The notes under the pieces are model-generated. The model was not told the origin of the DNA. It saw only the letters and a program-made list of their open reading frames with translations, and did no database searches. 64,000 nucleotides of DNA from Halobaculum gomorrense (GTDB lineage: Archaea > Halobacteriota > Halobacteria > Halobacteriales > Haloferacaceae), in assembly GCF_900129775.1 (NCBI RefSeq), contig NZ_FQWV01000002.1:62001-126000 (forward strand), given 5' to 3'. Numbering within the stretch: position 1 is the stretch's first letter; each line of letters begins with the position of its first letter. Both the position numbers and the translations under genes were made by a program. Below are positions 1-64,000 of the stretch, one piece after another.

Positions 1-530
1 CCGGCGCCCCCGCGCTCACGGCGAACGCGCTGTCGGCGACGACCGGACAGCTCGCGATGACCGTCGGCAACGCCGCGGTCGCGACGAGCCTCCTCCTGTC
101 GGACCTGTTCGACGCCGACGTGTCGCCCGACCGGCTTTCGGGCAGCATGGGCGCGATGTGCCTGTCGGCGATCCCCCTCGGCGGCGTGCCGATGTGTCAC
201 GGCTCCGGGGGCCTCGCCGGCAAGCACGCCTTCGGCGCGCGCACCGGCGGCGCGAACCTCGTGCTCGGCGGCCTGTATCTCGCGGCCGTCCCGTTCGCCG
301 GCGTCGTCGCCGCCTTCCCGATGGCGGTGCTCGGCGTGCTGCTCGTCGTCGTCGCGGTCCACCTCGCTCGCCGCGCGGTCGACGTGGGCGGCCGCCGGGC
401 GCTCGCGCTCGTCGGCGTCGTCGGCGTCGTCGGCCTCCTGTGGAACGTCGGCGCGGCGTTCCTCGTCGGCGTCGCCGTCGACGGCGTCCGCAAGCGGCTG
501 GCGGCAGACGCGGCCGACGCGACGAACTGA
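1..530 (+). CDS. MOT1-type molybdate/sulfate transporter (C-terminal part)
   Basis: The reading frame is open from base 3, so the gene is cut by the window edge and only the last 175 or so residues are seen. The MOT1 (SulP-related) family moves molybdate or sulfate across the membrane. The visible part carries the family signature CHGSGGLAGKHAFGARTG, followed by hydrophobic helices (GGLYLAAVPFAGVVAAF, VLGVLLVVVAVHLA, ALALVGVVGVVGLLWNVGAA) and a short charged cytoplasmic tail. Molybdate versus sulfate cannot be decided from the sequence. A moaE gene lies 16 kb away, too far to count as linked. No downstream gene is obviously co-functional. Confidence 0.8.
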   Translation, partial: GAPALTANALSATTGQLAMTVGNAAVATSLLLSDLFDADVSPDRLSGSMGAMCLSAIPLGGVPMCHGSGGLAGKHAFGARTGGANLVLGGLYLAAVPFAGVVAAFPMAVLGVLLVVVAVHLARRAVDVGGRRALALVGVVGVVGLLWNVGAAFLVGVAVDGVRKRLAADAADATN

Positions 531-565
531 CCGGCTTTTTGCGCGCCGGCCCCCTTCCCGACGAC

Positions 566-1177
566 ATGGAGACGTGGGCGACGCTGTTCGACCGGGCGGA
601 GGCGTTCGGCGTCGACGCCGACGGGATCGAGACGGCGCTGTCGGAGCGACGGGCGACGGACCGCGGCGACGCCGGTGACACGGGGGACCGGGACCCGCCG
701 AGCGACCGCGCGGACCCCTCGCCGGCCCGCGTCGTCGCCGACGCGGACGTGCTCGCGGCGGACCTGCTCGTCGGCGGCGACGCCCGCGACGCCCTGGACG
801 GCCTTCGCTCGCACTCGTGGACGACACTCGTCGCCAGCGACGACCTCGTCGCCGACGCGGAGGCGGTGATCGCCGCCCTCGCGGACGCCGCCCTCGCGGC
901 CGACTGGCGCGAGCGCGTGGGGGCGTGGCGCGAACCGGTCGTCCAGCCGGCTGGCGATCACCCGGCGCTGGCGTCGGCCTACCGCGGCGGCGCGATGCAC
1001 GTGCTGTCGTTCGACGAGCGACTGACAGCGGCGGGTGTCGGAGCGGGCCTCACCGACCGCCTCCCCGTGAGCGTGCGCGAGCCGCGGGCGTTCGCGGCGC
1101 TGTTCGACGCCGAGCGGCTGTACCCGGAGGTCGCCGAGGGGGCGTATCCGGGACCGGATCGCGATCCGCGGGCGTGA
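566..1177 (+). CDS. conserved haloarchaeal protein, possibly PIN-like
   Basis: A 203-residue acidic protein beginning METWATLFDRAEAFGVD; the ATG lies 36 bases after the transporter stop. A variable Asp/Arg-rich stretch (residues about 35-55) separates a short N-terminal helix from a compact domain. That domain opens ARVVADADVLAADLLVGG and later contains HVLSFDERL, resembling the first and last acidic strands of a PIN-like fold (Asp in VVADADVL, Asp in SFDERL). I recall a haloarchaeal family of this type (DUF7384) but cannot confirm it. There is no signal peptide or membrane segment. The function is unknown; nuclease activity is only a suggestion from the fold resemblance. Confidence 0.6.
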   Translation: METWATLFDRAEAFGVDADGIETALSERRATDRGDAGDTGDRDPPSDRADPSPARVVADADVLAADLLVGGDARDALDGLRSHSWTTLVASDDLVADAEAVIAALADAALAADWRERVGAWREPVVQPAGDHPALASAYRGGAMHVLSFDERLTAAGVGAGLTDRLPVSVREPRAFAALFDAERLYPEVAEGAYPGPDRDPRA

Positions 1178-1234
1178 CACCCGTCCGCTAATTCGGAGCC
1201 AAATTACTTTACCTCCGCCGACCTCAGATCAGGT

Positions 1235-1480
1235 ATGTCGGGTGTCGAAGACGAGACGACGGTCAACGACAGCTTCTCCGTGACGGTGCCGGCCGCGGTT
1301 CGACGCGAGGCCGGGATCGAGGCGGGCGACAAGATCAGGTGGCGCGTCGGCGACGACGGCGAGTTGTCGATCGAAGTCGTCAAACAGCGGTACGGTGCCT
1401 TTTCGTCGCTTGACCCGATCGACACGGGAGCCGAAACCGACGTGGCCGAGGACCACGACCTCGTCGCCGGCGACTCCTGA
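1235..1480 (+). CDS. AbrB/MazE-type antitoxin (VapB)
   Basis: An 81-residue SpoVT-AbrB swapped-hairpin DNA-binding protein. The domain covers residues 4-50, with the typical pattern NDSFSVTVPAAVRREAGIEAGDKIRW followed by a GELSIEVV strand. The C-terminal tail (SLDPIDTGAETDVAEDHDLV) is the likely toxin-binding segment. Its TGA overlaps the ATG of the VapC gene by one base (TGATG), the classic arrangement of a type II antitoxin-toxin operon. Such antitoxins normally bind their own promoter and repress the pair; no operator was identified by eye. An AT-rich stretch (AATTACTTTACC, about 1201-1212) precedes the gene and probably holds the promoter. Confidence 0.85.
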   Translation: MSGVEDETTVNDSFSVTVPAAVRREAGIEAGDKIRWRVGDDGELSIEVVKQRYGAFSSLDPIDTGAETDVAEDHDLVAGDS

Positions 1481-1908
1481 TGGCGCGCGTCGTCGTCGAC
1501 TCGAACGTGCTCATCGCGGCACGACTCTCCCGCGATCAGAACCACGACCGAGCGGTTCCGATCGTCGGCGCCGTCGATCGCGGCGAGCTTCCGACCGCCT
1601 ACGTTCCGAGCGATATCCTCGTCGAAGTGTGTAACTACATCCGAGCGAAGGCCACACAGGATGCCGCGGTGGCGACGCTCGACGCGCTCGTCGAGAGCGA
1701 GGGCTTCGAACTCGCGTACACGCCGAAGGCGGATCTCGACGCGGGTCGATCGCTGTTCCGGCGCCACGAGGGGCTCTCGCTCACCGATTCAGTGATCGCC
1801 GCATCGATGCGTCGCGAGGGTATCGAGTTCCTCTATTCCTTCGATGACGACCTCGACGCGGTAGAAGATATCACGCGGCTCACGACGGCCGAAGATCCGT
1901 TCGAGTGA
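1480..1908 (+). CDS. VapC-type PIN-domain ribonuclease toxin
   Basis: A 142-residue PIN domain. The acidic active-site residues are visible: Asp7 in VVVDSNVLIAA, Glu49 in SDILVEVCNYI, Asp103 in LSLTDSVIAA and the Asp cluster 122-124 in SFDDDLD. VapC toxins cut RNA (often tRNA or rRNA) in a Mg-dependent way and are neutralised by the protein encoded just upstream. Translation is probably coupled because start and stop codons overlap. The pair sits between housekeeping-type genes and its base composition resembles the surroundings, so there is no clear sign of recent transfer. The assignment as toxin rests on the pairing with an AbrB-type partner. Confidence 0.88.
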   Translation: MARVVVDSNVLIAARLSRDQNHDRAVPIVGAVDRGELPTAYVPSDILVEVCNYIRAKATQDAAVATLDALVESEGFELAYTPKADLDAGRSLFRRHEGLSLTDSVIAASMRREGIEFLYSFDDDLDAVEDITRLTTAEDPFE

Positions 1909-1944
1909 CCGCTCACAGGGTCGCCGTCCGGGTATGGGCGCGGA

Positions 1945-2868
1945 CTACTCCGCGTCGGGGGCGTCGACGCCGTCCGGCGGCGTGAGGTCGCGCTGGAACT
2001 CGTCGAAGGCGTCGAGGTCGTCGGGGAGATTGGACTCGATCGCTCGCTCCTCGGCGCGGTTCGTCAGTTTGTCCTCGACGGGGTCGGCGACCGACTCCCA
2101 GCCGGGTTTCACGCGGATGCTGCGGGCGGGCGATCCGACCGCGATGTGGTGGTCGGGCACGTCGCCTTGGACGGTGGACTTCGCGCCGACGACGGCGTTC
2201 TTGCCGACGCGGCAGCCGGCGGCGACCATCGAGTCGTAGGTGACGCGCGCGTCGTCGTCGACGACGGTGTGGTAGTTGTCGACGTGCGTCTGGTCCACCA
2301 CGTCGTGGTCGTGGCTGTACAGGTGTGCGGAGTCGGAGATGGAGACGCGGTCGCCGATCGTCAGCTTGCCGCGGTCGTCGAGGTGCACGTCGTCGTGGAC
2401 GACGGTGTTGTCGCCCATCTCGATGTTGTGGCCGTAGGTGAACGTGATCCCCTTGAACAGCCGGAGGTCGTCGCCGGCGTCGGCGAACAGGTGGTCTGCG
2501 AGCATCTGGCGGAAGCGCAGCGCGAACGCGATGTTGTCGGCCATCGGCGTCGCGTCGAACTGGCGCCACAGCCACTGGAGGTGCTTCGATCGGGTGTACC
2601 GCTCCTCGTCCTTCTCGGCGTAGTACTCCGACTCCAGGGTCGCGTTGCACGGGTCGTACCCCTGGAGCCGGACCCGTTCGGCGGGCGTCACGTCGCCGCC
2701 GTCTCGCCACCGCTCGTAGGCGTCGCGGTCGCCAAACAGGTCCACGAGCGTGTCGCGGACCACCTCGCAGGTGTCCTCGTCCGACGACAGCCGGTCGTCC
2801 ACCTGCTCGATGAAGGCCGTGACCCCCTCGTCCGCCTCTTCGGGGAGGGACACGTGGCGCTTGGTCAT
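1945..2868 (-). CDS. hexapeptide-repeat acyltransferase
   Basis: A 307-residue protein with a left-handed beta-helix acyltransferase domain of the maltose/galactoside O-acetyltransferase type in residues about 130-235. Hexapeptide repeats run through GHNIEMGDNTVVHDDVHLDD, IGDRVSISDSAHLYSH, VVDDDARVTYDSMVAAG, VGKNAVVGAKSTVQGDVPD and end in IAVGSPARSI. His residues in LYSHDHD suit the catalytic position. The N-terminal 120 residues are helical and acidic and may be a haloarchaea-specific extension. The start is the ATG at 2868, with AT-rich sequence about 27 bases before it. It is divergent from the GH68 gene, so it may modify a sugar in the same locus, but the acceptor is unknown. Confidence 0.8.
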   Translation of the reverse strand: MTKRHVSLPEEADEGVTAFIEQVDDRLSSDEDTCEVVRDTLVDLFGDRDAYERWRDGGDVTPAERVRLQGYDPCNATLESEYYAEKDEERYTRSKHLQWLWRQFDATPMADNIAFALRFRQMLADHLFADAGDDLRLFKGITFTYGHNIEMGDNTVVHDDVHLDDRGKLTIGDRVSISDSAHLYSHDHDVVDQTHVDNYHTVVDDDARVTYDSMVAAGCRVGKNAVVGAKSTVQGDVPDHHIAVGSPARSIRVKPGWESVADPVEDKLTNRAEERAIESNLPDDLDAFDEFQRDLTPPDGVDAPDAE

Positions 2869-3004
2869 ACCGCCACGATTCGCCGCGACGAGTCAAATGG
2901 GTTCGGATATGCGAAGTCGGCACCACTCCGCCGCGCTCGCGGCACCTCCCGCCGCGGCACGCCGAAGCGACAGCGGTTAGGCCCCGCCTTCCCTGCGACC
3001 GACA

Positions 3005-4384
3005 ATGACTGATCTCGACAACACGACCAACCCCGGGACGGGGCACGACGCGGAAGCGATCCGGTCGCGGACTCCGGCGTGGACGCCCGAGCGCGCGGAT
3101 CGACTCGCGCGCGTCGACGACGCGGTGAAGCCGGTGATATACCCGCCTGCAGAGTCCGTCAGCGACGAGGTGTACCTGTGGGACACCTGGCTGCTGCGCG
3201 AGCGCGACGGCTCCATCGCCGACGTGGGCGGCTACCGCGTCGCCTTTGCGCTCACCGCCCCGCGCGACCTGCTCCCCGGCAAGCGACACGACGTGGCGAC
3301 CATCCGCTGTTTCTACTCTGCCGACGGCGAGTCGTGGGAGAGCGCCGGCCCGGTGTTCGAGGGAAGCGAGCCGCTCGGCTCGCGCCAGTGGGCCGGCTGC
3401 GCGCTGTGGGACCCAGACGGCACCGGCCCCGCGGACCTGTACTGTTACTACACCGCCGCCGGCGAGGCCGGCGAGGAGGAACTGAGCTACACGCAGCACC
3501 TCGCGCTCGCGACCGGCGGCACCCTGACGGTCGACGGCGACGCCGGCGAGGCGCAGAGCGCCTCGAACGGAGGCGGCCTCAGCGTCGAGGGCACCTTCAC
3601 CCACGAGTCGCTGTTGCGGCCCGACGGCGTCCGCTACGAGACCAAAGACCAGTCACGGGGGATGATCTACACCTTCCGGGACCCGTGGTTCTTCGAAGAC
3701 CCCGCGACCGGCGAGACGCACCTGCTGTTCGAGGCGAACCTTCCCGTCCCGGAGGGGAGCGACGCCTGCGACGGCGACCCGGTCGGCCAGGAGTTCAACG
3801 GCGCTGTCGGCGTCGCCGACTCTCCGACGGGCGATCCGACCGAGTGGGAGCTTCGCGATCCGCTGTTACACTCCACGTGCGTCAACCAGGAGCTCGAACG
3901 CCCGCACGTCGTCGTCCGTGACGGCCGCTACTACCTGTTCGTCTCCAGCCACGAGCACACCTTCGCCCCCGGAATCGAGGGGTTCGACGCGCTGTACGGC
4001 TTCGTCGCCGACTCGCTGCACGGCGAGTATCGGCCGCTCAACGACACGGGTCTCGTCCTCACGAACCCCGGGAACGCGCCGTTCCAGACGTACTCCTGGC
4101 TCGCGTTCCTCCACGAGGAGGAGCTGCTCGTCACCTCCTTTTTCAACTACTACAACCTGGAGGGCCGCACCCTCGATCAGGTCGCGGAGCTCCCGCCCGC
4201 AGAGCAGTTCCGCCGCTTCGGGGGCACGCTCTCGCCGACGATCCGGATCGACCTCGACGGCGACCGCACGCGGGTGCTCGGGAAGCTCGCGCACGGCCAC
4301 ATCCCGCTCCCGAGCGAGCCGTTGCCGTCGCTCCCGATGCGCGACCTGGACGCCGGTCGCGGCGGCTACGGCTCCCCGTACTGA
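3005..4384 (+). CDS. GH68 fructosyltransferase (levansucrase/inulosucrase family)
   Basis: A 459-residue glycoside hydrolase family 68 enzyme, a five-bladed beta-propeller that cleaves sucrose and transfers fructose to growing fructan or water. The catalytic triad is visible: nucleophile Asp60 in YLWDTWLL, stabiliser Asp226 in TFRDPWFF, and acid/base Glu298 in QELERPHVV. The length matches the core family. No Sec or Tat signal peptide precedes the domain: the protein starts MTDLDNTTNPGTGHD, so export is not explained. The ATG at 3005 has a TATA-like GGTTAGG about 27 bases upstream, consistent with a leaderless message. The convergent GH32 gene begins its stop 28 bases away, so the two probably act on the same fructose-containing substrates. 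Confidence 0.92.
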   Translation: MTDLDNTTNPGTGHDAEAIRSRTPAWTPERADRLARVDDAVKPVIYPPAESVSDEVYLWDTWLLRERDGSIADVGGYRVAFALTAPRDLLPGKRHDVATIRCFYSADGESWESAGPVFEGSEPLGSRQWAGCALWDPDGTGPADLYCYYTAAGEAGEEELSYTQHLALATGGTLTVDGDAGEAQSASNGGGLSVEGTFTHESLLRPDGVRYETKDQSRGMIYTFRDPWFFEDPATGETHLLFEANLPVPEGSDACDGDPVGQEFNGAVGVADSPTGDPTEWELRDPLLHSTCVNQELERPHVVVRDGRYYLFVSSHEHTFAPGIEGFDALYGFVADSLHGEYRPLNDTGLVLTNPGNAPFQTYSWLAFLHEEELLVTSFFNYYNLEGRTLDQVAELPPAEQFRRFGGTLSPTIRIDLDGDRTRVLGKLAHGHIPLPSEPLPSLPMRDLDAGRGGYGSPY

Positions 4385-4411
4385 GAACCGGGAGCGAGAC
4401 GCAGCGCCCGT

Positions 4412-8135
<3,724 letters not shown>

Positions 8136-8298
8136 CGCGACGCCCGCGTCCGGCGTCGGCGCCCGGGCGCGTCCTGGGACGACGGCCCCATCGTCTACCC
8201 CTCTCTTTCGCCTCGAAACCGCAAGACTGCGCGCCCGAAGACGCCGGGTCCGTTCACTTTCACTCCGCACTCGCGAGCGCCGGGCTCGCCGGCGCCGA

Positions 8299-10002
8299 TC
8301 ACCCGTCGATGACGACCTCGAACCGCGCACCGCCGCCGGCGGCGTCGGTCGCCCGGACTGACCAGCCGTGGGCGCCGGCGATCTCCGAGACGATAGCGAG
8401 CCCGAAGCCGGTGCCGTCCTCCGCGGTCGTGTGGCCGCGCTCGAACACCGCGTCTCGGCCCTCCGGAGAGATGCCGGGGCCGTCGTCGGCGACGTAAAAT
8501 CCCGCGGGACCGTCCCCTTGGTCGACCCCGCCGCGGATCCGGCCGTCGATACGGGGGGGCCGTTCGCCGCGTGCGTCGCCACCGTCACCGCGGTCGCTGT
8601 CGTCGCTCCGGCCGCGGTCGAGCGGTCCGACGGTGACGCACACGTCGTCGCCGGCGTGCTCGACCGCGTTGCCGAAGAGGTTCTCGAACAGCTCCCGGAG
8701 CCTGGAGGGGTCGGCGTTCACGGCCCCGATCTCGTCGGCAACCGACAGCGACGCGCCGCCCTCGATTGTCCCCCACACGTCCACCACCGTCCGCTCGACC
8801 GACACCGGTTCGGTCTCGCCCACCGACCGACCGGTGCGCGCGAGCGCGAGCAGATCCTCGATGAGCGCCTCCATCCGCTCGTGAGCGGTCTCAAGATGCC
8901 CGATATGCGGGCTGTCGCAGTCGTCGCCGAGCAGCTCGAGTCGGCCCTGCGCGACGTTGAGCGGATTGCGGAGGTCGTGGGAGACGACGCTCGCGAACTC
9001 GTCCAGGCGCTCGTTCTGTCTCGACAGTTCCTGCTCACGGCTGCGGACGAGCGCCTCCCGCTGCGCGCGGTCGAGCGCCGCCTCGACCGTGTCGGCGAAC
9101 AGCTGCGCCAACGCCACGTCGGCGTCGTCGAACCGGCCGGGGCGCTGGCTGGCGGCCAGAAACACGCCGTGGTCGCCCAGCGGCATCGCCAGCAGGCTTC
9201 GGATCGCCGACGTCCGGCGGTCGGCGTGCGACGACCGCCGAACGTCCGGGATCACCCGCTGCTCGTCGGCGTCGTACGCCGTCCAGCCGACGGTTCCGGG
9301 GGTGATATCGGGTACGTCACCGTACAGCTCCCTGGCCTCGCTCGTCACGCTCACGGGGACGAGCCGGTCCCCGTCGCTCGCCCGGAGATACACGGTGTTC
9401 AGGCGGAGACCGAGCACCTCGTGGGCGGTGTTCGTCGCCGAGGCCGCGACGGCGGCGCTGTCGCGCGCCCCCATCAGCTCCCGCGTCGTCTCGTGGAGGC
9501 CGTTCAGCCGGGACTCGTGTTCGAGCCTGTCGAGCGCGACGGCGGCGTGCTCGCCCAGCGTCTCCACGAGGTCGAGGGGGACCCCCTCCGGGTCGTTCGA
9601 CGCCTCGGTCCCCGCGATCAACACGCCGTGACCCGGGATCGGAACCACGACCCCCCGGTGGCTCGCGGACGGTCGATCGGCCACCGCGCCCAACCGGAGC
9701 GGATCCTCCTGTTCGTATACGTCGTACACCTCGTCGTCGGGCGCATACGTCGGCGGGTCGCCCTCGAACCGCTCGCGGACCGACGGGGGGTACGCCATCG
9801 GGACGAGCCCGTGCCCGTCGCCGCTCTCGCCGCCCTGGAGGTGGACGCCGGTCAGCGTGTAGCCGAGCACGCGATCGGTCACGTCGACGACGACGCGACA
9901 CAGCTCCGCTCTGGTCGTCGCGGTCATGATCTCCCGCGTCGCCGCGTACAGCGACCGGAGCCGGTCGTCGCTGTCGGCGCCCGCGGCGTCGTCGGCCGTC
10001 AT
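8299..10002 (-). CDS. GAF-GAF sensor histidine kinase
   Basis: A 567-residue cytoplasmic kinase with two GAF sensor domains (residues about 15-160 and 170-315). These are followed by a short coiled coil, a HisKA domain with phospho-acceptor His342 in SVVSHDLRNPLN, and a HATPase domain with N-box FENLFGNAVEHAG, G1 box VADDGPGIS and G2 box GTGFGLAIV. The ATP domain carries a low-complexity Asp/Arg/Gly insertion before the G1 box. No membrane segment is seen. A TATA-like TTTATTTC (minus strand) at 10026-10033 places transcription start almost exactly at the ATG at 10002, favouring this start over an in-frame ATG at 10050. The kinase core resembles that of the REC-PAS kinase at 56 kb. Confidence 0.9.
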   Translation of the reverse strand: MTADDAAGADSDDRLRSLYAATREIMTATTRAELCRVVVDVTDRVLGYTLTGVHLQGGESGDGHGLVPMAYPPSVRERFEGDPPTYAPDDEVYDVYEQEDPLRLGAVADRPSASHRGVVVPIPGHGVLIAGTEASNDPEGVPLDLVETLGEHAAVALDRLEHESRLNGLHETTRELMGARDSAAVAASATNTAHEVLGLRLNTVYLRASDGDRLVPVSVTSEARELYGDVPDITPGTVGWTAYDADEQRVIPDVRRSSHADRRTSAIRSLLAMPLGDHGVFLAASQRPGRFDDADVALAQLFADTVEAALDRAQREALVRSREQELSRQNERLDEFASVVSHDLRNPLNVAQGRLELLGDDCDSPHIGHLETAHERMEALIEDLLALARTGRSVGETEPVSVERTVVDVWGTIEGGASLSVADEIGAVNADPSRLRELFENLFGNAVEHAGDDVCVTVGPLDRGRSDDSDRGDGGDARGERPPRIDGRIRGGVDQGDGPAGFYVADDGPGISPEGRDAVFERGHTTAEDGTGFGLAIVSEIAGAHGWSVRATDAAGGGARFEVVIDG

Positions 10003-10025
10003 TGCTGACGGGTTCCGAGACGGGT

Positions 10026-10033
10026 GAAATAAA
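10026..10033 (-). promoter_or_regulatory. TATA-like box of the GAF histidine kinase
   Basis: On the minus strand TTTATTTC is centred about 27 bases before the ATG at 10002. Haloarchaeal promoters start transcription about 26 bases after the TATA centre, so the message would begin at or within a base or two of the start codon (leaderless). This is inference from spacing, not measured. Confidence 0.5.
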
Positions 10034-10184
10034 TCCCGCTCCGCAGGCATCAACTCAGATATTCGGACGGCCGTCGAGACCCACCACTGTCTGTCGGTTC
10101 TTCGCCCGCGAACGGGGACGGAATCGCCGGCGAGGATTGGACCCCGACGGCGAGCGCCACTGCGCCTGTGCCTTCGACCCGCGT

Positions 10185-11720
10185 TCAGGCCAGGAACACG
10201 TGGCGCGGGCGGTCGGCGAGCACGTCGCGGCCCCACGAGACGGTGTCGCGGAAGTCGTCCGACCGGAAGAAGGCCATCGCGTCGTCGCGGGAGGCCCACT
10301 GGCTGGCGATGAACATATCGTTCTCGTCCTCGCGGTTCACCATCAGGTCCGTCTCGTAGTGCCCGTCCATCCCGTCGAGGGTGTCCCCCACGACGTCGAA
10401 TTTTTCGACGAAGTCACCGCGGTGCTCGGGTTTGACGGTGTAGAACATCCCCATCGTTCCGAAGCCGGACTCCTCGCCGGCGCGCTCGACGATGCCCGGG
10501 AGCTCCGAGAGGAATCCGGCGGCCGTCTCGGCGGCGCTGGCGGTCTCCCAGATGCTCACGACCGCGGCGCGGTCCACCTCGTTCCCCTCGTACACGGCCG
10601 TCTTCACGTGGGTGCCGTAGTGTTCGAAGTTCTTCCGCAGGCCGTCGACCTCCTCGAAGAGCTCGTCGGCGTCCGCCTCGGAGTAGAGGACGGTCGCGAA
10701 CACGTCCTCGCCGTGGGGCTTGCCCGCGTAGATGTCGAGGTCCTCCAGCTCCGACCGGATGCTCTCCCCCTCCTCGGTGGCGTCTTCGCCCGCGTCGTCG
10801 CCGTCCCCGTCGCCGCCGTGGTGCCCGGCCTCGCCGCCGTGATGGCCGTCGTCGCCGTCGCCGTGGCCGCCGTGGTGGTGTTCGCCCTCGCTGTGGGCGT
10901 CCGCGTCGTCGTGGGGGTGCCCGCCGGACCCGTGCTCGCTCGTCGGCACCCGCTCGCCGTCGAGGTACGCCCCCAGGTCTGTCGGCGGGAAGCGTCGGCC
11001 GACGTAGAACGGGCCGAACTCCCCGTACTCGGCCGAGGCATCGTCGAAACGCATCTCGTAGACGATATCCTTGATGTCGGCGGGGTCGCCGCCGAACAGG
11101 GTGACGCCCCACTCGTAGTCGTCGAAGCCGACCGAAGAGGCGATCACTTGCTTGATCTTGCCGGCGTACTCGCGACCGATCTCGCCGTGGGCCGACAGCA
11201 GGTCCGCGCGCTCTTCGTACTCGAGGGTGTACCAGTTCTGCTCGGCCGCTCGCTTGCGGTTCATCGGGTAGAAGGAGACGTACTCCGTGTCCGGGATGTC
11301 CGGCTTCAGCTTCCCCTCGATGTACCGGCGGATCCCCTCGTCGGTCTCTTCCTCGTCGTCGTCGAAGTAGCTGTCCGAGACGTAGTCGGACACCTCAGTC
11401 ACCGACACGTACGAGGTCGGCTGCTCGGTGAACTCCGCCAACGCCGTCGACTCGAAGCGGCGCTCGGCCGCCGACAGCGCATCGAGCGTCGGCCGGAAGT
11501 GGACGACCATGAGGTCGGCCTTGTGGCCGAGCACGGAGAACACGGCCGAGGCGCCCTCCTCGGCGTCGACGACGCGCTCGTGCTCCTCGAGGTACGCGAC
11601 GCCCTCCTCGACGGCCAACTCGCGCTCGCGCTCCGGCGCCGCGCGCCACGCGTCCCAGTCGACGGTTCGGAAGTCGTGCAGCGCGTACCAACCTTCTTCG
11701 GTGCGTGGGGGCTTCGCCAT
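10185..11720 (-). CDS. pitA: PitA-type protein: HemQ/chlorite-dismutase-like plus ABM domains
   Basis: A 511-residue two-domain protein. Residues about 1-255 are a chlorite-dismutase/HemQ family domain (EGWYALHDFRTVDW, FYPMNRKRAAEQNWYTL, EWGVTLFGGDPADIKDIVYEMRFD in two parts, FYVGRRF). HemQ proteins bind haem or coprohaem and decarboxylate coprohaem to haem b. Residues about 260-310 are a His/Gly/Asp-rich linker. Residues about 320-511 hold two antibiotic-biosynthesis-monooxygenase-like ferredoxin folds (VFATVLYSEADADELF..., GMFYTVKPEHRGDF...). This fusion with a His-rich linker is the known haloarchaeal PitA architecture. The His-rich linker could bind metal. It is divergent from the site-2 protease gene; no operon partner is seen. 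Confidence 0.88.
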   Translation of the reverse strand: MAKPPRTEEGWYALHDFRTVDWDAWRAAPERERELAVEEGVAYLEEHERVVDAEEGASAVFSVLGHKADLMVVHFRPTLDALSAAERRFESTALAEFTEQPTSYVSVTEVSDYVSDSYFDDDEEETDEGIRRYIEGKLKPDIPDTEYVSFYPMNRKRAAEQNWYTLEYEERADLLSAHGEIGREYAGKIKQVIASSVGFDDYEWGVTLFGGDPADIKDIVYEMRFDDASAEYGEFGPFYVGRRFPPTDLGAYLDGERVPTSEHGSGGHPHDDADAHSEGEHHHGGHGDGDDGHHGGEAGHHGGDGDGDDAGEDATEEGESIRSELEDLDIYAGKPHGEDVFATVLYSEADADELFEEVDGLRKNFEHYGTHVKTAVYEGNEVDRAAVVSIWETASAAETAAGFLSELPGIVERAGEESGFGTMGMFYTVKPEHRGDFVEKFDVVGDTLDGMDGHYETDLMVNREDENDMFIASQWASRDDAMAFFRSDDFRDTVSWGRDVLADRPRHVFLA

Positions 11721-11945
11721 GCGCGCAGTTCGAGTGCAAGGGGCTTGTGGCTTGCGTCACCGCGGCGGCGACGCGGTCGCCGCGACCGATCGCCGGCGGC
11801 GGCGCCCCCATCGCCATCCGCTCTCGTCCGACTCGGCCGGGTCCCCGTCCGCGACCGAGTCCGCGATCCGCGCGACGGTGGGATCGAAGTGCCGACGGCG
11901 CGGGAGACCCGAACCCCTTTGGCCGCCGATGACCTGTCCCCGATA

Positions 11946-13730
11946 ATGAACACGCTCCTGTGGGTCCTCGTGGGAGCCCTCGCGTACTCCGTCGTCCTCA
12001 TGGCGCTGTACACGAGGGGCTATCTCCCGGACGCCGTGCGCGTCCAGGGGCCGCTGACGACGATCCACACCCAACGCGGTCGCGCGTTCCTCAACTGGCT
12101 CTCGGGTCCACGGCGGTTCTGGCGGGCCTGGAGCAACCTCGGCGTCGGCATCGCCGTCGTCGTCATGGTCGGGATGTTCGCCTTCCTCGTGTGGTCGGCG
12201 CTCGCCACCCTCCAGAGCCCGGTGCAGACGCAGGCGAACCAGCCCTCGAACTTCCTCATCATCCCCGGCGTCAACGACTTTCTCCCGCTGGCGGTCGCGC
12301 CCGAGATCGTCTTCGGCCTGCTGATCGCCCTCGTCGTCCACGAGGGGGGTCACGGGCTGTTGTGCCGCGTCGAGGACATCGACATCGACTCGCTCGGGCT
12401 CGTCCTCCTCACTGTTGTCCCCGTCGGCGCGTTCGTCGAGCCCGACGAGGAGAGCCAGGCGAACGCCGACCGGGGCGCCAGAAGCCGGATGTTCGCCGCC
12501 GGCGTCACGAACAACTTCGCCGTCACCGCCGTCGCGTTCGCGCTGCTGTTCGGTCCGGTCATCGCCTCGATCACCCCCGCAGCCGGCCTCGCGGTCGGCG
12601 GCGCGTACGCGGGAGCGCCGGCGGCCGAGGCCGGCATCGAGGGCGGTGACCGCATCACCGCCGTCGGCGGGACGCCGGTGTCGGGCCCCGACGAGTTCCG
12701 CGCGGTGCTGTCGGAGGCGCCGGCGACCGTCGAGGTGACGATCGACGGCGAGCGGACGGTCTCCCTCAAGCGCCGGGTCACCGTGGTCGGCGCCGTCGAG
12801 GGCAACCCCCTCGGGCTCTCGGTCGACGCCGGGGACGGCGCCACGACGATCACCGCGATTAACGGGACTGGCGTCCGGACGATCGCCGAGTTCCGCGAGC
12901 TCGCTCGCGAGCACGAGATTGCGCGGGTCGCCACCTCCGAGGGCGAGGCTGTCGCGCCGCTGGGGGCGTACGTCACGAACGTCTCCGAGACCGGCCCGCT
13001 GGCCAACCAGACGAACCTCTCGGGACCGCTCACCGTCACCCGGATCGACGGGCAGCGGGTCCTCGATTACGGCGACCTCGACAGGGCCCTCTCGGGCGAC
13101 ACCCGCGACGCCGGCGACACGGTGACGCTGCGGGTGTACGCCGACGGGCAGTTCCGCGAGGTCGACGTGACGCTCGGCGGCACCGACGCCGACCCGCGCG
13201 TGGGGATCGTCGTCACCCGCGGCGTCTCCGGCGTCGTCGTCGACGACCTCGGGATCCAGCGCTACCCAGCCGAGGCGTACCTCGCCCTGCTCGGGGGCGA
13301 CGGCAAGCTCCCGCCCGGCCTTGGCGGGCTCGCCGGCACGCCCCTCGGGCTGGTGTACGCCGCGCTGTTGCTCCCGCTCGCCAGCGCCGTCTCCGCGGCG
13401 CTCCCGTACAACTTCGCGGGCTTCTACGGCGAGTTCGCGGGCTTCTACGACGTGACCGGACCGCTCGGCGCGCTCGGCGAGGGGCCGGTGTTCCTCCTCG
13501 CGAACGTGCTGTTCTGGACCGGCTGGATCAACATCCAGCTGGGGATCTTCAACTGCATCCCCGGCTACCCGCTCGACGGGGGGCGGATCCTCCGCATGGG
13601 CGCCGAGGGGCTCGTCTCCCGGCTCCCGGTCGCGAACCGCAATCGGATGGTGACGACGCTCACCACGTCGATCGGCGTCACGATGCTGGCGGCGCTGCTG
13701 GTCATCGTGTTCGCCCCGCAGTTCCTCTAG
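11946..13730 (+). CDS. site-2 protease (M50 family) with PDZ region
   Basis: A 594-residue intramembrane zinc metalloprotease. The zinc motif is HEGGH at residues 132-136 (ALVVHEGGHGLLC), and the second motif is PLDGGRIL near residue 540. A leading helix (LLWVLVGALAYSVVLMALY) and others frame the active site. The region between about 205 and 420 is soluble and contains PDZ-like segments (AGAPAAEAGIEGGDRITAVGG, and a second GPLANQTNLSGPLTVTRIDGQ), which in this family control substrate access. Family members release membrane-bound regulators by cutting inside the membrane. The reading frame is open far upstream, but the ATG at 11946 gives the conserved N-terminus. A second, shorter site-2 protease lies at 18.6 kb. 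Confidence 0.92.
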   Translation: MNTLLWVLVGALAYSVVLMALYTRGYLPDAVRVQGPLTTIHTQRGRAFLNWLSGPRRFWRAWSNLGVGIAVVVMVGMFAFLVWSALATLQSPVQTQANQPSNFLIIPGVNDFLPLAVAPEIVFGLLIALVVHEGGHGLLCRVEDIDIDSLGLVLLTVVPVGAFVEPDEESQANADRGARSRMFAAGVTNNFAVTAVAFALLFGPVIASITPAAGLAVGGAYAGAPAAEAGIEGGDRITAVGGTPVSGPDEFRAVLSEAPATVEVTIDGERTVSLKRRVTVVGAVEGNPLGLSVDAGDGATTITAINGTGVRTIAEFRELAREHEIARVATSEGEAVAPLGAYVTNVSETGPLANQTNLSGPLTVTRIDGQRVLDYGDLDRALSGDTRDAGDTVTLRVYADGQFREVDVTLGGTDADPRVGIVVTRGVSGVVVDDLGIQRYPAEAYLALLGGDGKLPPGLGGLAGTPLGLVYAALLLPLASAVSAALPYNFAGFYGEFAGFYDVTGPLGALGEGPVFLLANVLFWTGWINIQLGIFNCIPGYPLDGGRILRMGAEGLVSRLPVANRNRMVTTLTTSIGVTMLAALLVIVFAPQFL

Positions 13731-13767
13731 TCGATGGAACGCGCGCCGCGTCGCCGACGCCGCGACG

Positions 13768-14379
13768 CTACGCGTCTGTTCCGCCGTCGGCGGCCGTCTC
13801 CTCGGCCCGCGTTCCGTCGACGCCGTCGTCCTCCGTCCGGTCGTCCTCGTCCTCGTTCCCGGGAGCGTCCGCGTCGCCCCGGCGCGCGTGGAACTCCTCG
13901 GGCGTGTCGGGGACGCGCTCGAACTCGCCGAAGTCCCGCTCGTGGTGGCGGATCACCTGCTCGGCGATCCAGCCGGAGTACTCGCCATCGAAACACCAGT
14001 CGTCGTCGGACGGGTCGACGTGGAAGCGGTCGTCGGTGGCGAACGCGACGTACATGTGATAGAAGCCGAGGATCACGTCCGCGAAGTCGCGCGCCTTCCC
14101 GCCCACCTCGCTGCGCTTCTCCGCGAGGTGCCCGTGTCCTTCGTCGGTGAGTGCGAAGTACTTCCTATCCGGTTCGTCCTCGCGCTCGATCCGCTCTGCG
14201 TACCCCTCTTCCTCGAACTTGTAGAGGATCGGGTAGACGGAGCCGTAGGACGGCTCCCAGTGGCCGCCGCTGATGTCGGTGATCTCCTTGAGGATCTCGT
14301 AGCCGTAGCGCGGCTTCTCTTCGAGGAGCTCTAGCACGATGTACGAGATGAGGCCACGCGGCGGGCCGCTCTTCCGCAT
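13768..14379 (-). CDS. PadR-family transcriptional regulator
   Basis: A 203-residue regulator. Residues 1-85 are a PadR winged helix: ISYIVLELLEEKPRYGYEILKEI, then GSVYPILYKFEEEGY and the wing RKYFALTDEG. After a helical middle part the C-terminus is a disordered acidic tail (residues about 155-203). A GTG at 14382 directly before the ATG could also start translation. PadR proteins repress genes by binding palindromes, often in their own promoter. A perfect inverted repeat (14410-14428) lies 31 bases upstream. The gene is convergent with the site-2 protease and tail-to-head with lysS, so the target is not evident from the context beyond likely self-control. Confidence 0.88.
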   Translation of the reverse strand: MRKSGPPRGLISYIVLELLEEKPRYGYEILKEITDISGGHWEPSYGSVYPILYKFEEEGYAERIEREDEPDRKYFALTDEGHGHLAEKRSEVGGKARDFADVILGFYHMYVAFATDDRFHVDPSDDDWCFDGEYSGWIAEQVIRHHERDFGEFERVPDTPEEFHARRGDADAPGNEDEDDRTEDDGVDGTRAEETAADGGTDA

Positions 14380-14409
14380 CACCTCACGTTTCCGGCGTCG
14401 TCCACTAAG

Positions 14410-14428
14410 GGTTTCGGTCGCCGAAACC
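14410..14428. promoter_or_regulatory. perfect inverted repeat upstream of padR, likely operator
   Basis: GGTTTCGG-TCG-CCGAAACC is an 8-bp perfect palindrome with a 3-base centre. On the minus strand it sits about 31-49 bases before the padR start, directly next to the likely TATA/BRE position, so a bound dimer would block the promoter. Autoregulation is inferred from position and from PadR family habit. Confidence 0.5.
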
Positions 14429-14515
14429 GCCGCTCACTCCCCGGTCAGTTCGTCTCGCGGCCGATCGCGATTCACCGCGTTTCGAACGCACGTGGGGTCG
14501 CCGCGGGCGACGCCG

Positions 14516-16213
14516 CTACGCTTCGCGGCGCAGCCGCCCGACGACGAACTCGCGCTCCAACTCGCCGAGGAACTCGCCCAGCCGCGGGCCCTGCGTCTCG
14601 TCGAAGAACAGCCGGTAGCCGGCGGCGAAGAAGTCGCCGACCGCCACGTCGTGGCGGCGCGCGGTCTCGTAGATCTCGCCTTGGATCTCCTCGCCGTCGT
14701 GGCCCTGTTCGACGAACGCCGCGAGGTCGTCGAGCGCGGCCTCGACGGCCGGCTCGAAGTCGTGGTCGGGAAGCGCCGACTGGAGCCGGTAGTTGTACTC
14801 GTTGTCACAGCGCTGTGCCCACCGGCGAGCGCGCTCGACGCGGTCGAGCGCGTCCTCGATGGCCCACTCGGGCGTGTCCTCGGTGAAGTGCCCCTCGTCT
14901 TTGGCCAACTGGATGCGGAACTCGCGGTCGTCGACCATCCCCAGCACCGCCGCGAAGGTGTACGGAAGGCGAACGCGTCCCTCGCGCACCTCGTCGACGA
15001 CGAACGGGTACGCCCGCTCGGCGAACGCCGCGAAGCGCTCGTCGGGATCAGCCTCTCCGAAGTACGCCCGCTCGAAGCGGTCGAACTCGTTGACCAACTG
15101 GTCCAGCCGCTCGACGTCGAAGTCCTTCGCCTTCTTCGGGTTCCGGACGAAAAAGTAGCGCAGCACCTCCGGCTCGATCAGGTCGAGCACCTCCTGGACG
15201 GTGACGACGTGGCCCTCCGAGGAGGACAGCGATTCGCCGTTGAGCGTGAACCACTCGTACACCATCGGGACGGGCGGCTCGGTCCCGAGCACCTCCCGGG
15301 CAATGTCGACGCCGCTGGGCCACGACCCCTCGGCGTGGTCCTTCCCGAACGGCTCGAAGTCGACGCCCAGCACCTCCCACTGGGCGGGCCACTCGAAGCG
15401 CCACGGGAGCTTCCCCTCGCGGAACGAGGCGACGCCCCCGTGGCCACAGCCCTCCATGAAGCGGTCGCCGGCCTCGATTCCCGAACAGCGGTAGTGGACC
15501 TCGCGGGCCTCGAGGTCGACTTCGGTCACGTCCTGCGTCAGCATGCCGCACTCGGAGCACTGCGGCATGAACGGGACGTAGTCCTCGTCGACCTTGTCCT
15601 GGTACGTGCCGAGCGTCTCGCGTGCGGCGTCGGCGTTACGGAGCACGCGCTCGACCACGTCGTCGAACGTGCCGTCGGCGTACAGATCCGTGTTTGACAC
15701 CATCTCGACGGGGATGTCGAGCGCCTGGGCGTCGGCCTCCAACAGCGCCGCGAAGTGCGCGGCGTAGGAGTCGTGACCGTCCTCGAAGGGGTCCGGGATG
15801 TCCGTGTACGGCTTCCCGAGGTTCTGGCCGAGCGCGCCGGCGTTCACGTCGCCCAGTTCCACGACGTTGCCGTCGGTGTCGGCCAGCTTCCGGGGGAGCT
15901 TGCGGAGGGCGTCCTTGTCGTCGCTGGTGAACACCTGCCGGACCTCGTGGCCGCGCTCGCGCAGCACCTCGGCGACGAAGTAGCCCCGGATGATCTCGTT
16001 GAAGTTCCCAATGTGGGCGATGCCCGAGGGAGAGACGCCGCCCTTGATCACAATCGGCTCGTCGGGGTCGCGCGCCTCGACGGCGTCCGCGACCTCGTCG
16101 GCCCAGAAGGCGCGGTGCTCGCCCCCGTCGTCGTCGTCGCCGTCGCCGCCGCGACTCCCGACGGCGTGCGGGTCGACGCCGGGGTCGTCGCCGCGTCCGG
16201 TCCTGCTGCTCAT
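14516..16213 (-). CDS. lysS: lysyl-tRNA synthetase, class I
   Basis: A 565-residue class I lysyl-tRNA synthetase, the form typical of Euryarchaeota. It charges tRNA-Lys with lysine using ATP. The Rossmann signature appears as SGIAHIGNFNEIIRGY (the HIGH equivalent) and the KMSKS equivalent as NGESLSSSEGHVVT. Cys pairs in the middle (QCSECGML and the CSGIEAGDRFMEGCGH region) suit a zinc-binding insertion. The C-terminal third is the helical anticodon-binding cage. The first 35 residues are a low-complexity acidic extension (RTGRGDDPGVDPHAVGSRGG) that may not be essential. The ATG overlaps the end of pyrH by four bases, so the two genes form an operon with coupled translation. Confidence 0.95.
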   Translation of the reverse strand: MSSRTGRGDDPGVDPHAVGSRGGDGDDDDGGEHRAFWADEVADAVEARDPDEPIVIKGGVSPSGIAHIGNFNEIIRGYFVAEVLRERGHEVRQVFTSDDKDALRKLPRKLADTDGNVVELGDVNAGALGQNLGKPYTDIPDPFEDGHDSYAAHFAALLEADAQALDIPVEMVSNTDLYADGTFDDVVERVLRNADAARETLGTYQDKVDEDYVPFMPQCSECGMLTQDVTEVDLEAREVHYRCSGIEAGDRFMEGCGHGGVASFREGKLPWRFEWPAQWEVLGVDFEPFGKDHAEGSWPSGVDIAREVLGTEPPVPMVYEWFTLNGESLSSSEGHVVTVQEVLDLIEPEVLRYFFVRNPKKAKDFDVERLDQLVNEFDRFERAYFGEADPDERFAAFAERAYPFVVDEVREGRVRLPYTFAAVLGMVDDREFRIQLAKDEGHFTEDTPEWAIEDALDRVERARRWAQRCDNEYNYRLQSALPDHDFEPAVEAALDDLAAFVEQGHDGEEIQGEIYETARRHDVAVGDFFAAGYRLFFDETQGPRLGEFLGELEREFVVGRLRREA

Positions 16214-16926
16214 CGTTGCGCCCAGTAGGACGGCTCTGCGCCGCCGGCGGGAACCACGTCGGTTCCGGTGTGCTCGCCGCGCAGTACCGCGTTCTCGACG
16301 GCTTCGGGATCGTGGCCGTCGAGCACGACCGCCCGCATTCCGGCCCGCTGGATGAGCTTCGCCGCCAGCAGGTCGACCGGGGCGGAGGCGCCGGCGTCGC
16401 GGCTCATCGGCACGATGACCTCCACGAGTTCCTCGGGCGTCAGCTCGGCGAACTGCTCGGCCGTCTCGTCGACGTTCGGGTCGGCGTCGTAGATACCGTT
16501 CGCGCCCGTCGCGTACACGAGGAGGTCGGCGTCGACGTACTCCGCGAGCGCCGCCGCGACGGCGTCGGTCGTCTGCCCCGGCGTCACCCCACCCATCACC
16601 GACACGTCGCCGCGGCGGATGGCGTCGGCCGCCTCGTCGTAGTCGTGTGCCGGCGACGGGTCGACCGACGACCCCAGCGCCGTGATGAGCAGGCGCGCGT
16701 TCACCCGCGTCACGTCGATGCCGAGCTGGTCGAGCTGGACCTCGTTGGCGTCGAGATCGCGGGCCGCGCCGATGTAGTCGCGCGCGACGCCGCCCCCGCC
16801 GACGACGACCCCCAGCTCACAGCCCTCGTCGACCAACCGCTCGATGGCGTTCGCGTACGCCGCCACGCGTCCGGCGTCAAGCTCCGGCGCGAGGACGCTC
16901 CCGCCGAGCGATAAAACGACTCTCAT
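16210..16926 (-). CDS. pyrH: UMP kinase (archaeal type)
   Basis: A 238-residue amino-acid-kinase-fold enzyme that phosphorylates UMP to UDP in pyrimidine synthesis. Visible motifs are the start MRVVLSLGGSVLAPELD, the glycine loop VVVGGGGVARDYIGAAR, and VYATGANGIYDADP near residue 140. It lacks the allosteric features of bacterial PyrH, as usual in archaea. A TATA-like CCTTAAGA on the minus strand lies about 27 bases before the ATG, suggesting a leaderless message. It is the first gene of the pyrH-lysS pair, with a 4-base ATGA overlap. Confidence 0.93.
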   Translation of the reverse strand: MRVVLSLGGSVLAPELDAGRVAAYANAIERLVDEGCELGVVVGGGGVARDYIGAARDLDANEVQLDQLGIDVTRVNARLLITALGSSVDPSPAHDYDEAADAIRRGDVSVMGGVTPGQTTDAVAAALAEYVDADLLVYATGANGIYDADPNVDETAEQFAELTPEELVEVIVPMSRDAGASAPVDLLAAKLIQRAGMRAVVLDGHDPEAVENAVLRGEHTGTDVVPAGGAEPSYWAQR

Positions 16927-17061
16927 TGCTCCCGCCTACCCCCGTTTCGCTCTTAAGGCTCCCGGAGCGGTCCCGGCTCGGTACCGACTGTCAGGCGCCG
17001 AACCGCCCGAACCACGCGCCCGGACCGAAGGACTAAGCCGGTCGCTGGCCCTCCCTGAGAC

Positions 17062-17859
17062 ATGCGCACGCTCTCGCTGGTCGGCCCCGGTACGGCCGAC
17101 CTCCTCGACCCGCTGGCCGCGCGCCTCGACGGTCGCGTTGCGACCGTCCGACGCGACGACGGGATCCCCACCGGCACCGAGACCGGCGAAGACGCGGCCG
17201 ACACCGACTACCGGCTCGGCGACGACGGCGCCTGGACCGCCGCCGGGACGGACGACTCGTTCGACGACGTGCTCGACCGGCTCGCCCCCGACTACGACTA
17301 CGCGCTCGTCACGGGGTTCTCCCGGCTCCGCCTCCCCACCGTCGTCGTCGGCGACGAGGCGGTTCCGGGCGACGAGATCCGCCGCGCCGCCGACGCGAGC
17401 GACCTGTCCCTCGACGACCTCGTAGACGCCGTCGAGACGGCCGAACCGCACGTCACCCTCGAAGCGCTCGTCGACGAGGCGAAAGCGAGCGAGTACGCCG
17501 ACCGATCGGGCGCGATCGCAACGTTCACCGGCCGCGTCCGCGCCAAAGACGACGCCGACGACGAGCGAACGGAGGTGCTGGAGTTCGAGAAGTACGAGGG
17601 CGTCGCGGCCGACCGGATGGCCCGCATCGAGCGGGAGCTCGAGGCGCGCGAGGGCGTCTTCGACGTGCGGATGCACCACCGAGTCGGCGTCGTCGCCGAC
17701 GGCGAGGATATCGTCTTCGTCGTCGTGCTCGCGGGCCACCGGACCGAGGCGTTCCGGACCGTCGAGGACGGGATCAACCGCCTCAAAGACGAGGTGCCGA
17801 TTTTCAAGAAGGAGACGACCGAGGCCGACGAATTCTGGGTGCACGAGCGGTCGCAGTAG
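17062..17859 (+). CDS. moaE: molybdopterin synthase catalytic subunit MoaE with N-terminal MobB-like domain
   Basis: A 265-residue fusion. Residues about 125-265 are MoaE, which transfers sulfur from MoaD to precursor Z (cPMP) to make molybdopterin. The motifs GAIATFTGRVR, LEFEKYEGVAADRM, MHHRVGVV, HRTEAFRTVEDGINRLKDEVP and the catalytic lysine region FKKETTEADEFWV are all present. Residues 1-120 look like a reduced MobB domain (LSLVGPGTADLLDPLAARL, then YDYALVTGFSRLRLPTVVVGD) in which the P-loop lysine is missing, so GTP binding is doubtful. This fusion is known to me in haloarchaea. A TATA-like ACTAAGC about 29 bases before the ATG suggests a leaderless message. Confidence 0.9.
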   Translation: MRTLSLVGPGTADLLDPLAARLDGRVATVRRDDGIPTGTETGEDAADTDYRLGDDGAWTAAGTDDSFDDVLDRLAPDYDYALVTGFSRLRLPTVVVGDEAVPGDEIRRAADASDLSLDDLVDAVETAEPHVTLEALVDEAKASEYADRSGAIATFTGRVRAKDDADDERTEVLEFEKYEGVAADRMARIERELEAREGVFDVRMHHRVGVVADGEDIVFVVVLAGHRTEAFRTVEDGINRLKDEVPIFKKETTEADEFWVHERSQ

Positions 17860-18112
17860 CGTCCCGGTCCGATTCAGTGACGATCCGCCGGCGGCGCGCG
17901 CTGGCGTGCTGTCAGTTAAATTCGCGAGAATAACTGAGAATTAATCGTCATACGACTGCACTCGGATGCCAGTTGAACGAATCGAGATAGCGAGCTTAGA
18001 AGATAGAATAAAATTTCTAAGGGTCTCTAAAAGATTCGTAAAACGTCCTTCAAACGACGTTTCACGGCAGAAATCCCCTGAATGGAGCCGAATCGCGGTC
18101 AACGGACTCGAC
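17860..18112. other. AT-rich intergenic region with inverted repeat
   Basis: This region is much richer in A/T than the genes on both sides. It contains an inverted repeat AAACGTC-N8-GACGTTT (18041-18062) about 50 bases before the TATA box of the following gene. A short open frame (17966-18160) has no family resemblance and atypical codon use, so I do not call it. The repeat could be an operator for the small protein gene at 18157. Confidence 0.4.
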
Positions 18113-18120
18113 TTTATATA
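18113..18120 (+). promoter_or_regulatory. TATA box of the small helix-turn-helix-like gene
   Basis: TTTATATA is the strongest archaeal TATA match in this part of the window. It lies 37 bases before the ATG at 18157, leaving a short leader that contains GAGGTGA eight bases before the ATG, complementary to the 16S rRNA end. This gene is therefore probably initiated with a Shine-Dalgarno site rather than as a leaderless message. Confidence 0.6.
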
Positions 18121-18156
18121 CCCTCCGACGGCCGTAGGGAGAAGCGAGGTGACACA

Positions 18157-18423
18157 ATGAGCGCAACCGTGCAACCCTCCGACACCGACCGCGCCTCGAC
18201 TGACGGCCCCACCAAGGAGGAACGCCTCGCGGCGTTCCTGCGCGAGAAGGCCGAGAACGGTGAACTCTACTTCAAGAGCAAGTTCATCGCCGACGAGGTC
18301 GGCCTCTCGCCGAAGGAGATCGGCGCCCTGATGGTGAAACTCAAAGACTCCGCGTGCGGCTTCTCCATCGAGAAGTGGTCGTACACGTCCGCGACCACGT
18401 GGCGGATCGAGCCCGCGAACTGA
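18157..18423 (+). CDS. small conserved haloarchaeal protein, winged-helix-like (DUF7123 type)
   Basis: An 88-residue protein. After a variable Ser/Thr/Asp-rich start, it has a compact helical-plus-strand domain: KEERLAAFLREKAENGELYFKSKFIADEVGLSPKEIGALMVKL, then FSIEKWSYTSATTWRIE. The pattern resembles a winged helix (recognition helix SPKEIGALMVKL, wing WSYTSATTWRIE). The well-formed TATA box and GAGGTGA ribosome site suggest strong expression. I recall haloarchaeal proteins of this type under DUF7123, unverified. A DNA-binding or ribosome-associated role is possible; nothing in the neighbourhood decides it. Confidence 0.75.
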   Translation: MSATVQPSDTDRASTDGPTKEERLAAFLREKAENGELYFKSKFIADEVGLSPKEIGALMVKLKDSACGFSIEKWSYTSATTWRIEPAN

Positions 18424-18586
18424 CGCCCGGACCCGACGCACCGATCCGCACGCCCTGATCGGTCCCCCTCCGAGGCACGGGCGGTCCCCGCACCGGTGTT
18501 TTCGGCGCTGTCCGTTCGGACGTGGTCCTTCCAGTCTATCGGGTGGGCGCCGAGGACTTATCCCCTTTCGCCGCAAACCGCCGCCG

Positions 18587-19720
18587 ATGAGCGAGGCGGC
18601 CACCGACGACTATCCCCGCCCTCCGGAACTCGACGCCGTCTTCCACTGTTCGGAGATCCGGCGGGACGGCGATCGGGTGCTCTACTACGGGGTCAGCGAC
18701 GTGAGCGAGCGGGAGTTGGTTCGCCGCGTCTGGCCCGCGTTCCGCGAGGCCGGCTACGAGGTGCAGGTCGTCGCCGGCGACGGGGGACTCGACGTCGTCG
18801 TCGCCCGGCCGTACTCCGACGGGATCGACGGCGTCCCGTGGGTGAACGTCGCGTTGCTGGTCACGACGATCGCGTCGACGCTGCTCGTGGGCGCCACCGC
18901 GTGGTACTACGTTCCGTTCTCCACGATCCAGAAGAACCCGCTCGCGGTCCTGCAGGCGTGGCCGTTCACCGCGGCCGTCCTCGGGGTCCTGCTAACGCAC
19001 GAACTCGGCCACTACGCGCTCGGCCGGTACCACGGCGTCGACGTGTCGCTGCCGTACGTCATCCCGTTCATCCTCCCGTTCGGAACGATGGGCGCGATCA
19101 TCCGGATGCGCGGGCAGATGCCCGACCGCGAGGCGCTGTTCGACATCGGCGTCGCGGGGCCGCTCGCGGGACTCGCCGCCACGATCGTCGTCACTGTCGT
19201 CGGGCTCTCGCTGGGGCCGTTCACCGTCCCCGAGTCGGTGCTCGGCGGCGGGCAGGTGATCGTGTTCAACAACCCGCCGCTGCTGGACCTGATCGCCGCG
19301 GCGCTGAACCAGCCGACCGGCTACACTGACCCCACGAAGACGGCGCACCCGGTGATCATGGGGGCGTGGGTCGGGATGTTCTTCACCGTGCTCAACCTCT
19401 TGCCAGTCGGGCAGTTGGACGGCGGCCACATCGTCCGCGCGATGGTCGGCCGCCGCCAGGAGACCGTCGCCGCGCTCGTGCCCGTCGCGCTGTTCGGGCT
19501 CTCGGCGTACCTCTATGTCGTCCGCGACCTCGGGCTCAACGAGTCGGTCGGACTGTGGGCGTTCTGGGGGCTGTTCTCGGCGTTCATCGCCTATCGCGGC
19601 CCGGCGAACCCCGTCGACGACTCGGCGCTGGGTCCGACGCGGATGGCGATCGGCGTGGTCACGTTCGCGCTGGGACTGCTGTGTTTCATGCTCGTCCCGA
19701 TCCAGGTGACGACGCTGTGA
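18587..19720 (+). CDS. site-2 protease family (M50) membrane metalloprotease
   Basis: A 377-residue intramembrane protease. Residues 1-80 form a soluble alpha/beta domain (PELDAVFHCSEIRRDGDRVLYYG, REAGYEVQVVAGDGGLDVVVARP). The first helix WVNVALLVTTIASTLLVG is followed by the zinc motif HELGH at 138-142 and a second motif LPVGQLDGGHIVRAM near residue 290, within about six to eight helices. Unlike the protease at 11.9 kb it has no PDZ segment. This form is conserved in haloarchaea next to thiL and S19e. A TATA-like CTTATCC about 27 bases before the ATG fits a leaderless message. Confidence 0.9.
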   Translation: MSEAATDDYPRPPELDAVFHCSEIRRDGDRVLYYGVSDVSERELVRRVWPAFREAGYEVQVVAGDGGLDVVVARPYSDGIDGVPWVNVALLVTTIASTLLVGATAWYYVPFSTIQKNPLAVLQAWPFTAAVLGVLLTHELGHYALGRYHGVDVSLPYVIPFILPFGTMGAIIRMRGQMPDREALFDIGVAGPLAGLAATIVVTVVGLSLGPFTVPESVLGGGQVIVFNNPPLLDLIAAALNQPTGYTDPTKTAHPVIMGAWVGMFFTVLNLLPVGQLDGGHIVRAMVGRRQETVAALVPVALFGLSAYLYVVRDLGLNESVGLWAFWGLFSAFIAYRGPANPVDDSALGPTRMAIGVVTFALGLLCFMLVPIQVTTL

Positions 19721-19772
19721 CCCCGTGATCGGTCGCCGGCGCCGTGGCCGGAGCAGGCAGTGGATACCCGAC

Positions 19773-20660
19773 TCACTCCTCGCCGTGGCCGTACCCCCGA
19801 TCGGGGAGCGGTTCGCCGTCCATCCGGACCCCGTCCCAGGTCACGTTCCCGATCACGGTGATCAGCGTCGGTGAGGCCGCCCGCGCCGCCTCCACATCAT
19901 CGCTCGCGAGCGTGAACACCAGCTCGAAGTCCTCGCCGAAGTACAGCGCCGCCGACCGCCGCTCCTCGGGGTCGTCGAACGCCTCGCGGACCGCATCGTC
20001 GACGGGGACGTACGACTCGATGATATCCATCCCGAGATCCGCCACGTCGCTCGCCTCCACGAGCTGGTGCAGCGACCGCGCGAGCCCGTCGCTGGAGTCC
20101 ATCATCGCCGTCGCGTACGGCCGAAGCGCGACCCCGGCGGCGACGCGGGGGGTGAACCGAAACAGCTCGGTTCCGCGCTCCGCGTCGCCCGTCTCGAACG
20201 CGCGGATGGCGGCGGCGCTGCGGCCGAACGCACCGGTGACGCACACCGCGTCGCCGCGCTCGGCGCCGCCGCGGCCCACCGGGTCGTCGGTCGATCCGAG
20301 CGCGGTCGTGGCGACGGTGAACTCGTCGTGGCGGTCGAGGTCGCCGCCGACGTACTCGGCGTCGACCGCCTCGCACACCGCCCGGGCGCCGCGCACGAAG
20401 TCGTCGACATCGTCGGGGTCGAACCGCGGCGCGCCGTAGGCGGCCACGGCCGCGTCCGCGTCGGCCCCCATCGCGGCCACGTCCGACAGCGAGGCGCCGA
20501 CCGCCCGCCAGCCCGCCGTGTAGCGGTCGACACCCGTGGGGAAGTCGGTCGTCTCGTGGAGCATGTCGGTCGTGAGCACCCGGTCGCCGACGACCGCGCA
20601 GTCGTCGCCCGCGCCCGGGAGGGTCTCCGACAGCCGAGCGAGCGCCTCGCGTTCGTCCAT
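19773..20660 (-). CDS. thiL: thiamine-monophosphate kinase
   Basis: A 295-residue enzyme that phosphorylates thiamine monophosphate to thiamine diphosphate, the active cofactor. Motifs: GAGDDCAVV near residue 16, LTTDMLHETTDFP, the metal-binding GASLSDVAAMGADADAAV, YVGGDLDRHDEF, and MMDSSDGLARSLHQL followed by FGEDFELVFTL. Its length is near the family norm. An in-frame extension upstream of the ATG at 20660 has no family resemblance. It is convergent with the site-2 protease (53 bases between stops) and divergent from the flippase-like gene. Confidence 0.9.
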   Translation of the reverse strand: MDEREALARLSETLPGAGDDCAVVGDRVLTTDMLHETTDFPTGVDRYTAGWRAVGASLSDVAAMGADADAAVAAYGAPRFDPDDVDDFVRGARAVCEAVDAEYVGGDLDRHDEFTVATTALGSTDDPVGRGGAERGDAVCVTGAFGRSAAAIRAFETGDAERGTELFRFTPRVAAGVALRPYATAMMDSSDGLARSLHQLVEASDVADLGMDIIESYVPVDDAVREAFDDPEERRSAALYFGEDFELVFTLASDDVEAARAASPTLITVIGNVTWDGVRMDGEPLPDRGYGHGEE

Positions 20661-20802
20661 TGAGCGTTCGTTTTCGCCCCGACTCCTACGGTGTTTCCCT
20701 TCGCGGTGACCGCGTCGAACCCGGAACGCCAGCCGACATCGGCACTCGGTCGCGCCTCCCGGTTTCGGAGGCTTGAAGCGGCCGCCCGGCGACCATCGAG
20801 AC

Positions 20803-21831
20803 ATGGATTCGGACCAGCTCCGCGCCACGGTCGTCGGCTTTCTCGGCGCGTTTGCGGTCCTCGGTGCGCTCCTGTCTCTCGTCGGTGTCGGTGACCTCGT
20901 GGACGTTCTTCAGAGCGCATCGCTCGAGATCGTCGCGCTTGTCGTCGTCGTCACCGTTGGCTGGCTCACCGCGTGGTCGGTCGCGCTCAGGACCGTGCTC
21001 GGAGTGTTGGGGATCCGGCTGTCAGTCGTCCGCTCGTTTCTGGTGTTCAGCGGCGCGATGTTCTCCAACAACATCACGCCGTTCGGCCAGGCCGGCGGCG
21101 AGCCCGTCGCCGCGCTGCTCATCGCGAAGGTCGCCGACACCGAGTACGAACGCGGACTCGCCGCCATCGCCAGCGTGGACACCCTCAATTTCGTTCCCTC
21201 CATCACGCTTGCGCTCGTCGGCGCGGCGTACTTCGCCACCGAGACGACCTTCGGAGCGCGGCTCCGGTTCGCGACCGCGGTCGTCGTCGCGCTGGCGCTG
21301 CTCGTCCCGGGGCTCGTCTATCTGGGCTGGCGAAACCGCTACGCGCTCGAATCGCGCGTCGTCAGCACGGTCGTGCCGGTGATCAGTCGGGTCACGGACG
21401 TCCTGCCGGTGATCTCCGCTCCGACCGAGGAGTCGATCGAGTCGCGGATCGGCCACTTCTTCGGCGCCATCGAGCGGGTCGCAACCGACCGCACCGGCAT
21501 CGCGGTCTCGCTGGCGGCCTCGTCGCTCGGGTGGGTGTTCCAGATGATCGGACTGTACCTCGCGTTTCAGGCGATCGACCAGCCCGTGCCGTTCTCGGCG
21601 ATGCTGTTCGTCGTTCCCATGGGTGCCATCGCGGGCATCACGCCACTGCCGGGCGGCGCTGGCGGCATCGAGGCGGTGCTCGTCGCCGTGCTCGTGGCGC
21701 TCCCCTCCGTGTCGGTCTCCGCGACGGCCGCCCTCGGCGCGGTCGTCATCTATCGGGCCGCCGTCTACTGGGTGCCGGTGATAATCGGCGGCACCGTCGT
21801 GAGCGTGATCGGCGCCGACAGCATCGGATGA
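20803..21831 (+). CDS. lysylphosphatidylglycerol synthase TM-region family membrane protein (UPF0104)
   Basis: A 342-residue multi-pass membrane protein with about eight helices. The family signature SNNITPFGQAGGEPVAALL is present, and the C-terminal GAIAGITPLPGGAGGIEAVLVAVL is the second conserved loop. In bacteria this fold is the membrane half of MprF; stand-alone archaeal members have no proven substrate and may move lipids or glycolipids. No synthase domain is attached, so lysyl-PG production is not implied. The ATG at 20803 is chosen over an upstream in-frame TTG because the helix pattern starts just after it. Confidence 0.82.
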   Translation: MDSDQLRATVVGFLGAFAVLGALLSLVGVGDLVDVLQSASLEIVALVVVVTVGWLTAWSVALRTVLGVLGIRLSVVRSFLVFSGAMFSNNITPFGQAGGEPVAALLIAKVADTEYERGLAAIASVDTLNFVPSITLALVGAAYFATETTFGARLRFATAVVVALALLVPGLVYLGWRNRYALESRVVSTVVPVISRVTDVLPVISAPTEESIESRIGHFFGAIERVATDRTGIAVSLAASSLGWVFQMIGLYLAFQAIDQPVPFSAMLFVVPMGAIAGITPLPGGAGGIEAVLVAVLVALPSVSVSATAALGAVVIYRAAVYWVPVIIGGTVVSVIGADSIG

Positions 21832-21853
21832 CATCCTCATCGCAGTTGTACCC

Positions 21854-21906
21854 GGTAGTTGCTGGGGATCCCCGCACTGGCTGGTAGTTGCTGGGGATCC
21901 CCGCAC
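21854..21906. repeat. two 24-bp direct repeats containing GGGGATCCCC palindromes
   Basis: GGTAGTTGCTGGGGATCCCCGCAC in two exact copies would exceed the space allowed here, so in parts: GGTAGTTGCT then GGGGATCCCC then GCAC, at 21854-21877 and 21883-21906. The period is 29 bases, close to three helical turns. Each copy holds a perfect 10-bp palindrome extended by TGC/GCA. They lie in the 210-bp gap between the membrane-protein stop and the S19e start. Confidence 0.8.
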
Positions 21907-22010
21907 CGGATGGGTCCTCCCACCGGCTGTGCGATCAGCGGGTCGCGATCGGGATCGGAGACGCGGGTCGGACCTCGTGGACGCCTCACACGCGGCGGGT
22001 GATACGACGG

Positions 22011-22018
22011 CTTTAAAC
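22011..22018 (+). promoter_or_regulatory. TATA-like box of S19e
   Basis: CTTTAAAC lies 24-31 bases before the S19e ATG at 22042, which places the transcription start at or just before the A of the start codon. This supports a leaderless message for the ribosomal protein gene. No Shine-Dalgarno sequence is seen. Confidence 0.55.
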
Positions 22019-22041
22019 GGAACGACGGTGAAATCGCCCGT

Positions 22042-22497
22042 ATGGTTACCCTCTACGACGTCCCGACGGCGGACCTCAACGACGAGGTCGCCGCTCGACT
22101 GGAGGATCGCATCGAGCAGCCGGAGTGGGTGCAGTTCACCAAGTCCGGTCAGGACCGCGAGCTCCCGCCCCAGCAGGAAGACTTCTGGTTCCGCCGCGCG
22201 GCCTCGCTGCTGCGCAAGGTCGCCGACCGCGGCCCCGTCGGCGTCGAGCGCCTCGCCACCGAGTACGGTGGCGCCAAGCGCGGCTCGAACCGCTACGTCG
22301 TCTCTCCGCCGAACCACGAGGGCGGCTCGCGGAAGATCATCCGCGTCGCGCTCCAGCAGCTCGAAGAGGAGGAGTTCGTCGAGACCGCGCAAGGCGAGGG
22401 CCGCCGCGTCACCGACGAGGGTCGCTCGTTCCTCGACGAGGCCGCCGGCGACGTGCTCGAGGAGCTCGACCGCCCCGAGCTCGAACGCTACGCGTAA
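22042..22497 (+). CDS. rps19e: 30S ribosomal protein S19e
   Basis: A 151-residue small-subunit protein found in archaea and eukaryotes but not bacteria. It has the S19e pattern: VTLYDVPTADLNDEVAARL, WVQFTKSGQDRELPPQQEDFWFRRAASLLRKV in consecutive blocks, YGGAKRGSNRYVVSPPNHEGGS and IIRVALQQLEEEEFVE. The winged-helix fold binds the maturing 40S/30S head. It is followed by the PDCD5-family gene and a PP-loop gene, an order I recall as conserved in haloarchaea. The promoter appears leaderless. Confidence 0.96.
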   Translation: MVTLYDVPTADLNDEVAARLEDRIEQPEWVQFTKSGQDRELPPQQEDFWFRRAASLLRKVADRGPVGVERLATEYGGAKRGSNRYVVSPPNHEGGSRKIIRVALQQLEEEEFVETAQGEGRRVTDEGRSFLDEAAGDVLEELDRPELERYA

Positions 22498-22656
22498 GCC
22501 GACGGTCGCACACGAGGTGTTCGATCGCCGGCCGTGTCACCAGCGATTCGCGACCCGGCGTCGACCGCCTCGTCGCGGTCACTGCGTCCGCTGGACGCCG
22601 CCGTCGCCCGCGTACCCACAATTGTTTTGCCCGCGCACCGGCAACGTTCCGTCGAC

Positions 22657-23010
22657 ATGAGCGAGAACCCCGACGACGAGCGACTGGAGGAGCTGCGCGA
22701 GCAGAAGATGCAGGAGCTCCAAGAGCAGGCGCAGGGACAGGGACAAGACCAGGAGGCCCAACAGGCAGCCCAGGAACAGGCCGAGCGCCAGCAGGAGGCG
22801 CTGCTCAAGCAGTACCTCACCGACGGCGCGCGCCAGCGACTCAACGCAGTCGAGATGAGCAAGCCCGACTTCGCCGCGCAGGTGAAACAACAGGTCACGG
22901 CGCTGGCGAAGAGCGGCCGAGTGAACGGCCGCATCGACGAGGACCAGATGAAGGAGCTGCTGCGCGAACTGCAGCCGGACCAGAAGAGCTTCGACATCCG
23001 CCGCCGCTGA
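22657..23010 (+). CDS. PDCD5-family DNA-binding protein
   Basis: A 117-residue helical protein of the PDCD5/TFAR19 family, widespread in archaea and eukaryotes and usually annotated as a double-stranded DNA-binding protein. The N-terminal Gln/Glu-rich helix (residues about 8-50) leads into the conserved core: [44 protein letters not shown], ending [10 protein letters not shown]. Its precise role in archaea is not settled. It follows S19e by 159 bases, with its own AT-rich box (ATTGTTTTGC, 22621-22630) about 30 bases before the ATG. Confidence 0.93.
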
Positions 23011-23017
23011 CGCACGC

Positions 23018-23608
23018 GTGGACCTCGCGCTCTGCTACAGCGGCGGGAAAGACTCCTCGCTCGCCGCGCTCGTCCTCGACCGCTTCTATGACGTGACGTT
23101 GGTCACGGCCCACTTCGGCGTCACCGATGACCACGAACACGCGCGCCGGGCCGCCGAGGCGCTCGGCTTTCCGTTCGAGACCCACGACCTCGACCGCGAA
23201 GTCGCCCGCGAGGCCGTCGACCGGATGCGCGCGGACGGCTTCCCCCGTAACGGGATCCAGCGCGTCCACGAGCACGCACTGGAGTCGGTCGCCGGCCGCG
23301 ACGTGGACGCCGTCGCCGACGGCACCCGCCGCGACGACCGCGTCCCCTCGATCTCCCGGGCGTTCGCCCAGAGCCTGGAGGACCGCCACGGCGTCGACTA
23401 CATCTCCCCCCTCTCGGGGTTCGGCCGCGGCGCCGTCGACCGCCTCGTCGACGCCACGCTTGACGTGGAATCGGGGCCATCCGAGGAGGTACCCAAGGCC
23501 GATTACGAGGGCGAACTGCGCGCGCTCTTGCGCGAGGAGGCCGGCGACTCGGCGGTCGCCGAGGTGTTCCCCGACCACGAGCAGACGTACGTGCGCGGGA
23601 CGCGCTGA
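23018..23608 (+). CDS. PP-loop ATP pyrophosphatase family protein
   Basis: A 196-residue protein starting from a GTG seven bases after the PDCD5-family stop, so probably co-transcribed. Residues 8-13 are the PP-loop SGGKDS used to adenylate a substrate (as in tRNA-thiolation enzymes, asparagine and NAD synthetases). The hydrophobic strand DLALCYSGGKDSSLAALVL begins the Rossmann-like fold, and a second conserved segment is VDAVADGTRRDDRVPSIS. The tail (DSAVAEVFPDHEQTYVRG) is typical of a haloarchaeal subgroup. No THUMP domain or Cys motif is present, so a classical tRNA thiolase is unlikely. Substrate unknown; the S19e-PDCD5 context hints at translation. Confidence 0.8.
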   Translation: MDLALCYSGGKDSSLAALVLDRFYDVTLVTAHFGVTDDHEHARRAAEALGFPFETHDLDREVAREAVDRMRADGFPRNGIQRVHEHALESVAGRDVDAVADGTRRDDRVPSISRAFAQSLEDRHGVDYISPLSGFGRGAVDRLVDATLDVESGPSEEVPKADYEGELRALLREEAGDSAVAEVFPDHEQTYVRGTR

Positions 23609-23653
23609 CCGGCAAGCGGCGGGGTTATCAGGCCGCCGAGCCGACTCCGCGCC

Positions 23654-24547
23654 GTGTCCGCACTCGTCACCCCCGGCATCGCCGTCGCCGTCGCCGCGGC
23701 GGTGCTGTGGGGGGTCTACCTCTTCGCGCTGAAGCGCTATGTCGCCGGCGTCCCCGCGACCGTGCTCACGGTGCTCGTCAACGTCTGCGCGCTGACGTGG
23801 TACGCCCCGATTGCCGTCACCCGGCTATCGGCGGACGTGCTTCCCGACCCCGCGACTCTCGGCGCGCCCGCCGTGCTCGCGCTCGCCGGAGCCGTCCTCG
23901 GTGTCGGCGTCGGTTTCGTCCTGTTCGTGAACGCGCTCGCGCTCGGCGAGGTGTCGTACGTCACGCCGATCAACAAGGTCGTCCCCGTGTTCGTCCTCCC
24001 GCTGGAGCTGCTCTTGTTGGGGGCCGACCTCCCGCCGCTGGCGTTCGTCGGCGTCGCCGTCGTCACCGCGGCGGTGTACGTCGCCAACTACCGCGGCGGC
24101 GACCCGCTTGAACCCCTCCGGCGGGCGGTCTCGGCTCAGCCCGCGCAGCTCGCGCTGCTGTCGGCGGTCGCGTACGCCGTCGGCGACGTGGCCAAGCGCG
24201 CCGTCCTCGACCGGGTCGGCCTCCCGCCGGAGGCGCTCGTCGTCGTCGTGCTCGGCGGGGTGCTCCTCCTCTTGTTCCCGCTTGCGGTCCGCGATTGGGA
24301 GGCCGACCGGTCGTGGGAGACGCCTGCGCCGACGTTCCTCGCGCTGGGGCTGGTCGTCGCGACGGCCGAACACCTCACGAGCGTCGCGTTCGCCGCGCTC
24401 CCCGCGAGCATCGCCTCGCCGGTGATCAACACGCAGGCGGTCGTCGCGGTCGTGCTCGGCGGCGTGTTCCTCGGGGAGCGCCGGCTCGGCGCCCGCCTCG
24501 TCGCCGCCGCGCTTGCGGTCGTCGGCGTCGGGCTGCTCGCGGTTTGA
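23654..24547 (+). CDS. EamA/DMT-family transporter
   Basis: A 297-residue membrane protein with ten predicted helices in two repeated halves, the drug/metabolite transporter (EamA) pattern. The first half begins AVAAAVLWGVYLFALKRYV and ends with SYVTPINKVVPVFVLPLELLLLG; the second ends SIASPVINTQAVVAVVLGGVFLGERRLGARLVAAALAV in pieces. The helix-ending PINK and P-V-I-N-T-Q segments are family features. It starts from GTG at 23654, 45 bases after the PP-loop gene. DMT transporters export or import small metabolites; this substrate cannot be inferred. Confidence 0.85.
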   Translation: MSALVTPGIAVAVAAAVLWGVYLFALKRYVAGVPATVLTVLVNVCALTWYAPIAVTRLSADVLPDPATLGAPAVLALAGAVLGVGVGFVLFVNALALGEVSYVTPINKVVPVFVLPLELLLLGADLPPLAFVGVAVVTAAVYVANYRGGDPLEPLRRAVSAQPAQLALLSAVAYAVGDVAKRAVLDRVGLPPEALVVVVLGGVLLLLFPLAVRDWEADRSWETPAPTFLALGLVVATAEHLTSVAFAALPASIASPVINTQAVVAVVLGGVFLGERRLGARLVAAALAVVGVGLLAV

Positions 24548-24627
24548 GCGCGGAACGGCCGGGGGACCGCTCCGACCGCGACGGCGAACCACGGGGTTAA
24601 ACTCCCGGACGCGCGAGGTACCCGGTA

Positions 24628-25944
24628 ATGCCAACGTACGAGCGCCTGAAGGGGTTCCGCGACTTCTATCCCCCCGAGATGGCCGTCCGTCGCGAGGTGA
24701 CCGACACACTGGAGTCGGTCGCGCGCGGTTACGGCTTCCGCGAGATCGACACGCCCCGGCTGGAGCCGGCGGAGATGTGGACCGACAAGTCCGGCGACGA
24801 CATCGTCGACGAGCTGTACGCCTTCGAGGATCACGGCGGCCGCCACGTCACGCTCTCGCCGGAGTTGACGCCCACTGTCGCGCGGATGTACGCCGCGAAG
24901 GCCCAGGCGCTGTCCAAGCCGGTGAAGTGGTTCTCGACGCGTCCGTTCTGGCGCTATGAGGCCGTCCAGCAGGGTCGGTTTCGCGAGTTCTCCCAGACGA
25001 ACATCGACATCTTCGGCTCGGCGGAGCCGGAGGCGGACGCCGAGGTGCTCGCGACCGCGGCAGACGCGCTCACCGAGCTCGGCCTGTCGGCCGACGACTT
25101 CGAGTTCCGCGTCAGCCACCGCGACATCCTCGGGTCGCTGCTGCGCTCGTTCGACTCGGACGTGGACGTGCGCGCGGCCATCCGCGCGGTCGACAAGTCC
25201 GAGAAGGTCGACGAGGCGGAGTACCTCGACCTGCTCCACGACGCCGGCCTCGCCTTCGACGAGGCGCGGGAGTTCGACGACCTGCTCGGCGTCGGCGACC
25301 CCGCCGACCTCGACGGGCTCACCGACTTTGCGCCCGACTCCGCGGAGCTCGCGGCCGCCGTCGACAACCTCCGGGCGGTCCTCGCGGCCGCCGACGACTT
25401 CGGCGTCGGCGAGCACTGCGACCTCTCGCTGCGCACCGCCCGCGGGCTCGACTACTACACCGGCGCGGTCTTCGAGTGCTTCGACGCGACCGGCGAGATC
25501 GGTCGCTCCGTCTTCGGCGGCGGCCGCTACGACGACCTCATCGAAGAGTTCGGCGGCCAGCCCACGCCCGCGGTCGGCGTCGCCCCCGGGCACGCGCCGA
25601 TGGGGCTCCTTCTGGAACGTGCGGGCGTCGCCCCGGAGGCGGCCATCGAGACGGACTACTACGTGCTGCAGGTCGGCGATACCCGGGCGACGGCCGCCCG
25701 GATCGCCCGCGACCTCCGGAGCCGGGGCCACGTCGTCGAGTCGGACGTGTCGGACCGCAGCTTCGGCGCACAACTGAACTACGCCGACTCGATCAACGCT
25801 GAGACGGTCGTCATCGTCGGCGAGCAGGACCTCGCGAACGACGAGGTGACGCTGAAGGACATGGCCTCCGGCGACCAGACGACCGCGCCGGTCGACGAGT
25901 TCCCGGGCGGGTTCGACCGGCCGACGTTCGACGACTTCGCGTAA
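24628..25944 (+). CDS. hisS: histidyl-tRNA synthetase
   Basis: A 438-residue class II aminoacyl-tRNA synthetase that charges tRNA-His. It opens with KGFRDFYPPEMAVRREV (motif 1 region). Motif 2 is VKWFSTRPFWRYEAVQQGRFREF, read in two pieces around residue 105. The histidine-specific loops ARGLDYYTGAVFE and FGGGRYDDLIEEFGG follow, then a C-terminal anticodon-binding domain (YYVLQVGDTRATAARIARDL). A TATA-like GGTTAAACT lies about 28 bases before the ATG. Its TAA overlaps the truA ATG by one base, so the two form a translation-coupled pair. Confidence 0.96.
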   Translation: MPTYERLKGFRDFYPPEMAVRREVTDTLESVARGYGFREIDTPRLEPAEMWTDKSGDDIVDELYAFEDHGGRHVTLSPELTPTVARMYAAKAQALSKPVKWFSTRPFWRYEAVQQGRFREFSQTNIDIFGSAEPEADAEVLATAADALTELGLSADDFEFRVSHRDILGSLLRSFDSDVDVRAAIRAVDKSEKVDEAEYLDLLHDAGLAFDEAREFDDLLGVGDPADLDGLTDFAPDSAELAAAVDNLRAVLAAADDFGVGEHCDLSLRTARGLDYYTGAVFECFDATGEIGRSVFGGGRYDDLIEEFGGQPTPAVGVAPGHAPMGLLLERAGVAPEAAIETDYYVLQVGDTRATAARIARDLRSRGHVVESDVSDRSFGAQLNYADSINAETVVIVGEQDLANDEVTLKDMASGDQTTAPVDEFPGGFDRPTFDDFA

Positions 25945-26858
25945 TGGCGACCCGCCGGGCGTACCGCGTCGCCTACGACGGCCGCCCCTTCTTCGGCTTC
26001 CAGCGCCAGCCCGACGTGCCGACCGTCGAGGACGCGCTGCTGGACGCGCTCCGGGCGCTCGATGTCCTCGGGCACGACGCCGACACCCCGCCGGGGTACG
26101 CCGCCGCCGGCCGCACCGACCGCGGCGTCTCGGCGGTCCGCCAGACCGTCGCCTTCGACGCCCCGGCGTGGCTCACTCCGCGGGCGTTCTCCAGCGAACT
26201 CCCCGCAGCCGTGCGGGTGTGGGCTGCCGCCGACGCGCCCGTCGACTTCCACGCGACCCACGACGCCGTCCGCCGGACGTACCGCTATCACCTCCACGCG
26301 CCGGGCGCCAACCTCGCCCGCGCCCGCGCGGCGGCCGAAGCCCTGTCGGGCGAGCACGACGTGCACAACCTCACCAGCGACCCCCGCGGGCCGAAGACCC
26401 GCCGAGACCTCTCGCTGTCGGTCGATGCCGGGCGGGGCGAGGGGGCGCTCGCCGTCGGCGACCCGGAGCCCGTCGACGCCGGCGACGACTTCCTGACCCT
26501 CACCGTCGCCGCCGGGGGCTTCCCGCGTGAGTTCGTCCGCCGGGTCGCCGCGGTCGTCCGGGGCGTCGCCGTCGACAACACCGGACTCGACCGGATCGAG
26601 GAGCTCCTCGGCGACGAGGCGCTGTCGGGACCGCGCGGCGTCGCGCCCGCGCCCCCCGAACCCCTCGTGCTCGCCGACGTTACCTACCCCGACCTCGACT
26701 TCGTGCCGGACCCCGAGGCGGTCGCGGCGCTGCGGGCCGTGTTCGGTGAGCGCCGGGTCGCCGCGATCGCCCGGAGCCGAGCGCTCGGCGACGTGGTGGA
26801 CGCCGTCGACGCCGCGAGCGACGCCGCGTCGGAGGCTGCGAGCGACGCGGTCGAGTGA
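25944..26858 (+). CDS. truA: tRNA pseudouridine synthase A
   Basis: A 304-residue TruA-family enzyme that converts uridines at positions 38-40 of the tRNA anticodon stem to pseudouridine. The first strand is RVAYDGRPFFGFQRQPDVPTVEDAL (in pieces). The catalytic aspartate is in AAGRTDRGVSAVRQ, with VDFHATHDAVRRTYRYHL and AAGGFPREFVRRVAAVVRGVA later. The C-terminus ends in an Ala/Ser/Asp repeat-like tail (DAASDAASEAASDAVE) common as disordered padding in haloarchaea. It starts at the base that ends hisS, so both RNA-processing genes are one operon. Confidence 0.94.
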   Translation: MATRRAYRVAYDGRPFFGFQRQPDVPTVEDALLDALRALDVLGHDADTPPGYAAAGRTDRGVSAVRQTVAFDAPAWLTPRAFSSELPAAVRVWAAADAPVDFHATHDAVRRTYRYHLHAPGANLARARAAAEALSGEHDVHNLTSDPRGPKTRRDLSLSVDAGRGEGALAVGDPEPVDAGDDFLTLTVAAGGFPREFVRRVAAVVRGVAVDNTGLDRIEELLGDEALSGPRGVAPAPPEPLVLADVTYPDLDFVPDPEAVAALRAVFGERRVAAIARSRALGDVVDAVDAASDAASEAASDAVE

Positions 26859-26880
26859 TCGTCGGTCGGCGCGACCGCGG

Positions 26881-28209
26881 TCACTCCCACCCCTCGGGCC
26901 AGAGGCCAGCCGCCTTCATCCCCGGTTCGAACTCCGCGTTCCGGAACGCCTCCTCGAGTTCGTAGGGATCGAGCACCGGCACGTCGGTCGCCTCGTCGGC
27001 CAGCTCTCGGACGAGGAGCGCCGCGAGGACGCCGTGCTCGCGGATGCAGCGGTCGTCGACCTTGTCTCGCGTGTCGGCGTGCGTGTGGCCCCACCCCCGG
27101 CCGCGCTCGCCGCTGTCGGAGTGGAACTGCAGCGACGCGACGCCCCGGCGGACGAACGGCCACTGGTCGGAGAACGGGTGCGGCTCCTCGTGCACCGCGA
27201 TCGGCTGGCGGGTCCGGTCTGCCACCCGCCGGGCCGTCCGCGCGGTCGCCTCGGAGGTGTGCGTCATCGCGACGAGATCGCGGAAGCGACCCGCCCCGTC
27301 GAGGTTGACGACTGCCTTCACCGTGTCCAGGTCCGTCGTCGCCGCGAGGTGCTCGGAGCCGAGCAGCCCCGTCTCCTCGCAGCCGACGGCGGCGAACCGG
27401 ACGCCGATGTCGAGGTCGGCGGCCGAGAGCACCGACGCCGCCGCAAGCAGCGTCGCGACGCCGCAGCCGTTGTCCAGCGCCCCTTCGGCGATGTCGTGGC
27501 CGTCGTAGTGCGCGAGGACGAGCACGTACTCGTCGGTCCGCGGGCCGGTGTGCGCGAGCACGTTCTGCGACTCGTCGGGGACCGTCTCGGCGTCGACCGA
27601 CAGGTCGATTTCCCCGCCCTCGTCCGCGTACTCGGTGAGCCACGCGCCCGTCTCCTTGCTCACCCCGACCGCCGGGATCGCGGCCTCCTCGCCGAAGGTG
27701 AGCGACCCCGTCGGCGGTAACTGGCCGGGCACGTGGTTGACGAAGACGAACGCGTCCGCGCCCGCCTCCGCCGCAGTCCCGAACTTCTCCATCCGGTGGA
27801 TGAACCGCGACTCGCTGGGCGTCGTCGTCGACGCGACGGCGACTTTCCCTTCCACGTCGACCGCGTCGATCTCTTCGGGCGTGCCGTACCCCACGTCGAC
27901 GAGCTCGCCGGCGGCGTCGCCGGCGGGGCTGTACGGCAGCGCGATCGCGTCGAACGCGCGCTCGGCCGGGGCGGTCACGCGCAGTTCGGTCCCCCCGCGG
28001 CGCCACGCGGGCGCGTCAAACGACTGCCGGCGCACGCGCTCCAGTCCGCGCTCGTCGAACGCGTCGGCGACGAGGTCGGCGGCGCGTTCCTCCCCCGCGC
28101 TGGCGCCCATTCGGCCGCCCAGCGCGGTCAGCTCAGTGATGAACTCCCACGGCGCGGTGTCGGTCCAGACGCGTCCGACCGCCGCGGCGAGGTCGTCGTC
28201 GAGGTTCAT
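26881..28209 (-). CDS. M28-family zinc metallopeptidase
   Basis: A 442-residue aminopeptidase-like protein. Metal ligands of the M28 fold are visible: LVLAHYDGHDIAEGALDNGCGVATLLAAA (His and Asp; read in parts), the catalytic Glu pair in AAVGCEETGLLGSEH, VNLDGAGRFRD, and a late His in GWGHTHADTRDKVDD. Residues about 115-215 contain a PA-like insert (GYGTPEEIDAVDVEGKVAVASTT, FVNHVPGQLPPTGSL). No signal peptide is seen, so it probably acts inside the cell in peptide turnover. It is convergent with truA and divergent from katG. Confidence 0.9.
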   Translation of the reverse strand: MNLDDDLAAAVGRVWTDTAPWEFITELTALGGRMGASAGEERAADLVADAFDERGLERVRRQSFDAPAWRRGGTELRVTAPAERAFDAIALPYSPAGDAAGELVDVGYGTPEEIDAVDVEGKVAVASTTTPSESRFIHRMEKFGTAAEAGADAFVFVNHVPGQLPPTGSLTFGEEAAIPAVGVSKETGAWLTEYADEGGEIDLSVDAETVPDESQNVLAHTGPRTDEYVLVLAHYDGHDIAEGALDNGCGVATLLAAASVLSAADLDIGVRFAAVGCEETGLLGSEHLAATTDLDTVKAVVNLDGAGRFRDLVAMTHTSEATARTARRVADRTRQPIAVHEEPHPFSDQWPFVRRGVASLQFHSDSGERGRGWGHTHADTRDKVDDRCIREHGVLAALLVRELADEATDVPVLDPYELEEAFRNAEFEPGMKAAGLWPEGWE

Positions 28210-28309
28210 AGACGAGACGCTCGCCGGCCGCGGGCTAAAAGCCGCGGGTGTTGGCGGGTGCCGCGGGCCGTCGGTAGTCCGATCGGAACGCGGATCGAGC
28301 CGCGAGAAA

Positions 28310-28324
28310 TTTACGTATTGTAAA
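28310..28324. promoter_or_regulatory. inverted repeat upstream of katG
   Basis: TTTAC-GTATT-GTAAA is a perfect 5-bp inverted repeat with a 5-base centre, in an AT-rich stretch about 76-90 bases before the katG ATG. A TATA-like AATCTTATC (28366-28374) lies closer to the gene, so the repeat is upstream of the core promoter, where an activator or an upstream repressor might bind. An oxidative-stress regulator is a guess from the gene it precedes. Confidence 0.4.
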
Positions 28325-28363
28325 AACGAATTTGTCTGTGGTAAACGGTACTCTCGAAAGTAG

Positions 28364-30538
<2,175 letters not shown>

Positions 30539-30785
30539 CAATACTGGCGGGCGGGTCCGCCACCTGACGCGCCGCTGTGGGGCGCCCCGCCCTCGACGCT
30601 CGTCTGCGGTCTCACTCGCGGTCCCTCCTCCCGTTTTGCGGCTCTGCTCACACCGAGAGCGGTGACGGCGTCCGTCGCCAGATCCGATTCGCTATCGCAT
30701 TATCCGATTTATGAAATCTGCGCGGCGGTTATCTCGTCCGATCTCGACCGTCCGACATGGCGGTCCACGCGCAGGTGATCGGCTG

Positions 30786-31208
30786 ATGCCAGTCGCGCCC
30801 AGCTTGCTGGAGCGGCTCGCGTTCCGCGCGAATCTCGCGCCGCCGGCGATCCTCGACGTTCACGGCGCGGCGTCGCTGCACGCGCTCGCGCTCGCCGACG
30901 ACCTCGGCGTGTTCGGCGCCCTCGACGAGCCGCGCCCGTTGGCGGCGACGGCGGACGCTTTCGGGTGCGACGCGGAGGGCCTGCGAAGCCTGCTCGACGC
31001 GCCCGTCGCCGTCGGCTACCTCGGTCGCTCGGGCGACGAGTACTGGCGGACGCGGACGACCGACCGGTGGCTCACGCCCGACGCCGTGAACCGCTCGCTC
31101 GGCGACGCCGGACTGGCCACGGTCGAGACGGCTTCCTTCCGTCGCGCACCCGGCGTTCGGCTCCTGCTGGCCGAGCGACCGTACCGTGCCCACGCGCGTC
31201 GGCCGTAG
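30786..31208 (+). pseudogene. methyltransferase remnant with deleted SAM-binding core
   Basis: The frame encodes 140 residues. Residues 1-95 look like the N-terminal helical (dimerisation) domain of a caffeate/acetylserotonin-type O-methyltransferase: FRANLAPPAILDVHGAA, LADDLGVFGALDE, AATADAFGCDAEGLRSLLDA, YWRTRTTDRWLTPDA. Residues about 103-132 look like the very end of such an enzyme (GDAGLATVETASFRRAPG, VRLLLAERP). The Rossmann core that should lie between, with the SAM-binding glycine motif, is absent. The simplest reading is an in-frame internal deletion of about 150 or more codons. It could still make a small protein, but not an active methyltransferase. Confidence 0.6.
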
Positions 31209-31299
31209 AACGGAGGAGCCGTTCGAGCGAAGCGCTTGCGGGCGATTCTGCCGGCTTTGGTTGGCAAGACTTACCACCGCGCACGGGCGAGGACAGAGC

Positions 31300-33102
31300 A
31301 TGAGTTCGGTTCCCGAGCGCTCGGAGATCGACGAGGAGTACAAATGGAGCATCGACTCCATCTACGCGGACGACGAGGAGTGGGAGGCGGCCTACGAGGA
31401 GGTAGAGGAACGGCTCGACGACCTCCGCGCGTACGAGGGCCGCGCCGCCGAGAGCGCGGCGACCCTTCGCGACCTGCTCGCCACGTACGAGGAGGTGTTC
31501 CGCGAGGTGGCGAAGGTGACCTCCTACGCGCGACTGCGCTCGAACGAGGACACCCGCGATCAGGAGTATCAGGCGATGTCCTCGAAGGCGCAGGCGCTGT
31601 CGGCGGAGGCGTCCAGCGCGTCGAGCTACCTCGAACCCGAACTGCAGGAACTGGACTGGAGCGACGTGGAGGAGCTGATCGACGAGGAGCCCGCGCTCGC
31701 GGAGTACGAGCAGTACCTCGACGACGTGCTGCGGATGAAGCCGCACACACGCTCGGCCGAGGTCGAGGAACTGCTCGCCGACCTGAGCGAGGTCACCGGC
31801 GCCGCCGGCGAGGCGTACTCGATGCTGTCGAACGCCGATATGATGTTCCCGACCGTCGAGGACCCCGACGGCGACGACATCGAGATTTCCCAGGGGAACT
31901 TTACCACCCTCCTTCAGAAGCCGGACCGCGAGTTCCGTCAGCGCGTCCACGAGGCGTTCTACGGCGAGTGGGAGACGGTCCGAAACACCGTCGGCACGAC
32001 GCTCGCCAAGAGCGTGAAGAAGGACGTGAAGCTGGCCGAGGCGCGCGACTACGACACCGCCCGTGAGGCGGCGCTCGACGGCCCGAACGTCCCGGTCGAA
32101 GTGTACGACACGCTCGTCGACACCGTCCGCGACAACCTCGACTCGCTGGGCCGGCACGCCGACCTGAAGCGGAAGGCACTCGACGTGGACACGCTGGAGA
32201 TGTGGGACCTGTACATGTCGCTGACGGGCGACGAGGGCCCTGACATCAGCTACGAGGAGGCCAAGGAGCACGTGGTCGAGGCGGTCGCGCCGCTGGGCAA
32301 GGAGTACCAGCGGCGGATGGCCGAGGGGCTGGAGTCGCGCTGGGTCGATGTGTACGAGAACCGCGGGAAGCGCTCGGGTGCCTACTCGGCGGGGACGTAC
32401 GACACCCAGCCGTTCATCATGATGAACTACCAGGACGACGTGTCCTCGATGTACACGCTGGCTCACGAACTGGGCCACTCGCTGCACTCCGAGCTGGCGA
32501 AGGAGGCCCAGCCGTGGCAGTACGCCGACTACGAGATCTTCGTCGCCGAGGTCGCCTCCACGGTCAACGAGACGCTGCTCACGAAGCACCTGCTCGAGAA
32601 CGCCGAGGACGACGAACTCCGGATCCACGCGCTCGACCAGTACCTCGAACGCTTCCGCTCGACCCTCTTCCGCCAGACGATGTTCGCGGCGTTCGAGCAG
32701 GCGATCCACGAGCACGACGAGGCCGGCAAGCCGCTCACCCCCGACGTCTTCGACGAGCTGTACGGCGACCTGAAGGCGGAGTTCTACGCCCACACCGACG
32801 CGACCGTCGACGACCACATCCGCCGCGAGTGGATGCGCATCCCGCACTTCTACTACAACTTCTACGTCTACCAGTACTCGACGGGCATCTCGGCGGCCGC
32901 CGCCATCGTCGACCGGATCGAGAGCGAGGGCGAGGTCGCCGCCGGGGAGTACCGCACGGCGCTGCGCGCGGGCGGCTCGGAGTACCCGATCGACGTGCTC
33001 GACATCGCCGGGATCGACATGACCGACAGCGAGCCGATCGAGTCGGCCATCGGCGTGTACGACGACTACCTCGACGAGGCCGAGGCGCTGCTGGAGTTGT
33101 AA
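31300..33102 (+). CDS. pepF: oligoendopeptidase F (M3B)
   Basis: A 600-residue zinc peptidase that cuts short peptides in the cytoplasm. The zinc motif HELGH is at residues 389-393 in TLAHELGHSLHSEL, with the third ligand Glu further on in YEIFVAEVASTVNETLL. The N-terminal helical half (EYKWSIDSIYADDEEWEAAY) and the late segment FYAHTDATVDDHIRREWMRIPHFYYNFYVYQYSTG (in parts) are typical. A TATA-like ACTTACC about 28 bases before the ATG supports this start over the longer open frame from 31186. PAN follows in the same direction with a 134-base gap; PepF could degrade peptides released by the proteasome. Confidence 0.95.
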   Translation: MSSVPERSEIDEEYKWSIDSIYADDEEWEAAYEEVEERLDDLRAYEGRAAESAATLRDLLATYEEVFREVAKVTSYARLRSNEDTRDQEYQAMSSKAQALSAEASSASSYLEPELQELDWSDVEELIDEEPALAEYEQYLDDVLRMKPHTRSAEVEELLADLSEVTGAAGEAYSMLSNADMMFPTVEDPDGDDIEISQGNFTTLLQKPDREFRQRVHEAFYGEWETVRNTVGTTLAKSVKKDVKLAEARDYDTAREAALDGPNVPVEVYDTLVDTVRDNLDSLGRHADLKRKALDVDTLEMWDLYMSLTGDEGPDISYEEAKEHVVEAVAPLGKEYQRRMAEGLESRWVDVYENRGKRSGAYSAGTYDTQPFIMMNYQDDVSSMYTLAHELGHSLHSELAKEAQPWQYADYEIFVAEVASTVNETLLTKHLLENAEDDELRIHALDQYLERFRSTLFRQTMFAAFEQAIHEHDEAGKPLTPDVFDELYGDLKAEFYAHTDATVDDHIRREWMRIPHFYYNFYVYQYSTGISAAAAIVDRIESEGEVAAGEYRTALRAGGSEYPIDVLDIAGIDMTDSEPIESAIGVYDDYLDEAEALLEL

Positions 33103-33236
33103 GCCGCCGCCGTACCCGACCCGCCGCCGGCGCCGCAGCTCGATCGCGCCGTGCTGCGGGCGCCGATCTCCGGCGGAGGCGAACGCTCCCGCCACCCAAA
33201 GCCCCTTTACGGGCGGTACCTAAGCACGGGCGAGAA

Positions 33237-34472
33237 ATGTCTCGGAGTCCGTCCCTCCCCGACCGGCCACGCCTCGATCTGGATCCCGACATGAACGAGG
33301 CCGAACGGCTGGAGGCGCTTCGCAAGCACTTCGAGCGGATCGTCCAGGTCAACGACGAACTAGACGACCGCCTCGAGGAAGCCCAGGGCCGCCGCGCCGA
33401 CCTCCGTGAGGAAGTCGACGAGCTCAAGCGCCGCAACGAGGCGCTGAAGACGGCGTCGCTGTACATCGCGACCGTCGAGGAGCTCACCGACGACGGCGCA
33501 GTGATCAAACAGCACGGCAACAACCAGGAGGTGCTCACCGACCTCTCGCCACAGCTCGAAGACGAGTTGGAGGCGGGCGACCGCGTCGCCATCAACGACT
33601 CCTTCAGCGTGCAGACGGTGCTCGACGACGAGACCGACGCCCGCGCGCAGGCGATGGAGGTCGACGCCGATCCCGAGGTCACCTACGACGACATCGGCGG
33701 CATCGACGAGCAGGTGCGCGAGGTGCGCGAGGCCGTCGAGGACCCGCTCGTCAACGCCGACGCCTTCCGCGAGGTCGGCATCACGCCGCCGAGCGGCGTG
33801 CTGCTGCACGGCCCGCCGGGCACGGGGAAGACGATGCTCGCGAAGGCCGTCGCCAACGAGACTGACGCCACCTTCATCAAAATGGCCGGCTCCGAGCTGG
33901 TCCGGAAGTTCATCGGCGAGGGGGCGCGCCTCGTGCGCGACCTGTTCGACCTCGCGGGCGAGCGCGAGCCGGCGGTCATCTTCATCGACGAGATCGACGC
34001 CGTCGCCGCCAAGCGCACGGACTCGAAGACCTCCGGCGACGCCGAGGTCCAGCGCACGATGATGCAGCTCCTGAGCGAGATGGACGGCTTCGACGACCGC
34101 GGCGAGGTGCGGATCATCGCGGCGACGAACCGATTCGACATGCTCGACGAGGCTATCCTCCGCCCGGGCCGCTTCGACCGCCTCATCGAGGTGCCCAAGC
34201 CCGGGCCCGAGGGTCGCGAGCGCATCCTCGAGATCCACACGGCGGATATGGCGGTCGCCGACGACGTGTCGTTCGCCGACCTCGCCGAGGACCTCGACGA
34301 CTACTCCGGCGCCGACATCGCCGCACTCACCACCGAGGCTGGGATGTTCGCCATCCGCGACGAGCGGACGACCGTCCGCCGCGCGGACTTCGACGACGCC
34401 CGCGAGAAGATCGAGACGAGCAACGAGGGGCCGGTGTTCAACGACGGCGAGTTCGGTCGCTACCAGTACTGA
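33237..34472 (+). CDS. pan: proteasome-activating nucleotidase (PAN)
   Basis: A 411-residue AAA ATPase that unfolds proteins and feeds them to the 20S proteasome. Residues about 20-75 are the N-terminal coiled coil (EAERLEALRKHFERIVQV...VDELKRRNEALK). Residues 75-135 are the OB domain. Walker A GPPGTGKT is at 192-199, Walker B VIFIDEID at 247-254, sensor and arginine-finger region at IIAATNRFDMLDEAILRPGRFDR (in pieces). The C-terminus reads GRYQY, so the penultimate residue of the proteasome-docking HbYX motif is Gln rather than Tyr. A TATA-like CTTTACG lies about 29 bases before the ATG. Other haloarchaea carry two PAN genes; only one is visible here. Confidence 0.95.
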   Translation: MSRSPSLPDRPRLDLDPDMNEAERLEALRKHFERIVQVNDELDDRLEEAQGRRADLREEVDELKRRNEALKTASLYIATVEELTDDGAVIKQHGNNQEVLTDLSPQLEDELEAGDRVAINDSFSVQTVLDDETDARAQAMEVDADPEVTYDDIGGIDEQVREVREAVEDPLVNADAFREVGITPPSGVLLHGPPGTGKTMLAKAVANETDATFIKMAGSELVRKFIGEGARLVRDLFDLAGEREPAVIFIDEIDAVAAKRTDSKTSGDAEVQRTMMQLLSEMDGFDDRGEVRIIAATNRFDMLDEAILRPGRFDRLIEVPKPGPEGRERILEIHTADMAVADDVSFADLAEDLDDYSGADIAALTTEAGMFAIRDERTTVRRADFDDAREKIETSNEGPVFNDGEFGRYQY

Positions 34473-34629
34473 CTCGGACTCCGATCCGCGGTCGAGTCTG
34501 GCGGTTTTACGCACCGACACGACGACCCGGCAGCGCCGCCGATTGCCGAGGCGGTCGGTTGGTCGCTTCGCTCACTCCCTCACGCCTCGCTTTCGACACC
34601 CACTTCTCCGCGACACCACGAGACCGGAT

Positions 34630-35112
34630 ATGGATATTCATGTCGCCAATGGCGTCGGCCGGGGGCCGACCGAGTTGGCCGCCTACGACGCCGCGCTCGC
34701 CGACGCAGGCGTCGGCGACTTCAACCTCGTCACCGTCTCGTCGGTCGTCCCCGCCGACGCGACCGTCCGCGCCGTCGACACCGCGCCGGACCTCGGCCCC
34801 GCGGGAGACCGCCTCACGGTCGTGCAGGCGCAGGCGGCCGCCTCGCCGGAGGACGCCCACGAGACCGACAGCGTCACCGCCTGCCTCGGGTGGGCCACCG
34901 GCCCCGGTCCGGGGCTGTTCTACGAGGGCGACGGCAGCGACGCCGCGGCGGTCCGCGAGACCGTGACGACCGGCCTCGACGCCGGTCGCGACCTGCGCGA
35001 CTGGACGTTCGAGACCGAACGGACGCGCTGTGCGACCGTCGAGACGGACGACTCGGCGTACGTCTCCGCGGTCGTCGTCGCCGCCTACGGCAAGAGCGAA
35101 CCGATCGTGTGA
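34630..35112 (+). CDS. pdaD: pyruvoyl-dependent arginine decarboxylase
   Basis: A 160-residue proenzyme that decarboxylates arginine to agmatine, the entry to archaeal polyamine and agmatidine synthesis. It cleaves itself at a Ser-Ser bond; here the pair is Ser37-Ser38 in NLVTVSSVVPAD, and the second serine becomes the pyruvoyl cofactor. The later segments CLGWATGPGPGLFYEG and SAVVVAAYGKSEPI fit the alpha chain. Agmatine is needed to make agmatidine at the wobble base of tRNA-Ile. The start at 34630 gives the short beta-strand MDIHVANGVGRGPTELAAYD. No operon partner: 157 bases separate it from PAN. Confidence 0.92.
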   Translation: MDIHVANGVGRGPTELAAYDAALADAGVGDFNLVTVSSVVPADATVRAVDTAPDLGPAGDRLTVVQAQAAASPEDAHETDSVTACLGWATGPGPGLFYEGDGSDAAAVRETVTTGLDAGRDLRDWTFETERTRCATVETDDSAYVSAVVVAAYGKSEPIV

Positions 35113-35224
35113 TCCCCGGCGGTGCCTGCCCCGGCACCGCTCGTCCGGCCGCCGCGGTAGTGTGGTCATCCGACAGGTCGCCGACGCCTTTTTACGCGGA
35201 CCGCGCATATTACCGCCGACCCTA

Positions 35225-35605
35225 ATGAACGGCAACAACCCCTATGCGGGGGCGCCTGGCGTCGTCGAGGCGGGCCGTCCCGAGGAGGTCGACCTCACCA
35301 CCGACCAGAAGGACGCGCTCCGACAGGCGGTCGCCACCATCGTCACGCGAACCGAGTCGTATCTCCCCGACGGCTACGCCGTCGGCTCCGAACTCTCCTA
35401 CGGCGCGAACGGACCGCAGGCGACCGTCGCGGTCCAGCCGCCGATCGGTCACGCCGTCAGCGCGGGCTTCTCGCCGGACCTGGAAGACATCGAGGCGGGC
35501 CTCGACGACGAGGACCGCGAGGAGGTCGCCCGGGGCCTCGCCGCCAGCGCGGCCGACCAGGTCATGTCCGCCGTCGGCGACGACCTCGAACCGACCGCGC
35601 GATAG
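35225..35605 (+). CDS. conserved haloarchaeal protein (DUF5811 type)
   Basis: A 126-residue soluble acidic protein starting MNGNNPYAGAPG. It has a helix (TTDQKDALRQAVATIVTRTESYLPDGY), a strand pair (AVGSELSYGANGPQATVAVQPPIGHAVSAGF) and a C-terminal helix (DEDREEVARGLAASAADQV). No catalytic motif or membrane segment is seen. I recall this pattern as DUF5811, found only in haloarchaea, function unknown. A T-rich box (TTTTTAC, 35189-35195) lies about 30 bases before the ATG. Confidence 0.75.
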   Translation: MNGNNPYAGAPGVVEAGRPEEVDLTTDQKDALRQAVATIVTRTESYLPDGYAVGSELSYGANGPQATVAVQPPIGHAVSAGFSPDLEDIEAGLDDEDREEVARGLAASAADQVMSAVGDDLEPTAR

Positions 35606-35830
35606 CCGCGCGCGCACCGCTCGTCTCCGCGCTGGCTGCCGCCCGCGTTCTCGAGAGCGCGGTCGCCGACCCCGCGGTCGTGCGCCGCTTGTTCTCTCCG
35701 CGGATTCGCTCCGATTCGTACTGCAGTCTTCGGATTTCTCCTGTCGCCGGTATATAATGAAACCGCGTGAGATAGCTTCGGATCGGAGAAGACGCTTCGC
35801 GCCGATCCGGTCGGCACGTCGTCCCCGCGG

Positions 35831-36076
35831 TCAGGCACCGCGTCCGCCCATCGGCGGTTCGACGAACAGCCCGTAGCCGACGAGCAGCGCCGCCAGCAGC
35901 GAGCCGAGACCCGTTCCGACTGACGGCGGCAGCGCCAGTCGCGTGCCCGCGACGGCGCCCGCGACGAGCAGGGCCGGCACGACCGCGAGCAACAGGTCGT
36001 ACTTCGACGGCGATAGGAGGCGGGCGGGGTCGGCCCCGGAAACGAGATCGTTGCTGGAAGGGTCTCGGACATTCAT
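35831..36076 (-). CDS. small two-helix membrane protein
   Basis: An 81-residue protein. Residues 1-25 are polar (NVRDPSSNDLVSGADPARLL). Two hydrophobic helices follow: YDLLLAVVPALLVAGAVAGTRL, and, after PPSVGTG, LGSLLAALLVGYGLFV. The tail is PPMGGRGA. This layout is common in small haloarchaeal membrane proteins of unknown role. Its upstream region is AT-rich and lies between two convergent-divergent genes; no operon partner is seen. The hydrophobic pattern and codon use make it more convincing than other short frames nearby. Confidence 0.65.
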   Translation of the reverse strand: MNVRDPSSNDLVSGADPARLLSPSKYDLLLAVVPALLVAGAVAGTRLALPPSVGTGLGSLLAALLVGYGLFVEPPMGGRGA

Positions 36077-36244
36077 CTACTCTCACCACCGTAGCGATTC
36101 TCCTCGGTCCGTAAAATCTGTTACGGATGAAATAATACGACGATATTTCGTGTGGGAGCTGCGTGTGATTCATCTGGCCGTCGAGTGACCACGAAGTCAC
36201 GTCGACCGACTCAACCGGCGGTGTCGCGGGGTCCGAGCGCCGCG

Positions 36245-38074
36245 CTACTTCCCCCAGAAGGGATCCGTCTTCCGGCGCTTCTCCAGGTACGCCTTCAGCG
36301 CCTCGATCTCGTCGGCGCGGATCTCCGAGGCCAACTCCTGTTCGAGAATCTTCGCGTGCTTCTCGGGCAGTTCGATCCACAGCTCATCGCCCTCCTCGAT
36401 CTGGCGGCCGACGGTCGGACCGTCGATGGCGACGGAGACGCGCTCGCCCGCCTGTGCGGTATCCACGTCGTCGCCCTGGTGCTGGATCCCCGAGAGGGTG
36501 CCGACGCGGTTCGGCTCGCTGCCCTCGAACTTCGCGACCGATCGGTTGTTCTGGACGGTTCCCGAGACGATCTCGACGCCGACGACTGCGGGGTCGTTCT
36601 GGCGGAAGGTGTGGTCCTGGAGGATGCGGAAGCGCGCGGGCTTGGTGATCTTGTCGAGCACCGTCTCCTGCTGGGCGCGCTCCAGCTCCTCGACGTACGC
36701 CTCGTACTCCTCGACGAGCTGGTAGATCACGTCGTCGTCGAACAGGCGCACGTCGGTGTGTTCGATCGCCTCCTCGGCGTCGGGGAGCACGTCGACGTTG
36801 AACCCGAGGATGACCTTGTGGACGTCCTCCTTGGCGGTCTGGGCGACCGTCACGTCGCGCGGGGCCACGTCGCCGACCTCCGCGCGGAGGATCGGGATCT
36901 CCGCCTCGTCGAGGGCGTTCGCCATCGCCTCGAGGCTCCCGAGCGTGTCGGCCTTCACGACGACGCCGTCCTCGGCGGTGTCGACCTCGATCTTGGCGAG
37001 CTCCTCGCGTACCTCCTGCGTGACCGTCTCCAGCGCCGCTTCGTCGTCGCCGCGGACGACGCGGATCGGCGCGCCCGACATCGCGTCGTCGAGGTCCGGG
37101 GCCGCGATCTTCACACCCGCGGCCGCGCGGACCTCTTCGACGCGCTCGAACTGCTTCTCGGCGCGGATCTCGGCGTTCGGGCGCGGCTGGAGTAGCGCGC
37201 GCACCTCCGTCACGATCGGCTCGTCGCGCCCGCCGACGACGACGGTGTCGCCCTCGCGGACGACACCGTCGTACAGCACCACGTCCAGCGTCGCGCCGAA
37301 GCCCTGCTCGTCTTTCACCTCCAGCACCGTCCCGACGCCGGGGCCGGTCACGTCGACGGACATTTCTTCTTTCATGTAGCGCTGGGATAGGCCCATGAGG
37401 ACGGTGAGCAGGTCGGGGATCCCCTCGCCGGTCATCGCCGAGAGGGGGACGACGCCGATGTTGGACTGGAAGTCTTGCACGCGCCAGTAGAAGTCCGCCG
37501 AGAACCCCTCATCCGAGAGGTCGCCGATGAGCTCGTAGAGGTTCTCGTTGAGGCGGGAGGTCGCGCGCTCGGACTGCTGCTCCAGCGACTGCTGGATCGG
37601 CTGACCCTCCTGCGGGTTCCACCCCGGCGTCGTGTCGACCTTGTTGGCGGCGACGACGAACGGCGTGCCGGTGCGCTTGAGGATGTTGATCGCCTCTTCG
37701 GTCTGCGGCTGGAAGCCGTCGTTCACGTCGACGACCAGCACCGCGATGTCGGCGAGCGCGCCGCCGCGCGAGCGCAGCGTCGAGAAGGAGTGGTGGCCGG
37801 GCGTGTCGATGAACAGCAGCCCCGGCAGGTCGAAGTCGGTCGGGTCGACGAGCGCGCCCGCCATCTCGGAGATGGTCGACAGCGGCACGGCGGTCGCGCC
37901 GATGTGCTGGGTGATGGCGCCCGCCTCCCCCTCCTGGACGGCGGAGCCGCGGATGCGGTCGAGCAGCGTCGTCTTCCCGTGGTCGACGTGGCCAAGCACC
38001 GCGACGATGGGCGTGCGGAGCGAGCCGGCGTCGAGCGTCCCCTCGGAGTCGGCGTCGGAATTCGTGTCTGACAT
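36245..38074 (-). CDS. infB: translation initiation factor IF-2 (aIF5B)
   Basis: A 609-residue GTPase that joins ribosomal subunits at initiation. G1 is GHVDHGKT at residues 28-35, followed by GAITQHIGATAVPL (switch I), DTPGHHSF (G3) and ANKVD (G4). After the GTPase come the beta-barrel domains II and IV and domain III between them; the C-terminus ends in the basic helix LEKRRKTDPFWGK typical of archaeal aIF5B. The long bacterial N-terminal region is absent, as expected. A Shine-Dalgarno-like GGAGGAT lies about 8 bases before the ATG, so unlike many neighbours it is not obviously leaderless. The PRC-barrel-NOB1 pair diverges from it. Confidence 0.96.
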   Translation of the reverse strand: MSDTNSDADSEGTLDAGSLRTPIVAVLGHVDHGKTTLLDRIRGSAVQEGEAGAITQHIGATAVPLSTISEMAGALVDPTDFDLPGLLFIDTPGHHSFSTLRSRGGALADIAVLVVDVNDGFQPQTEEAINILKRTGTPFVVAANKVDTTPGWNPQEGQPIQQSLEQQSERATSRLNENLYELIGDLSDEGFSADFYWRVQDFQSNIGVVPLSAMTGEGIPDLLTVLMGLSQRYMKEEMSVDVTGPGVGTVLEVKDEQGFGATLDVVLYDGVVREGDTVVVGGRDEPIVTEVRALLQPRPNAEIRAEKQFERVEEVRAAAGVKIAAPDLDDAMSGAPIRVVRGDDEAALETVTQEVREELAKIEVDTAEDGVVVKADTLGSLEAMANALDEAEIPILRAEVGDVAPRDVTVAQTAKEDVHKVILGFNVDVLPDAEEAIEHTDVRLFDDDVIYQLVEEYEAYVEELERAQQETVLDKITKPARFRILQDHTFRQNDPAVVGVEIVSGTVQNNRSVAKFEGSEPNRVGTLSGIQHQGDDVDTAQAGERVSVAIDGPTVGRQIEEGDELWIELPEKHAKILEQELASEIRADEIEALKAYLEKRRKTDPFWGK

Positions 38075-38306
38075 GGCTGAGATCCTCCCTGCGGCGAAGA
38101 ACGGGTCTTGTCAGTAGTGGCAGGTGGCGTGAGGTAAGGGCTTCGACTCCCGCCACGGCCCGCTCGCGGCGGTGACGTTGAGCGCTCCGATCCTCGCCGC
38201 TGTCGTCGGGTTTCTCTCGCCGGGCACATCCCGCCCCGTGCGGCGTGTCCGCCCCGCGTCGGACGCCAGCGTGGCGTTTATGCCCGTTGCGTCAGTGAGC
38301 GCAGGT

Positions 38307-38552
38307 ATGGCAGACATCCTCGCCGAGAACCTCTCGGGGAAGGCCGTCATGGGCTCGGACGGCACCGAGCTGGGCATGCTGTACAACATCACGATGGACC
38401 TGAAGACGGGCTCGCTGTCGGACCTGCTCGTCACGCCGAACGAGGAACTCTCGCCGGCGCAGGTGCCGTTCGACCGCGATGAGTCGGGGCGCTTCCACGT
38501 CCCGGTCGCGGACGTGCAGGCGGTGAAAGACTACATTGTCGTTCGCACGTAA
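38307..38552 (+). CDS. PRC-barrel domain protein
   Basis: An 81-residue PRC-barrel protein: ENLSGKAVMGSDGTELGMLYNITMDLKTG, then SLSDLLVTPNEE and the final strand FHVPVADVQAVKDYIVVR (in pieces). The fold is shared with the RNA-binding domain of the 16S-maturation factor RimM. Its TAA overlaps the NOB1 ATG by one base, so it is co-translated with an rRNA-processing nuclease. That linkage suggests a role in small-subunit maturation. A TATA-like GTTTATGC lies about 28 bases before the ATG. Confidence 0.88.
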   Translation: MADILAENLSGKAVMGSDGTELGMLYNITMDLKTGSLSDLLVTPNEELSPAQVPFDRDESGRFHVPVADVQAVKDYIVVRT

Positions 38553-39010
38553 TGGAAGTCCTCGATTCGTCCGCGTTCATCCACGGCTACGACAGCGACG
38601 ACCGGACCGCCTCCATCCCCGCGGTCCAGGCCGAACTCACCGGCGAGACCGCCCTCCGGTTCGACGCCGAGGAGGGCGCCGGGATGCACATCCATGTCCC
38701 GGGCGAGGGCGCTATCGACCGCGTCCGCAACGCCGCCGAGGAGACTGGCGACCTCGCGGAGCTGTCCGACACCGACCTCCGACTGCTCGCGGCGGCGTTC
38801 GAACTCGACGCGACGCTCGTCACCGACGACTACGCGATGCAGAACGTCGCCGAGCGCATGGACGTTCGCGTCCGCGTCATCGCCCGCGAGGGCATCGCCG
38901 AGGAGCGCGACTGGCAGTTTCAGTGTGCCGGCTGCGGCCGCACCTTCGACGAGAACCGCGACCGCTGTCCGATCTGCGGGAGCGATCTGACCCGTAAGAA
39001 CCCCGCGTAG
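38552..39010 (+). CDS. nob1: rRNA maturation endonuclease NOB1
   Basis: A 152-residue protein with a PIN nuclease domain and a C-terminal zinc ribbon. Acidic active-site residues are Asp5 (EVLDSSAFI), Glu28 (AVQAELTG), Asp73/75 (LSDTDLRLL) and Asp92/93 (LVTDDYAM). Zinc ligands are Cys125, Cys128, Cys139 and Cys142 (CAGC...CPIC). NOB1 makes the final cut at the 3-prime end of 16S (18S) rRNA. It is translationally coupled to the PRC-barrel gene by the TAATG overlap and is divergent from IF-2, so the locus groups ribosome assembly and initiation. Confidence 0.94.
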   Translation: MEVLDSSAFIHGYDSDDRTASIPAVQAELTGETALRFDAEEGAGMHIHVPGEGAIDRVRNAAEETGDLAELSDTDLRLLAAAFELDATLVTDDYAMQNVAERMDVRVRVIAREGIAEERDWQFQCAGCGRTFDENRDRCPICGSDLTRKNPA

Positions 39011-39088
39011 TCGACACACGGGCCTGCGCTTTCCGTCCTCTCCGATTCCCGACGCCCGCCAGCGATCGCCGGTCGACCGACCGGTCGG

Positions 39089-39829
39089 CTACCCGCCGGT
39101 CACTTCGAGGTACTGCAGCACGTACTGGACGGCGTTGTACGCGCCGTGGACCGCGATCGGGACGACGATGTTGTCCGTGTACTCGTACAGGGCGCCGAGC
39201 CCGATCCCCAGCGTCGCGGCGACGACGACGTACACCGTCTTCTCCGCCGGTGTCCCGATCCCAGCGACGTAGTGCAGCAGGCCGAACAGTAGCGACGCGC
39301 CGCCGACGGCGCCGGCCGGCCCGAGCGCCCGCCGCAACTCCCCTTGGATGACGCCCCGAAAGAGCAGTTCCTCGCCGACGGCGACCGTGAGAAACGACAG
39401 CGGGATCATCGCGAGGAAGTACCCCGGCGGGTTCGTGAGCGCCTGGTTGGTGCTCGGCGACAGCCCCGCGGCGGCGAACGCGAGCAGGATCCCGTAGCCG
39501 GCGACGACGAGACCGATCGAGCCGCCGAGGGCGATCGCGGCGTCGCGGGCCGTCGGTCGCCGGACCCGCAGCACGTCGAGGTCGCCGGCGTACGCCAGGA
39601 ACAGCAGCGCCGCGCCGGCGTAGGCGACGGCCGTGCCGACGGTCGCGAACACGCTTGTCGCCGCCGACTCCGACCCGAACCCCAGCGCCACGGCCGCGGA
39701 CTCGAACGCCGGCACGAGCGCGCTGACGGCGACGACGGCCGCGATGACGGCCAAAAGCGCCTGCGCCGTCCGGATCGCGACCGCGCGGGCTTCGATCCGC
39801 CCGCCCGGGGGCCCGAGTTCCGTCGCCAC
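39089..39829 (-). CDS. CPBP-family intramembrane metalloprotease
   Basis: A 246-residue membrane protein with about eight helices and the CPBP (Abi, Rce1-like) motifs: EELLFRG (Glu-Glu-x3-Arg) in VAVGEELLFRGVIQGEL, LLFGLLHYVAG with the histidine, and VPIAVHGAYNAVQYVLQ at the end. Relatives process prenylated proteins in eukaryotes and bacteriocin-related peptides in bacteria; the archaeal substrate is unknown. It starts from a GTG directly after the pgi stop, so the two are probably co-transcribed though functionally unrelated. Confidence 0.88.
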   Translation of the reverse strand: MATELGPPGGRIEARAVAIRTAQALLAVIAAVVAVSALVPAFESAAVALGFGSESAATSVFATVGTAVAYAGAALLFLAYAGDLDVLRVRRPTARDAAIALGGSIGLVVAGYGILLAFAAAGLSPSTNQALTNPPGYFLAMIPLSFLTVAVGEELLFRGVIQGELRRALGPAGAVGGASLLFGLLHYVAGIGTPAEKTVYVVVAATLGIGLGALYEYTDNIVVPIAVHGAYNAVQYVLQYLEVTGG

Positions 39830-39830
39830 G

Positions 39831-41114
39831 TCACTCCACCTCCAACCGGCGCTTCTCGCTCACGGCGTCGGCCTCGGCGAAGTCGCCGCCGCCGAGCAGC
39901 CCGCGGGCTGCCTTCTTCCCCCACTCGACGGCGGGCTGCGTGAACGTCGAGACGCCCGCCAGCTCGCCGTAGAGGACGCAGGCGGCCTCCATCCCGTACA
40001 GCAGTTCGCCGATCCCTCGCTCGTCGACGCGATCGATCTCGATCCGGACGTTCTCGCGGCCGGCGGCCGCGAGGCTCGCCTCGGTCGCGCGGAACTCCGC
40101 GTCCAGCAGTTCCCCCAGCGACGAGCCGCCGAGGTACGACAGTCCCTCCAGATCCGTCTCCGGGATGGGGGTGTCGGCGGACCCGCGGGGGCGAACGAGG
40201 GTGACGAGCTTGTCCGCGGGGCCGGCGCGGTACAGCTGGAGCTGGCTGTGCTGGTCGGTCGCGCCCAGCGCCCGCGCCGGCGTCTGCCCGCCGCCGTCCT
40301 TCCCGAGCGACTCGGCCCACAGCTGGGCGAACCACTCGGCGAACCGCTCCAGCGACTCGGCGTACGGCATCACCGCGTTCGTCGCCGCGCCGCGCTCGGC
40401 CAGCGCGTACGCCGTCGCGCCGTAGGCGTAGGCGGGCGACTCGAACAGCGACCCGGCGAGGCGGTCGGCCTCGGCGGCCGCGCCCGCGAGCAGCTCGTCG
40501 AGGTCGACGCCGGCGACCGCGGCCGCGAACAGCCCCACCGTCGACAGCGCGGAGAAGCGACCCGGGACGCCCTCGGGCACGTCGAGCGCGGGGAGGTCGT
40601 GCTCGTCGGCCATCGCCCGGAGGTTCCCTTCCCCGCCGGTCGTCACCACGGTCCGCTCGGTCCAGTCGACGCCAGCCGACTCCATCGCCCGGCGGACGAC
40701 GAGGAAGTTCGAGAGCGTCTCCGCGGTCGTCCCCGACCGCGAGACGACATTGACGACGGTGTTCGAGAGGGCCACGTCGTCGAGCGTCGCCCGGACCCAC
40801 GCGGGGTCGACGTTGTCGAGGTAGCGGCAGTCGACGCCCGAGCCGAGCGCGTCGGTGAGCGTCGCGGCGCCCAGCGCGCTCCCGCCGATGCCGACGGTGA
40901 GGAGGTGGTCCGGGTCGAAGCCGGACGCCGCCCGCCGGATCGGCTCCGGGTCGCATGTCTCGGGGAGGTTCAACGCGGCGTAGCCGTGTTCGGCCTCGGC
41001 GCGCCCGCGCTCGATGCGTTCGTGGGCGTCGCCGACGCGGTCGTCCAGGGCGTCGAGGTCCGCGCGCGCGAGTCCGAGGTCGCCGTCGAGGGCGTTTCCG
41101 ATGTCGACGTTCAT
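39831..41114 (-). CDS. pgi: glucose-6-phosphate isomerase
   Basis: A 427-residue PGI-family enzyme interconverting glucose-6-phosphate and fructose-6-phosphate. Two SIS-type sugar-phosphate sites are visible: LTVGIGGSALGAATL and VVNVVSRSGTTAETLSNFLV. The signature GRFSALSTVGLFAAAVAG and the catalytic segment ALGATDQHSQLQLYRAG follow; the C-terminal VSTFTQPAVEWGKKAARG completes it. The start at 41114 is chosen because the long upstream open frame has no family resemblance; a TATA-like GGTTTTGCC lies about 28 bases before it. The enzyme would also receive fructose made by the GH32/GH68 pair after phosphorylation. Confidence 0.94.
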   Translation of the reverse strand: MNVDIGNALDGDLGLARADLDALDDRVGDAHERIERGRAEAEHGYAALNLPETCDPEPIRRAASGFDPDHLLTVGIGGSALGAATLTDALGSGVDCRYLDNVDPAWVRATLDDVALSNTVVNVVSRSGTTAETLSNFLVVRRAMESAGVDWTERTVVTTGGEGNLRAMADEHDLPALDVPEGVPGRFSALSTVGLFAAAVAGVDLDELLAGAAAEADRLAGSLFESPAYAYGATAYALAERGAATNAVMPYAESLERFAEWFAQLWAESLGKDGGGQTPARALGATDQHSQLQLYRAGPADKLVTLVRPRGSADTPIPETDLEGLSYLGGSSLGELLDAEFRATEASLAAAGRENVRIEIDRVDERGIGELLYGMEAACVLYGELAGVSTFTQPAVEWGKKAARGLLGGGDFAEADAVSEKRRLEVE

Positions 41115-41264
41115 GCCCGAGACGCCGTCCGCCGCCGGCAAAACCCTGCCGTCCGCGCGGCGCCGCGACCGACCGCCCGTCGCGGTCGCCGGCCGCGACG
41201 ACCTGCCAGCGCCGTCACGCCGCCGGACGCGAGGCTTAACCCCCTCCCGGCCCAACGGCGGGCG

Positions 41265-41723
41265 ATGACCGACGGCGACGACGGCTACGGCGGCGTGTTC
41301 GGGGCGTTCCCGTACGCGTTTCGTGCGACGGACTCGTTGCTTTGTAAGTCATACGTCGCGCTCGGCGGGCTCGCCGCGCTGCTGCTCACGCTGCTGTTCG
41401 GGCTCGCGCTGGTGACGCTGTTCGGTGCGACGGCGCAGGCGCGCTTCTCGATCGTCCGCGCGTTCTACGTACTGGTCGGCCTCGGCGCCGTCGGCCCGAC
41501 GATCGTGCCGGTCCTCCTTGTCGCCCGGTCGCGCCGCCGCAAGCAGTCCCGAAAACCGGGATACGAGGCCGGCCTCGCGCTGGCTGGCTACGCGTTTCTC
41601 GCCTCGCTGTATGCGGGCGCAGTCGTCGGCGCCGAGGCCACGCCGCTCCCGCCGGTGGCGGGCCTCGCGTTCCCCCTCACCGGCGGCCTGCTGATCGTCG
41701 CCGCGCACTACGTCCGCCGATAG
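41265..41723 (+). CDS. four-helix membrane protein, unknown
   Basis: A 152-residue membrane protein. After a Gly/Tyr-rich start (DGYGGVFGAFPYAFRATDSLL) there are about four helices: YVALGGLAALLLTLLFGLAL, FYVLVGLGAVGPTIVPVLLVA, LALAGYAFLASLYAGAVVG and LAFPLTGGLLIVAAHYV, with a basic loop RSRRRKQSRKPG after helix two. The pattern resembles other short haloarchaeal membrane proteins but I do not recognise a named family. A TATA-like GCTTAACC lies about 28 bases before the ATG. A 22-bp tandem duplication spans its stop codon. Confidence 0.72.
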   Translation: MTDGDDGYGGVFGAFPYAFRATDSLLCKSYVALGGLAALLLTLLFGLALVTLFGATAQARFSIVRAFYVLVGLGAVGPTIVPVLLVARSRRRKQSRKPGYEAGLALAGYAFLASLYAGAVVGAEATPLPPVAGLAFPLTGGLLIVAAHYVRR

Positions 41724-41759
41724 CGATCCCCGCCGTCGCCGATAGCGATCCCCGCCGTC
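41716..41759. repeat. exact 22-bp tandem duplication
   Basis: Two adjacent exact copies of a 22-base unit (GCCGATAGCG ATCCCCGCCGTC) lie at 41716-41737 and 41738-41759. The first contains the TAG stop of the membrane protein, so the gene end is unchanged. It looks like a recent replication-slippage duplication; no function is evident. Confidence 0.85.
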
Positions 41760-41823
41760 GAACCCCGACGCCGCCGATCGCCCAAGCGACACGGGGAAAA
41801 GCCTCGCTCTCGTACTCCGATCC

Positions 41824-42384
41824 ATGACCGACCGCGACTCCGACGGACCCGAGATGGACGCCATCCGCGACGCGCTCGCGCAGGCCGCCGGCGACGCCGG
41901 CCCCGCGGACGCCGCGGACGGCGAGACGGACGGCACGTTCCTCGTCACCCACGCAGACGACGGCTCGGCGGTGCTCCGCGACGCCGCCTCGGGGCAGGTG
42001 CACACGCTCTCGTCGAACCCCGGCGTCGCCGAGGGTGAGGCGGTCGAGGGGGTCGTCGCTCCGGACCCGCCGATGAACGTCTCCTGGCAGCTCGTCGAGG
42101 TCCGCGAGCGTCGCCAGATCGCCGTCGAGGAGAGCGAGGAGCCCCCGACTCAGCACTCGCTCGACCTCGCGGCCGACCAGCCAGTCGGCGAGCTCACCCG
42201 GACCGAGCGCGCCGGCACCGGCGAGATCCACGTCATCTCCGTCCCCGAGGACGACACCGACCAGGCCGTCGCCGACGTGCTCGACGACGCCGAGACCAGC
42301 CGGACCCGCGCGGCCCGCCTCGGCGTGAACCGGGTCGAGATCCGCTCGGCCCCCGGCGTCGTCGTGGTGCGGTACATGCCCTGA
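41824..42384 (+). CDS. conserved haloarchaeal protein (DUF5812 type)
   Basis: A 186-residue acidic soluble protein. Residues about 38-60 (GTFLVTHADDGSAVLRDAASGQVHTL in parts) and 75-105 (GVVAPDPPMNVSWQLVEVRERRQIAVE) form beta-rich segments. The C-terminal half is an alpha/beta domain GEIHVISVPEDDTDQAVADVL...RLGVNRVEIRSAPGVVVVRYMP. I recall this pattern as DUF5812, restricted to haloarchaea and of unknown function. It is the last gene with clear host composition before the accessory region that starts with the IS element. Confidence 0.75.
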   Translation: MTDRDSDGPEMDAIRDALAQAAGDAGPADAADGETDGTFLVTHADDGSAVLRDAASGQVHTLSSNPGVAEGEAVEGVVAPDPPMNVSWQLVEVRERRQIAVEESEEPPTQHSLDLAADQPVGELTRTERAGTGEIHVISVPEDDTDQAVADVLDDAETSRTRAARLGVNRVEIRSAPGVVVVRYMP

Positions 42385-42673
42385 AACGGCGCTCATACGA
42401 CGTTTCGGCGTGAACCTCCGATCCGACCCGGCTCCAGCTCCGACGCGGATAAACTGCTTGACGCGATATCGAATCCACTGCACTGAAAGTTGAGACTACA
42501 CCGGGTTTAGCGGGGCTGTGATGCGTGGTTTCGACCGAATCGATAAGTAGAGACCGCTTCAGAACCCTCTCTAAACGACTCTTCTTTTGAAGTTCCTACC
42601 ATATGGGCGATTTTCCGCAACTTTTGGTAGCGTTGCCACTCAGACAACGCTCTAACACGAGTAGAGAACCGTA

Positions 42674-43766
42674 CTACCCAATTCCTGTCTCCTTCTTCAA
42701 CAGCGTAAGCGTATTATCGGCAGTCACCATCGGTGCGTGTTCGTACTCACCCGTCAACTCGACTTGGACGAGTAGATCGACCGCTCGCCAAATCGAGTAC
42801 AACAAACAGGCGAACGCGAAGTAGAAGAACCGCAACCCGAAATCCGTAGACGTCGTCGCAGCCATGAATCGCTTAATCGACCGATAGCCACTCTCAATCT
42901 CCCACCGATGGCCGTACTCACTGAGAAAGCCGCCACCTCGGTTCGACATGAACACCGAGTACTGCCGGTGATCGTCGTGTTCAGAGTTCTCTTTGCGTCG
43001 GTAGATCAGCGTCGTCTCGTGCCACTCGTTCTTCCCGAGATGGAGCTTCCGGTCGGTCTCGTACCGATCTTGATCGCGCTGGAGCAATCGTTTTGCCTGG
43101 GCTTTCTCGCTCGTCTGCATCCGCTTCGGCACGACGTAGGAAAGCCCCCGCTGGCTGATCATCTCCAGGACGTGCTGGCTATCGAACTCTCGGTCCATCA
43201 GCACGTTATCGACGTGAACCATCTCCTCGGCAGAATCCAAGAGGTCCTCGACAATTTCTAAGCGGGGCTCACCCTTCCGAACTGGCCGCGCGTCTAGAAC
43301 GATCGGAACGGCATTCCCGACTAACTGGACTGTCGCCCACTGGTAGGCGTATTCGTCGTTCTTCTGCTTCGTTCCGATGATCTCATCCTCGTAGCCAGTT
43401 CTATCGCCTGTGAAGGGGTCAGCTTCGGTAATGTCGATCGCGACGATTCCGGCTCGAAAGAACTGCTCTGTCTCGGCAACTTCGTTTAGGAGACGAGTGA
43501 TGGCCTGCCGGTACATCTCTCGCACTTGATCAACCGAGAGGTCCCGGATCTGTTCCCGATGGGCGTGGCCCAGCGGTGTCCGATCCCGACTCGATTCGTA
43601 GACAAAACTGCGAGCCCCTTCGTTCGCAGCCAGCCGCTCGCGAAGTCCAAGATACGTCTGTAAGTCCCAGTAGGCGTTCTCGTGTATCTCACAGCCCTCG
43701 CCACGTTCCAGCGAAAACGCTGGGAACACGATGCGGCTGACGTGTCCGGTGATCTTTTTTTTTTTT
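42674..43766 (-). CDS. transposase, catalytic C-terminal part (second frame)
   Basis: This frame carries the DDE catalytic core. First Asp in GIVAIDITEADPF, second Asp in NVLMDREFDSQHV, and the Glu inside YGHRWEIESGYRSIKR, which is an exact Y-(2)-R-(3)-E-(6)-K signature of the IS4 superfamily. A free-standing ATG at 43729 gives 351 residues, but the same frame continues upstream without a stop to a run of twelve A (coding strand) shared with the N-terminal frame. A shift of minus one base there (or one extra A in the message) would join both parts in frame. Either the gene is broken or it uses slippage; see the poly-A feature. Confidence 0.8.
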
Positions 43767-44355
43767 CCTGCTCCAACGTAGTTTGATCATTCGGGTCTGA
43801 CTCACCAGACTCGTTCCCGTGGTATCGGAGCTTTCGTGCCGGCTCACGCGGAACCGCGACACCTGCATTCTGTGCTTTGATGAGAATCGTTCGAGCCGCT
43901 GTCTCGACAGTCTCTCGGAGGTCAGGGGTGAACCGCTCGTGCCAGCTTCGCCACAGTGTCGATTGGTACGGGATCGTCTCGAACCCCAGTTTATCGCGGA
44001 GTTCAGGGCGGTTCCTGAGGTAGCCAACGAGTGCGGTTTCGTGCTCCCACCCGTGGCATTCTTGCAGAACGAACACCCGGAAGAGAGTGGCCATCTGGTA
44101 GCGTGTCGACCCCGCATACTGATCATGGGCGCTAAATCGAAAGTAGGCTAGCGGGAGTGCACAGACAAACTCCTCGATAGAGTCGTGACTATCGTGATCG
44201 AACCACGTCTCCGAGACTGTCCGGATATCTGATTCCAGTCCAGCGAGCGACGTTCGATCGTACAGTGGTGTCGAATTGTACGCCGGCCACTCACTATATT
44301 GTCGTTGGGCGATCCGTCGAAACACAGTCCGACAGGACTGACTGGTGTAGGGCAT
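43486..44355 (-). CDS. transposase, N-terminal part (first frame)
   Basis: The frame from ATG 44355 encodes 289 residues. The first 195 or so are the N-terminal region of the transposase (PYTSQSCRTVFRRIAQRQY, YFRFSAHDQYAGSTRYQMAT, ETALVGYLRNRPELRDKLGFE, HERFTPDLRETVETAARTIL). This is the helical, DNA-binding part usual before a DDE domain. After the lysine run LEQEKKKRS the frame reads about 90 residues with no family resemblance, overlapping the catalytic frame. A short truncated product and a fused full-length product would be expected if slippage occurs at the A run; N-terminal-only products can act as transposition inhibitors in other IS families. Confidence 0.75.
   Translation of the reverse strand: MPYTSQSCRTVFRRIAQRQYSEWPAYNSTPLYDRTSLAGLESDIRTVSETWFDHDSHDSIEEFVCALPLAYFRFSAHDQYAGSTRYQMATLFRVFVLQECHGWEHETALVGYLRNRPELRDKLGFETIPYQSTLWRSWHERFTPDLRETVETAARTILIKAQNAGVAVPREPARKLRYHGNESGESDPNDQTTLEQEKKKRSPDTSAASCSQRFRWNVARAVRYTRTPTGTYRRILDFASGWLRTKGLAVLSTNRVGIGHRWATPIGNRSGTSRLIKCERCTGRPSLVS
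43755..43766 (-). other. twelve-A run at the transposase frame junction
   Basis: On the coding strand twelve consecutive A residues follow CAGG and precede GATC. In frame one it reads GAA AAA AAA AAA AGA; with thirteen A, or a minus-one slip, it reads GAA AAA AAA AAA AAG ATC and enters the catalytic frame. It is by far the longest homopolymer in a GC-rich genome window, which favours a selected slippery site over chance, although assembly error is possible. Confidence 0.7.
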
Positions 44356-44809
44356 CAGTCTATAGAAAGTAGAACGAACTCAAAACGCGTGTTATATTTA
44401 ATTAAACGGGGGGGTGGGGTGGGTGTGCCTCTGACGCTTCGCTGGATACCAGTTTGAGAGGTATCCGGTTCGATTATTATTGAGGAAGAACATAATTCTG
44501 AACCCAATAGATGTACCTGATCAATATTGTCAACGTCTAAGTATTGGCCTTACTATCTATAATCCGGCTTTGAGGGGTGAACGGGGCTATGTATAGTGTA
44601 ACTCGTGGATTGTCTCTGCTAATAGGTGCCAATACTCTATCCAGTTTTAATCCGTGAATTTCCGCAGGGTTAAGCCATCCTCCTATACCGTTTATAAAGT
44701 GAGGGTTTGGAGCTTCATTGCAGAAATTAAAGCAGAGAAAGCAGCATAGCAAATGATATAATTAACACAATTGAAACATATAATAATACGCCGACAAACT
44801 CGATCAATC
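44356..44809. other. AT-rich non-coding stretch with G-tract and hairpin
   Basis: No convincing gene is seen. A 71-residue open frame on the minus strand (44537-44752) has no family resemblance and atypical codons. Two structures stand out near the IS: a G tract GGGGGGGTGGGGTGGG (44408-44423) that could form a quadruplex, and a hairpin GGATACC-N9-GGTATCC (44444-44466). The rest is AT-rich and could hold the end of the downstream operon message and decayed DNA. Confidence 0.5.
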
Positions 44810-45193
44810 TCATATCCAAATGAGTACCATATTATGAAGCGACACAGCGCTCCATACGACCAAAGCTGAAAGGTATGCTACATTGCTCCACAGATCGATA
44901 TTATGTCTCGATTGTCCGACCCAGGGAAGCAGGTATTCACCAAGAAAGAATAATAACACTAGTGACACCGACGAGAGAAAGAATAGGCCGGGGATGATTC
45001 CGAGAGTCTCAACAATAAGTACGACAATCGGATTGGCTTCTCGCAGTCCGATGCTTAGCCCATAGTACGTGAGACTCGCATCTATAGCTCGTACGAAGAC
45101 CAATCCGATGAGCAGTGGATATTTATTTTCTGCGAGTACTTCGATACTGCTGCTGGTAGCACAATTAGTGGATGCCACGGCTCCTCGCACCAT
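44810..45193 (-). CDS. DUF5658-like small membrane protein
   Basis: A 127-residue membrane protein with about four helices. After a polar start come YPLLIGLVFVRAIDASLTYYGLSIGLREANPIVVLIVETLGI in pieces; the D-x2-LTYYGL and L-x-EANP motifs are those I associate with DUF5658. A helix LFFLSSVSLVLLFFLGEYLLPW and a C-terminal helix LSALVVWSAVSLHNMVLIWI follow. Its ATG is one base after the stop region of the REC-HalX gene, so it is almost certainly translated from the same message. That makes it a candidate membrane partner of the signalling cluster. Function unknown. Confidence 0.7.
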   Translation of the reverse strand: MVRGAVASTNCATSSSIEVLAENKYPLLIGLVFVRAIDASLTYYGLSIGLREANPIVVLIVETLGIIPGLFFLSSVSLVLLFFLGEYLLPWVGQSRHNIDLWSNVAYLSALVVWSAVSLHNMVLIWI

Positions 45194-45194
45194 A

Positions 45195-45788
45195 TCAGAA
45201 CTGCTCTACAGGTTGGGATCCGATACGCTGGTCTCTGACCAGCATATCGATCTGATAATCTGTCTCGAGACGCTGGAGTGTCGTATCAGCTTCTTCCTCC
45301 AACTCTCGTATTCTCTGGAGGAGATCGCCGTATCGGTCGTCCTTTTCTAGCTCTGTCTTGTCGAGGTTCGCTTCTAACGTGGCTTTCCTCGCGGTGAGTG
45401 AGAGAAGCTCTGTGAGTGAATCTTCGTATGTTAGAACCAGCTCCGCAGCTTCCACAGCTCGAAGAAGCTTCGTCCGGTCGATTGGTTTGAGAAGATAGTC
45501 ATCCACATCGATGGAAGCTAGGTCTTCCGTTGGCTGAACAGCTGTTACCATGATCACCTGCTGGGCATCGCCGCCTTCACGAATTGATTGTAGCACCTCC
45601 GTGCCAGAGAGGCCCGGCATTCGACGATCTAAAAGGACAATATCAATCGGTTCCTCAGCGAAGATTTCCAGTGCATCTTCCCCGGAATAGGCCACATGAA
45701 CCTCGAACTGCTCCTGTAGCCAAATGCCAAACAAGTCAGCGAGATTCTCTTCGTCTTCGACGATCAGAACGGTACTGGAATGGGTCAT
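45195..45788 (-). CDS. response regulator with HalX output/coiled-coil domain
   Basis: A 197-residue REC-HalX protein. The receiver (residues 1-115) has phospho-acceptor Asp54 in IVLLDRRMPGLSG, the acidic pocket VEDEEN and the late Lys in DDYLLKPIDR. Residues about 118-190 are the HalX domain, an acidic coiled coil (LLSLTARKATLEANLDKTELEKDD, LLQRIRELEEEADTTLQRLETDYQ). HalX is restricted to haloarchaea and its output is unknown; no DNA-binding domain is attached. It is ten bases after the HalOD1 gene and is followed with almost no gap by a membrane protein. Its receiver closely resembles that of the 902-residue regulator. Confidence 0.92.
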   Translation of the reverse strand: MTHSSTVLIVEDEENLADLFGIWLQEQFEVHVAYSGEDALEIFAEEPIDIVLLDRRMPGLSGTEVLQSIREGGDAQQVIMVTAVQPTEDLASIDVDDYLLKPIDRTKLLRAVEAAELVLTYEDSLTELLSLTARKATLEANLDKTELEKDDRYGDLLQRIRELEEEADTTLQRLETDYQIDMLVRDQRIGSQPVEQF

Positions 45789-45798
45789 CTATTCTCAC

Positions 45799-46122
45799 TC
45801 ACGCATCTCGTTCGACGATGACACGCACCGTTGATGCGTACATGACCGTCACAAGTGCGTCCTGAAAGAGAAACTCCACAGAGGGCATATGACTGGTCTC
45901 CTCGACTGTACGAGTTTTGAACAAGCCATCTAATTTGTCTGCATCAACAAATTCGAACACCGGAGGTGATCTACTGAGTTCCGGCCAGTCTTCGACAGCT
46001 TCCATAAGTGTCTCAATGACCGCATCCGAAACACGGACAGGTCTATCAAATTCACGCACTATTTGGGAATCTGTACTCCATCCCGTAGGTTCAGACTCTC
46101 GGTGCGGAGAGTTTTGGGCCAT
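45799..46122 (-). CDS. HalOD1 domain protein
   Basis: A 107-residue protein consisting of little more than one HalOD1 domain: REFDRPVRVSDAVIETLMEAVEDW, then PPVFEFVDADKLDGLF and the closing strand VEFLFQDALVTVMYASTVRVIVE (in parts). HalOD1 is a haloarchaea-specific predicted output domain in two-component genes; its biochemical role is unknown. The gene lies 10 bases before the REC-HalX gene and 158 bases after the large regulator. An inverted repeat AGAATA-N4-TATTCT lies only 2 bases before its start codon. It may be the signalling output shared by the receivers. Confidence 0.85.
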   Translation of the reverse strand: MAQNSPHRESEPTGWSTDSQIVREFDRPVRVSDAVIETLMEAVEDWPELSRSPPVFEFVDADKLDGLFKTRTVEETSHMPSVEFLFQDALVTVMYASTVRVIVERDA

Positions 46123-46124
46123 AA

Positions 46125-46140
46125 AGAATACATCTATTCT
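46125..46140. promoter_or_regulatory. inverted repeat just upstream of the HalOD1 gene
   Basis: AGAATA-CATC-TATTCT is a perfect 6-bp inverted repeat with a 4-base centre, immediately before the HalOD1 ATG (46122). It occupies the place where a leaderless transcript would begin, so it could be an operator or an RNA hairpin at the ribosome-binding region. The 158-bp gap around it suggests a separate promoter inside the cluster. Confidence 0.4.
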
Positions 46141-46280
46141 ACAATCAAACGTCTTCTACCCTCTAATATCGGGTTGCCAAATTTGATGCCTATATGGAAA
46201 GGCCCACTATTTGGAGCCAGTTTTCCGAATGTCGATAAGCAGGACAGCCCGAGTACTGTAGAACGTGATACTGAGGCAGG

Positions 46281-48989
46281 TCACGGCTCGGTTGAATCCT
46301 GATAGAGAGTCGTCAGCAGATTAGACTCAGCAGCTCGAAGATGTTGGTTGAACGTTGACTGTGCGATATCGAGAGTCTTGGCAATCGACGTCGAATCGGC
46401 ATCCCGCGGCCAATTAAAATACCCTGCGTAGAGCGCCGTCTGTAAGACTTCTTCTTGCCGGGCGGTAAGAGCTCCATCAAGACGTGCTGAGAGAGAGGTA
46501 TTAGTTTCTCCTCGCTCACTATCCAGTTTGGATAACAGGGTGAGATCGCTGTAGTCTTCCCGGAGTGAACTCAGATATTCCCCGACGTCGACGGTGAATG
46601 GCACGGTTACTGAAACCACGATCTCATTGGACTCGGAAGCGTTTGTGATTTGATTTATCGCAACTCCTTGGTCGGTCAGTTTCTCGCAAAAGCTGCTGTT
46701 CCGCACCGGGACTTTACAGTAGATACCATTTCGAGAGTCGCTCAAAATGACCGTCTCTGGATCGAAACCAGCGGCTTCGAACGCCTCGGGGGTCACGTTT
46801 TCACCGGTCACTCGCGCGAACAGGAGGTGATCTGGACTCTCAGTCACTACATTCAACACTTCGAGATCCGTCTCCATATCCGAAACAAGAGTTGCAAGGC
46901 CAGTATCGTCCTCGAACTGGATTTCGAGAATTGTGCCCCCACCGGATAGAAGCGCCGCCTTTTGCCGGAGTGCTGATATCCCGTGACCTATTATTTGACC
47001 GAGCTCTGTGAGGGCTGTCACCTCTTCTTCAGCGAAGGCGTTTGGCAGTTTGGAGTGGACTTCTAATACGCCAAGGATCGAAGCCTCGCTCTGTAGTGGT
47101 ACAGCCACAATCGAGTTGGTGCCATTTTTCAGTGCGTCTTGTTCCCACTCCGTTTCGGAGCGAGCGGTCATTAAGTCGTTCTCCACGACCGAATGTTCAA
47201 TCTTGTATGCCCGTTCAGCAGGTGGCAATTTAGAGTGATTCCGTTGGGTATTGTCATCTGCTGGAGTGTCGTTCGCCCCCACTTTTTGATATTGGAGCGA
47301 CTCCGTTTTGGCTCTGACCTCGATCGTATTCGTATTAATATCTTTTTTACCGATCCACGCCCCGCTAATCAGATTCAGATGAGCTAAAGCATTACAGACC
47401 TCTTGCTCCAGTTCTTCTCGTGTATTTGCACTGATAACCGTGGCACTTATCGACCGTATCAGTGTGTTGATGCGATCCAGTCGTGTCAGCCGTTCGTTTT
47501 GCTCGTTTAATCGCTGGTCACGTTCCCGAAGGGCCGCCTCTTGGGCTGTTCGTTCGAATGCGCTTGCTGCGTTCGCTGCTAACGTCTTTGCCAATTTGTT
47601 CTTTCTCGAGGGAATCTCTGGCGTCGTGGTCATACCCACCAACAGAACCCCCTCTGATTCTAGTGAGTAGAGTCGCCACGACGAGAACTCCTCTGCCAAC
47701 CACTGGCTCGACTGGGTATCTGTAACGTCTTCGTCTTCGGGACACAACTGTTCTGTTCGGGTCACGTAGGCTGTCCAGACTGGTGTGTCTCCTTCAGAGA
47801 TGGAAGGAAGTTCGATTTCAGTAATATCCTCCGTGGATGCGTGTGCGAGTGGGATCAAGCGTCCCGTGTGCTCTTCTCGTGTATATATCGCAGCAAACTC
47901 GAATCCGAGTTCCCCGACTGCGGCAGTTGTCACGGTCTCGCCGATGCTACGTTCCGAGTCCGCTGTCATTAGATCGCGAGAAACCGCATGCAGATCCTCA
48001 AGCTGTTGTTCATACGCGTACCTCTCAGTAATATTGTGGTAGTGTTCAATCCGCCCACCGGCATAAAGACCAGTTTCGATCGGTCCGCTCCAGTACTCCA
48101 ACCACTGCTGCTCTTTCGAAGCCGTTTCAGGGATACGGACGACGGCTTCGACTTCGGAATTCATATTCTCTAGAGAATGAGTTACGAGGTCAGACAGTGT
48201 TTGCTCACCTGAGAGATATTCCTTGTACGATTCAGAAGCAATGCGACTGTAGTCAGCCCCTTGGATATCGTCTCTGTCAACTCCGAGTAATTCTTCCGTA
48301 GTTTCGTTTGCCCACACCACCAGTCCGTCGCGATCTACTACAACGATCCCTTCCTCTGATGTGTCCAGGACGTCTTCAGTGAGGGACTGGTACTGCTGCT
48401 GTTCCCTGCGCTCTGCTGCTGTTCGTTGCAGGCACTCAATAGCCACTCGAAAATCCCTGTCTGGCAGGTTCTGGAGGTACCGTTCGACTTTATCCTCGAG
48501 TTCTGTGATTTGGTCCGTGAGTGCCTGGTATTTCGGGCTCGTTTCGAGGGTATCTGGGTCCATGACCGCTTCCAAGGTCGATTGGCGTTCTATCAGCGAG
48601 AACAGCTCTTGCAGATCTTCGTTGTACTCGGCTCGAGTAAGCATCTGGGAGATAACGTCTTCGAGGTCGTCAGCTTCAACGGGCTTTTCGAGATACGCAT
48701 CGAATCCCATTTTGACGATATCGAAGTCCGGTGTCACCGCAGAGACGATAACCACCTGGCAGTTCGACTCATATTGTCTGAGTCGCGTAAGAACCTCTCC
48801 GCCGGATAACCCAGGCATCATCCGATCCAGAAGGACGATATCGACAGTCGCATCAAACGCTTCTAAGGCTTCTTCGCCAGAGTACGCGGTTTCGACAACA
48901 TAACGGTCTGCGAGCCACTCTGCATACAGCTCAGCCAAACTCTGGTCATCCTCGACGACCAGGATTTTTGTGTTTCCGTTTTGGGTCAT
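46281..48989 (-). CDS. REC-HalX-PAS-GAF-GAF regulator with Bat-type HTH
   Basis: A 902-residue one-piece regulator. Domains in order: REC (1-118, phospho-Asp55 in VLLDRMMPGLSG), HalX coiled coil (about 120-190), PAS (about 200-330, SLTEDVLDTSEEGIVVVDRDG), GAF (about 345-490, VSRDLMTADSERSIGETVTT), a second GAF (about 515-680), Bat output domain (about 690-840) and an HTH_10 DNA-binding domain (about 845-900, LTARQEEVLQTALYAGYFNWPRD, then IAKTLDIAQSTFNQHLRAAES). Bat-type proteins activate genes such as bacterio-opsin in response to light or oxygen. Only three bases separate it from the upstream kinase gene, so it is the natural partner of that kinase. Confidence 0.93.
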   Translation of the reverse strand: MTQNGNTKILVVEDDQSLAELYAEWLADRYVVETAYSGEEALEAFDATVDIVLLDRMMPGLSGGEVLTRLRQYESNCQVVIVSAVTPDFDIVKMGFDAYLEKPVEADDLEDVISQMLTRAEYNEDLQELFSLIERQSTLEAVMDPDTLETSPKYQALTDQITELEDKVERYLQNLPDRDFRVAIECLQRTAAERREQQQYQSLTEDVLDTSEEGIVVVDRDGLVVWANETTEELLGVDRDDIQGADYSRIASESYKEYLSGEQTLSDLVTHSLENMNSEVEAVVRIPETASKEQQWLEYWSGPIETGLYAGGRIEHYHNITERYAYEQQLEDLHAVSRDLMTADSERSIGETVTTAAVGELGFEFAAIYTREEHTGRLIPLAHASTEDITEIELPSISEGDTPVWTAYVTRTEQLCPEDEDVTDTQSSQWLAEEFSSWRLYSLESEGVLLVGMTTTPEIPSRKNKLAKTLAANAASAFERTAQEAALRERDQRLNEQNERLTRLDRINTLIRSISATVISANTREELEQEVCNALAHLNLISGAWIGKKDINTNTIEVRAKTESLQYQKVGANDTPADDNTQRNHSKLPPAERAYKIEHSVVENDLMTARSETEWEQDALKNGTNSIVAVPLQSEASILGVLEVHSKLPNAFAEEEVTALTELGQIIGHGISALRQKAALLSGGGTILEIQFEDDTGLATLVSDMETDLEVLNVVTESPDHLLFARVTGENVTPEAFEAAGFDPETVILSDSRNGIYCKVPVRNSSFCEKLTDQGVAINQITNASESNEIVVSVTVPFTVDVGEYLSSLREDYSDLTLLSKLDSERGETNTSLSARLDGALTARQEEVLQTALYAGYFNWPRDADSTSIAKTLDIAQSTFNQHLRAAESNLLTTLYQDSTEP

Positions 48990-48992
48990 AGT

Positions 48993-51900
48993 TTACGACA
49001 CGATGCCCGGTTTTTCTGAGTCCTCTCGAGCCGGTTGGGTGGGGACTTCCAGTCTGATCTCACTCCCATCGCCCGAGGTGTCGACTGAAATCGATCCCCC
49101 AGCACGAGTCACCAGTGCCCGCACCATCCACAATCCGAGCCCCTGACCGTGACTTAGCGGTGTTTCTTCGCCAGTTTCGAGGAGATTTTTCTCCATTTCC
49201 GGGAGTCCAGGCCCAGTATCGGACACACAAACCTCTACCCACCGTTCATCGGGTTGCGAGACACTGATCTGTACGGATGGATGCTCAGTATCGTTCGCTG
49301 TGATGGCGTTCTCAACGAGCTCAGAAATCGCCTTCTCAAGGTCACTCGGTATTTGTGATTCTATATCGTGGTCGGCTGTGATAGTGATATTCGCATTAGC
49401 ATGCTCGTCTTCTTTTTTGGCTTGAATATCCTCAGCTATTTGCTGAGCACTCTGGTGGGAAGCGAGAGCGCTCTCGCTCGTGAGTATATTCTGGAGCTCT
49501 TGGGTCTTGTTTGCCATTCTTTCCCACTTGTCGAGAATGTCTCGGATCGTCGCAGCGCGCTGTTCACGAGTGTCTGTCTCTGTGTCCGACGCAAGCAGAT
49601 CGACATACCCTCTCAGTTTCGTCAGATCATTTCGGATATTGTGCCGCATAATCCGGTGTAAGACCTGGACGTGTCGCCGACGCTGCTCCTGAGCTGTAAC
49701 ATCTCGTGCCTCGAATACCAGGAAGCTAAGCTCCCCGCGCTGGCTTGAGATCGGCTTGACCGAGAAGTCGAAGCTGGCGAGTCCATCAACGCCTTCTGCT
49801 TCCACGTTGAACCGAACGAATGAACCCGAAGATGCTTCAGTAACTGCTTGTCTGATTTGAGTTTGCACTTCAGACGAATGCGCGAACAGAGGACACTCCC
49901 AGAGTGGTGTGCCTCTGCTCTCTTCGACACCTGTGCCGCCGAACTCCGTGAGGGGGTCGTTTAGCTCGAGGATTTCACCACTCTGGGTCAGCAGTCCCGT
50001 CAATTGGAACGTTTGATTGAATACGGATTCGAATTTTTTCGTCTGTTCTCTTATATTACTGATGTCACGTATATATAACAGAAACCCACCAACTGCTTCA
50101 TCGTCAAAGAGATTCCGTCCACGTGCCTCTACAGTAATCCACTCCTCATCCGCATCCATTGCTTGGAACTCTAGCTGAACGCTTGAATCGGAATCCTCCA
50201 CGGCGGCGAAAAACGCTTCCATTACACGTTCCCGATCCTCAGGATGGATAATATCAAAGACACTCTCTTGATTTAGCTGAGTTGGATCATATCCAAGAAC
50301 CCGTTCAGCAGAGCCACTAAGATAGGTGAAACACCCGTCGCGATCTAAGATAGACACGACGTCGACTGATTCCTCAACGAACCGCTCTGTTCTACGCCGC
50401 TGTTGACGCTGGTTAGTAAGATCTCTGATGACCATCCCGTATCCCAGGAACACTCCATCTTCAGTTTGAAGCGGGACGTATGAGACTTCTGCAGGAAACG
50501 ACGATCCATCCTGACGGACTCGCTGTCCTTCGTGAGTACTTTCTCCTGCGAGTGATGCCTGTTTTAGTAACCGATCAGCAATCCCACGTTTTTGATCCTG
50601 TTCAGGGTGTAACTCTGCTGCTGGCATACCAATTGCAGCTTCTTCGTCATATCCAAAGATGTCGGCTGCTCCATCGTTCCAGCTGTCGATCTGTCCATCG
50701 TCATCGAGAAGTACAAAGGCGTATTCCTCGAGACTTTCCGAGAGGATATCGAATCGCTTCCGCTCCTGTTGAATCTGCCGAATCCGTCGTTTTTGATCCG
50801 TTATGTCCGTGGCAATCGCGACAAGTCTCTCTCCAGTTTCGTCATCGGGTATCAGAACAGCATCTGTGTGTATCCATCGCGTTTGTTCGTTGGCATCAAT
50901 AACTCTGAAATCCGCAGACAAGTCGTTGGTCTCGCCGACTTGTTCTAGTGACTCACGAACACGGTCCCGATCTTCCGGCGCGACGATCTGTACGAACTCT
51001 TCATAATTGTCCGGATCATGGCCAAGTAAATCGACAAGCGTGTCGTCGAATGATATCTGATCCGTCTCAAGACTCCACTCTGCAATACCAGTGTCCGTTC
51101 CAGAAAGAACCAATTCGAGTTTCCGGTTCTGTTCTGCCAGGCTCCGAGTCCGTTGCCTCCGACCTGTTACGTCCTGCTGTATGCCAATAAACTTCGAAAG
51201 CGTCCCATCTACATCAGTGACTGGCGTGACGGACAATCGATTCCAGTATTCACTCCCGTCTTTTCGGTAGTTTTTCAATTCTACTGTCACCGGTTCACCG
51301 GCCGCAATCGCCTCTCGGAGCTTCGATATTTCGTCTGGGTCTGTCTCGGGTCCCTGGAGGAAACGTGGATTACGACCCAACGCGTCGTCCTCTTCGTAGC
51401 CAGTAATGTCGGTAAATCCTTTATTTACGTACTCGATTGGGTTGCCTTCTCGCTGTGGGTCGGTGATCATAACCCCAACATTCGAGGAGTCAATCGCTTG
51501 CTCCTTGAGTTCGAGTTCACGTTCCCGTTGCTGTCTTTCAGTTTCATCGCGCACAGTACACACAAGGGGACCATCATCGATGATAGTCAGAGAGATCTCT
51601 GCCGGGAACGTCGTTCCGTCTGGTTGGGATCCGGTTACTTTGCCCCGCCAGTGCCCCTCCGACTCAAGAACAGGGAAGGCTTCCGACTCAAGGCGCTCTA
51701 CCTCATCTTCGTCATAGAGCATCCGCCAAGAGTTCCCGATGAGTTGGTCAGTATCATCGAATCCATACATATCCACGTGTGTCTCGTCGATGTAGGTGTA
51801 TTCTCCATCTTCGAGGATGGCGAAGCCGTCTTTCGCATCCTCGACAGCTTGTTGGAACGTCTCCAATTCGCGACGGCGCTGCTCGCGGGGCGTGATATCC

Positions 51901-53465
51901 CGACTGGAAATAACGAGTGATTCGACGCCTGATTCCCCTGTAACCGGACGGATTGTGCCCGTAACGAACCGCATATTACCGTCCCGATCCGGATGTTCCG
52001 CCTGGAAACTGACGTACTTGCCAGCAGCCGCTCGTTCGATCCAGCCTTTAAGATCTTCTTGTAGGTCCGAGGAATGCGACCACCAGTCTCCTTCCCAGAA
52101 CGGTTCCCCCAAGATATCGGATTTGTCGTTCGAAACGTAGTCTAGCGCTGTTTCATTGACCTCAATCGTCTCACCATCAGTTTCTAATAACGCCACCAGC
52201 ATTTCGGGGTCTTCGAACACCGACTCGAAACGCCGCTCATTCTCCCGAAGTTCCGCTTGACGCCGATATTTTTCAGACACGTCACGGACAACACAGACAA
52301 TTCGATCGTCTTCCAAGCGTGTCAGCGATAGTTCAGTCGGAAATTCTTCCTTGCCTTCTGGAGAGGCAGTTACAGTGCCTCTCCACTCACCATCAGATCG
52401 GAGCGCTGAAAGCGCCTCATCCTCCATTCGCTCGATTTCAACGGGATCAGTATACAAATCACGCCAAGTCTGCCCGAGTAACTCATCTTGGTCCTCGAAC
52501 CCGTACATTTCGGCATGCGTTTGATCAACGTACGTGTACTCCTCGTTCTCCAAAATAGCAATCCCATCACTCGCGTTCTCGATGGCCGACTTAAATGACT
52601 CTGGGCGACGCCGGCGTTCCCGCTGTTCCGTCACATCTCTCGCAACGGTATGCATATAGGCCGCCCCATCGCGCTCGATCCGACGGTTCGAGAACTCGAC
52701 ATCGATTTTACTGTCGTCGCTCCGAAGTAGTTTCGCTTCAGTGGTTGCTGGTTCGCCGGCTAAAATTTGGTCGTGGTAATCCTCATAGGCATGTAAGTCG
52801 ACCTCTTCGTGAAGATCGGGAATACGCATCGAGAGGAGTTCCTCTCGCGCATAGCCAGTTAACTGGCAAGCAGCCTGATTCACTTGGACGAAATTCGCAT
52901 CTGAATCACTAATGAAAATGGCATCGTTGGAGCCTTCAAACAACTTATGTGTCCAATCACGCTCAGCCTGTAACTCCTCGAGGTGTCGGATTCGTGAAAT
53001 TGCAGGTTCGAGATTCGAAGCGACGAGTTTCGCCAGTTCTGCGTCTTTCTGAGTAAAGGCATCGAGTTCAGTAGCTCCGACACTCAAGACGCCGAAATCT
53101 GAAATTGGCACAAGAATTTCGCTCCGAATCGGGGTGTCTGAATTATACGTGCCGTCGGCCTCGTGGACATCGTCGAACACTTCCGGACGATTCTGTCTGT
53201 ACACACGCCCGGCGAGAGAATCAAGTGGAAGGATAGGTGCATCGCCAATCACCTCTTGTGCCTCAGTTGATTCGGCGATTGGGCGGAGTTCGTTTCCCTC
53301 TTCATCGTACTCCCAGATCGCCGAAAGAGGCGCATCAAAATTGAGATTCAACATTCGGACCGCAACGACAGAGACGTCCTCGATAGAACCAGCTTGATTC
53401 AGTTCCGAAGACAACTCGAGAAGTCCTGCGGGGGTATGTTCCGTGTACGCGTCTCCATCGCTCAT
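48993..53465 (-). CDS. very large GAF-9xPAS sensor histidine kinase
   Basis: A 1490-residue soluble kinase. Residues about 1-150 are a GAF domain (LELSSELNQAGSIEDVSVVA). About nine PAS domains follow; the second and fourth (SDGIAILENEEYTYVDQTH and KDGFAILEDGEYTYIDETH) are close copies, as are the third and ninth. The fifth is LOV-like (GRNPRFLQGPETD) but has Pro where the photoactive Cys would be. The phospho-His is in HRIMRHNIRNDLTKL, then N-box SELVENAITAND, G1 DTGPGLP and G2 HGQGLGLWMV. No membrane helix is seen, so it senses inside the cell. It heads the minus-strand signalling cluster and shares a 130-bp intergenic region with a divergent helix-turn-helix gene. Confidence 0.93.
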   Translation of the reverse strand: MSDGDAYTEHTPAGLLELSSELNQAGSIEDVSVVAVRMLNLNFDAPLSAIWEYDEEGNELRPIAESTEAQEVIGDAPILPLDSLAGRVYRQNRPEVFDDVHEADGTYNSDTPIRSEILVPISDFGVLSVGATELDAFTQKDAELAKLVASNLEPAISRIRHLEELQAERDWTHKLFEGSNDAIFISDSDANFVQVNQAACQLTGYAREELLSMRIPDLHEEVDLHAYEDYHDQILAGEPATTEAKLLRSDDSKIDVEFSNRRIERDGAAYMHTVARDVTEQRERRRRPESFKSAIENASDGIAILENEEYTYVDQTHAEMYGFEDQDELLGQTWRDLYTDPVEIERMEDEALSALRSDGEWRGTVTASPEGKEEFPTELSLTRLEDDRIVCVVRDVSEKYRRQAELRENERRFESVFEDPEMLVALLETDGETIEVNETALDYVSNDKSDILGEPFWEGDWWSHSSDLQEDLKGWIERAAAGKYVSFQAEHPDRDGNMRFVTGTIRPVTGESGVESLVISSRDITPREQRRRELETFQQAVEDAKDGFAILEDGEYTYIDETHVDMYGFDDTDQLIGNSWRMLYDEDEVERLESEAFPVLESEGHWRGKVTGSQPDGTTFPAEISLTIIDDGPLVCTVRDETERQQRERELELKEQAIDSSNVGVMITDPQREGNPIEYVNKGFTDITGYEEDDALGRNPRFLQGPETDPDEISKLREAIAAGEPVTVELKNYRKDGSEYWNRLSVTPVTDVDGTLSKFIGIQQDVTGRRQRTRSLAEQNRKLELVLSGTDTGIAEWSLETDQISFDDTLVDLLGHDPDNYEEFVQIVAPEDRDRVRESLEQVGETNDLSADFRVIDANEQTRWIHTDAVLIPDDETGERLVAIATDITDQKRRIRQIQQERKRFDILSESLEEYAFVLLDDDGQIDSWNDGAADIFGYDEEAAIGMPAAELHPEQDQKRGIADRLLKQASLAGESTHEGQRVRQDGSSFPAEVSYVPLQTEDGVFLGYGMVIRDLTNQRQQRRRTERFVEESVDVVSILDRDGCFTYLSGSAERVLGYDPTQLNQESVFDIIHPEDRERVMEAFFAAVEDSDSSVQLEFQAMDADEEWITVEARGRNLFDDEAVGGFLLYIRDISNIREQTKKFESVFNQTFQLTGLLTQSGEILELNDPLTEFGGTGVEESRGTPLWECPLFAHSSEVQTQIRQAVTEASSGSFVRFNVEAEGVDGLASFDFSVKPISSQRGELSFLVFEARDVTAQEQRRRHVQVLHRIMRHNIRNDLTKLRGYVDLLASDTETDTREQRAATIRDILDKWERMANKTQELQNILTSESALASHQSAQQIAEDIQAKKEDEHANANITITADHDIESQIPSDLEKAISELVENAITANDTEHPSVQISVSQPDERWVEVCVSDTGPGLPEMEKNLLETGEETPLSHGQGLGLWMVRALVTRAGGSISVDTSGDGSEIRLEVPTQPAREDSEKPGIVS

Positions 53466-53527
53466 ACATCCGATGTTGTTGTTCCGCTGTATTATGTTTT
53501 CGCTTAGAGAACCATTTCATATCGGCC

Positions 53528-53540
53528 CCAATAGAATTGG
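53528..53540. promoter_or_regulatory. inverted repeat between divergent kinase and HTH genes
   Basis: CCAAT-AGA-ATTGG is a perfect 5-bp inverted repeat placed between the likely TATA box of the kinase (ATAAT near 53490, minus strand) and that of the winged-helix gene (ATAAATATAGG, 53544-53554). A regulator bound here could act on both. It is short enough to arise by chance. Confidence 0.35.
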
Positions 53541-53595
53541 TTCGATAAATATAGGATACAGTTATTCACCCTTGAGAATCAATTGTGGTAACAAG

Positions 53596-54297
53596 ATGTC
53601 GACGGAAGCAGTTGCGGTACTCGGGCGGAAATACAGCGTAGATATACTGCGGGCGGCAAGGGAACCGCGATCAGTCAGCTGGCTGAGTCAAGAGCTAGAT
53701 ATTCCGATTGCCACTTGTTACAGACGTGTGAAGGAACTCTCTGAGAATCTGTATTTAGAAGAGGTCACTGCGGACGAAAGCAGGGATAAAACACAGTACT
53801 GTCGAACGGCGGATAGTATTGAACTCAACCTTGCATCTGACGTATTACTTAGCGGCTCTCGATCTTGGGAAACTCGAGAAATACCAAGGGATACAATACC
53901 GTTAGATTCCGTTACGCTTGATGAGTTCTCCCAAACGATTGATACTGTCGAAGACTACTTCGGGAGTTTGATCGACGATGTTGCTGTTCATGCAGCCATT
54001 TCACGCCGGCAACTTGTGGCGGTGCTGGCACGCGCCCAGCTCTCGGGTCGCCAACTCGACATCGAGGGACTGACCGATAACGGCGACATCGTCCACCAGT
54101 CGAACGATGAGACACTGTTTTGGCTTGACGATGATTTCTGGACGGAGCTGGGCGGGCTCCACTACTTGAGCCCAGACGAGGGACGAGCAGCCAGAGAAGT
54201 TCATCGCCGACTCATCGAGGCGGTCGCCGGAGACGTCGCCGACTACAATCGCGAGCGCGATCCGTTTATTCTCATCACGCAAACTCCTGGGTGTTGA
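53596..54297 (+). CDS. winged-helix protein with unassigned C-terminal domain
   Basis: A 233-residue protein. Residues 1-75 are an ArsR-like winged helix (AVLGRKYSVDILRAAREPRSVS, WLSQELDIPIATCYRRVKEL with the recognition helix, and wing TADESRDKTQYC). Residues about 130-233 form a second region (SRRQLVAVLARAQLSGRQLD, FWLDDDFWTELGGLHYLSP, DEGRAAREVHRRLIEAVAGD) that I do not recognise. Base composition changes sharply near 53995: about half G+C before, about two thirds after, by eye counts of sample lines, so the gene may be a fusion of island and chromosomal DNA. The ATG at 53596 is chosen because the upstream extension crosses the promoter. It is divergent from the giant kinase and may regulate it. 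Confidence 0.75.
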   Translation: MSTEAVAVLGRKYSVDILRAAREPRSVSWLSQELDIPIATCYRRVKELSENLYLEEVTADESRDKTQYCRTADSIELNLASDVLLSGSRSWETREIPRDTIPLDSVTLDEFSQTIDTVEDYFGSLIDDVAVHAAISRRQLVAVLARAQLSGRQLDIEGLTDNGDIVHQSNDETLFWLDDDFWTELGGLHYLSPDEGRAAREVHRRLIEAVAGDVADYNRERDPFILITQTPGC

Positions 54298-54423
54298 TAT
54301 CGTTTTATTTGCTCCGTTCAATATCCAGTGTCTATTGTGAGCTTCGGCCGCTACCGACCGTAGTATGTCGGACGGAAGAAGTCCTCGGTCGGGTATCATC
54401 GTTCTCGCTTCTTGACGGGTTGA

Positions 54424-54600
54424 TTGGCGTTACTTGTGGAAGCGTCGGACTCACTGTTTGAAAAAAGCCCCTCCGTGCGGCTTGACCAAATTCGAGCCGT
54501 GTCTCTCGAGAACCGAATCCATTCGGTGGCTGGCAGTCTCGACGACTCGACAATGGCCGAGATCGACGACGCGCTTAAATTAAGTCACGGGTTCGGCTGA
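54424..54600 (+). pseudogene. MazF-type toxin remnant (C-terminal third)
   Basis: The frame after the TGA at 54421 reads LALLVEASDSLFEKSPSVRL, then DQIRAVSLENRIHSVAGSLD, then DSTMAEIDDALKLSHGFG and stop. The order Val-Arg-x-Asp/Glu-Gln-Ile-Arg, Gly-Ser-Leu-x-Asp and a closing helix ending Leu-x-Leu matches the C-terminus of MazF/PemK endoribonucleases. There is no start codon or N-terminal half, and no antitoxin is seen before it, so this is a decayed fragment. It supports the view that this area has exchanged DNA. Confidence 0.55.
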
Positions 54601-54675
54601 TCGAGAGATCCTGTACAAAGAAATCAGTGTCAGATCCGTATGCATTGAGACGACCAGTCTCAACTTTTGAAGATA

Positions 54676-55815
54676 ATGACTCCGAGTACGAGACGCGTTC
54701 TGCTGGTCGAGGATAACGACAGCGACGCGCAGTTGTACGCGGCAATGTTACAGGAGCTGCAGGCAGACACAGTCGACAATCCGACTGCGACTCCGACGGA
54801 CGTCGAGCGAGTCACAGCGCTCGAACCCGGGCTTGCAGAACTCGCCGACCGGGAGCAGACCTACGACGCCGTCCTGTTGGACCTGAACCTTCCCGACTCG
54901 ACGGGGCTGGAAACCGTCGACCGGGTTGTCGACGCCGACTCTGACGTCGCTATCGTCGTTCTCACCAGCGTCGGTGATCAACGCCTCGGTACCGAAGCCG
55001 TCGACAAGGGCGCACAGGACTTTCTGATCAAGGACCACGTCACGCCTCGGGTGCTGGCCAAGACCGTTACCTACGCGCAGACACGGAAGGCCCAGACGAA
55101 ACAAATCGAAAGGCAGCGAAACGAGCTGAGCGTCCTCAACTGGCTCATCCGCCACGAGATCAGAAACGACGCCTCGATCATCCTCGGCTGGGCGAGTGCG
55201 CTGGAGGCGGACTCTCCGAGCGAACAGCGCTCACTCGACCGTATCGAAGACGCCAGCAATCACATTGTGACCCTCACCGAGTCCGTCGGAGAGCTAATCA
55301 GCACACTCGAAGACGAGCGAACGGAACTCGACGCCGTTCGACTCGGCGCGGTACTGGACGCCGAAGTCACTCGTTTCAGAGAAAACTACGAGTCGGCGTC
55401 CGTCTCGCTCACTGGCGGTGTACCAGACGTGTCGGTGAAAGCCAACCAGTTCCTCGGAACAGTGGTACGGAACGTCCTGCTGAACGCCGTCGATCACAAC
55501 GACACCGATACTCCGAGCATCGAAATCGATATTCACCTCCCAGCCGCTGGTGACACCGATGCCGAAACGACAACGGCCGAGGGGGGTGCCGAGCAGGAGT
55601 ACGTATGGGTCGACATCGCGGATAACGGCCCAGGCATCCCTGCTGAGACGAAAGCAAGCGTGACGGAGAAAGCGTATTCGGGCGATGCAGACGGAACAGG
55701 AATCGGGTTGTATCTTGTAAACAAGTTTATGCAACAGTACGAGGGTGAGATTCGAATCGAGGACAACTCGCCCCGTGGGACGGTCGTCAAGCTCGGATTT
55801 ATTCCGGCTGCTTGA
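54676..55815 (+). CDS. REC-histidine kinase hybrid
   Basis: A 379-residue protein with an N-terminal receiver (residues 1-130; acidic pocket VEDNDSD, phospho-Asp69 in AVLLDLNLPDSTG, Lys in DFLIKDHVTP) and a kinase core. The HisKA-like region has the acceptor His in NWLIRHEIRNDASIIL, then N-box NVLLNAVDHND, G1 DIADNGPGIP and G2 GTGIGLYLV. There are no PAS or membrane domains. The receiver-before-kinase layout, common in haloarchaea, lets another kinase control it. It starts at the ATG 54676; upstream in-frame TTG is not needed. An 84-bp MITE lies between it and the next kinase gene. Confidence 0.92.
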   Translation: MTPSTRRVLLVEDNDSDAQLYAAMLQELQADTVDNPTATPTDVERVTALEPGLAELADREQTYDAVLLDLNLPDSTGLETVDRVVDADSDVAIVVLTSVGDQRLGTEAVDKGAQDFLIKDHVTPRVLAKTVTYAQTRKAQTKQIERQRNELSVLNWLIRHEIRNDASIILGWASALEADSPSEQRSLDRIEDASNHIVTLTESVGELISTLEDERTELDAVRLGAVLDAEVTRFRENYESASVSLTGGVPDVSVKANQFLGTVVRNVLLNAVDHNDTDTPSIEIDIHLPAAGDTDAETTTAEGGAEQEYVWVDIADNGPGIPAETKASVTEKAYSGDADGTGIGLYLVNKFMQQYEGEIRIEDNSPRGTVVKLGFIPAA

Positions 55816-55887
55816 TCCAAGCAGCGCGCTGTGTGAATGCTTACAGCCGACTCGGCGCGATGCCCCCGGCTAAAAAATATGCTGGAC

Positions 55888-55971
55888 TGATACTGTCGGC
55901 TATCGTCGCATGACGGATTTCGACACCCCGGGGTATGGAAAATCGTCACGTAGGTATAGCCGACAGTATCA
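55888..55971. mobile_element. 84-bp MITE with 16-bp perfect terminal inverted repeats
   Basis: The left end TGATACTGTCGGCTAT (55888-55903) and right end ATAGCCGACAGTATCA (55956-55971) are perfect inverted copies. Both are flanked by GGAC (55884-55887 and 55972-55975), a 4-bp target-site duplication. The 52-base interior has no coding capacity. This is the structure of a miniature inverted-repeat transposable element, moved by a transposase encoded elsewhere. It lies in the gap between two sensor kinase genes. Confidence 0.8.
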
Positions 55972-56082
55972 GGACGAGCATCGACTCTAACACATAGCCG
56001 ATGGAAGCAGGTTGGCCCAGTATCTCACGTGACTATTTGATGATAACTACTATACTGCACGCGAGCGTTGGCTGACGTATTC

Positions 56083-58686
56083 ATGACTGAGACGCCCGGG
56101 ACCTCAGTTCTGCACGTTGATGATGACCCTGCCCTCGCGGAGCTGACGGCTGAGATGCTCTCGGGACACAAGGCTCAGTTCACCGTCGAGACGGCAACAA
56201 ACGCCAGTGAGGGGAGAGATCGACTTGCCACACGTAGCTTCGACTGTATCGTGAGCGACTACGATATGCCCGGCCAGAACGGCATCGAGTTCCTCGAAAC
56301 CGTACGCGAGAAGCATCCCAACCTGCCGTTTATACTGTACACTGGGAAAGGGAGCGAAGCGGTTGCGAGCGACGCGATCGCTGCTGGTGTGACGGACTAC
56401 CTGCAAAAAGAATCCGGGACGAGCCAGTATACCGTCCTCGCGAACAAAATTCGCAACGCTGTCGAGAGATACCGCCAACAGGAGCGTGCCCAGGCGACTC
56501 GCGACCGGTTGCGCCAGATCATCGATTTGCTTCCACAGCTCGTCTTCGTCAAAGACGAGGGCGGCGAGTTCCTGCTGGCAAACGAGGCTACTGCCGAGGC
56601 GTACGGGACCACCGTCAGCGACCTCGAAGGAGCCACAGATGCCGACTTCGCCGACTCCGAGGCGGAAATCGAACAGTTCCGCGCCGATGACCAGGCCGTC
56701 ATCGAGTCCGGCGAGCCCAAACACGTTCCCGAGGAGTCGTTGACGACCGAAGACGGTGAAACACGGCTTTTGGAGACGACGAAGATTCCCTACGATCCGG
56801 TCGAGACGACCGGCGACGCCGTGCTCGGTATCTCGATGGATATTACCGAGCGTAAAGAGCGAGAAAACATGCTTCGGCGGTACCAGTATGCATTTGAGTC
56901 GGCTCTCAGCGGAATTGCGATAACTGATCTCGACGGCGAACTGATCGATGTGAACTCTGCGTTCGTTGACATGTGGGGGTACGACAGTACAGAGGATGCA
57001 ATCGGGCGTCCGGCCGTAAATATGTGGAAGCATCCCGAGCAGGCGCAGTCCGTACTGGAGACGATCATAGAACGGGGGCGTCGGGAGGACGAACTCGAAG
57101 CCCTCCGGGCGGACGGGTCGACGTTCTACGCCCGCGGGGTGAACAGCTACCTAACAGACAGCGACGGTGACCCAATCGGGGTGATAGCGTCCTTTTTCGA
57201 TATTACCGACCGCAAGGAACGGGAGGCCGAATTAGAACGGAAACAGGAGTTCCTCGAACAGACCCAGAACGTCGCAGACGTCGGCGGCTGGGAGCTTGAC
57301 CTCCGCACTGACTCACTCCGATGGACCGACGAAGTCTATCGGATTCACGGTGTTGGCCCGGAGTTTGAACCGACGGTCGAAGATGCACTCGCGTTTTACC
57401 ATCCCGAAGATCAGGCGGCAATCCGAGATGCCGTCGAGCGAGTGACAACTGCGGGCGAACCGTACGACTTGGAACTGCGAATCGTCACGGCCGACGACGA
57501 GGTGCGATGGGTCTCTACCCGTGGCGAGCCTCGGTACGAGGATGGTGAAATTGTCGGCGTCCGCGGCACGTTTCAGGACATCACCGAACGGATAGAACGC
57601 GAACAGGAACTGGAAGAAAAAACTGCAAAGCTGGACCAACTGGCAACCAAGTACGAACGCCAGTACCGAACGCTGTTCGAGGAAGCTCCAGTGATGACCG
57701 CACTCACCCGCCCCGAGAACGGCCAACCGATCATCGAGGACTGTAACAGCCAGTTCGCCGAGACCCTTGGATACGATGCGGAGGCAATGATCGGTCGTGG
57801 CCTCGCCGAGTTCTACACGCCCGAAGCGGCGGAAAGAATGCTGTCACAAGGGTACAGCCAGGCGCTCGACGGACAGTTCACCAGAGAAAAACGCGAGCTA
57901 CTAACTATGGATGGAGAGCGTATCGAAACGCTCCTGCGTGCGGTTCCGCGCCGGAGGGCCGACGGCGAGATCATCGGAACGCTAGCGATGTATATCGACA
58001 TCAGCGAACGTGAGTCGGTCAAGCGCGCGAACGAGCGGCTCGAGGAGTTCGCGAGCGTTGTCTCACATGATCTCCGGAACCCGCTAAACGTCGCCACCGG
58101 CCGACTTGAGTTGGTAGCTGAGGAGTGTGACAGTGACCACCTCAGCGATCTCGAAGCGGCGCTCGACAGGATGGAGACGCTGATCGATGATCTCCTGACG
58201 TTAGCCCGGGAGGGCAAAGACGTAACCGATGCTCAGCCGGTCGACCTCTCCACGGTGGTCAACGGATGCTGGGAGAACGTCGAGACGAACCAGGCACGCT
58301 TGATAACCGATATCGACCGAAACGTCTACGCCGACAAGAATCGCCTCAAGCAGGTCTTCGAGAACCTGTTTCGGAACAGTGTGGAACACGGCAGGGCAGA
58401 TGTGACTGTGACAGTTGGAAGACTAGATGACGGGTTCTACATCGAGGATGATGGTCCGGGAATTCCATCGGACGAGCGCGACACCGTCTTCGAGCCTGGC
58501 TACTCTCAGTCGACGGACGGAACGGGGTTCGGACTGAGTATCGTCAAGCGGATTATCACTGCCCACGGCTGGCAGATTCGTATTGCAGACGGAACCAACG
58601 GCGGAGCGCGCTTCGAGATCACGAACGTCGAGTTCGTAACTGTACAGGGCCCCCCGTCCAGTGCGGATCCAGCTGCAGACGAGTGA
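56083..58686 (+). CDS. REC-4xPAS sensor histidine kinase hybrid
   Basis: An 867-residue protein. REC occupies residues 1-125 (phospho-Asp59 in CIVSDYDMPGQNG, pocket HVDDDPA). Four PAS domains follow at about 145-260 (LLPQLVFVKDEGGEFLLANE), 270-385 (ESALSGIAITDLDGELIDVN), 395-510 (GGWELDLRTDSLRWTDEVYR) and 530-640 (EEAPVMTALTRPENGQPI). The HisKA His is in SVVSHDLRNPLNV and the ATP domain has FENLFRNSVEHG, EDDGPGIP and GTGFGLSIV. The kinase core is a close relative of the GAF kinase at 8.3-10.0 kb. The ATG at 56083 is preferred to an upstream TTG because it begins the receiver directly. A GC-rich hairpin follows the stop. Confidence 0.93.
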   Translation: MTETPGTSVLHVDDDPALAELTAEMLSGHKAQFTVETATNASEGRDRLATRSFDCIVSDYDMPGQNGIEFLETVREKHPNLPFILYTGKGSEAVASDAIAAGVTDYLQKESGTSQYTVLANKIRNAVERYRQQERAQATRDRLRQIIDLLPQLVFVKDEGGEFLLANEATAEAYGTTVSDLEGATDADFADSEAEIEQFRADDQAVIESGEPKHVPEESLTTEDGETRLLETTKIPYDPVETTGDAVLGISMDITERKERENMLRRYQYAFESALSGIAITDLDGELIDVNSAFVDMWGYDSTEDAIGRPAVNMWKHPEQAQSVLETIIERGRREDELEALRADGSTFYARGVNSYLTDSDGDPIGVIASFFDITDRKEREAELERKQEFLEQTQNVADVGGWELDLRTDSLRWTDEVYRIHGVGPEFEPTVEDALAFYHPEDQAAIRDAVERVTTAGEPYDLELRIVTADDEVRWVSTRGEPRYEDGEIVGVRGTFQDITERIEREQELEEKTAKLDQLATKYERQYRTLFEEAPVMTALTRPENGQPIIEDCNSQFAETLGYDAEAMIGRGLAEFYTPEAAERMLSQGYSQALDGQFTREKRELLTMDGERIETLLRAVPRRRADGEIIGTLAMYIDISERESVKRANERLEEFASVVSHDLRNPLNVATGRLELVAEECDSDHLSDLEAALDRMETLIDDLLTLAREGKDVTDAQPVDLSTVVNGCWENVETNQARLITDIDRNVYADKNRLKQVFENLFRNSVEHGRADVTVTVGRLDDGFYIEDDGPGIPSDERDTVFEPGYSQSTDGTGFGLSIVKRIITAHGWQIRIADGTNGGARFEITNVEFVTVQGPPSSADPAADE

Positions 58687-58687
58687 A

Positions 58688-58966
58688 CTACCCCACCCTG
58701 CTCGCGCTGACGCGCTCGCTGAGGGTGGGGCTTCCTGCTTCTACGACGCGCTTTGCAGACACCGGAGAGGTGTCCGTAGGGAGCGCAGTCTCCACAGGCG
58801 TTCTTTCGGAGTGTCCCACTCCTAGTGGCTCGACGGGGTAGTTCCGTGGGACAGCGCACGCTTCTTGTCGCGTTCTAACGCTGTCCGTGACTGGAGACTT
58901 CGCAAGGAACGAGCCGTTCCACGTGGCACGGCGAGTGAGTCGAAGCCCACAGGTCGGAACGCCCAT
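58688..58966 (-). pseudogene. TnpB (IS1341/IS605-type) C-terminal remnant
   Basis: The 92-residue frame ends with EPLGVGHSERTPVETALPTD, TSPVSAKRVVEAGSPTL and a short tail. From memory this is the characteristic C-terminal tail of haloarchaeal IS1341-type TnpB proteins. The RuvC and zinc-ribbon parts that should precede it are absent, so the protein cannot be an active guided nuclease. The first 45 residues of the frame (GVPTCGLRLTRRATW...) are not recognisable. The overlapping 3-prime part of tnpB is also where the guide RNA of such elements is encoded, so an orphan RNA is conceivable but unproven. Confidence 0.6.
58691..58730. terminator. GC-rich hairpin after the REC-PAS kinase gene
   Basis: CCCCACCCT and AGGGTGGGG form a 9-bp perfect stem with a 22-base loop starting five bases after the kinase stop. 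It is probably the end hairpin of the IS605-type remnant, but it could also end the kinase message. No T run follows, so termination is uncertain. Confidence 0.4.
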
Positions 58967-59145
58967 CTTACACTCTGGTTGGGCGTTCCCCGATAAAAAT
59001 GCTTGCGTGGGCCTGTGAGACAGCTACCAGTGCATGTAGGAAATATAAAGACGGCGCTGTATCCCCGCCCTACTGCGCTTCTTGTCCGCTTGCGCGCACT
59101 GTGATGCTCGTTGAGGACGGGGGCTTAGCGCCTGCTATCAGCTAA

Positions 59146-59293
59146 ACCACCCTCAGCCGTGTCCGGTTACCACTGAGGACCGTCGAACGGACTATCACGC
59201 TCGTAGCCTGTATTCTGCCTCTTCATATCGATACTATGTGAACAGTCAGACATTACGAAATCTCCCACGAGATGCTGGATAGTACTACCGATA
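59146..59293. other. intergenic stretch downstream of the MoxR operon
   Basis: This holds no gene that I can support. An imperfect structure CCTCAG...CTGAGG (59151-59178) lies where the minus-strand message of the MoxR operon would end and might help termination. The remainder is AT-rich and without visible repeats. Confidence 0.3.
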
Positions 59294-60073
59294 TCAGGCG
59301 GAGGCAGCCGTCCGTTCACCCGACAACACGCGAATTCTCACCACTCGTCTCCGCTGTTCAGCGTCAGTGACCGTCAGCCGGACCGGGGACGCAGCGATAC
59401 CCGCTATCGCGGTCCCGAGCAGCGACAGCGCGGGGTCGCTTCCCTCGTCTCCGGGCAGAGACCCGGAACACGTCAACCGGATATTGAAGACGGACTCCGA
59501 GTGGTGTCCAGTCGTGCGGGCCTCCGTCTCCCACGCGGTAACGAGGCCGGTTCGTCGACAGATGGTGAGCGCCTCCTCAATCGCTGTGCTGGCCTGCTCC
59601 GACGGGAGTTCCGCATCGGTCTGCTCTAAGAGCGCCCATCCGATGGTGGGCATCGAGACACCGGCTATCTCGTCGTCGTGGAACGCTCCTGTCGGGAGCG
59701 GATCAGGTGGATACGTGGCGCTTACCTCGGTCGAAGGATGCCAGCGCCGGACCGTGCCTCCCTCGGTCGGTACGTACCAGCCGTCGCTGTCGAGATGCAG
59801 TTCGCGTTCGATGTCGGCTATCAGGTCGGCCTGGGCGGTCATCGCTGCCGCAGACAGCGAGTGTTCCGAGCCGCGCATTGCATAATCGAAGACGACGAAC
59901 AGCAGACAGACCGCGGCGACGGCAAGCAAGAGCGTCCGTTGCTCCGCAAGCACAACGGCAGCGAGCAACGAAAGCACCGTGAGGAATCCGAGAGCCACTT
60001 GGAGGCTGGACGCCTGCGCAAGCAGACGCTCCCGACGGGACGCCATCGTGCGAGCGTCTACGTCGGGACTCAT
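59294..60073 (-). CDS. membrane-anchored protein, last gene of the MoxR operon
   Basis: A 259-residue protein. Two adjacent helices near the N-terminus (LQVALGFLTVLSLLAAVVLA and LLLAVAAVCLLFVVFDYAM) are followed by a soluble domain of about 180 residues. This includes ADIERELHLDSDGWYVPTEG, FHDDEIAGVSMPTIGWALLE, EALTICRRTGLVTAWETEAR and a closing beta segment SPVRLTVTDAEQRRRVVRIR. I do not recognise a family with certainty; haloarchaeal MoxR clusters often end with such proteins of unknown function. It overlaps the upstream membrane protein gene by four bases, so both are translated together. The soluble part probably lies outside or on the inner face; topology is not decided. Confidence 0.72.
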   Translation of the reverse strand: MSPDVDARTMASRRERLLAQASSLQVALGFLTVLSLLAAVVLAEQRTLLLAVAAVCLLFVVFDYAMRGSEHSLSAAAMTAQADLIADIERELHLDSDGWYVPTEGGTVRRWHPSTEVSATYPPDPLPTGAFHDDEIAGVSMPTIGWALLEQTDAELPSEQASTAIEEALTICRRTGLVTAWETEARTTGHHSESVFNIRLTCSGSLPGDEGSDPALSLLGTAIAGIAASPVRLTVTDAEQRRRVVRIRVLSGERTAASA

Positions 60074-60516
60074 ATCGGCACCGTGTACCAGTAGACAGCA
60101 ATCCCTGCAGCCAGTAGTATCACGAGGACGACGACGGTGGCTGGCCAGACGGTACCCGTAGTCAGCACGATGAACAGTATCGGAAGTACGATACTGACCA
60201 CACCAACCAACAGGTAGCGGTGGGTCCGAGAGAAGCCGCCCTCCGAAGGCAACACCAGCGGCGAGAGGACGACAACGATACCTGCGATCGACGTGAGTGC
60301 CGACGGACGGGAGCCTCCCAGCAGTATCACTATGCCGGTCAAGATACCGACCAGCACTGGCGTCGAGAACTGTCGATCACCGACCAGTAGCACAACACCG
60401 ATCAGAAGGCCACCGATGCCGAACCCGGAGAGTGCAACACCGGTTACGAGCGCTACGCTCAGCGTGTACGGTGATGGCCGTGTGAGTCCGCGACGCTGCT
60501 GGTGTGTTCCACTCAT
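60070..60516 (-). CDS. multi-pass membrane protein in the MoxR operon
   Basis: A 148-residue protein that is almost wholly hydrophobic after a short polar start (SGTHQQRRGLTRPSP). About five to six helices are seen: YTLSVALVTGVALSGFGIGG, LLIGVVLLVGD, VLVGILTGIVILLGGS, SIAGIVVVLSPLVLP, YLLVGVVSIVLPILFIVLTT and VVVLVILLAAGIAVYWY. No family name can be given with confidence (similar genes in haloarchaeal clusters carry DUF labels such as DUF7519). It lies five bases after the DUF58 gene and overlaps the following gene by four bases, so it belongs to one message. Confidence 0.75.
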   Translation of the reverse strand: MSGTHQQRRGLTRPSPYTLSVALVTGVALSGFGIGGLLIGVVLLVGDRQFSTPVLVGILTGIVILLGGSRPSALTSIAGIVVVLSPLVLPSEGGFSRTHRYLLVGVVSIVLPILFIVLTTGTVWPATVVVLVILLAAGIAVYWYTVPI

Positions 60517-60521
60517 AGGTA

Positions 60522-61877
60522 TCAGCCCCTGAGCTGACGGGTCAGTGCGTACTCCGGTCGGTGCTGCCTGCCGCTCCGAACGGCGCCACGCCGGTACAGT
60601 CGACGCTCGGTGATCGAGACACCGGTTTCAGCCGAAAGGGTGGCGGCGAGCGACTCGCTCGCATCGCTCTGCTCGGGGGGAGACAGCAGGTGCACGTCGA
60701 TACGCCCACGGCTTGCTACTGATCGAACTCCAGCGATCGTACGGGCTGTCGTTCTGGAGCCGGTGATGAGTGAGATGTGAGTGGTGCCACCGGTCTGTCG
60801 GTACGCTCGTTGGAGCGCCGTCAGCAGTGAGTTATCCGCCACACCTGCGTGACGTCGGAACGCGGCGACCGTCTTGCCGACCTGCGTTGTCTGCCGGAGC
60901 GGGCGACCTGATGGATCGTTGACCTCCTTGCTAGGCAGAGCCGTTGCAGTCTCGGACACGTCTTCGACAGTGCGAGTAACGTGTTCGATCTCTGCCTCCG
61001 CGGTCTGATGTTCCTGCTGGGTGAACACCAGCTCTCCCGACGGGGAGACGATAGCGACAGCTGCTCGATGGGGGCCGTCGTCTTGATCGAGTTGCTCACG
61101 ACAGACGCTCACCGCGGCATTCCAAGCCGACCGTGACAGACTGCGGAGATCGATCACGATCACCTGTCGCATAGACTGCTGACGCGCCCACTCCCGGACG
61201 TGGGGTGTGCCCTGCCGCGCGGTGGCCTTCCAGTCGATGTGTGAGAGCGGGTCACCGGCGACGTACTCCCTGAGGCCGTCGTATTCGACCCCGGATACGC
61301 TCGATTCCGATTCGGAACGATACTGCTCGGGAGACGCGACGCCGCTGTGGCCCTCCCTGCTCGTGGCATACAGTTCCGCCAGTGGCACGTCGGCATCAAC
61401 GACGGTGAGTTCGGCCACGTAGGTGTGCCCCGGACTGCTGACGGAGCTCATGAGCGTGATCTCGACTCGGTCGTCTTGTGGTGTGATGGGGACCGAAAGT
61501 GTCTGCGGGGTTGGTCCATCGAACGAGTCAGCATTCGTCGCTGTCCGCCCGGTGAGGCTGACGTGATCTACATCTGTGGAGTCCGATACGGACCCGAGAG
61601 AGATGCGGACAGCCGACTCTGTGGTGGTGTCCCGAGATCTCGGAGTCACAGTGACCTCGGCACGCTCGGTAAACTCGCGCAACTGCAGAGTGACGGTGTA
61701 GAATTCGCCGAGCAGAAACAACCCGAGCGCTCCCCCAAGCGCGAGGACGAATCCGTTGTTCGAGATGACACTCAACAGGAACGCACCTCCCATCGCCCCC
61801 AAGAGAAGATACCCGCGTCGAGAAACGCGCAGCACCAACTTCGAGGGATACGCCGAAAGCACCACGTGATTCGTCAT
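60522..61877 (-). CDS. DUF58 domain protein
   Basis: A 451-residue protein. Two helices near the N-terminus (GYLLLGAMGGAFLLSVIS, LALGGALGLFLLGEFY) anchor it. A beta-rich region follows, then the DUF58 signature YDGLREYVAGDPLSHIDWKATARQGT (in pieces) at about residues 205-230. A von Willebrand-like stretch VIVIDLRSLSRSAWNAAVSV comes next, with an acidic region after it. DUF58 proteins almost always pair with MoxR ATPases and are thought to assemble or mature secreted or membrane complexes. The gene overlaps the DUF1616 gene by four bases, giving strict translational coupling. Confidence 0.88.
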   Translation of the reverse strand: MTNHVVLSAYPSKLVLRVSRRGYLLLGAMGGAFLLSVISNNGFVLALGGALGLFLLGEFYTVTLQLREFTERAEVTVTPRSRDTTTESAVRISLGSVSDSTDVDHVSLTGRTATNADSFDGPTPQTLSVPITPQDDRVEITLMSSVSSPGHTYVAELTVVDADVPLAELYATSREGHSGVASPEQYRSESESSVSGVEYDGLREYVAGDPLSHIDWKATARQGTPHVREWARQQSMRQVIVIDLRSLSRSAWNAAVSVCREQLDQDDGPHRAAVAIVSPSGELVFTQQEHQTAEAEIEHVTRTVEDVSETATALPSKEVNDPSGRPLRQTTQVGKTVAAFRRHAGVADNSLLTALQRAYRQTGGTTHISLITGSRTTARTIAGVRSVASRGRIDVHLLSPPEQSDASESLAATLSAETGVSITERRLYRRGAVRSGRQHRPEYALTRQLRG

Positions 61878-62836
61878 TGGGAGTCACCACTAGCCGGCGA
61901 CTGGACGGTCACCAACAGCCGCGTCTCACGGTACGGACTGGGAAGCTCTTCGAAGTTGTCCGTCGATACGATGGATTCTGTCCGATACAGGCGGTAGGTG
62001 AATCGCACCTCACCGGGAGTCTTCGGGGCGACGAGCGTCGTCCGAAGCCGCTTCGTCTCACCGTCCGCAAGCTCGATCTGCTCTGTCCCCAGGATCACCC
62101 CCGCACCGTTCGCCTGCTCGCGCGTCACGACGAGGGTGTACGCTTGTGTCGTGTCCTCCTCGTTGTGTACCGTCGCCACGACAGTGGCAGACGTCCCCGG
62201 AGTGAGCGTCTCCGGATAGTCGTCGGCGGTGAGTCGCCCCTGCTCCGTCTCCGACAGCAGACTCAGCTCCGTGTAGGTCTGCTCCGGCGCCGGTGCCGCC
62301 AGTAGACCGATAAACAGTATCGTTACCACGCCGACCAGCGCCCACTGCTTCCGGGAATCCCGATTGAGAGCGGTCGAAAGCGTCGGTCTCGGTAGACGGT
62401 CGGTAACCCGTCGCTTCGGAGTCCATCCGCCGTCAGCCGTCGGCTTCGGCGCTTGCTGGCCTGTGCTGAGGGTCTGGAGTAACGACATGCCGAGGAGTGC
62501 GCCGGTCAGTAACACCAACGCCGTGAGCAGCCGACCGAACGTGATCCGCCCCGTGAACTCGTTGATAATCAGCGCGACCACGGCGACGATAGCTGGTGAC
62601 GTACCGATGGACACCGCGAGACGCGTCCGGGGCGAAAGGCTCTCGTCGCCGGTCGACTGGAACAGCACCGTCTGGAGTGCGTAGCCGGGAAGCAAGAACA
62701 CCAGTAGTGTCGCCGCAACGAGGCGGACCGACGATCCGGATAAATACGGCTGGAATGTCACTGCCGCCGCGACACTCAGCAGTACCAAGCCACCGGCCTG
62801 CACGTATGTCAGCGCACGAGTCCCGCCCACCCTCAC
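61874..62836 (-). CDS. DUF1616 membrane protein
   Basis: A 320-residue protein with about five helices. The early ones are LTYVQAGGLVLLSVAAAVTF, LVAATLLVFLLPGYALQTVL, SIGTSPAIVAVVALIINEF and LLTALVLLTGALLGMSLLQ; a last helix is WALVGVVTILFIGLLAAPAP near residue 180. The LLPGYALQTVLF segment is a DUF1616 hallmark. After the last helix comes a soluble beta-sandwich of about 130 residues (LTPGTSATVVATVHNEEDTT, ADGETKRLRTTLVAPKTPGE), probably outside the cell. It overlaps both neighbours by four bases. The role is unknown, but the link with MoxR-DUF58 is common. Confidence 0.85.
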   Translation of the reverse strand: MRVGGTRALTYVQAGGLVLLSVAAAVTFQPYLSGSSVRLVAATLLVFLLPGYALQTVLFQSTGDESLSPRTRLAVSIGTSPAIVAVVALIINEFTGRITFGRLLTALVLLTGALLGMSLLQTLSTGQQAPKPTADGGWTPKRRVTDRLPRPTLSTALNRDSRKQWALVGVVTILFIGLLAAPAPEQTYTELSLLSETEQGRLTADDYPETLTPGTSATVVATVHNEEDTTQAYTLVVTREQANGAGVILGTEQIELADGETKRLRTTLVAPKTPGEVRFTYRLYRTESIVSTDNFEELPSPYRETRLLVTVQSPASGDSQ

Positions 62837-63936
62837 TCACCACCGTCAGTAGCGAGCGATGCGTCGGGTGTCGACGGCGTTGTGGGGAGCGTCGTCGCGT
62901 CTACGACCTCGTTGAGTACGTTCCGTGCCGCCTCGGTGTCACCGTTTGTGGCCTGTTCGACGGTGATCCGGTGACAGAGTGCGTCGACAGCCACCTGCTC
63001 GACATCCTCGGGGAGGACGTACGACCGCCGCTCGATCGCGGCCCGTGCCTTGGCGGCTCGCTGGACGCCGATGAGCGCACGCGGCGACGGTGCCGCAGTG
63101 ACGCGGCTGTCCGTCTCGAGTGACCGCAAGAGCGCGACGAGATACTGCTTGATCGGGGCAGAGACGTGAATCGCATCGACGAGTCGCTGCGCGCTGCGCA
63201 CCGCCGCCGGCGTCAACGGGTACTCTGATGCCTGGCGACGGCGACGTTCCTCACCCCGCCCGCGCTGGTCGGCAGTGGCTAGGATGTCCACCAGCGCGTC
63301 GTCACTGCTCGGCGCCGAGACGGTGAGATGGAACATAAACCGGTCGAGTTGCGACTCGGGTAGTGGATACGTTCCTGCCATCTCGAGCGGATTCCGTGTT
63401 GCTACTATGAAAAACGGAGTCGGGAGCGAACGCGTCTCGCCGTCGGTTGAGACGTGTCCTTCTTCCATCGCTTCAAGCAGGGCCGCCTGTGCCTTCGGCA
63501 TCGCCCGGTTGATCTCGTCAGCGATGACGGCGTTGCTGAACACGGGTCCACGGCGGAACTCGAACGCCCCCGCCTGCTCGTTGTAGAGTTGCGTGCCAGT
63601 GATGTCTGCAGGCAGGGTATCCGGTGTGAGCTGAATACGGGCGGCCGGGAGTCCGGCCGCGGTTGCAACTCGCGTGGCGATGGTGGTCTTTGCAACACCG
63701 GGTGCCCCTTCGAGTAGCACGTGTCCGCCAGCGAGAAGCGCCGTCGTTAGCTGCGTGACGACCGCCTCCTGTCCCACGACTGCCTCGCCGACAGTTTGTT
63801 GAAGCCGCTCGTGGAGCGTTGCTGGTGTGAGGTCAGCGGAGGCAGGTGACAGCGCACGCTCCTCGGACATCGGGTAGACGAACGGGTCTCTGCCTACGTC
63901 GCGGCGAGACGTTCGAGGCGAGGTGTTCTCGGGCAT
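62833..63936 (-). CDS. MoxR-family AAA ATPase
   Basis: A 367-residue ATPase of the MoxR branch of AAA proteins, thought to act as a chaperone that inserts cofactors or remodels partner proteins. Walker A GAPGVAKT is at residues 77-84, Walker B is in NAVIADEINRAMPKAQAALLEAM, sensor 1 is FFIVATRNPLEMAGTYPLPE, and the C-terminal lid includes SPRALIGVQRAAKARAAIERRSYV (in pieces). The first 35 residues are a variable extension; an internal Met at residue 23 is an alternative start. It is the first gene of the operon MoxR-DUF1616-DUF58-membrane proteins, coupled by a four-base overlap. Confidence 0.93.
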   Translation of the reverse strand: MPENTSPRTSRRDVGRDPFVYPMSEERALSPASADLTPATLHERLQQTVGEAVVGQEAVVTQLTTALLAGGHVLLEGAPGVAKTTIATRVATAAGLPAARIQLTPDTLPADITGTQLYNEQAGAFEFRRGPVFSNAVIADEINRAMPKAQAALLEAMEEGHVSTDGETRSLPTPFFIVATRNPLEMAGTYPLPESQLDRFMFHLTVSAPSSDDALVDILATADQRGRGEERRRRQASEYPLTPAAVRSAQRLVDAIHVSAPIKQYLVALLRSLETDSRVTAAPSPRALIGVQRAAKARAAIERRSYVLPEDVEQVAVDALCHRITVEQATNGDTEAARNVLNEVVDATTLPTTPSTPDASLATDGGE

Positions 63937-64000
63937 CGGGTAGGGGTATCTCTGCTTACAGTAGGTGACGTGGTATACCCTGCGTCACTCGCAGGTGGGT
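63937..64000. other. upstream region of the MoxR operon
   Basis: The last 64 bases hold no gene. On the minus strand a TATA-like TACTGTAAGC (about 63955-63964) lies 20-30 bases before the MoxR ATG and is the likely promoter element. The sequence ends with the window. Confidence 0.4.

Follow-up and report, generated by a model that had tools for sequence, protein, structure and literature searches.

A near-palindrome between two kinase genes

The window analysed here, a stretch of 64,000 nucleotides from Halobaculum gomorrense (contig NZ_FQWV01000002.1), carries two ORFs for two-component signalling proteins on the same strand. Between them lies TGATACTGTCGGCTAT at positions 55888–55903, followed by its exact reverse complement at 55956–55971, with GGAC flanking the pair on either side. 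These letters and coordinates are exactly those of the original prediction, which had read the locus, correctly placed between two kinase genes, as an 84-bp miniature inverted-repeat transposable element (MITE) with perfect 16-bp ends and a 4-bp GGAC target duplication. The features of the locus, as interpreted below, are as follows.

54667–55815, + strand: upstream ORF, response-regulator receiver and histidine kinase, 382 amino acids
55884–55887, no strand: left GGAC flank, most likely a coincidence
55888–55971, no strand: 84-bp footprint, consisting of the 78-bp element and a 3-bp target triplet on each side (inverted repeat and match to covariance model R1)
55888–55890, + strand: left target triplet TGA, half of a decayed 3-bp duplication
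55891–55968, no strand: mobile element proper, 78 bp, TACTGTCGGCTAT...ATAGCCGACAGTA (family-wide triplet identity and empty sites in relatives)
55891–55903, + strand: left terminal inverted repeat, 13 bp, perfect
55911–55948, no strand: middle stem, model columns 24–29 paired with 56–61
55919–55940, no strand: apical hairpin, model columns 32–53, covarying in the family
55956–55968, − strand: right terminal inverted repeat, 13 bp, perfect
55969–55971, + strand: right target triplet TCA (an intact duplication would read TGA/TGA or TCA/TCA)
55972–55975, no strand: right GGAC flank, most likely a coincidence
56068–58686, + strand: downstream ORF, receiver, PAS repeats and histidine kinase, 872 amino acids, with an ATG at 56083

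Even with three mismatches allowed, the 16-mer occurs in the window as just this pair, compared with an average of 0.16 occurrences in shuffled sequence (1 of 100 shuffles gets to two). The inverted repeat extends through the whole interval, with two 43-nt arms that are 77% complementary meeting without a spacer over 86 bp, and the element is a near-palindrome over its entire 84 bp. Folding of the strand gave z-scores of −6.5 as DNA and −7.2 as RNA relative to dinucleotide shuffles (0 of 200 shuffles in each case), with an RNA fold of −48 kcal/mol. The covariance model R1, described below, scores positions 55888–55971 at 81.7 bits on the + strand and 73.6 bits on the − strand. Rfam has no match within positions 55600–56300. 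The two mismatches that part the middle stem from the apical hairpin (columns 30/55 and 31/54) recur in other members of the family.

Two further observations concern the sequence itself. One of the three frames is open from end to end on both strands, in the window copy (55888–55971) as in the family, with the peptide [H/D]TVGY..DTPG..YSRQY in two translated copies, and the net insertion amounts to 81 bp, a multiple of three. Separately, a second short repeat with a small hairpin, CCGTATGCATTGAGACGACCAGTCTCAACTT, lies at 54640–54666, just 5' of the ORF that begins at 54667, and has at least three further copies in the same genome (loci L373, L374 and L375).

A dispersed family in the class Halobacteria

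The original prediction had proposed seeking the 16-bp end in haloarchaeal genomes; the search recovered it, with at most one mismatch, in 84 of 391 genomes of the class Halobacteria. At the same threshold, two genomes hold it in large numbers, with forward and reverse counts of 68 and 66 in G030 and of 57 and 55 in Halobellus salinus JCM 14359 (G048); a reversed-pattern control gave zero in both. Searching named haloarchaeal genomes with a pattern of fixed length yielded 90 stretches, and among the 80 matches listed the hosts were Haloarcula, Halobellus, Halostella, Halorhabdus, Halomicrobium, Natrarchaeobius, Salinibaculum and other genera. The covariance model, built on 37 non-redundant copies, extended the family, at an E-value of 1e-4 or better, to 185 of the 391 genomes, which represent 52 of the 86 genera (these E-values are rough; 11 candidates were scored per genome, the two strands of one copy counting as two matches). 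Length is nearly uniform, with 121 of 129 copies measuring exactly 84 bp including the triplets. Copies are also present on haloarchaeal plasmids, and a search of plasmid and phage records produced none that was convincing in phages.

Within H. gomorrense the model identifies the window copy and two more diverged copies, and the 16-mer at up to two mismatches returns, besides the window copy, weak single sites only. Among ten other genomes of the genus a single one (G087) has a model match. The original prediction had held that a repeat without another copy would rather be an operator pair or a hairpin; by that standard the lack of a close copy of the 16-mer in its own genome counts against a MITE, but the copies across the class, together with the two relatives at home, overturn this argument.

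Three copies stand out in their surroundings. At L098:7045–7128 in Natrarchaeobius chitinivorans, a normal copy is accompanied by a variant that equals it in length but has other ends (TACGGTCTGCTATGA) and possibly represents a sister family. At L104:2880–3317, half an element continues from its centre into what appears by eye to be a TnpB-type (IS605-like) gene-like region, which suggests an insertion into the centre of the palindrome. Finally, the copy at L010, around 1501–1584, has an inverted repeat around it (CTAATCCCTA / TAGGGATTA) and occupies its centre, which gives the impression of an insertion into a different palindrome.

A three-base-pair target duplication

The outermost triplets within the 84 bp are identical on the left and right in 118 of 129 copies, far above the 60.3 ± 5.5 (maximum 79) obtained with shuffles, and divide into 62 TCA/TCA and 56 TGA/TGA pairs; the remaining 11 include three TGA/TCA combinations, the state of the window copy. 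In a later set of 35 copies the triplets agree in 28, among them TAA/TAA twice and TTA/TTA once. Outside the triplets, C precedes the target in 78 of 129 copies and G follows it in 88 of 129.

Filled and empty sites in relatives corroborate this boundary. At a Haloarcula site, compared among loci on the plus strand, relatives without the element read CGC-TCA-GTGG, while L196 and L197 read CGC-TCA-[78 bp]-TCA-GTGG; the empty loci carry TCA (L200–L203) or TTA (L208), and the sequence beside the site is changed or realigned in L199 and in the more distant L210, L214 and L217. At the L017 site, likewise in Haloarcula, L313 and L314 are filled and L315 is empty with a single TCA, other relatives being too diverged beside the site for a clean comparison. 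Taken together, the triplet identity and the two empty sites indicate that the element is 78 bp long (consensus TACTGTYGGCT...AGCCRACAGTA) and that the duplication is a 3-bp TNA, mostly TSA, with C-TSA-G as the preferred target. The 16-bp arms of the window copy are thus a perfect inverted repeat, as originally described, but 3 bp of each belong to the target triplet and the true ends measure 13 bp. The MITE-type reading itself holds: members of the family are short, lack a transposase gene, are terminally inverted, generate a duplication of fixed length (3 bp), and occur as many dispersed copies with insertion polymorphism.

A covarying inner hairpin

In the 37-row alignment, a structure comprising the terminal stem, the middle stem and the apical hairpin is paired in 85.2% of cells, and 20 of 30 pairs are altered on both sides, values that none of 500 shuffles attains on any of five measures (the structure was drawn from the alignment on which it was scored, the shuffles ignore relatedness, and the copies were oriented by likeness to one reference). 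Shared descent may account for part of this signal. Sliding the partners against each other reduces pairing to 31–44%. The terminal pair 15/70 is G-C in 27 copies and A-T in 10 with no failures, and the apical pair 36/49 appears as C-G in 17, G-C in 9 and A-T in 3. Besides the two mismatches between the middle stem and the apical hairpin, a third, 19/66, is recurrent in the family.

Search for the mobilising transposase

Duplicating 3 bp at TNA implies that the target is cut with a stagger, and this signature, together with the published description of the IS1031 group, suggests that the mobilising enzyme may be an IS5/IS1031-like DDE transposase. The original prediction had also called for autonomous elements with the same ends, and none was found among the loci examined. 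The 21 DDE_Tnp_1 matches in G030 and H. salinus, at 21 loci, are not flanked by these ends; those that are repeated proved, from a terminal-repeat search and their copy boundaries, to be other insertion sequences with other ends. In 12 further genomes, 30 loci drawn from many DDE_Tnp_1 matches yielded no end pair with a TNA duplication. DDE_Tnp_1 genes are present in all 14 element-bearing genomes searched (2 of 2 and 12 of 12), the examined loci being without these ends, and DDE_Tnp_4 gave no match in 12 element-bearing genomes. One pair of genomes is useful for tracing the enzyme: the relatives G068 and G272 have identical top model bit scores, but 20 and 2 DDE_Tnp_1 matches, respectively, and one of the two in G272 has five internal stops. 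That G272 carries such copies with two DDE_Tnp_1 matches argues against this Pfam family as the sole source.

Searches based on the ends gave several candidates that were rejected. A scan for end pairs spaced 400–3500 bp apart and sharing the same TNA (231 sequences, 1.16 Mb) returned five, each of which consists of two complete copies and not of a single long element; the ORFs between the paired copies in L061, L131 and L135 include none recognisable by eye as a transposase. A candidate parent in L182/L184, where GGCCGACAGTA adjoins one end, failed because that sequence is absent from the relative L184, and in L012 a half element whose partner lies far off, for a total of 1004 bp, spans an ORF that looks by eye like an aminotransferase and not a transposase. 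In five plasmid neighbourhoods no transposase adjoins a half copy, and 49 viral contigs with the 16-mer contain no paired copy of element length.

These results, together with the inner hairpin, bring a real rival into play. In this reading no DDE transposase is involved, and the foldback travels in single-stranded, folded form under an enzyme that reads hairpins, of the HUH/Y1 type or another, in a REP/RAYT-like fashion or in the manner of the short mobile repeats (SMRs) of Haloquadratum. A plain terminal-repeat substrate would have no need of the three recurrent mismatches or of a covarying apical stem, and the latter counts against the DDE reading; no transposase bearing these terminal repeats emerged from the loci examined, and the mobilisation of the Haloquadratum SMRs is termed enigmatic in the portion of their description available to us (PMC3119063). 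The clean 3-bp duplication at two empty sites, in contrast, is the mark of staggered double-strand cutting, and both IS200/IS605-type and SMR insertions are described in the same portion as lacking a duplication (PMC3119063). On balance we consider a hairpin-reading enzyme unlikely, while regarding it as the strongest competitor to transposition by staggered cutting.

Placement at the 3' ends of genes

Among 126 copies with long flanks, 47 lie on a predicted stop codon, 68 are intergenic and 11 are inside genes, according to a rough home-made gene caller with a coding fraction of 0.76, which under-calls genes. Reduced to 123 unique sites, the copies comprise 44 on a stop codon, 27 within 100 bp 3' of a gene, 41 at other intergenic positions and 11 inside genes, compared with 23, 25, 110 and 180 in the same classes for 338 unoccupied CTSAG control sites (the copies were sampled through the element pattern, and H. 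salinus is over-represented). Stop codons and the 100 bp beyond genes thus accommodate 71 of 123 copies but only 48 of 338 controls. Gene interiors are avoided (p = 1e-19), and stops are enriched among non-coding sites (p = 7e-6, with 1e-4 as the weakest value); both results hold at three gene-score cut-offs. Within the 3'-proximal class the preference for the stop codon itself is not significant (44:27 versus 23:25, p = 0.14, range 0.09–0.23). In H. gomorrense the first bases of both other copies coincide with the TGA that closes the upstream ORF, and G222, a relative, has its gene end at that position with the element absent. In-frame insertion into genes, as in the Rickettsia elements, was also considered: 16 copies fall inside rough gene calls, 7 with an open frame and 9 with a stop, and since most of the 16 are near uncertain gene starts we make no such claim.

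This placement raises the question of whether the repeat could be a selected RNA feature, a dispersed 3'-end hairpin kept at gene ends as an mRNA stabiliser or processing site. The stability of the fold, the covariation of the arms, the 3'-end bias and the two copies seated on stop codons would all fit. Yet presence is patchy even within the genus, copies are young in the high-copy genomes, the window copy lies 72 bp past the stop, Rfam offers no match, and selective loss of insertions elsewhere would give an equal bias. Maintenance as a selected RNA feature is, in our view, an improbable explanation.

The window copy and its GGAC flanks

Located 72 bp 3' of the stop codon of the receiver/histidine-kinase ORF and 96 bp 5' of the next ORF, the window copy is not a stop-codon insertion. 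Its flanks have no orthologous locus in the ten other genomes of the genus and hence offer no empty site. Its TGA/TCA triplets are best understood as a decayed 3-bp duplication: the copy would have been inserted as TGA/TGA or TCA/TCA, with one base changing afterwards. This makes GGAC most likely a coincidence. The reading of the locus as an 84-bp MITE whose ends measure 16 bp and whose 4-bp duplication is real draws on the identical tetranucleotides outside a perfect repeat; in the family at large, the 4 bp outside the 84 bp match in only 3 of 129 copies (one of the three being the window copy), where mismatched pairs predict 1.2, and the duplication that the family does make is 3 bp long and lies inside the 84 bp. 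A chance match is moreover made easier by the left GAC, since each of its letters is the commonest one in the family at that distance to the left of the target. A true GGAC duplication is therefore very improbable. That the repeat is a local operator pair or a chance palindrome, as its uniqueness in the window and the weak single sites in its own genome might have suggested, has a negligible likelihood given whole-element relatives in 185 of 391 genomes of the class and twice in the same genome.

Most probably, then, the window copy is an old member of a class-wide, non-autonomous foldback (MITE-type) family of 78 bp, for which a transposase acting in trans makes cuts staggered by 3 bp at C-TNA-G. 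The element is a palindrome with near-perfect ends of at least 13 bp and a conserved inner hairpin; its target is mostly C-TSA-G, and every insertion duplicates the TNA. TNA covers the stop codons TGA and TAA, so that insertion into a stop codon spares the gene, and copies build up at 3' ends. The data above establish the footprint of mobility, the duplication with its length, the target preference, the spread in copy number, the joint evolution of the arms and the bias to 3' ends; the DDE type of the enzyme and the history of the window copy are inferred. The only effect of the window copy today is probably the strong hairpin that it sets between the two kinase genes. A bolder version, which we hold only tentatively and think rather unlikely, is that folding of the inner hairpin is required for the element's movement or for its being tolerated, that the enzyme carrying it belongs to a type so far not associated with elements like this, and that the element is steered to 3' ends where the TNA rebuilds the stop, making it a mobile 3'-end hairpin that spares genes and has maybe been adopted as part of 3' untranslated regions.

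The search for a parent should accordingly be guided by the 3-bp TNA and not by GGAC. More broadly, these results define a family of mobile repeats carried by about half the haloarchaeal genomes in the sample, and they offer a clear case for testing by what means foldbacks of such small size move and for what reason they collect at gene ends. In a high-copy genome such as that of H. salinus, each copy puts a strong hairpin into a transcript end or an intergenic region.

Comparison with known systems

We found no description of the family in the literature searched, which lay mostly outside subscription papers and ISfinder. Its ends and duplication can be compared with those of the IS1031 group of the IS5 family, which, in the part of the source available, is stated to insert at TNA and to generate a repeat of exclusively 3 bp, the example given showing TGA (PMC12016507). 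The 3-bp TNA duplication, TGA included, is shared; the end sequence differs from the single example compared, and no haloarchaeal member of that group with these ends was found among the loci examined.

ISH2 of Halobacterium resembles the family in being haloarchaeal, without a transposase and moved in trans, but it is a MITE of ISH8 with a known parent and a 10-bp duplication, as far as the accessible text goes (PMC10264941), and is about 520 bp long, according to an excerpt of another source (PMC3119063).

The bacterial RUP, Correia/NEMIS, ERIC and RPE elements are likewise foldbacks of about 100 bp with terminal repeats, strong RNA hairpins and intergenic scatter, and some bacterial palindromic MITEs also keep a frame open through the element. 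Judged by the description in the accessible sections (PMC2229807), RUP inserts at TA and most of these elements end in TA, whereas the present family duplicates TNA and is haloarchaeal.

The closest parallels in host and appearance are the MITEs and SMRs of Haloquadratum walsbyi, which, from the available part of their description (PMC3119063), are short (for the SMRs 80–110 bp overall; SMR-A about 110 bp, SMR-B such as HqIRS41 80 bp), non-coding and present in many copies with prominent inverted ends. The SMRs are reported to have no target duplication and to insert into other mobile elements. The present family departs from the SMR definition by duplicating its 3-bp TNA target, and it sits at the 3' ends of genes; this separation is one of descriptions, and identity with HqIRS40–43 or HqIRS55 is possible. 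We class the element as MITE-type and its family as a new one of haloarchaea.
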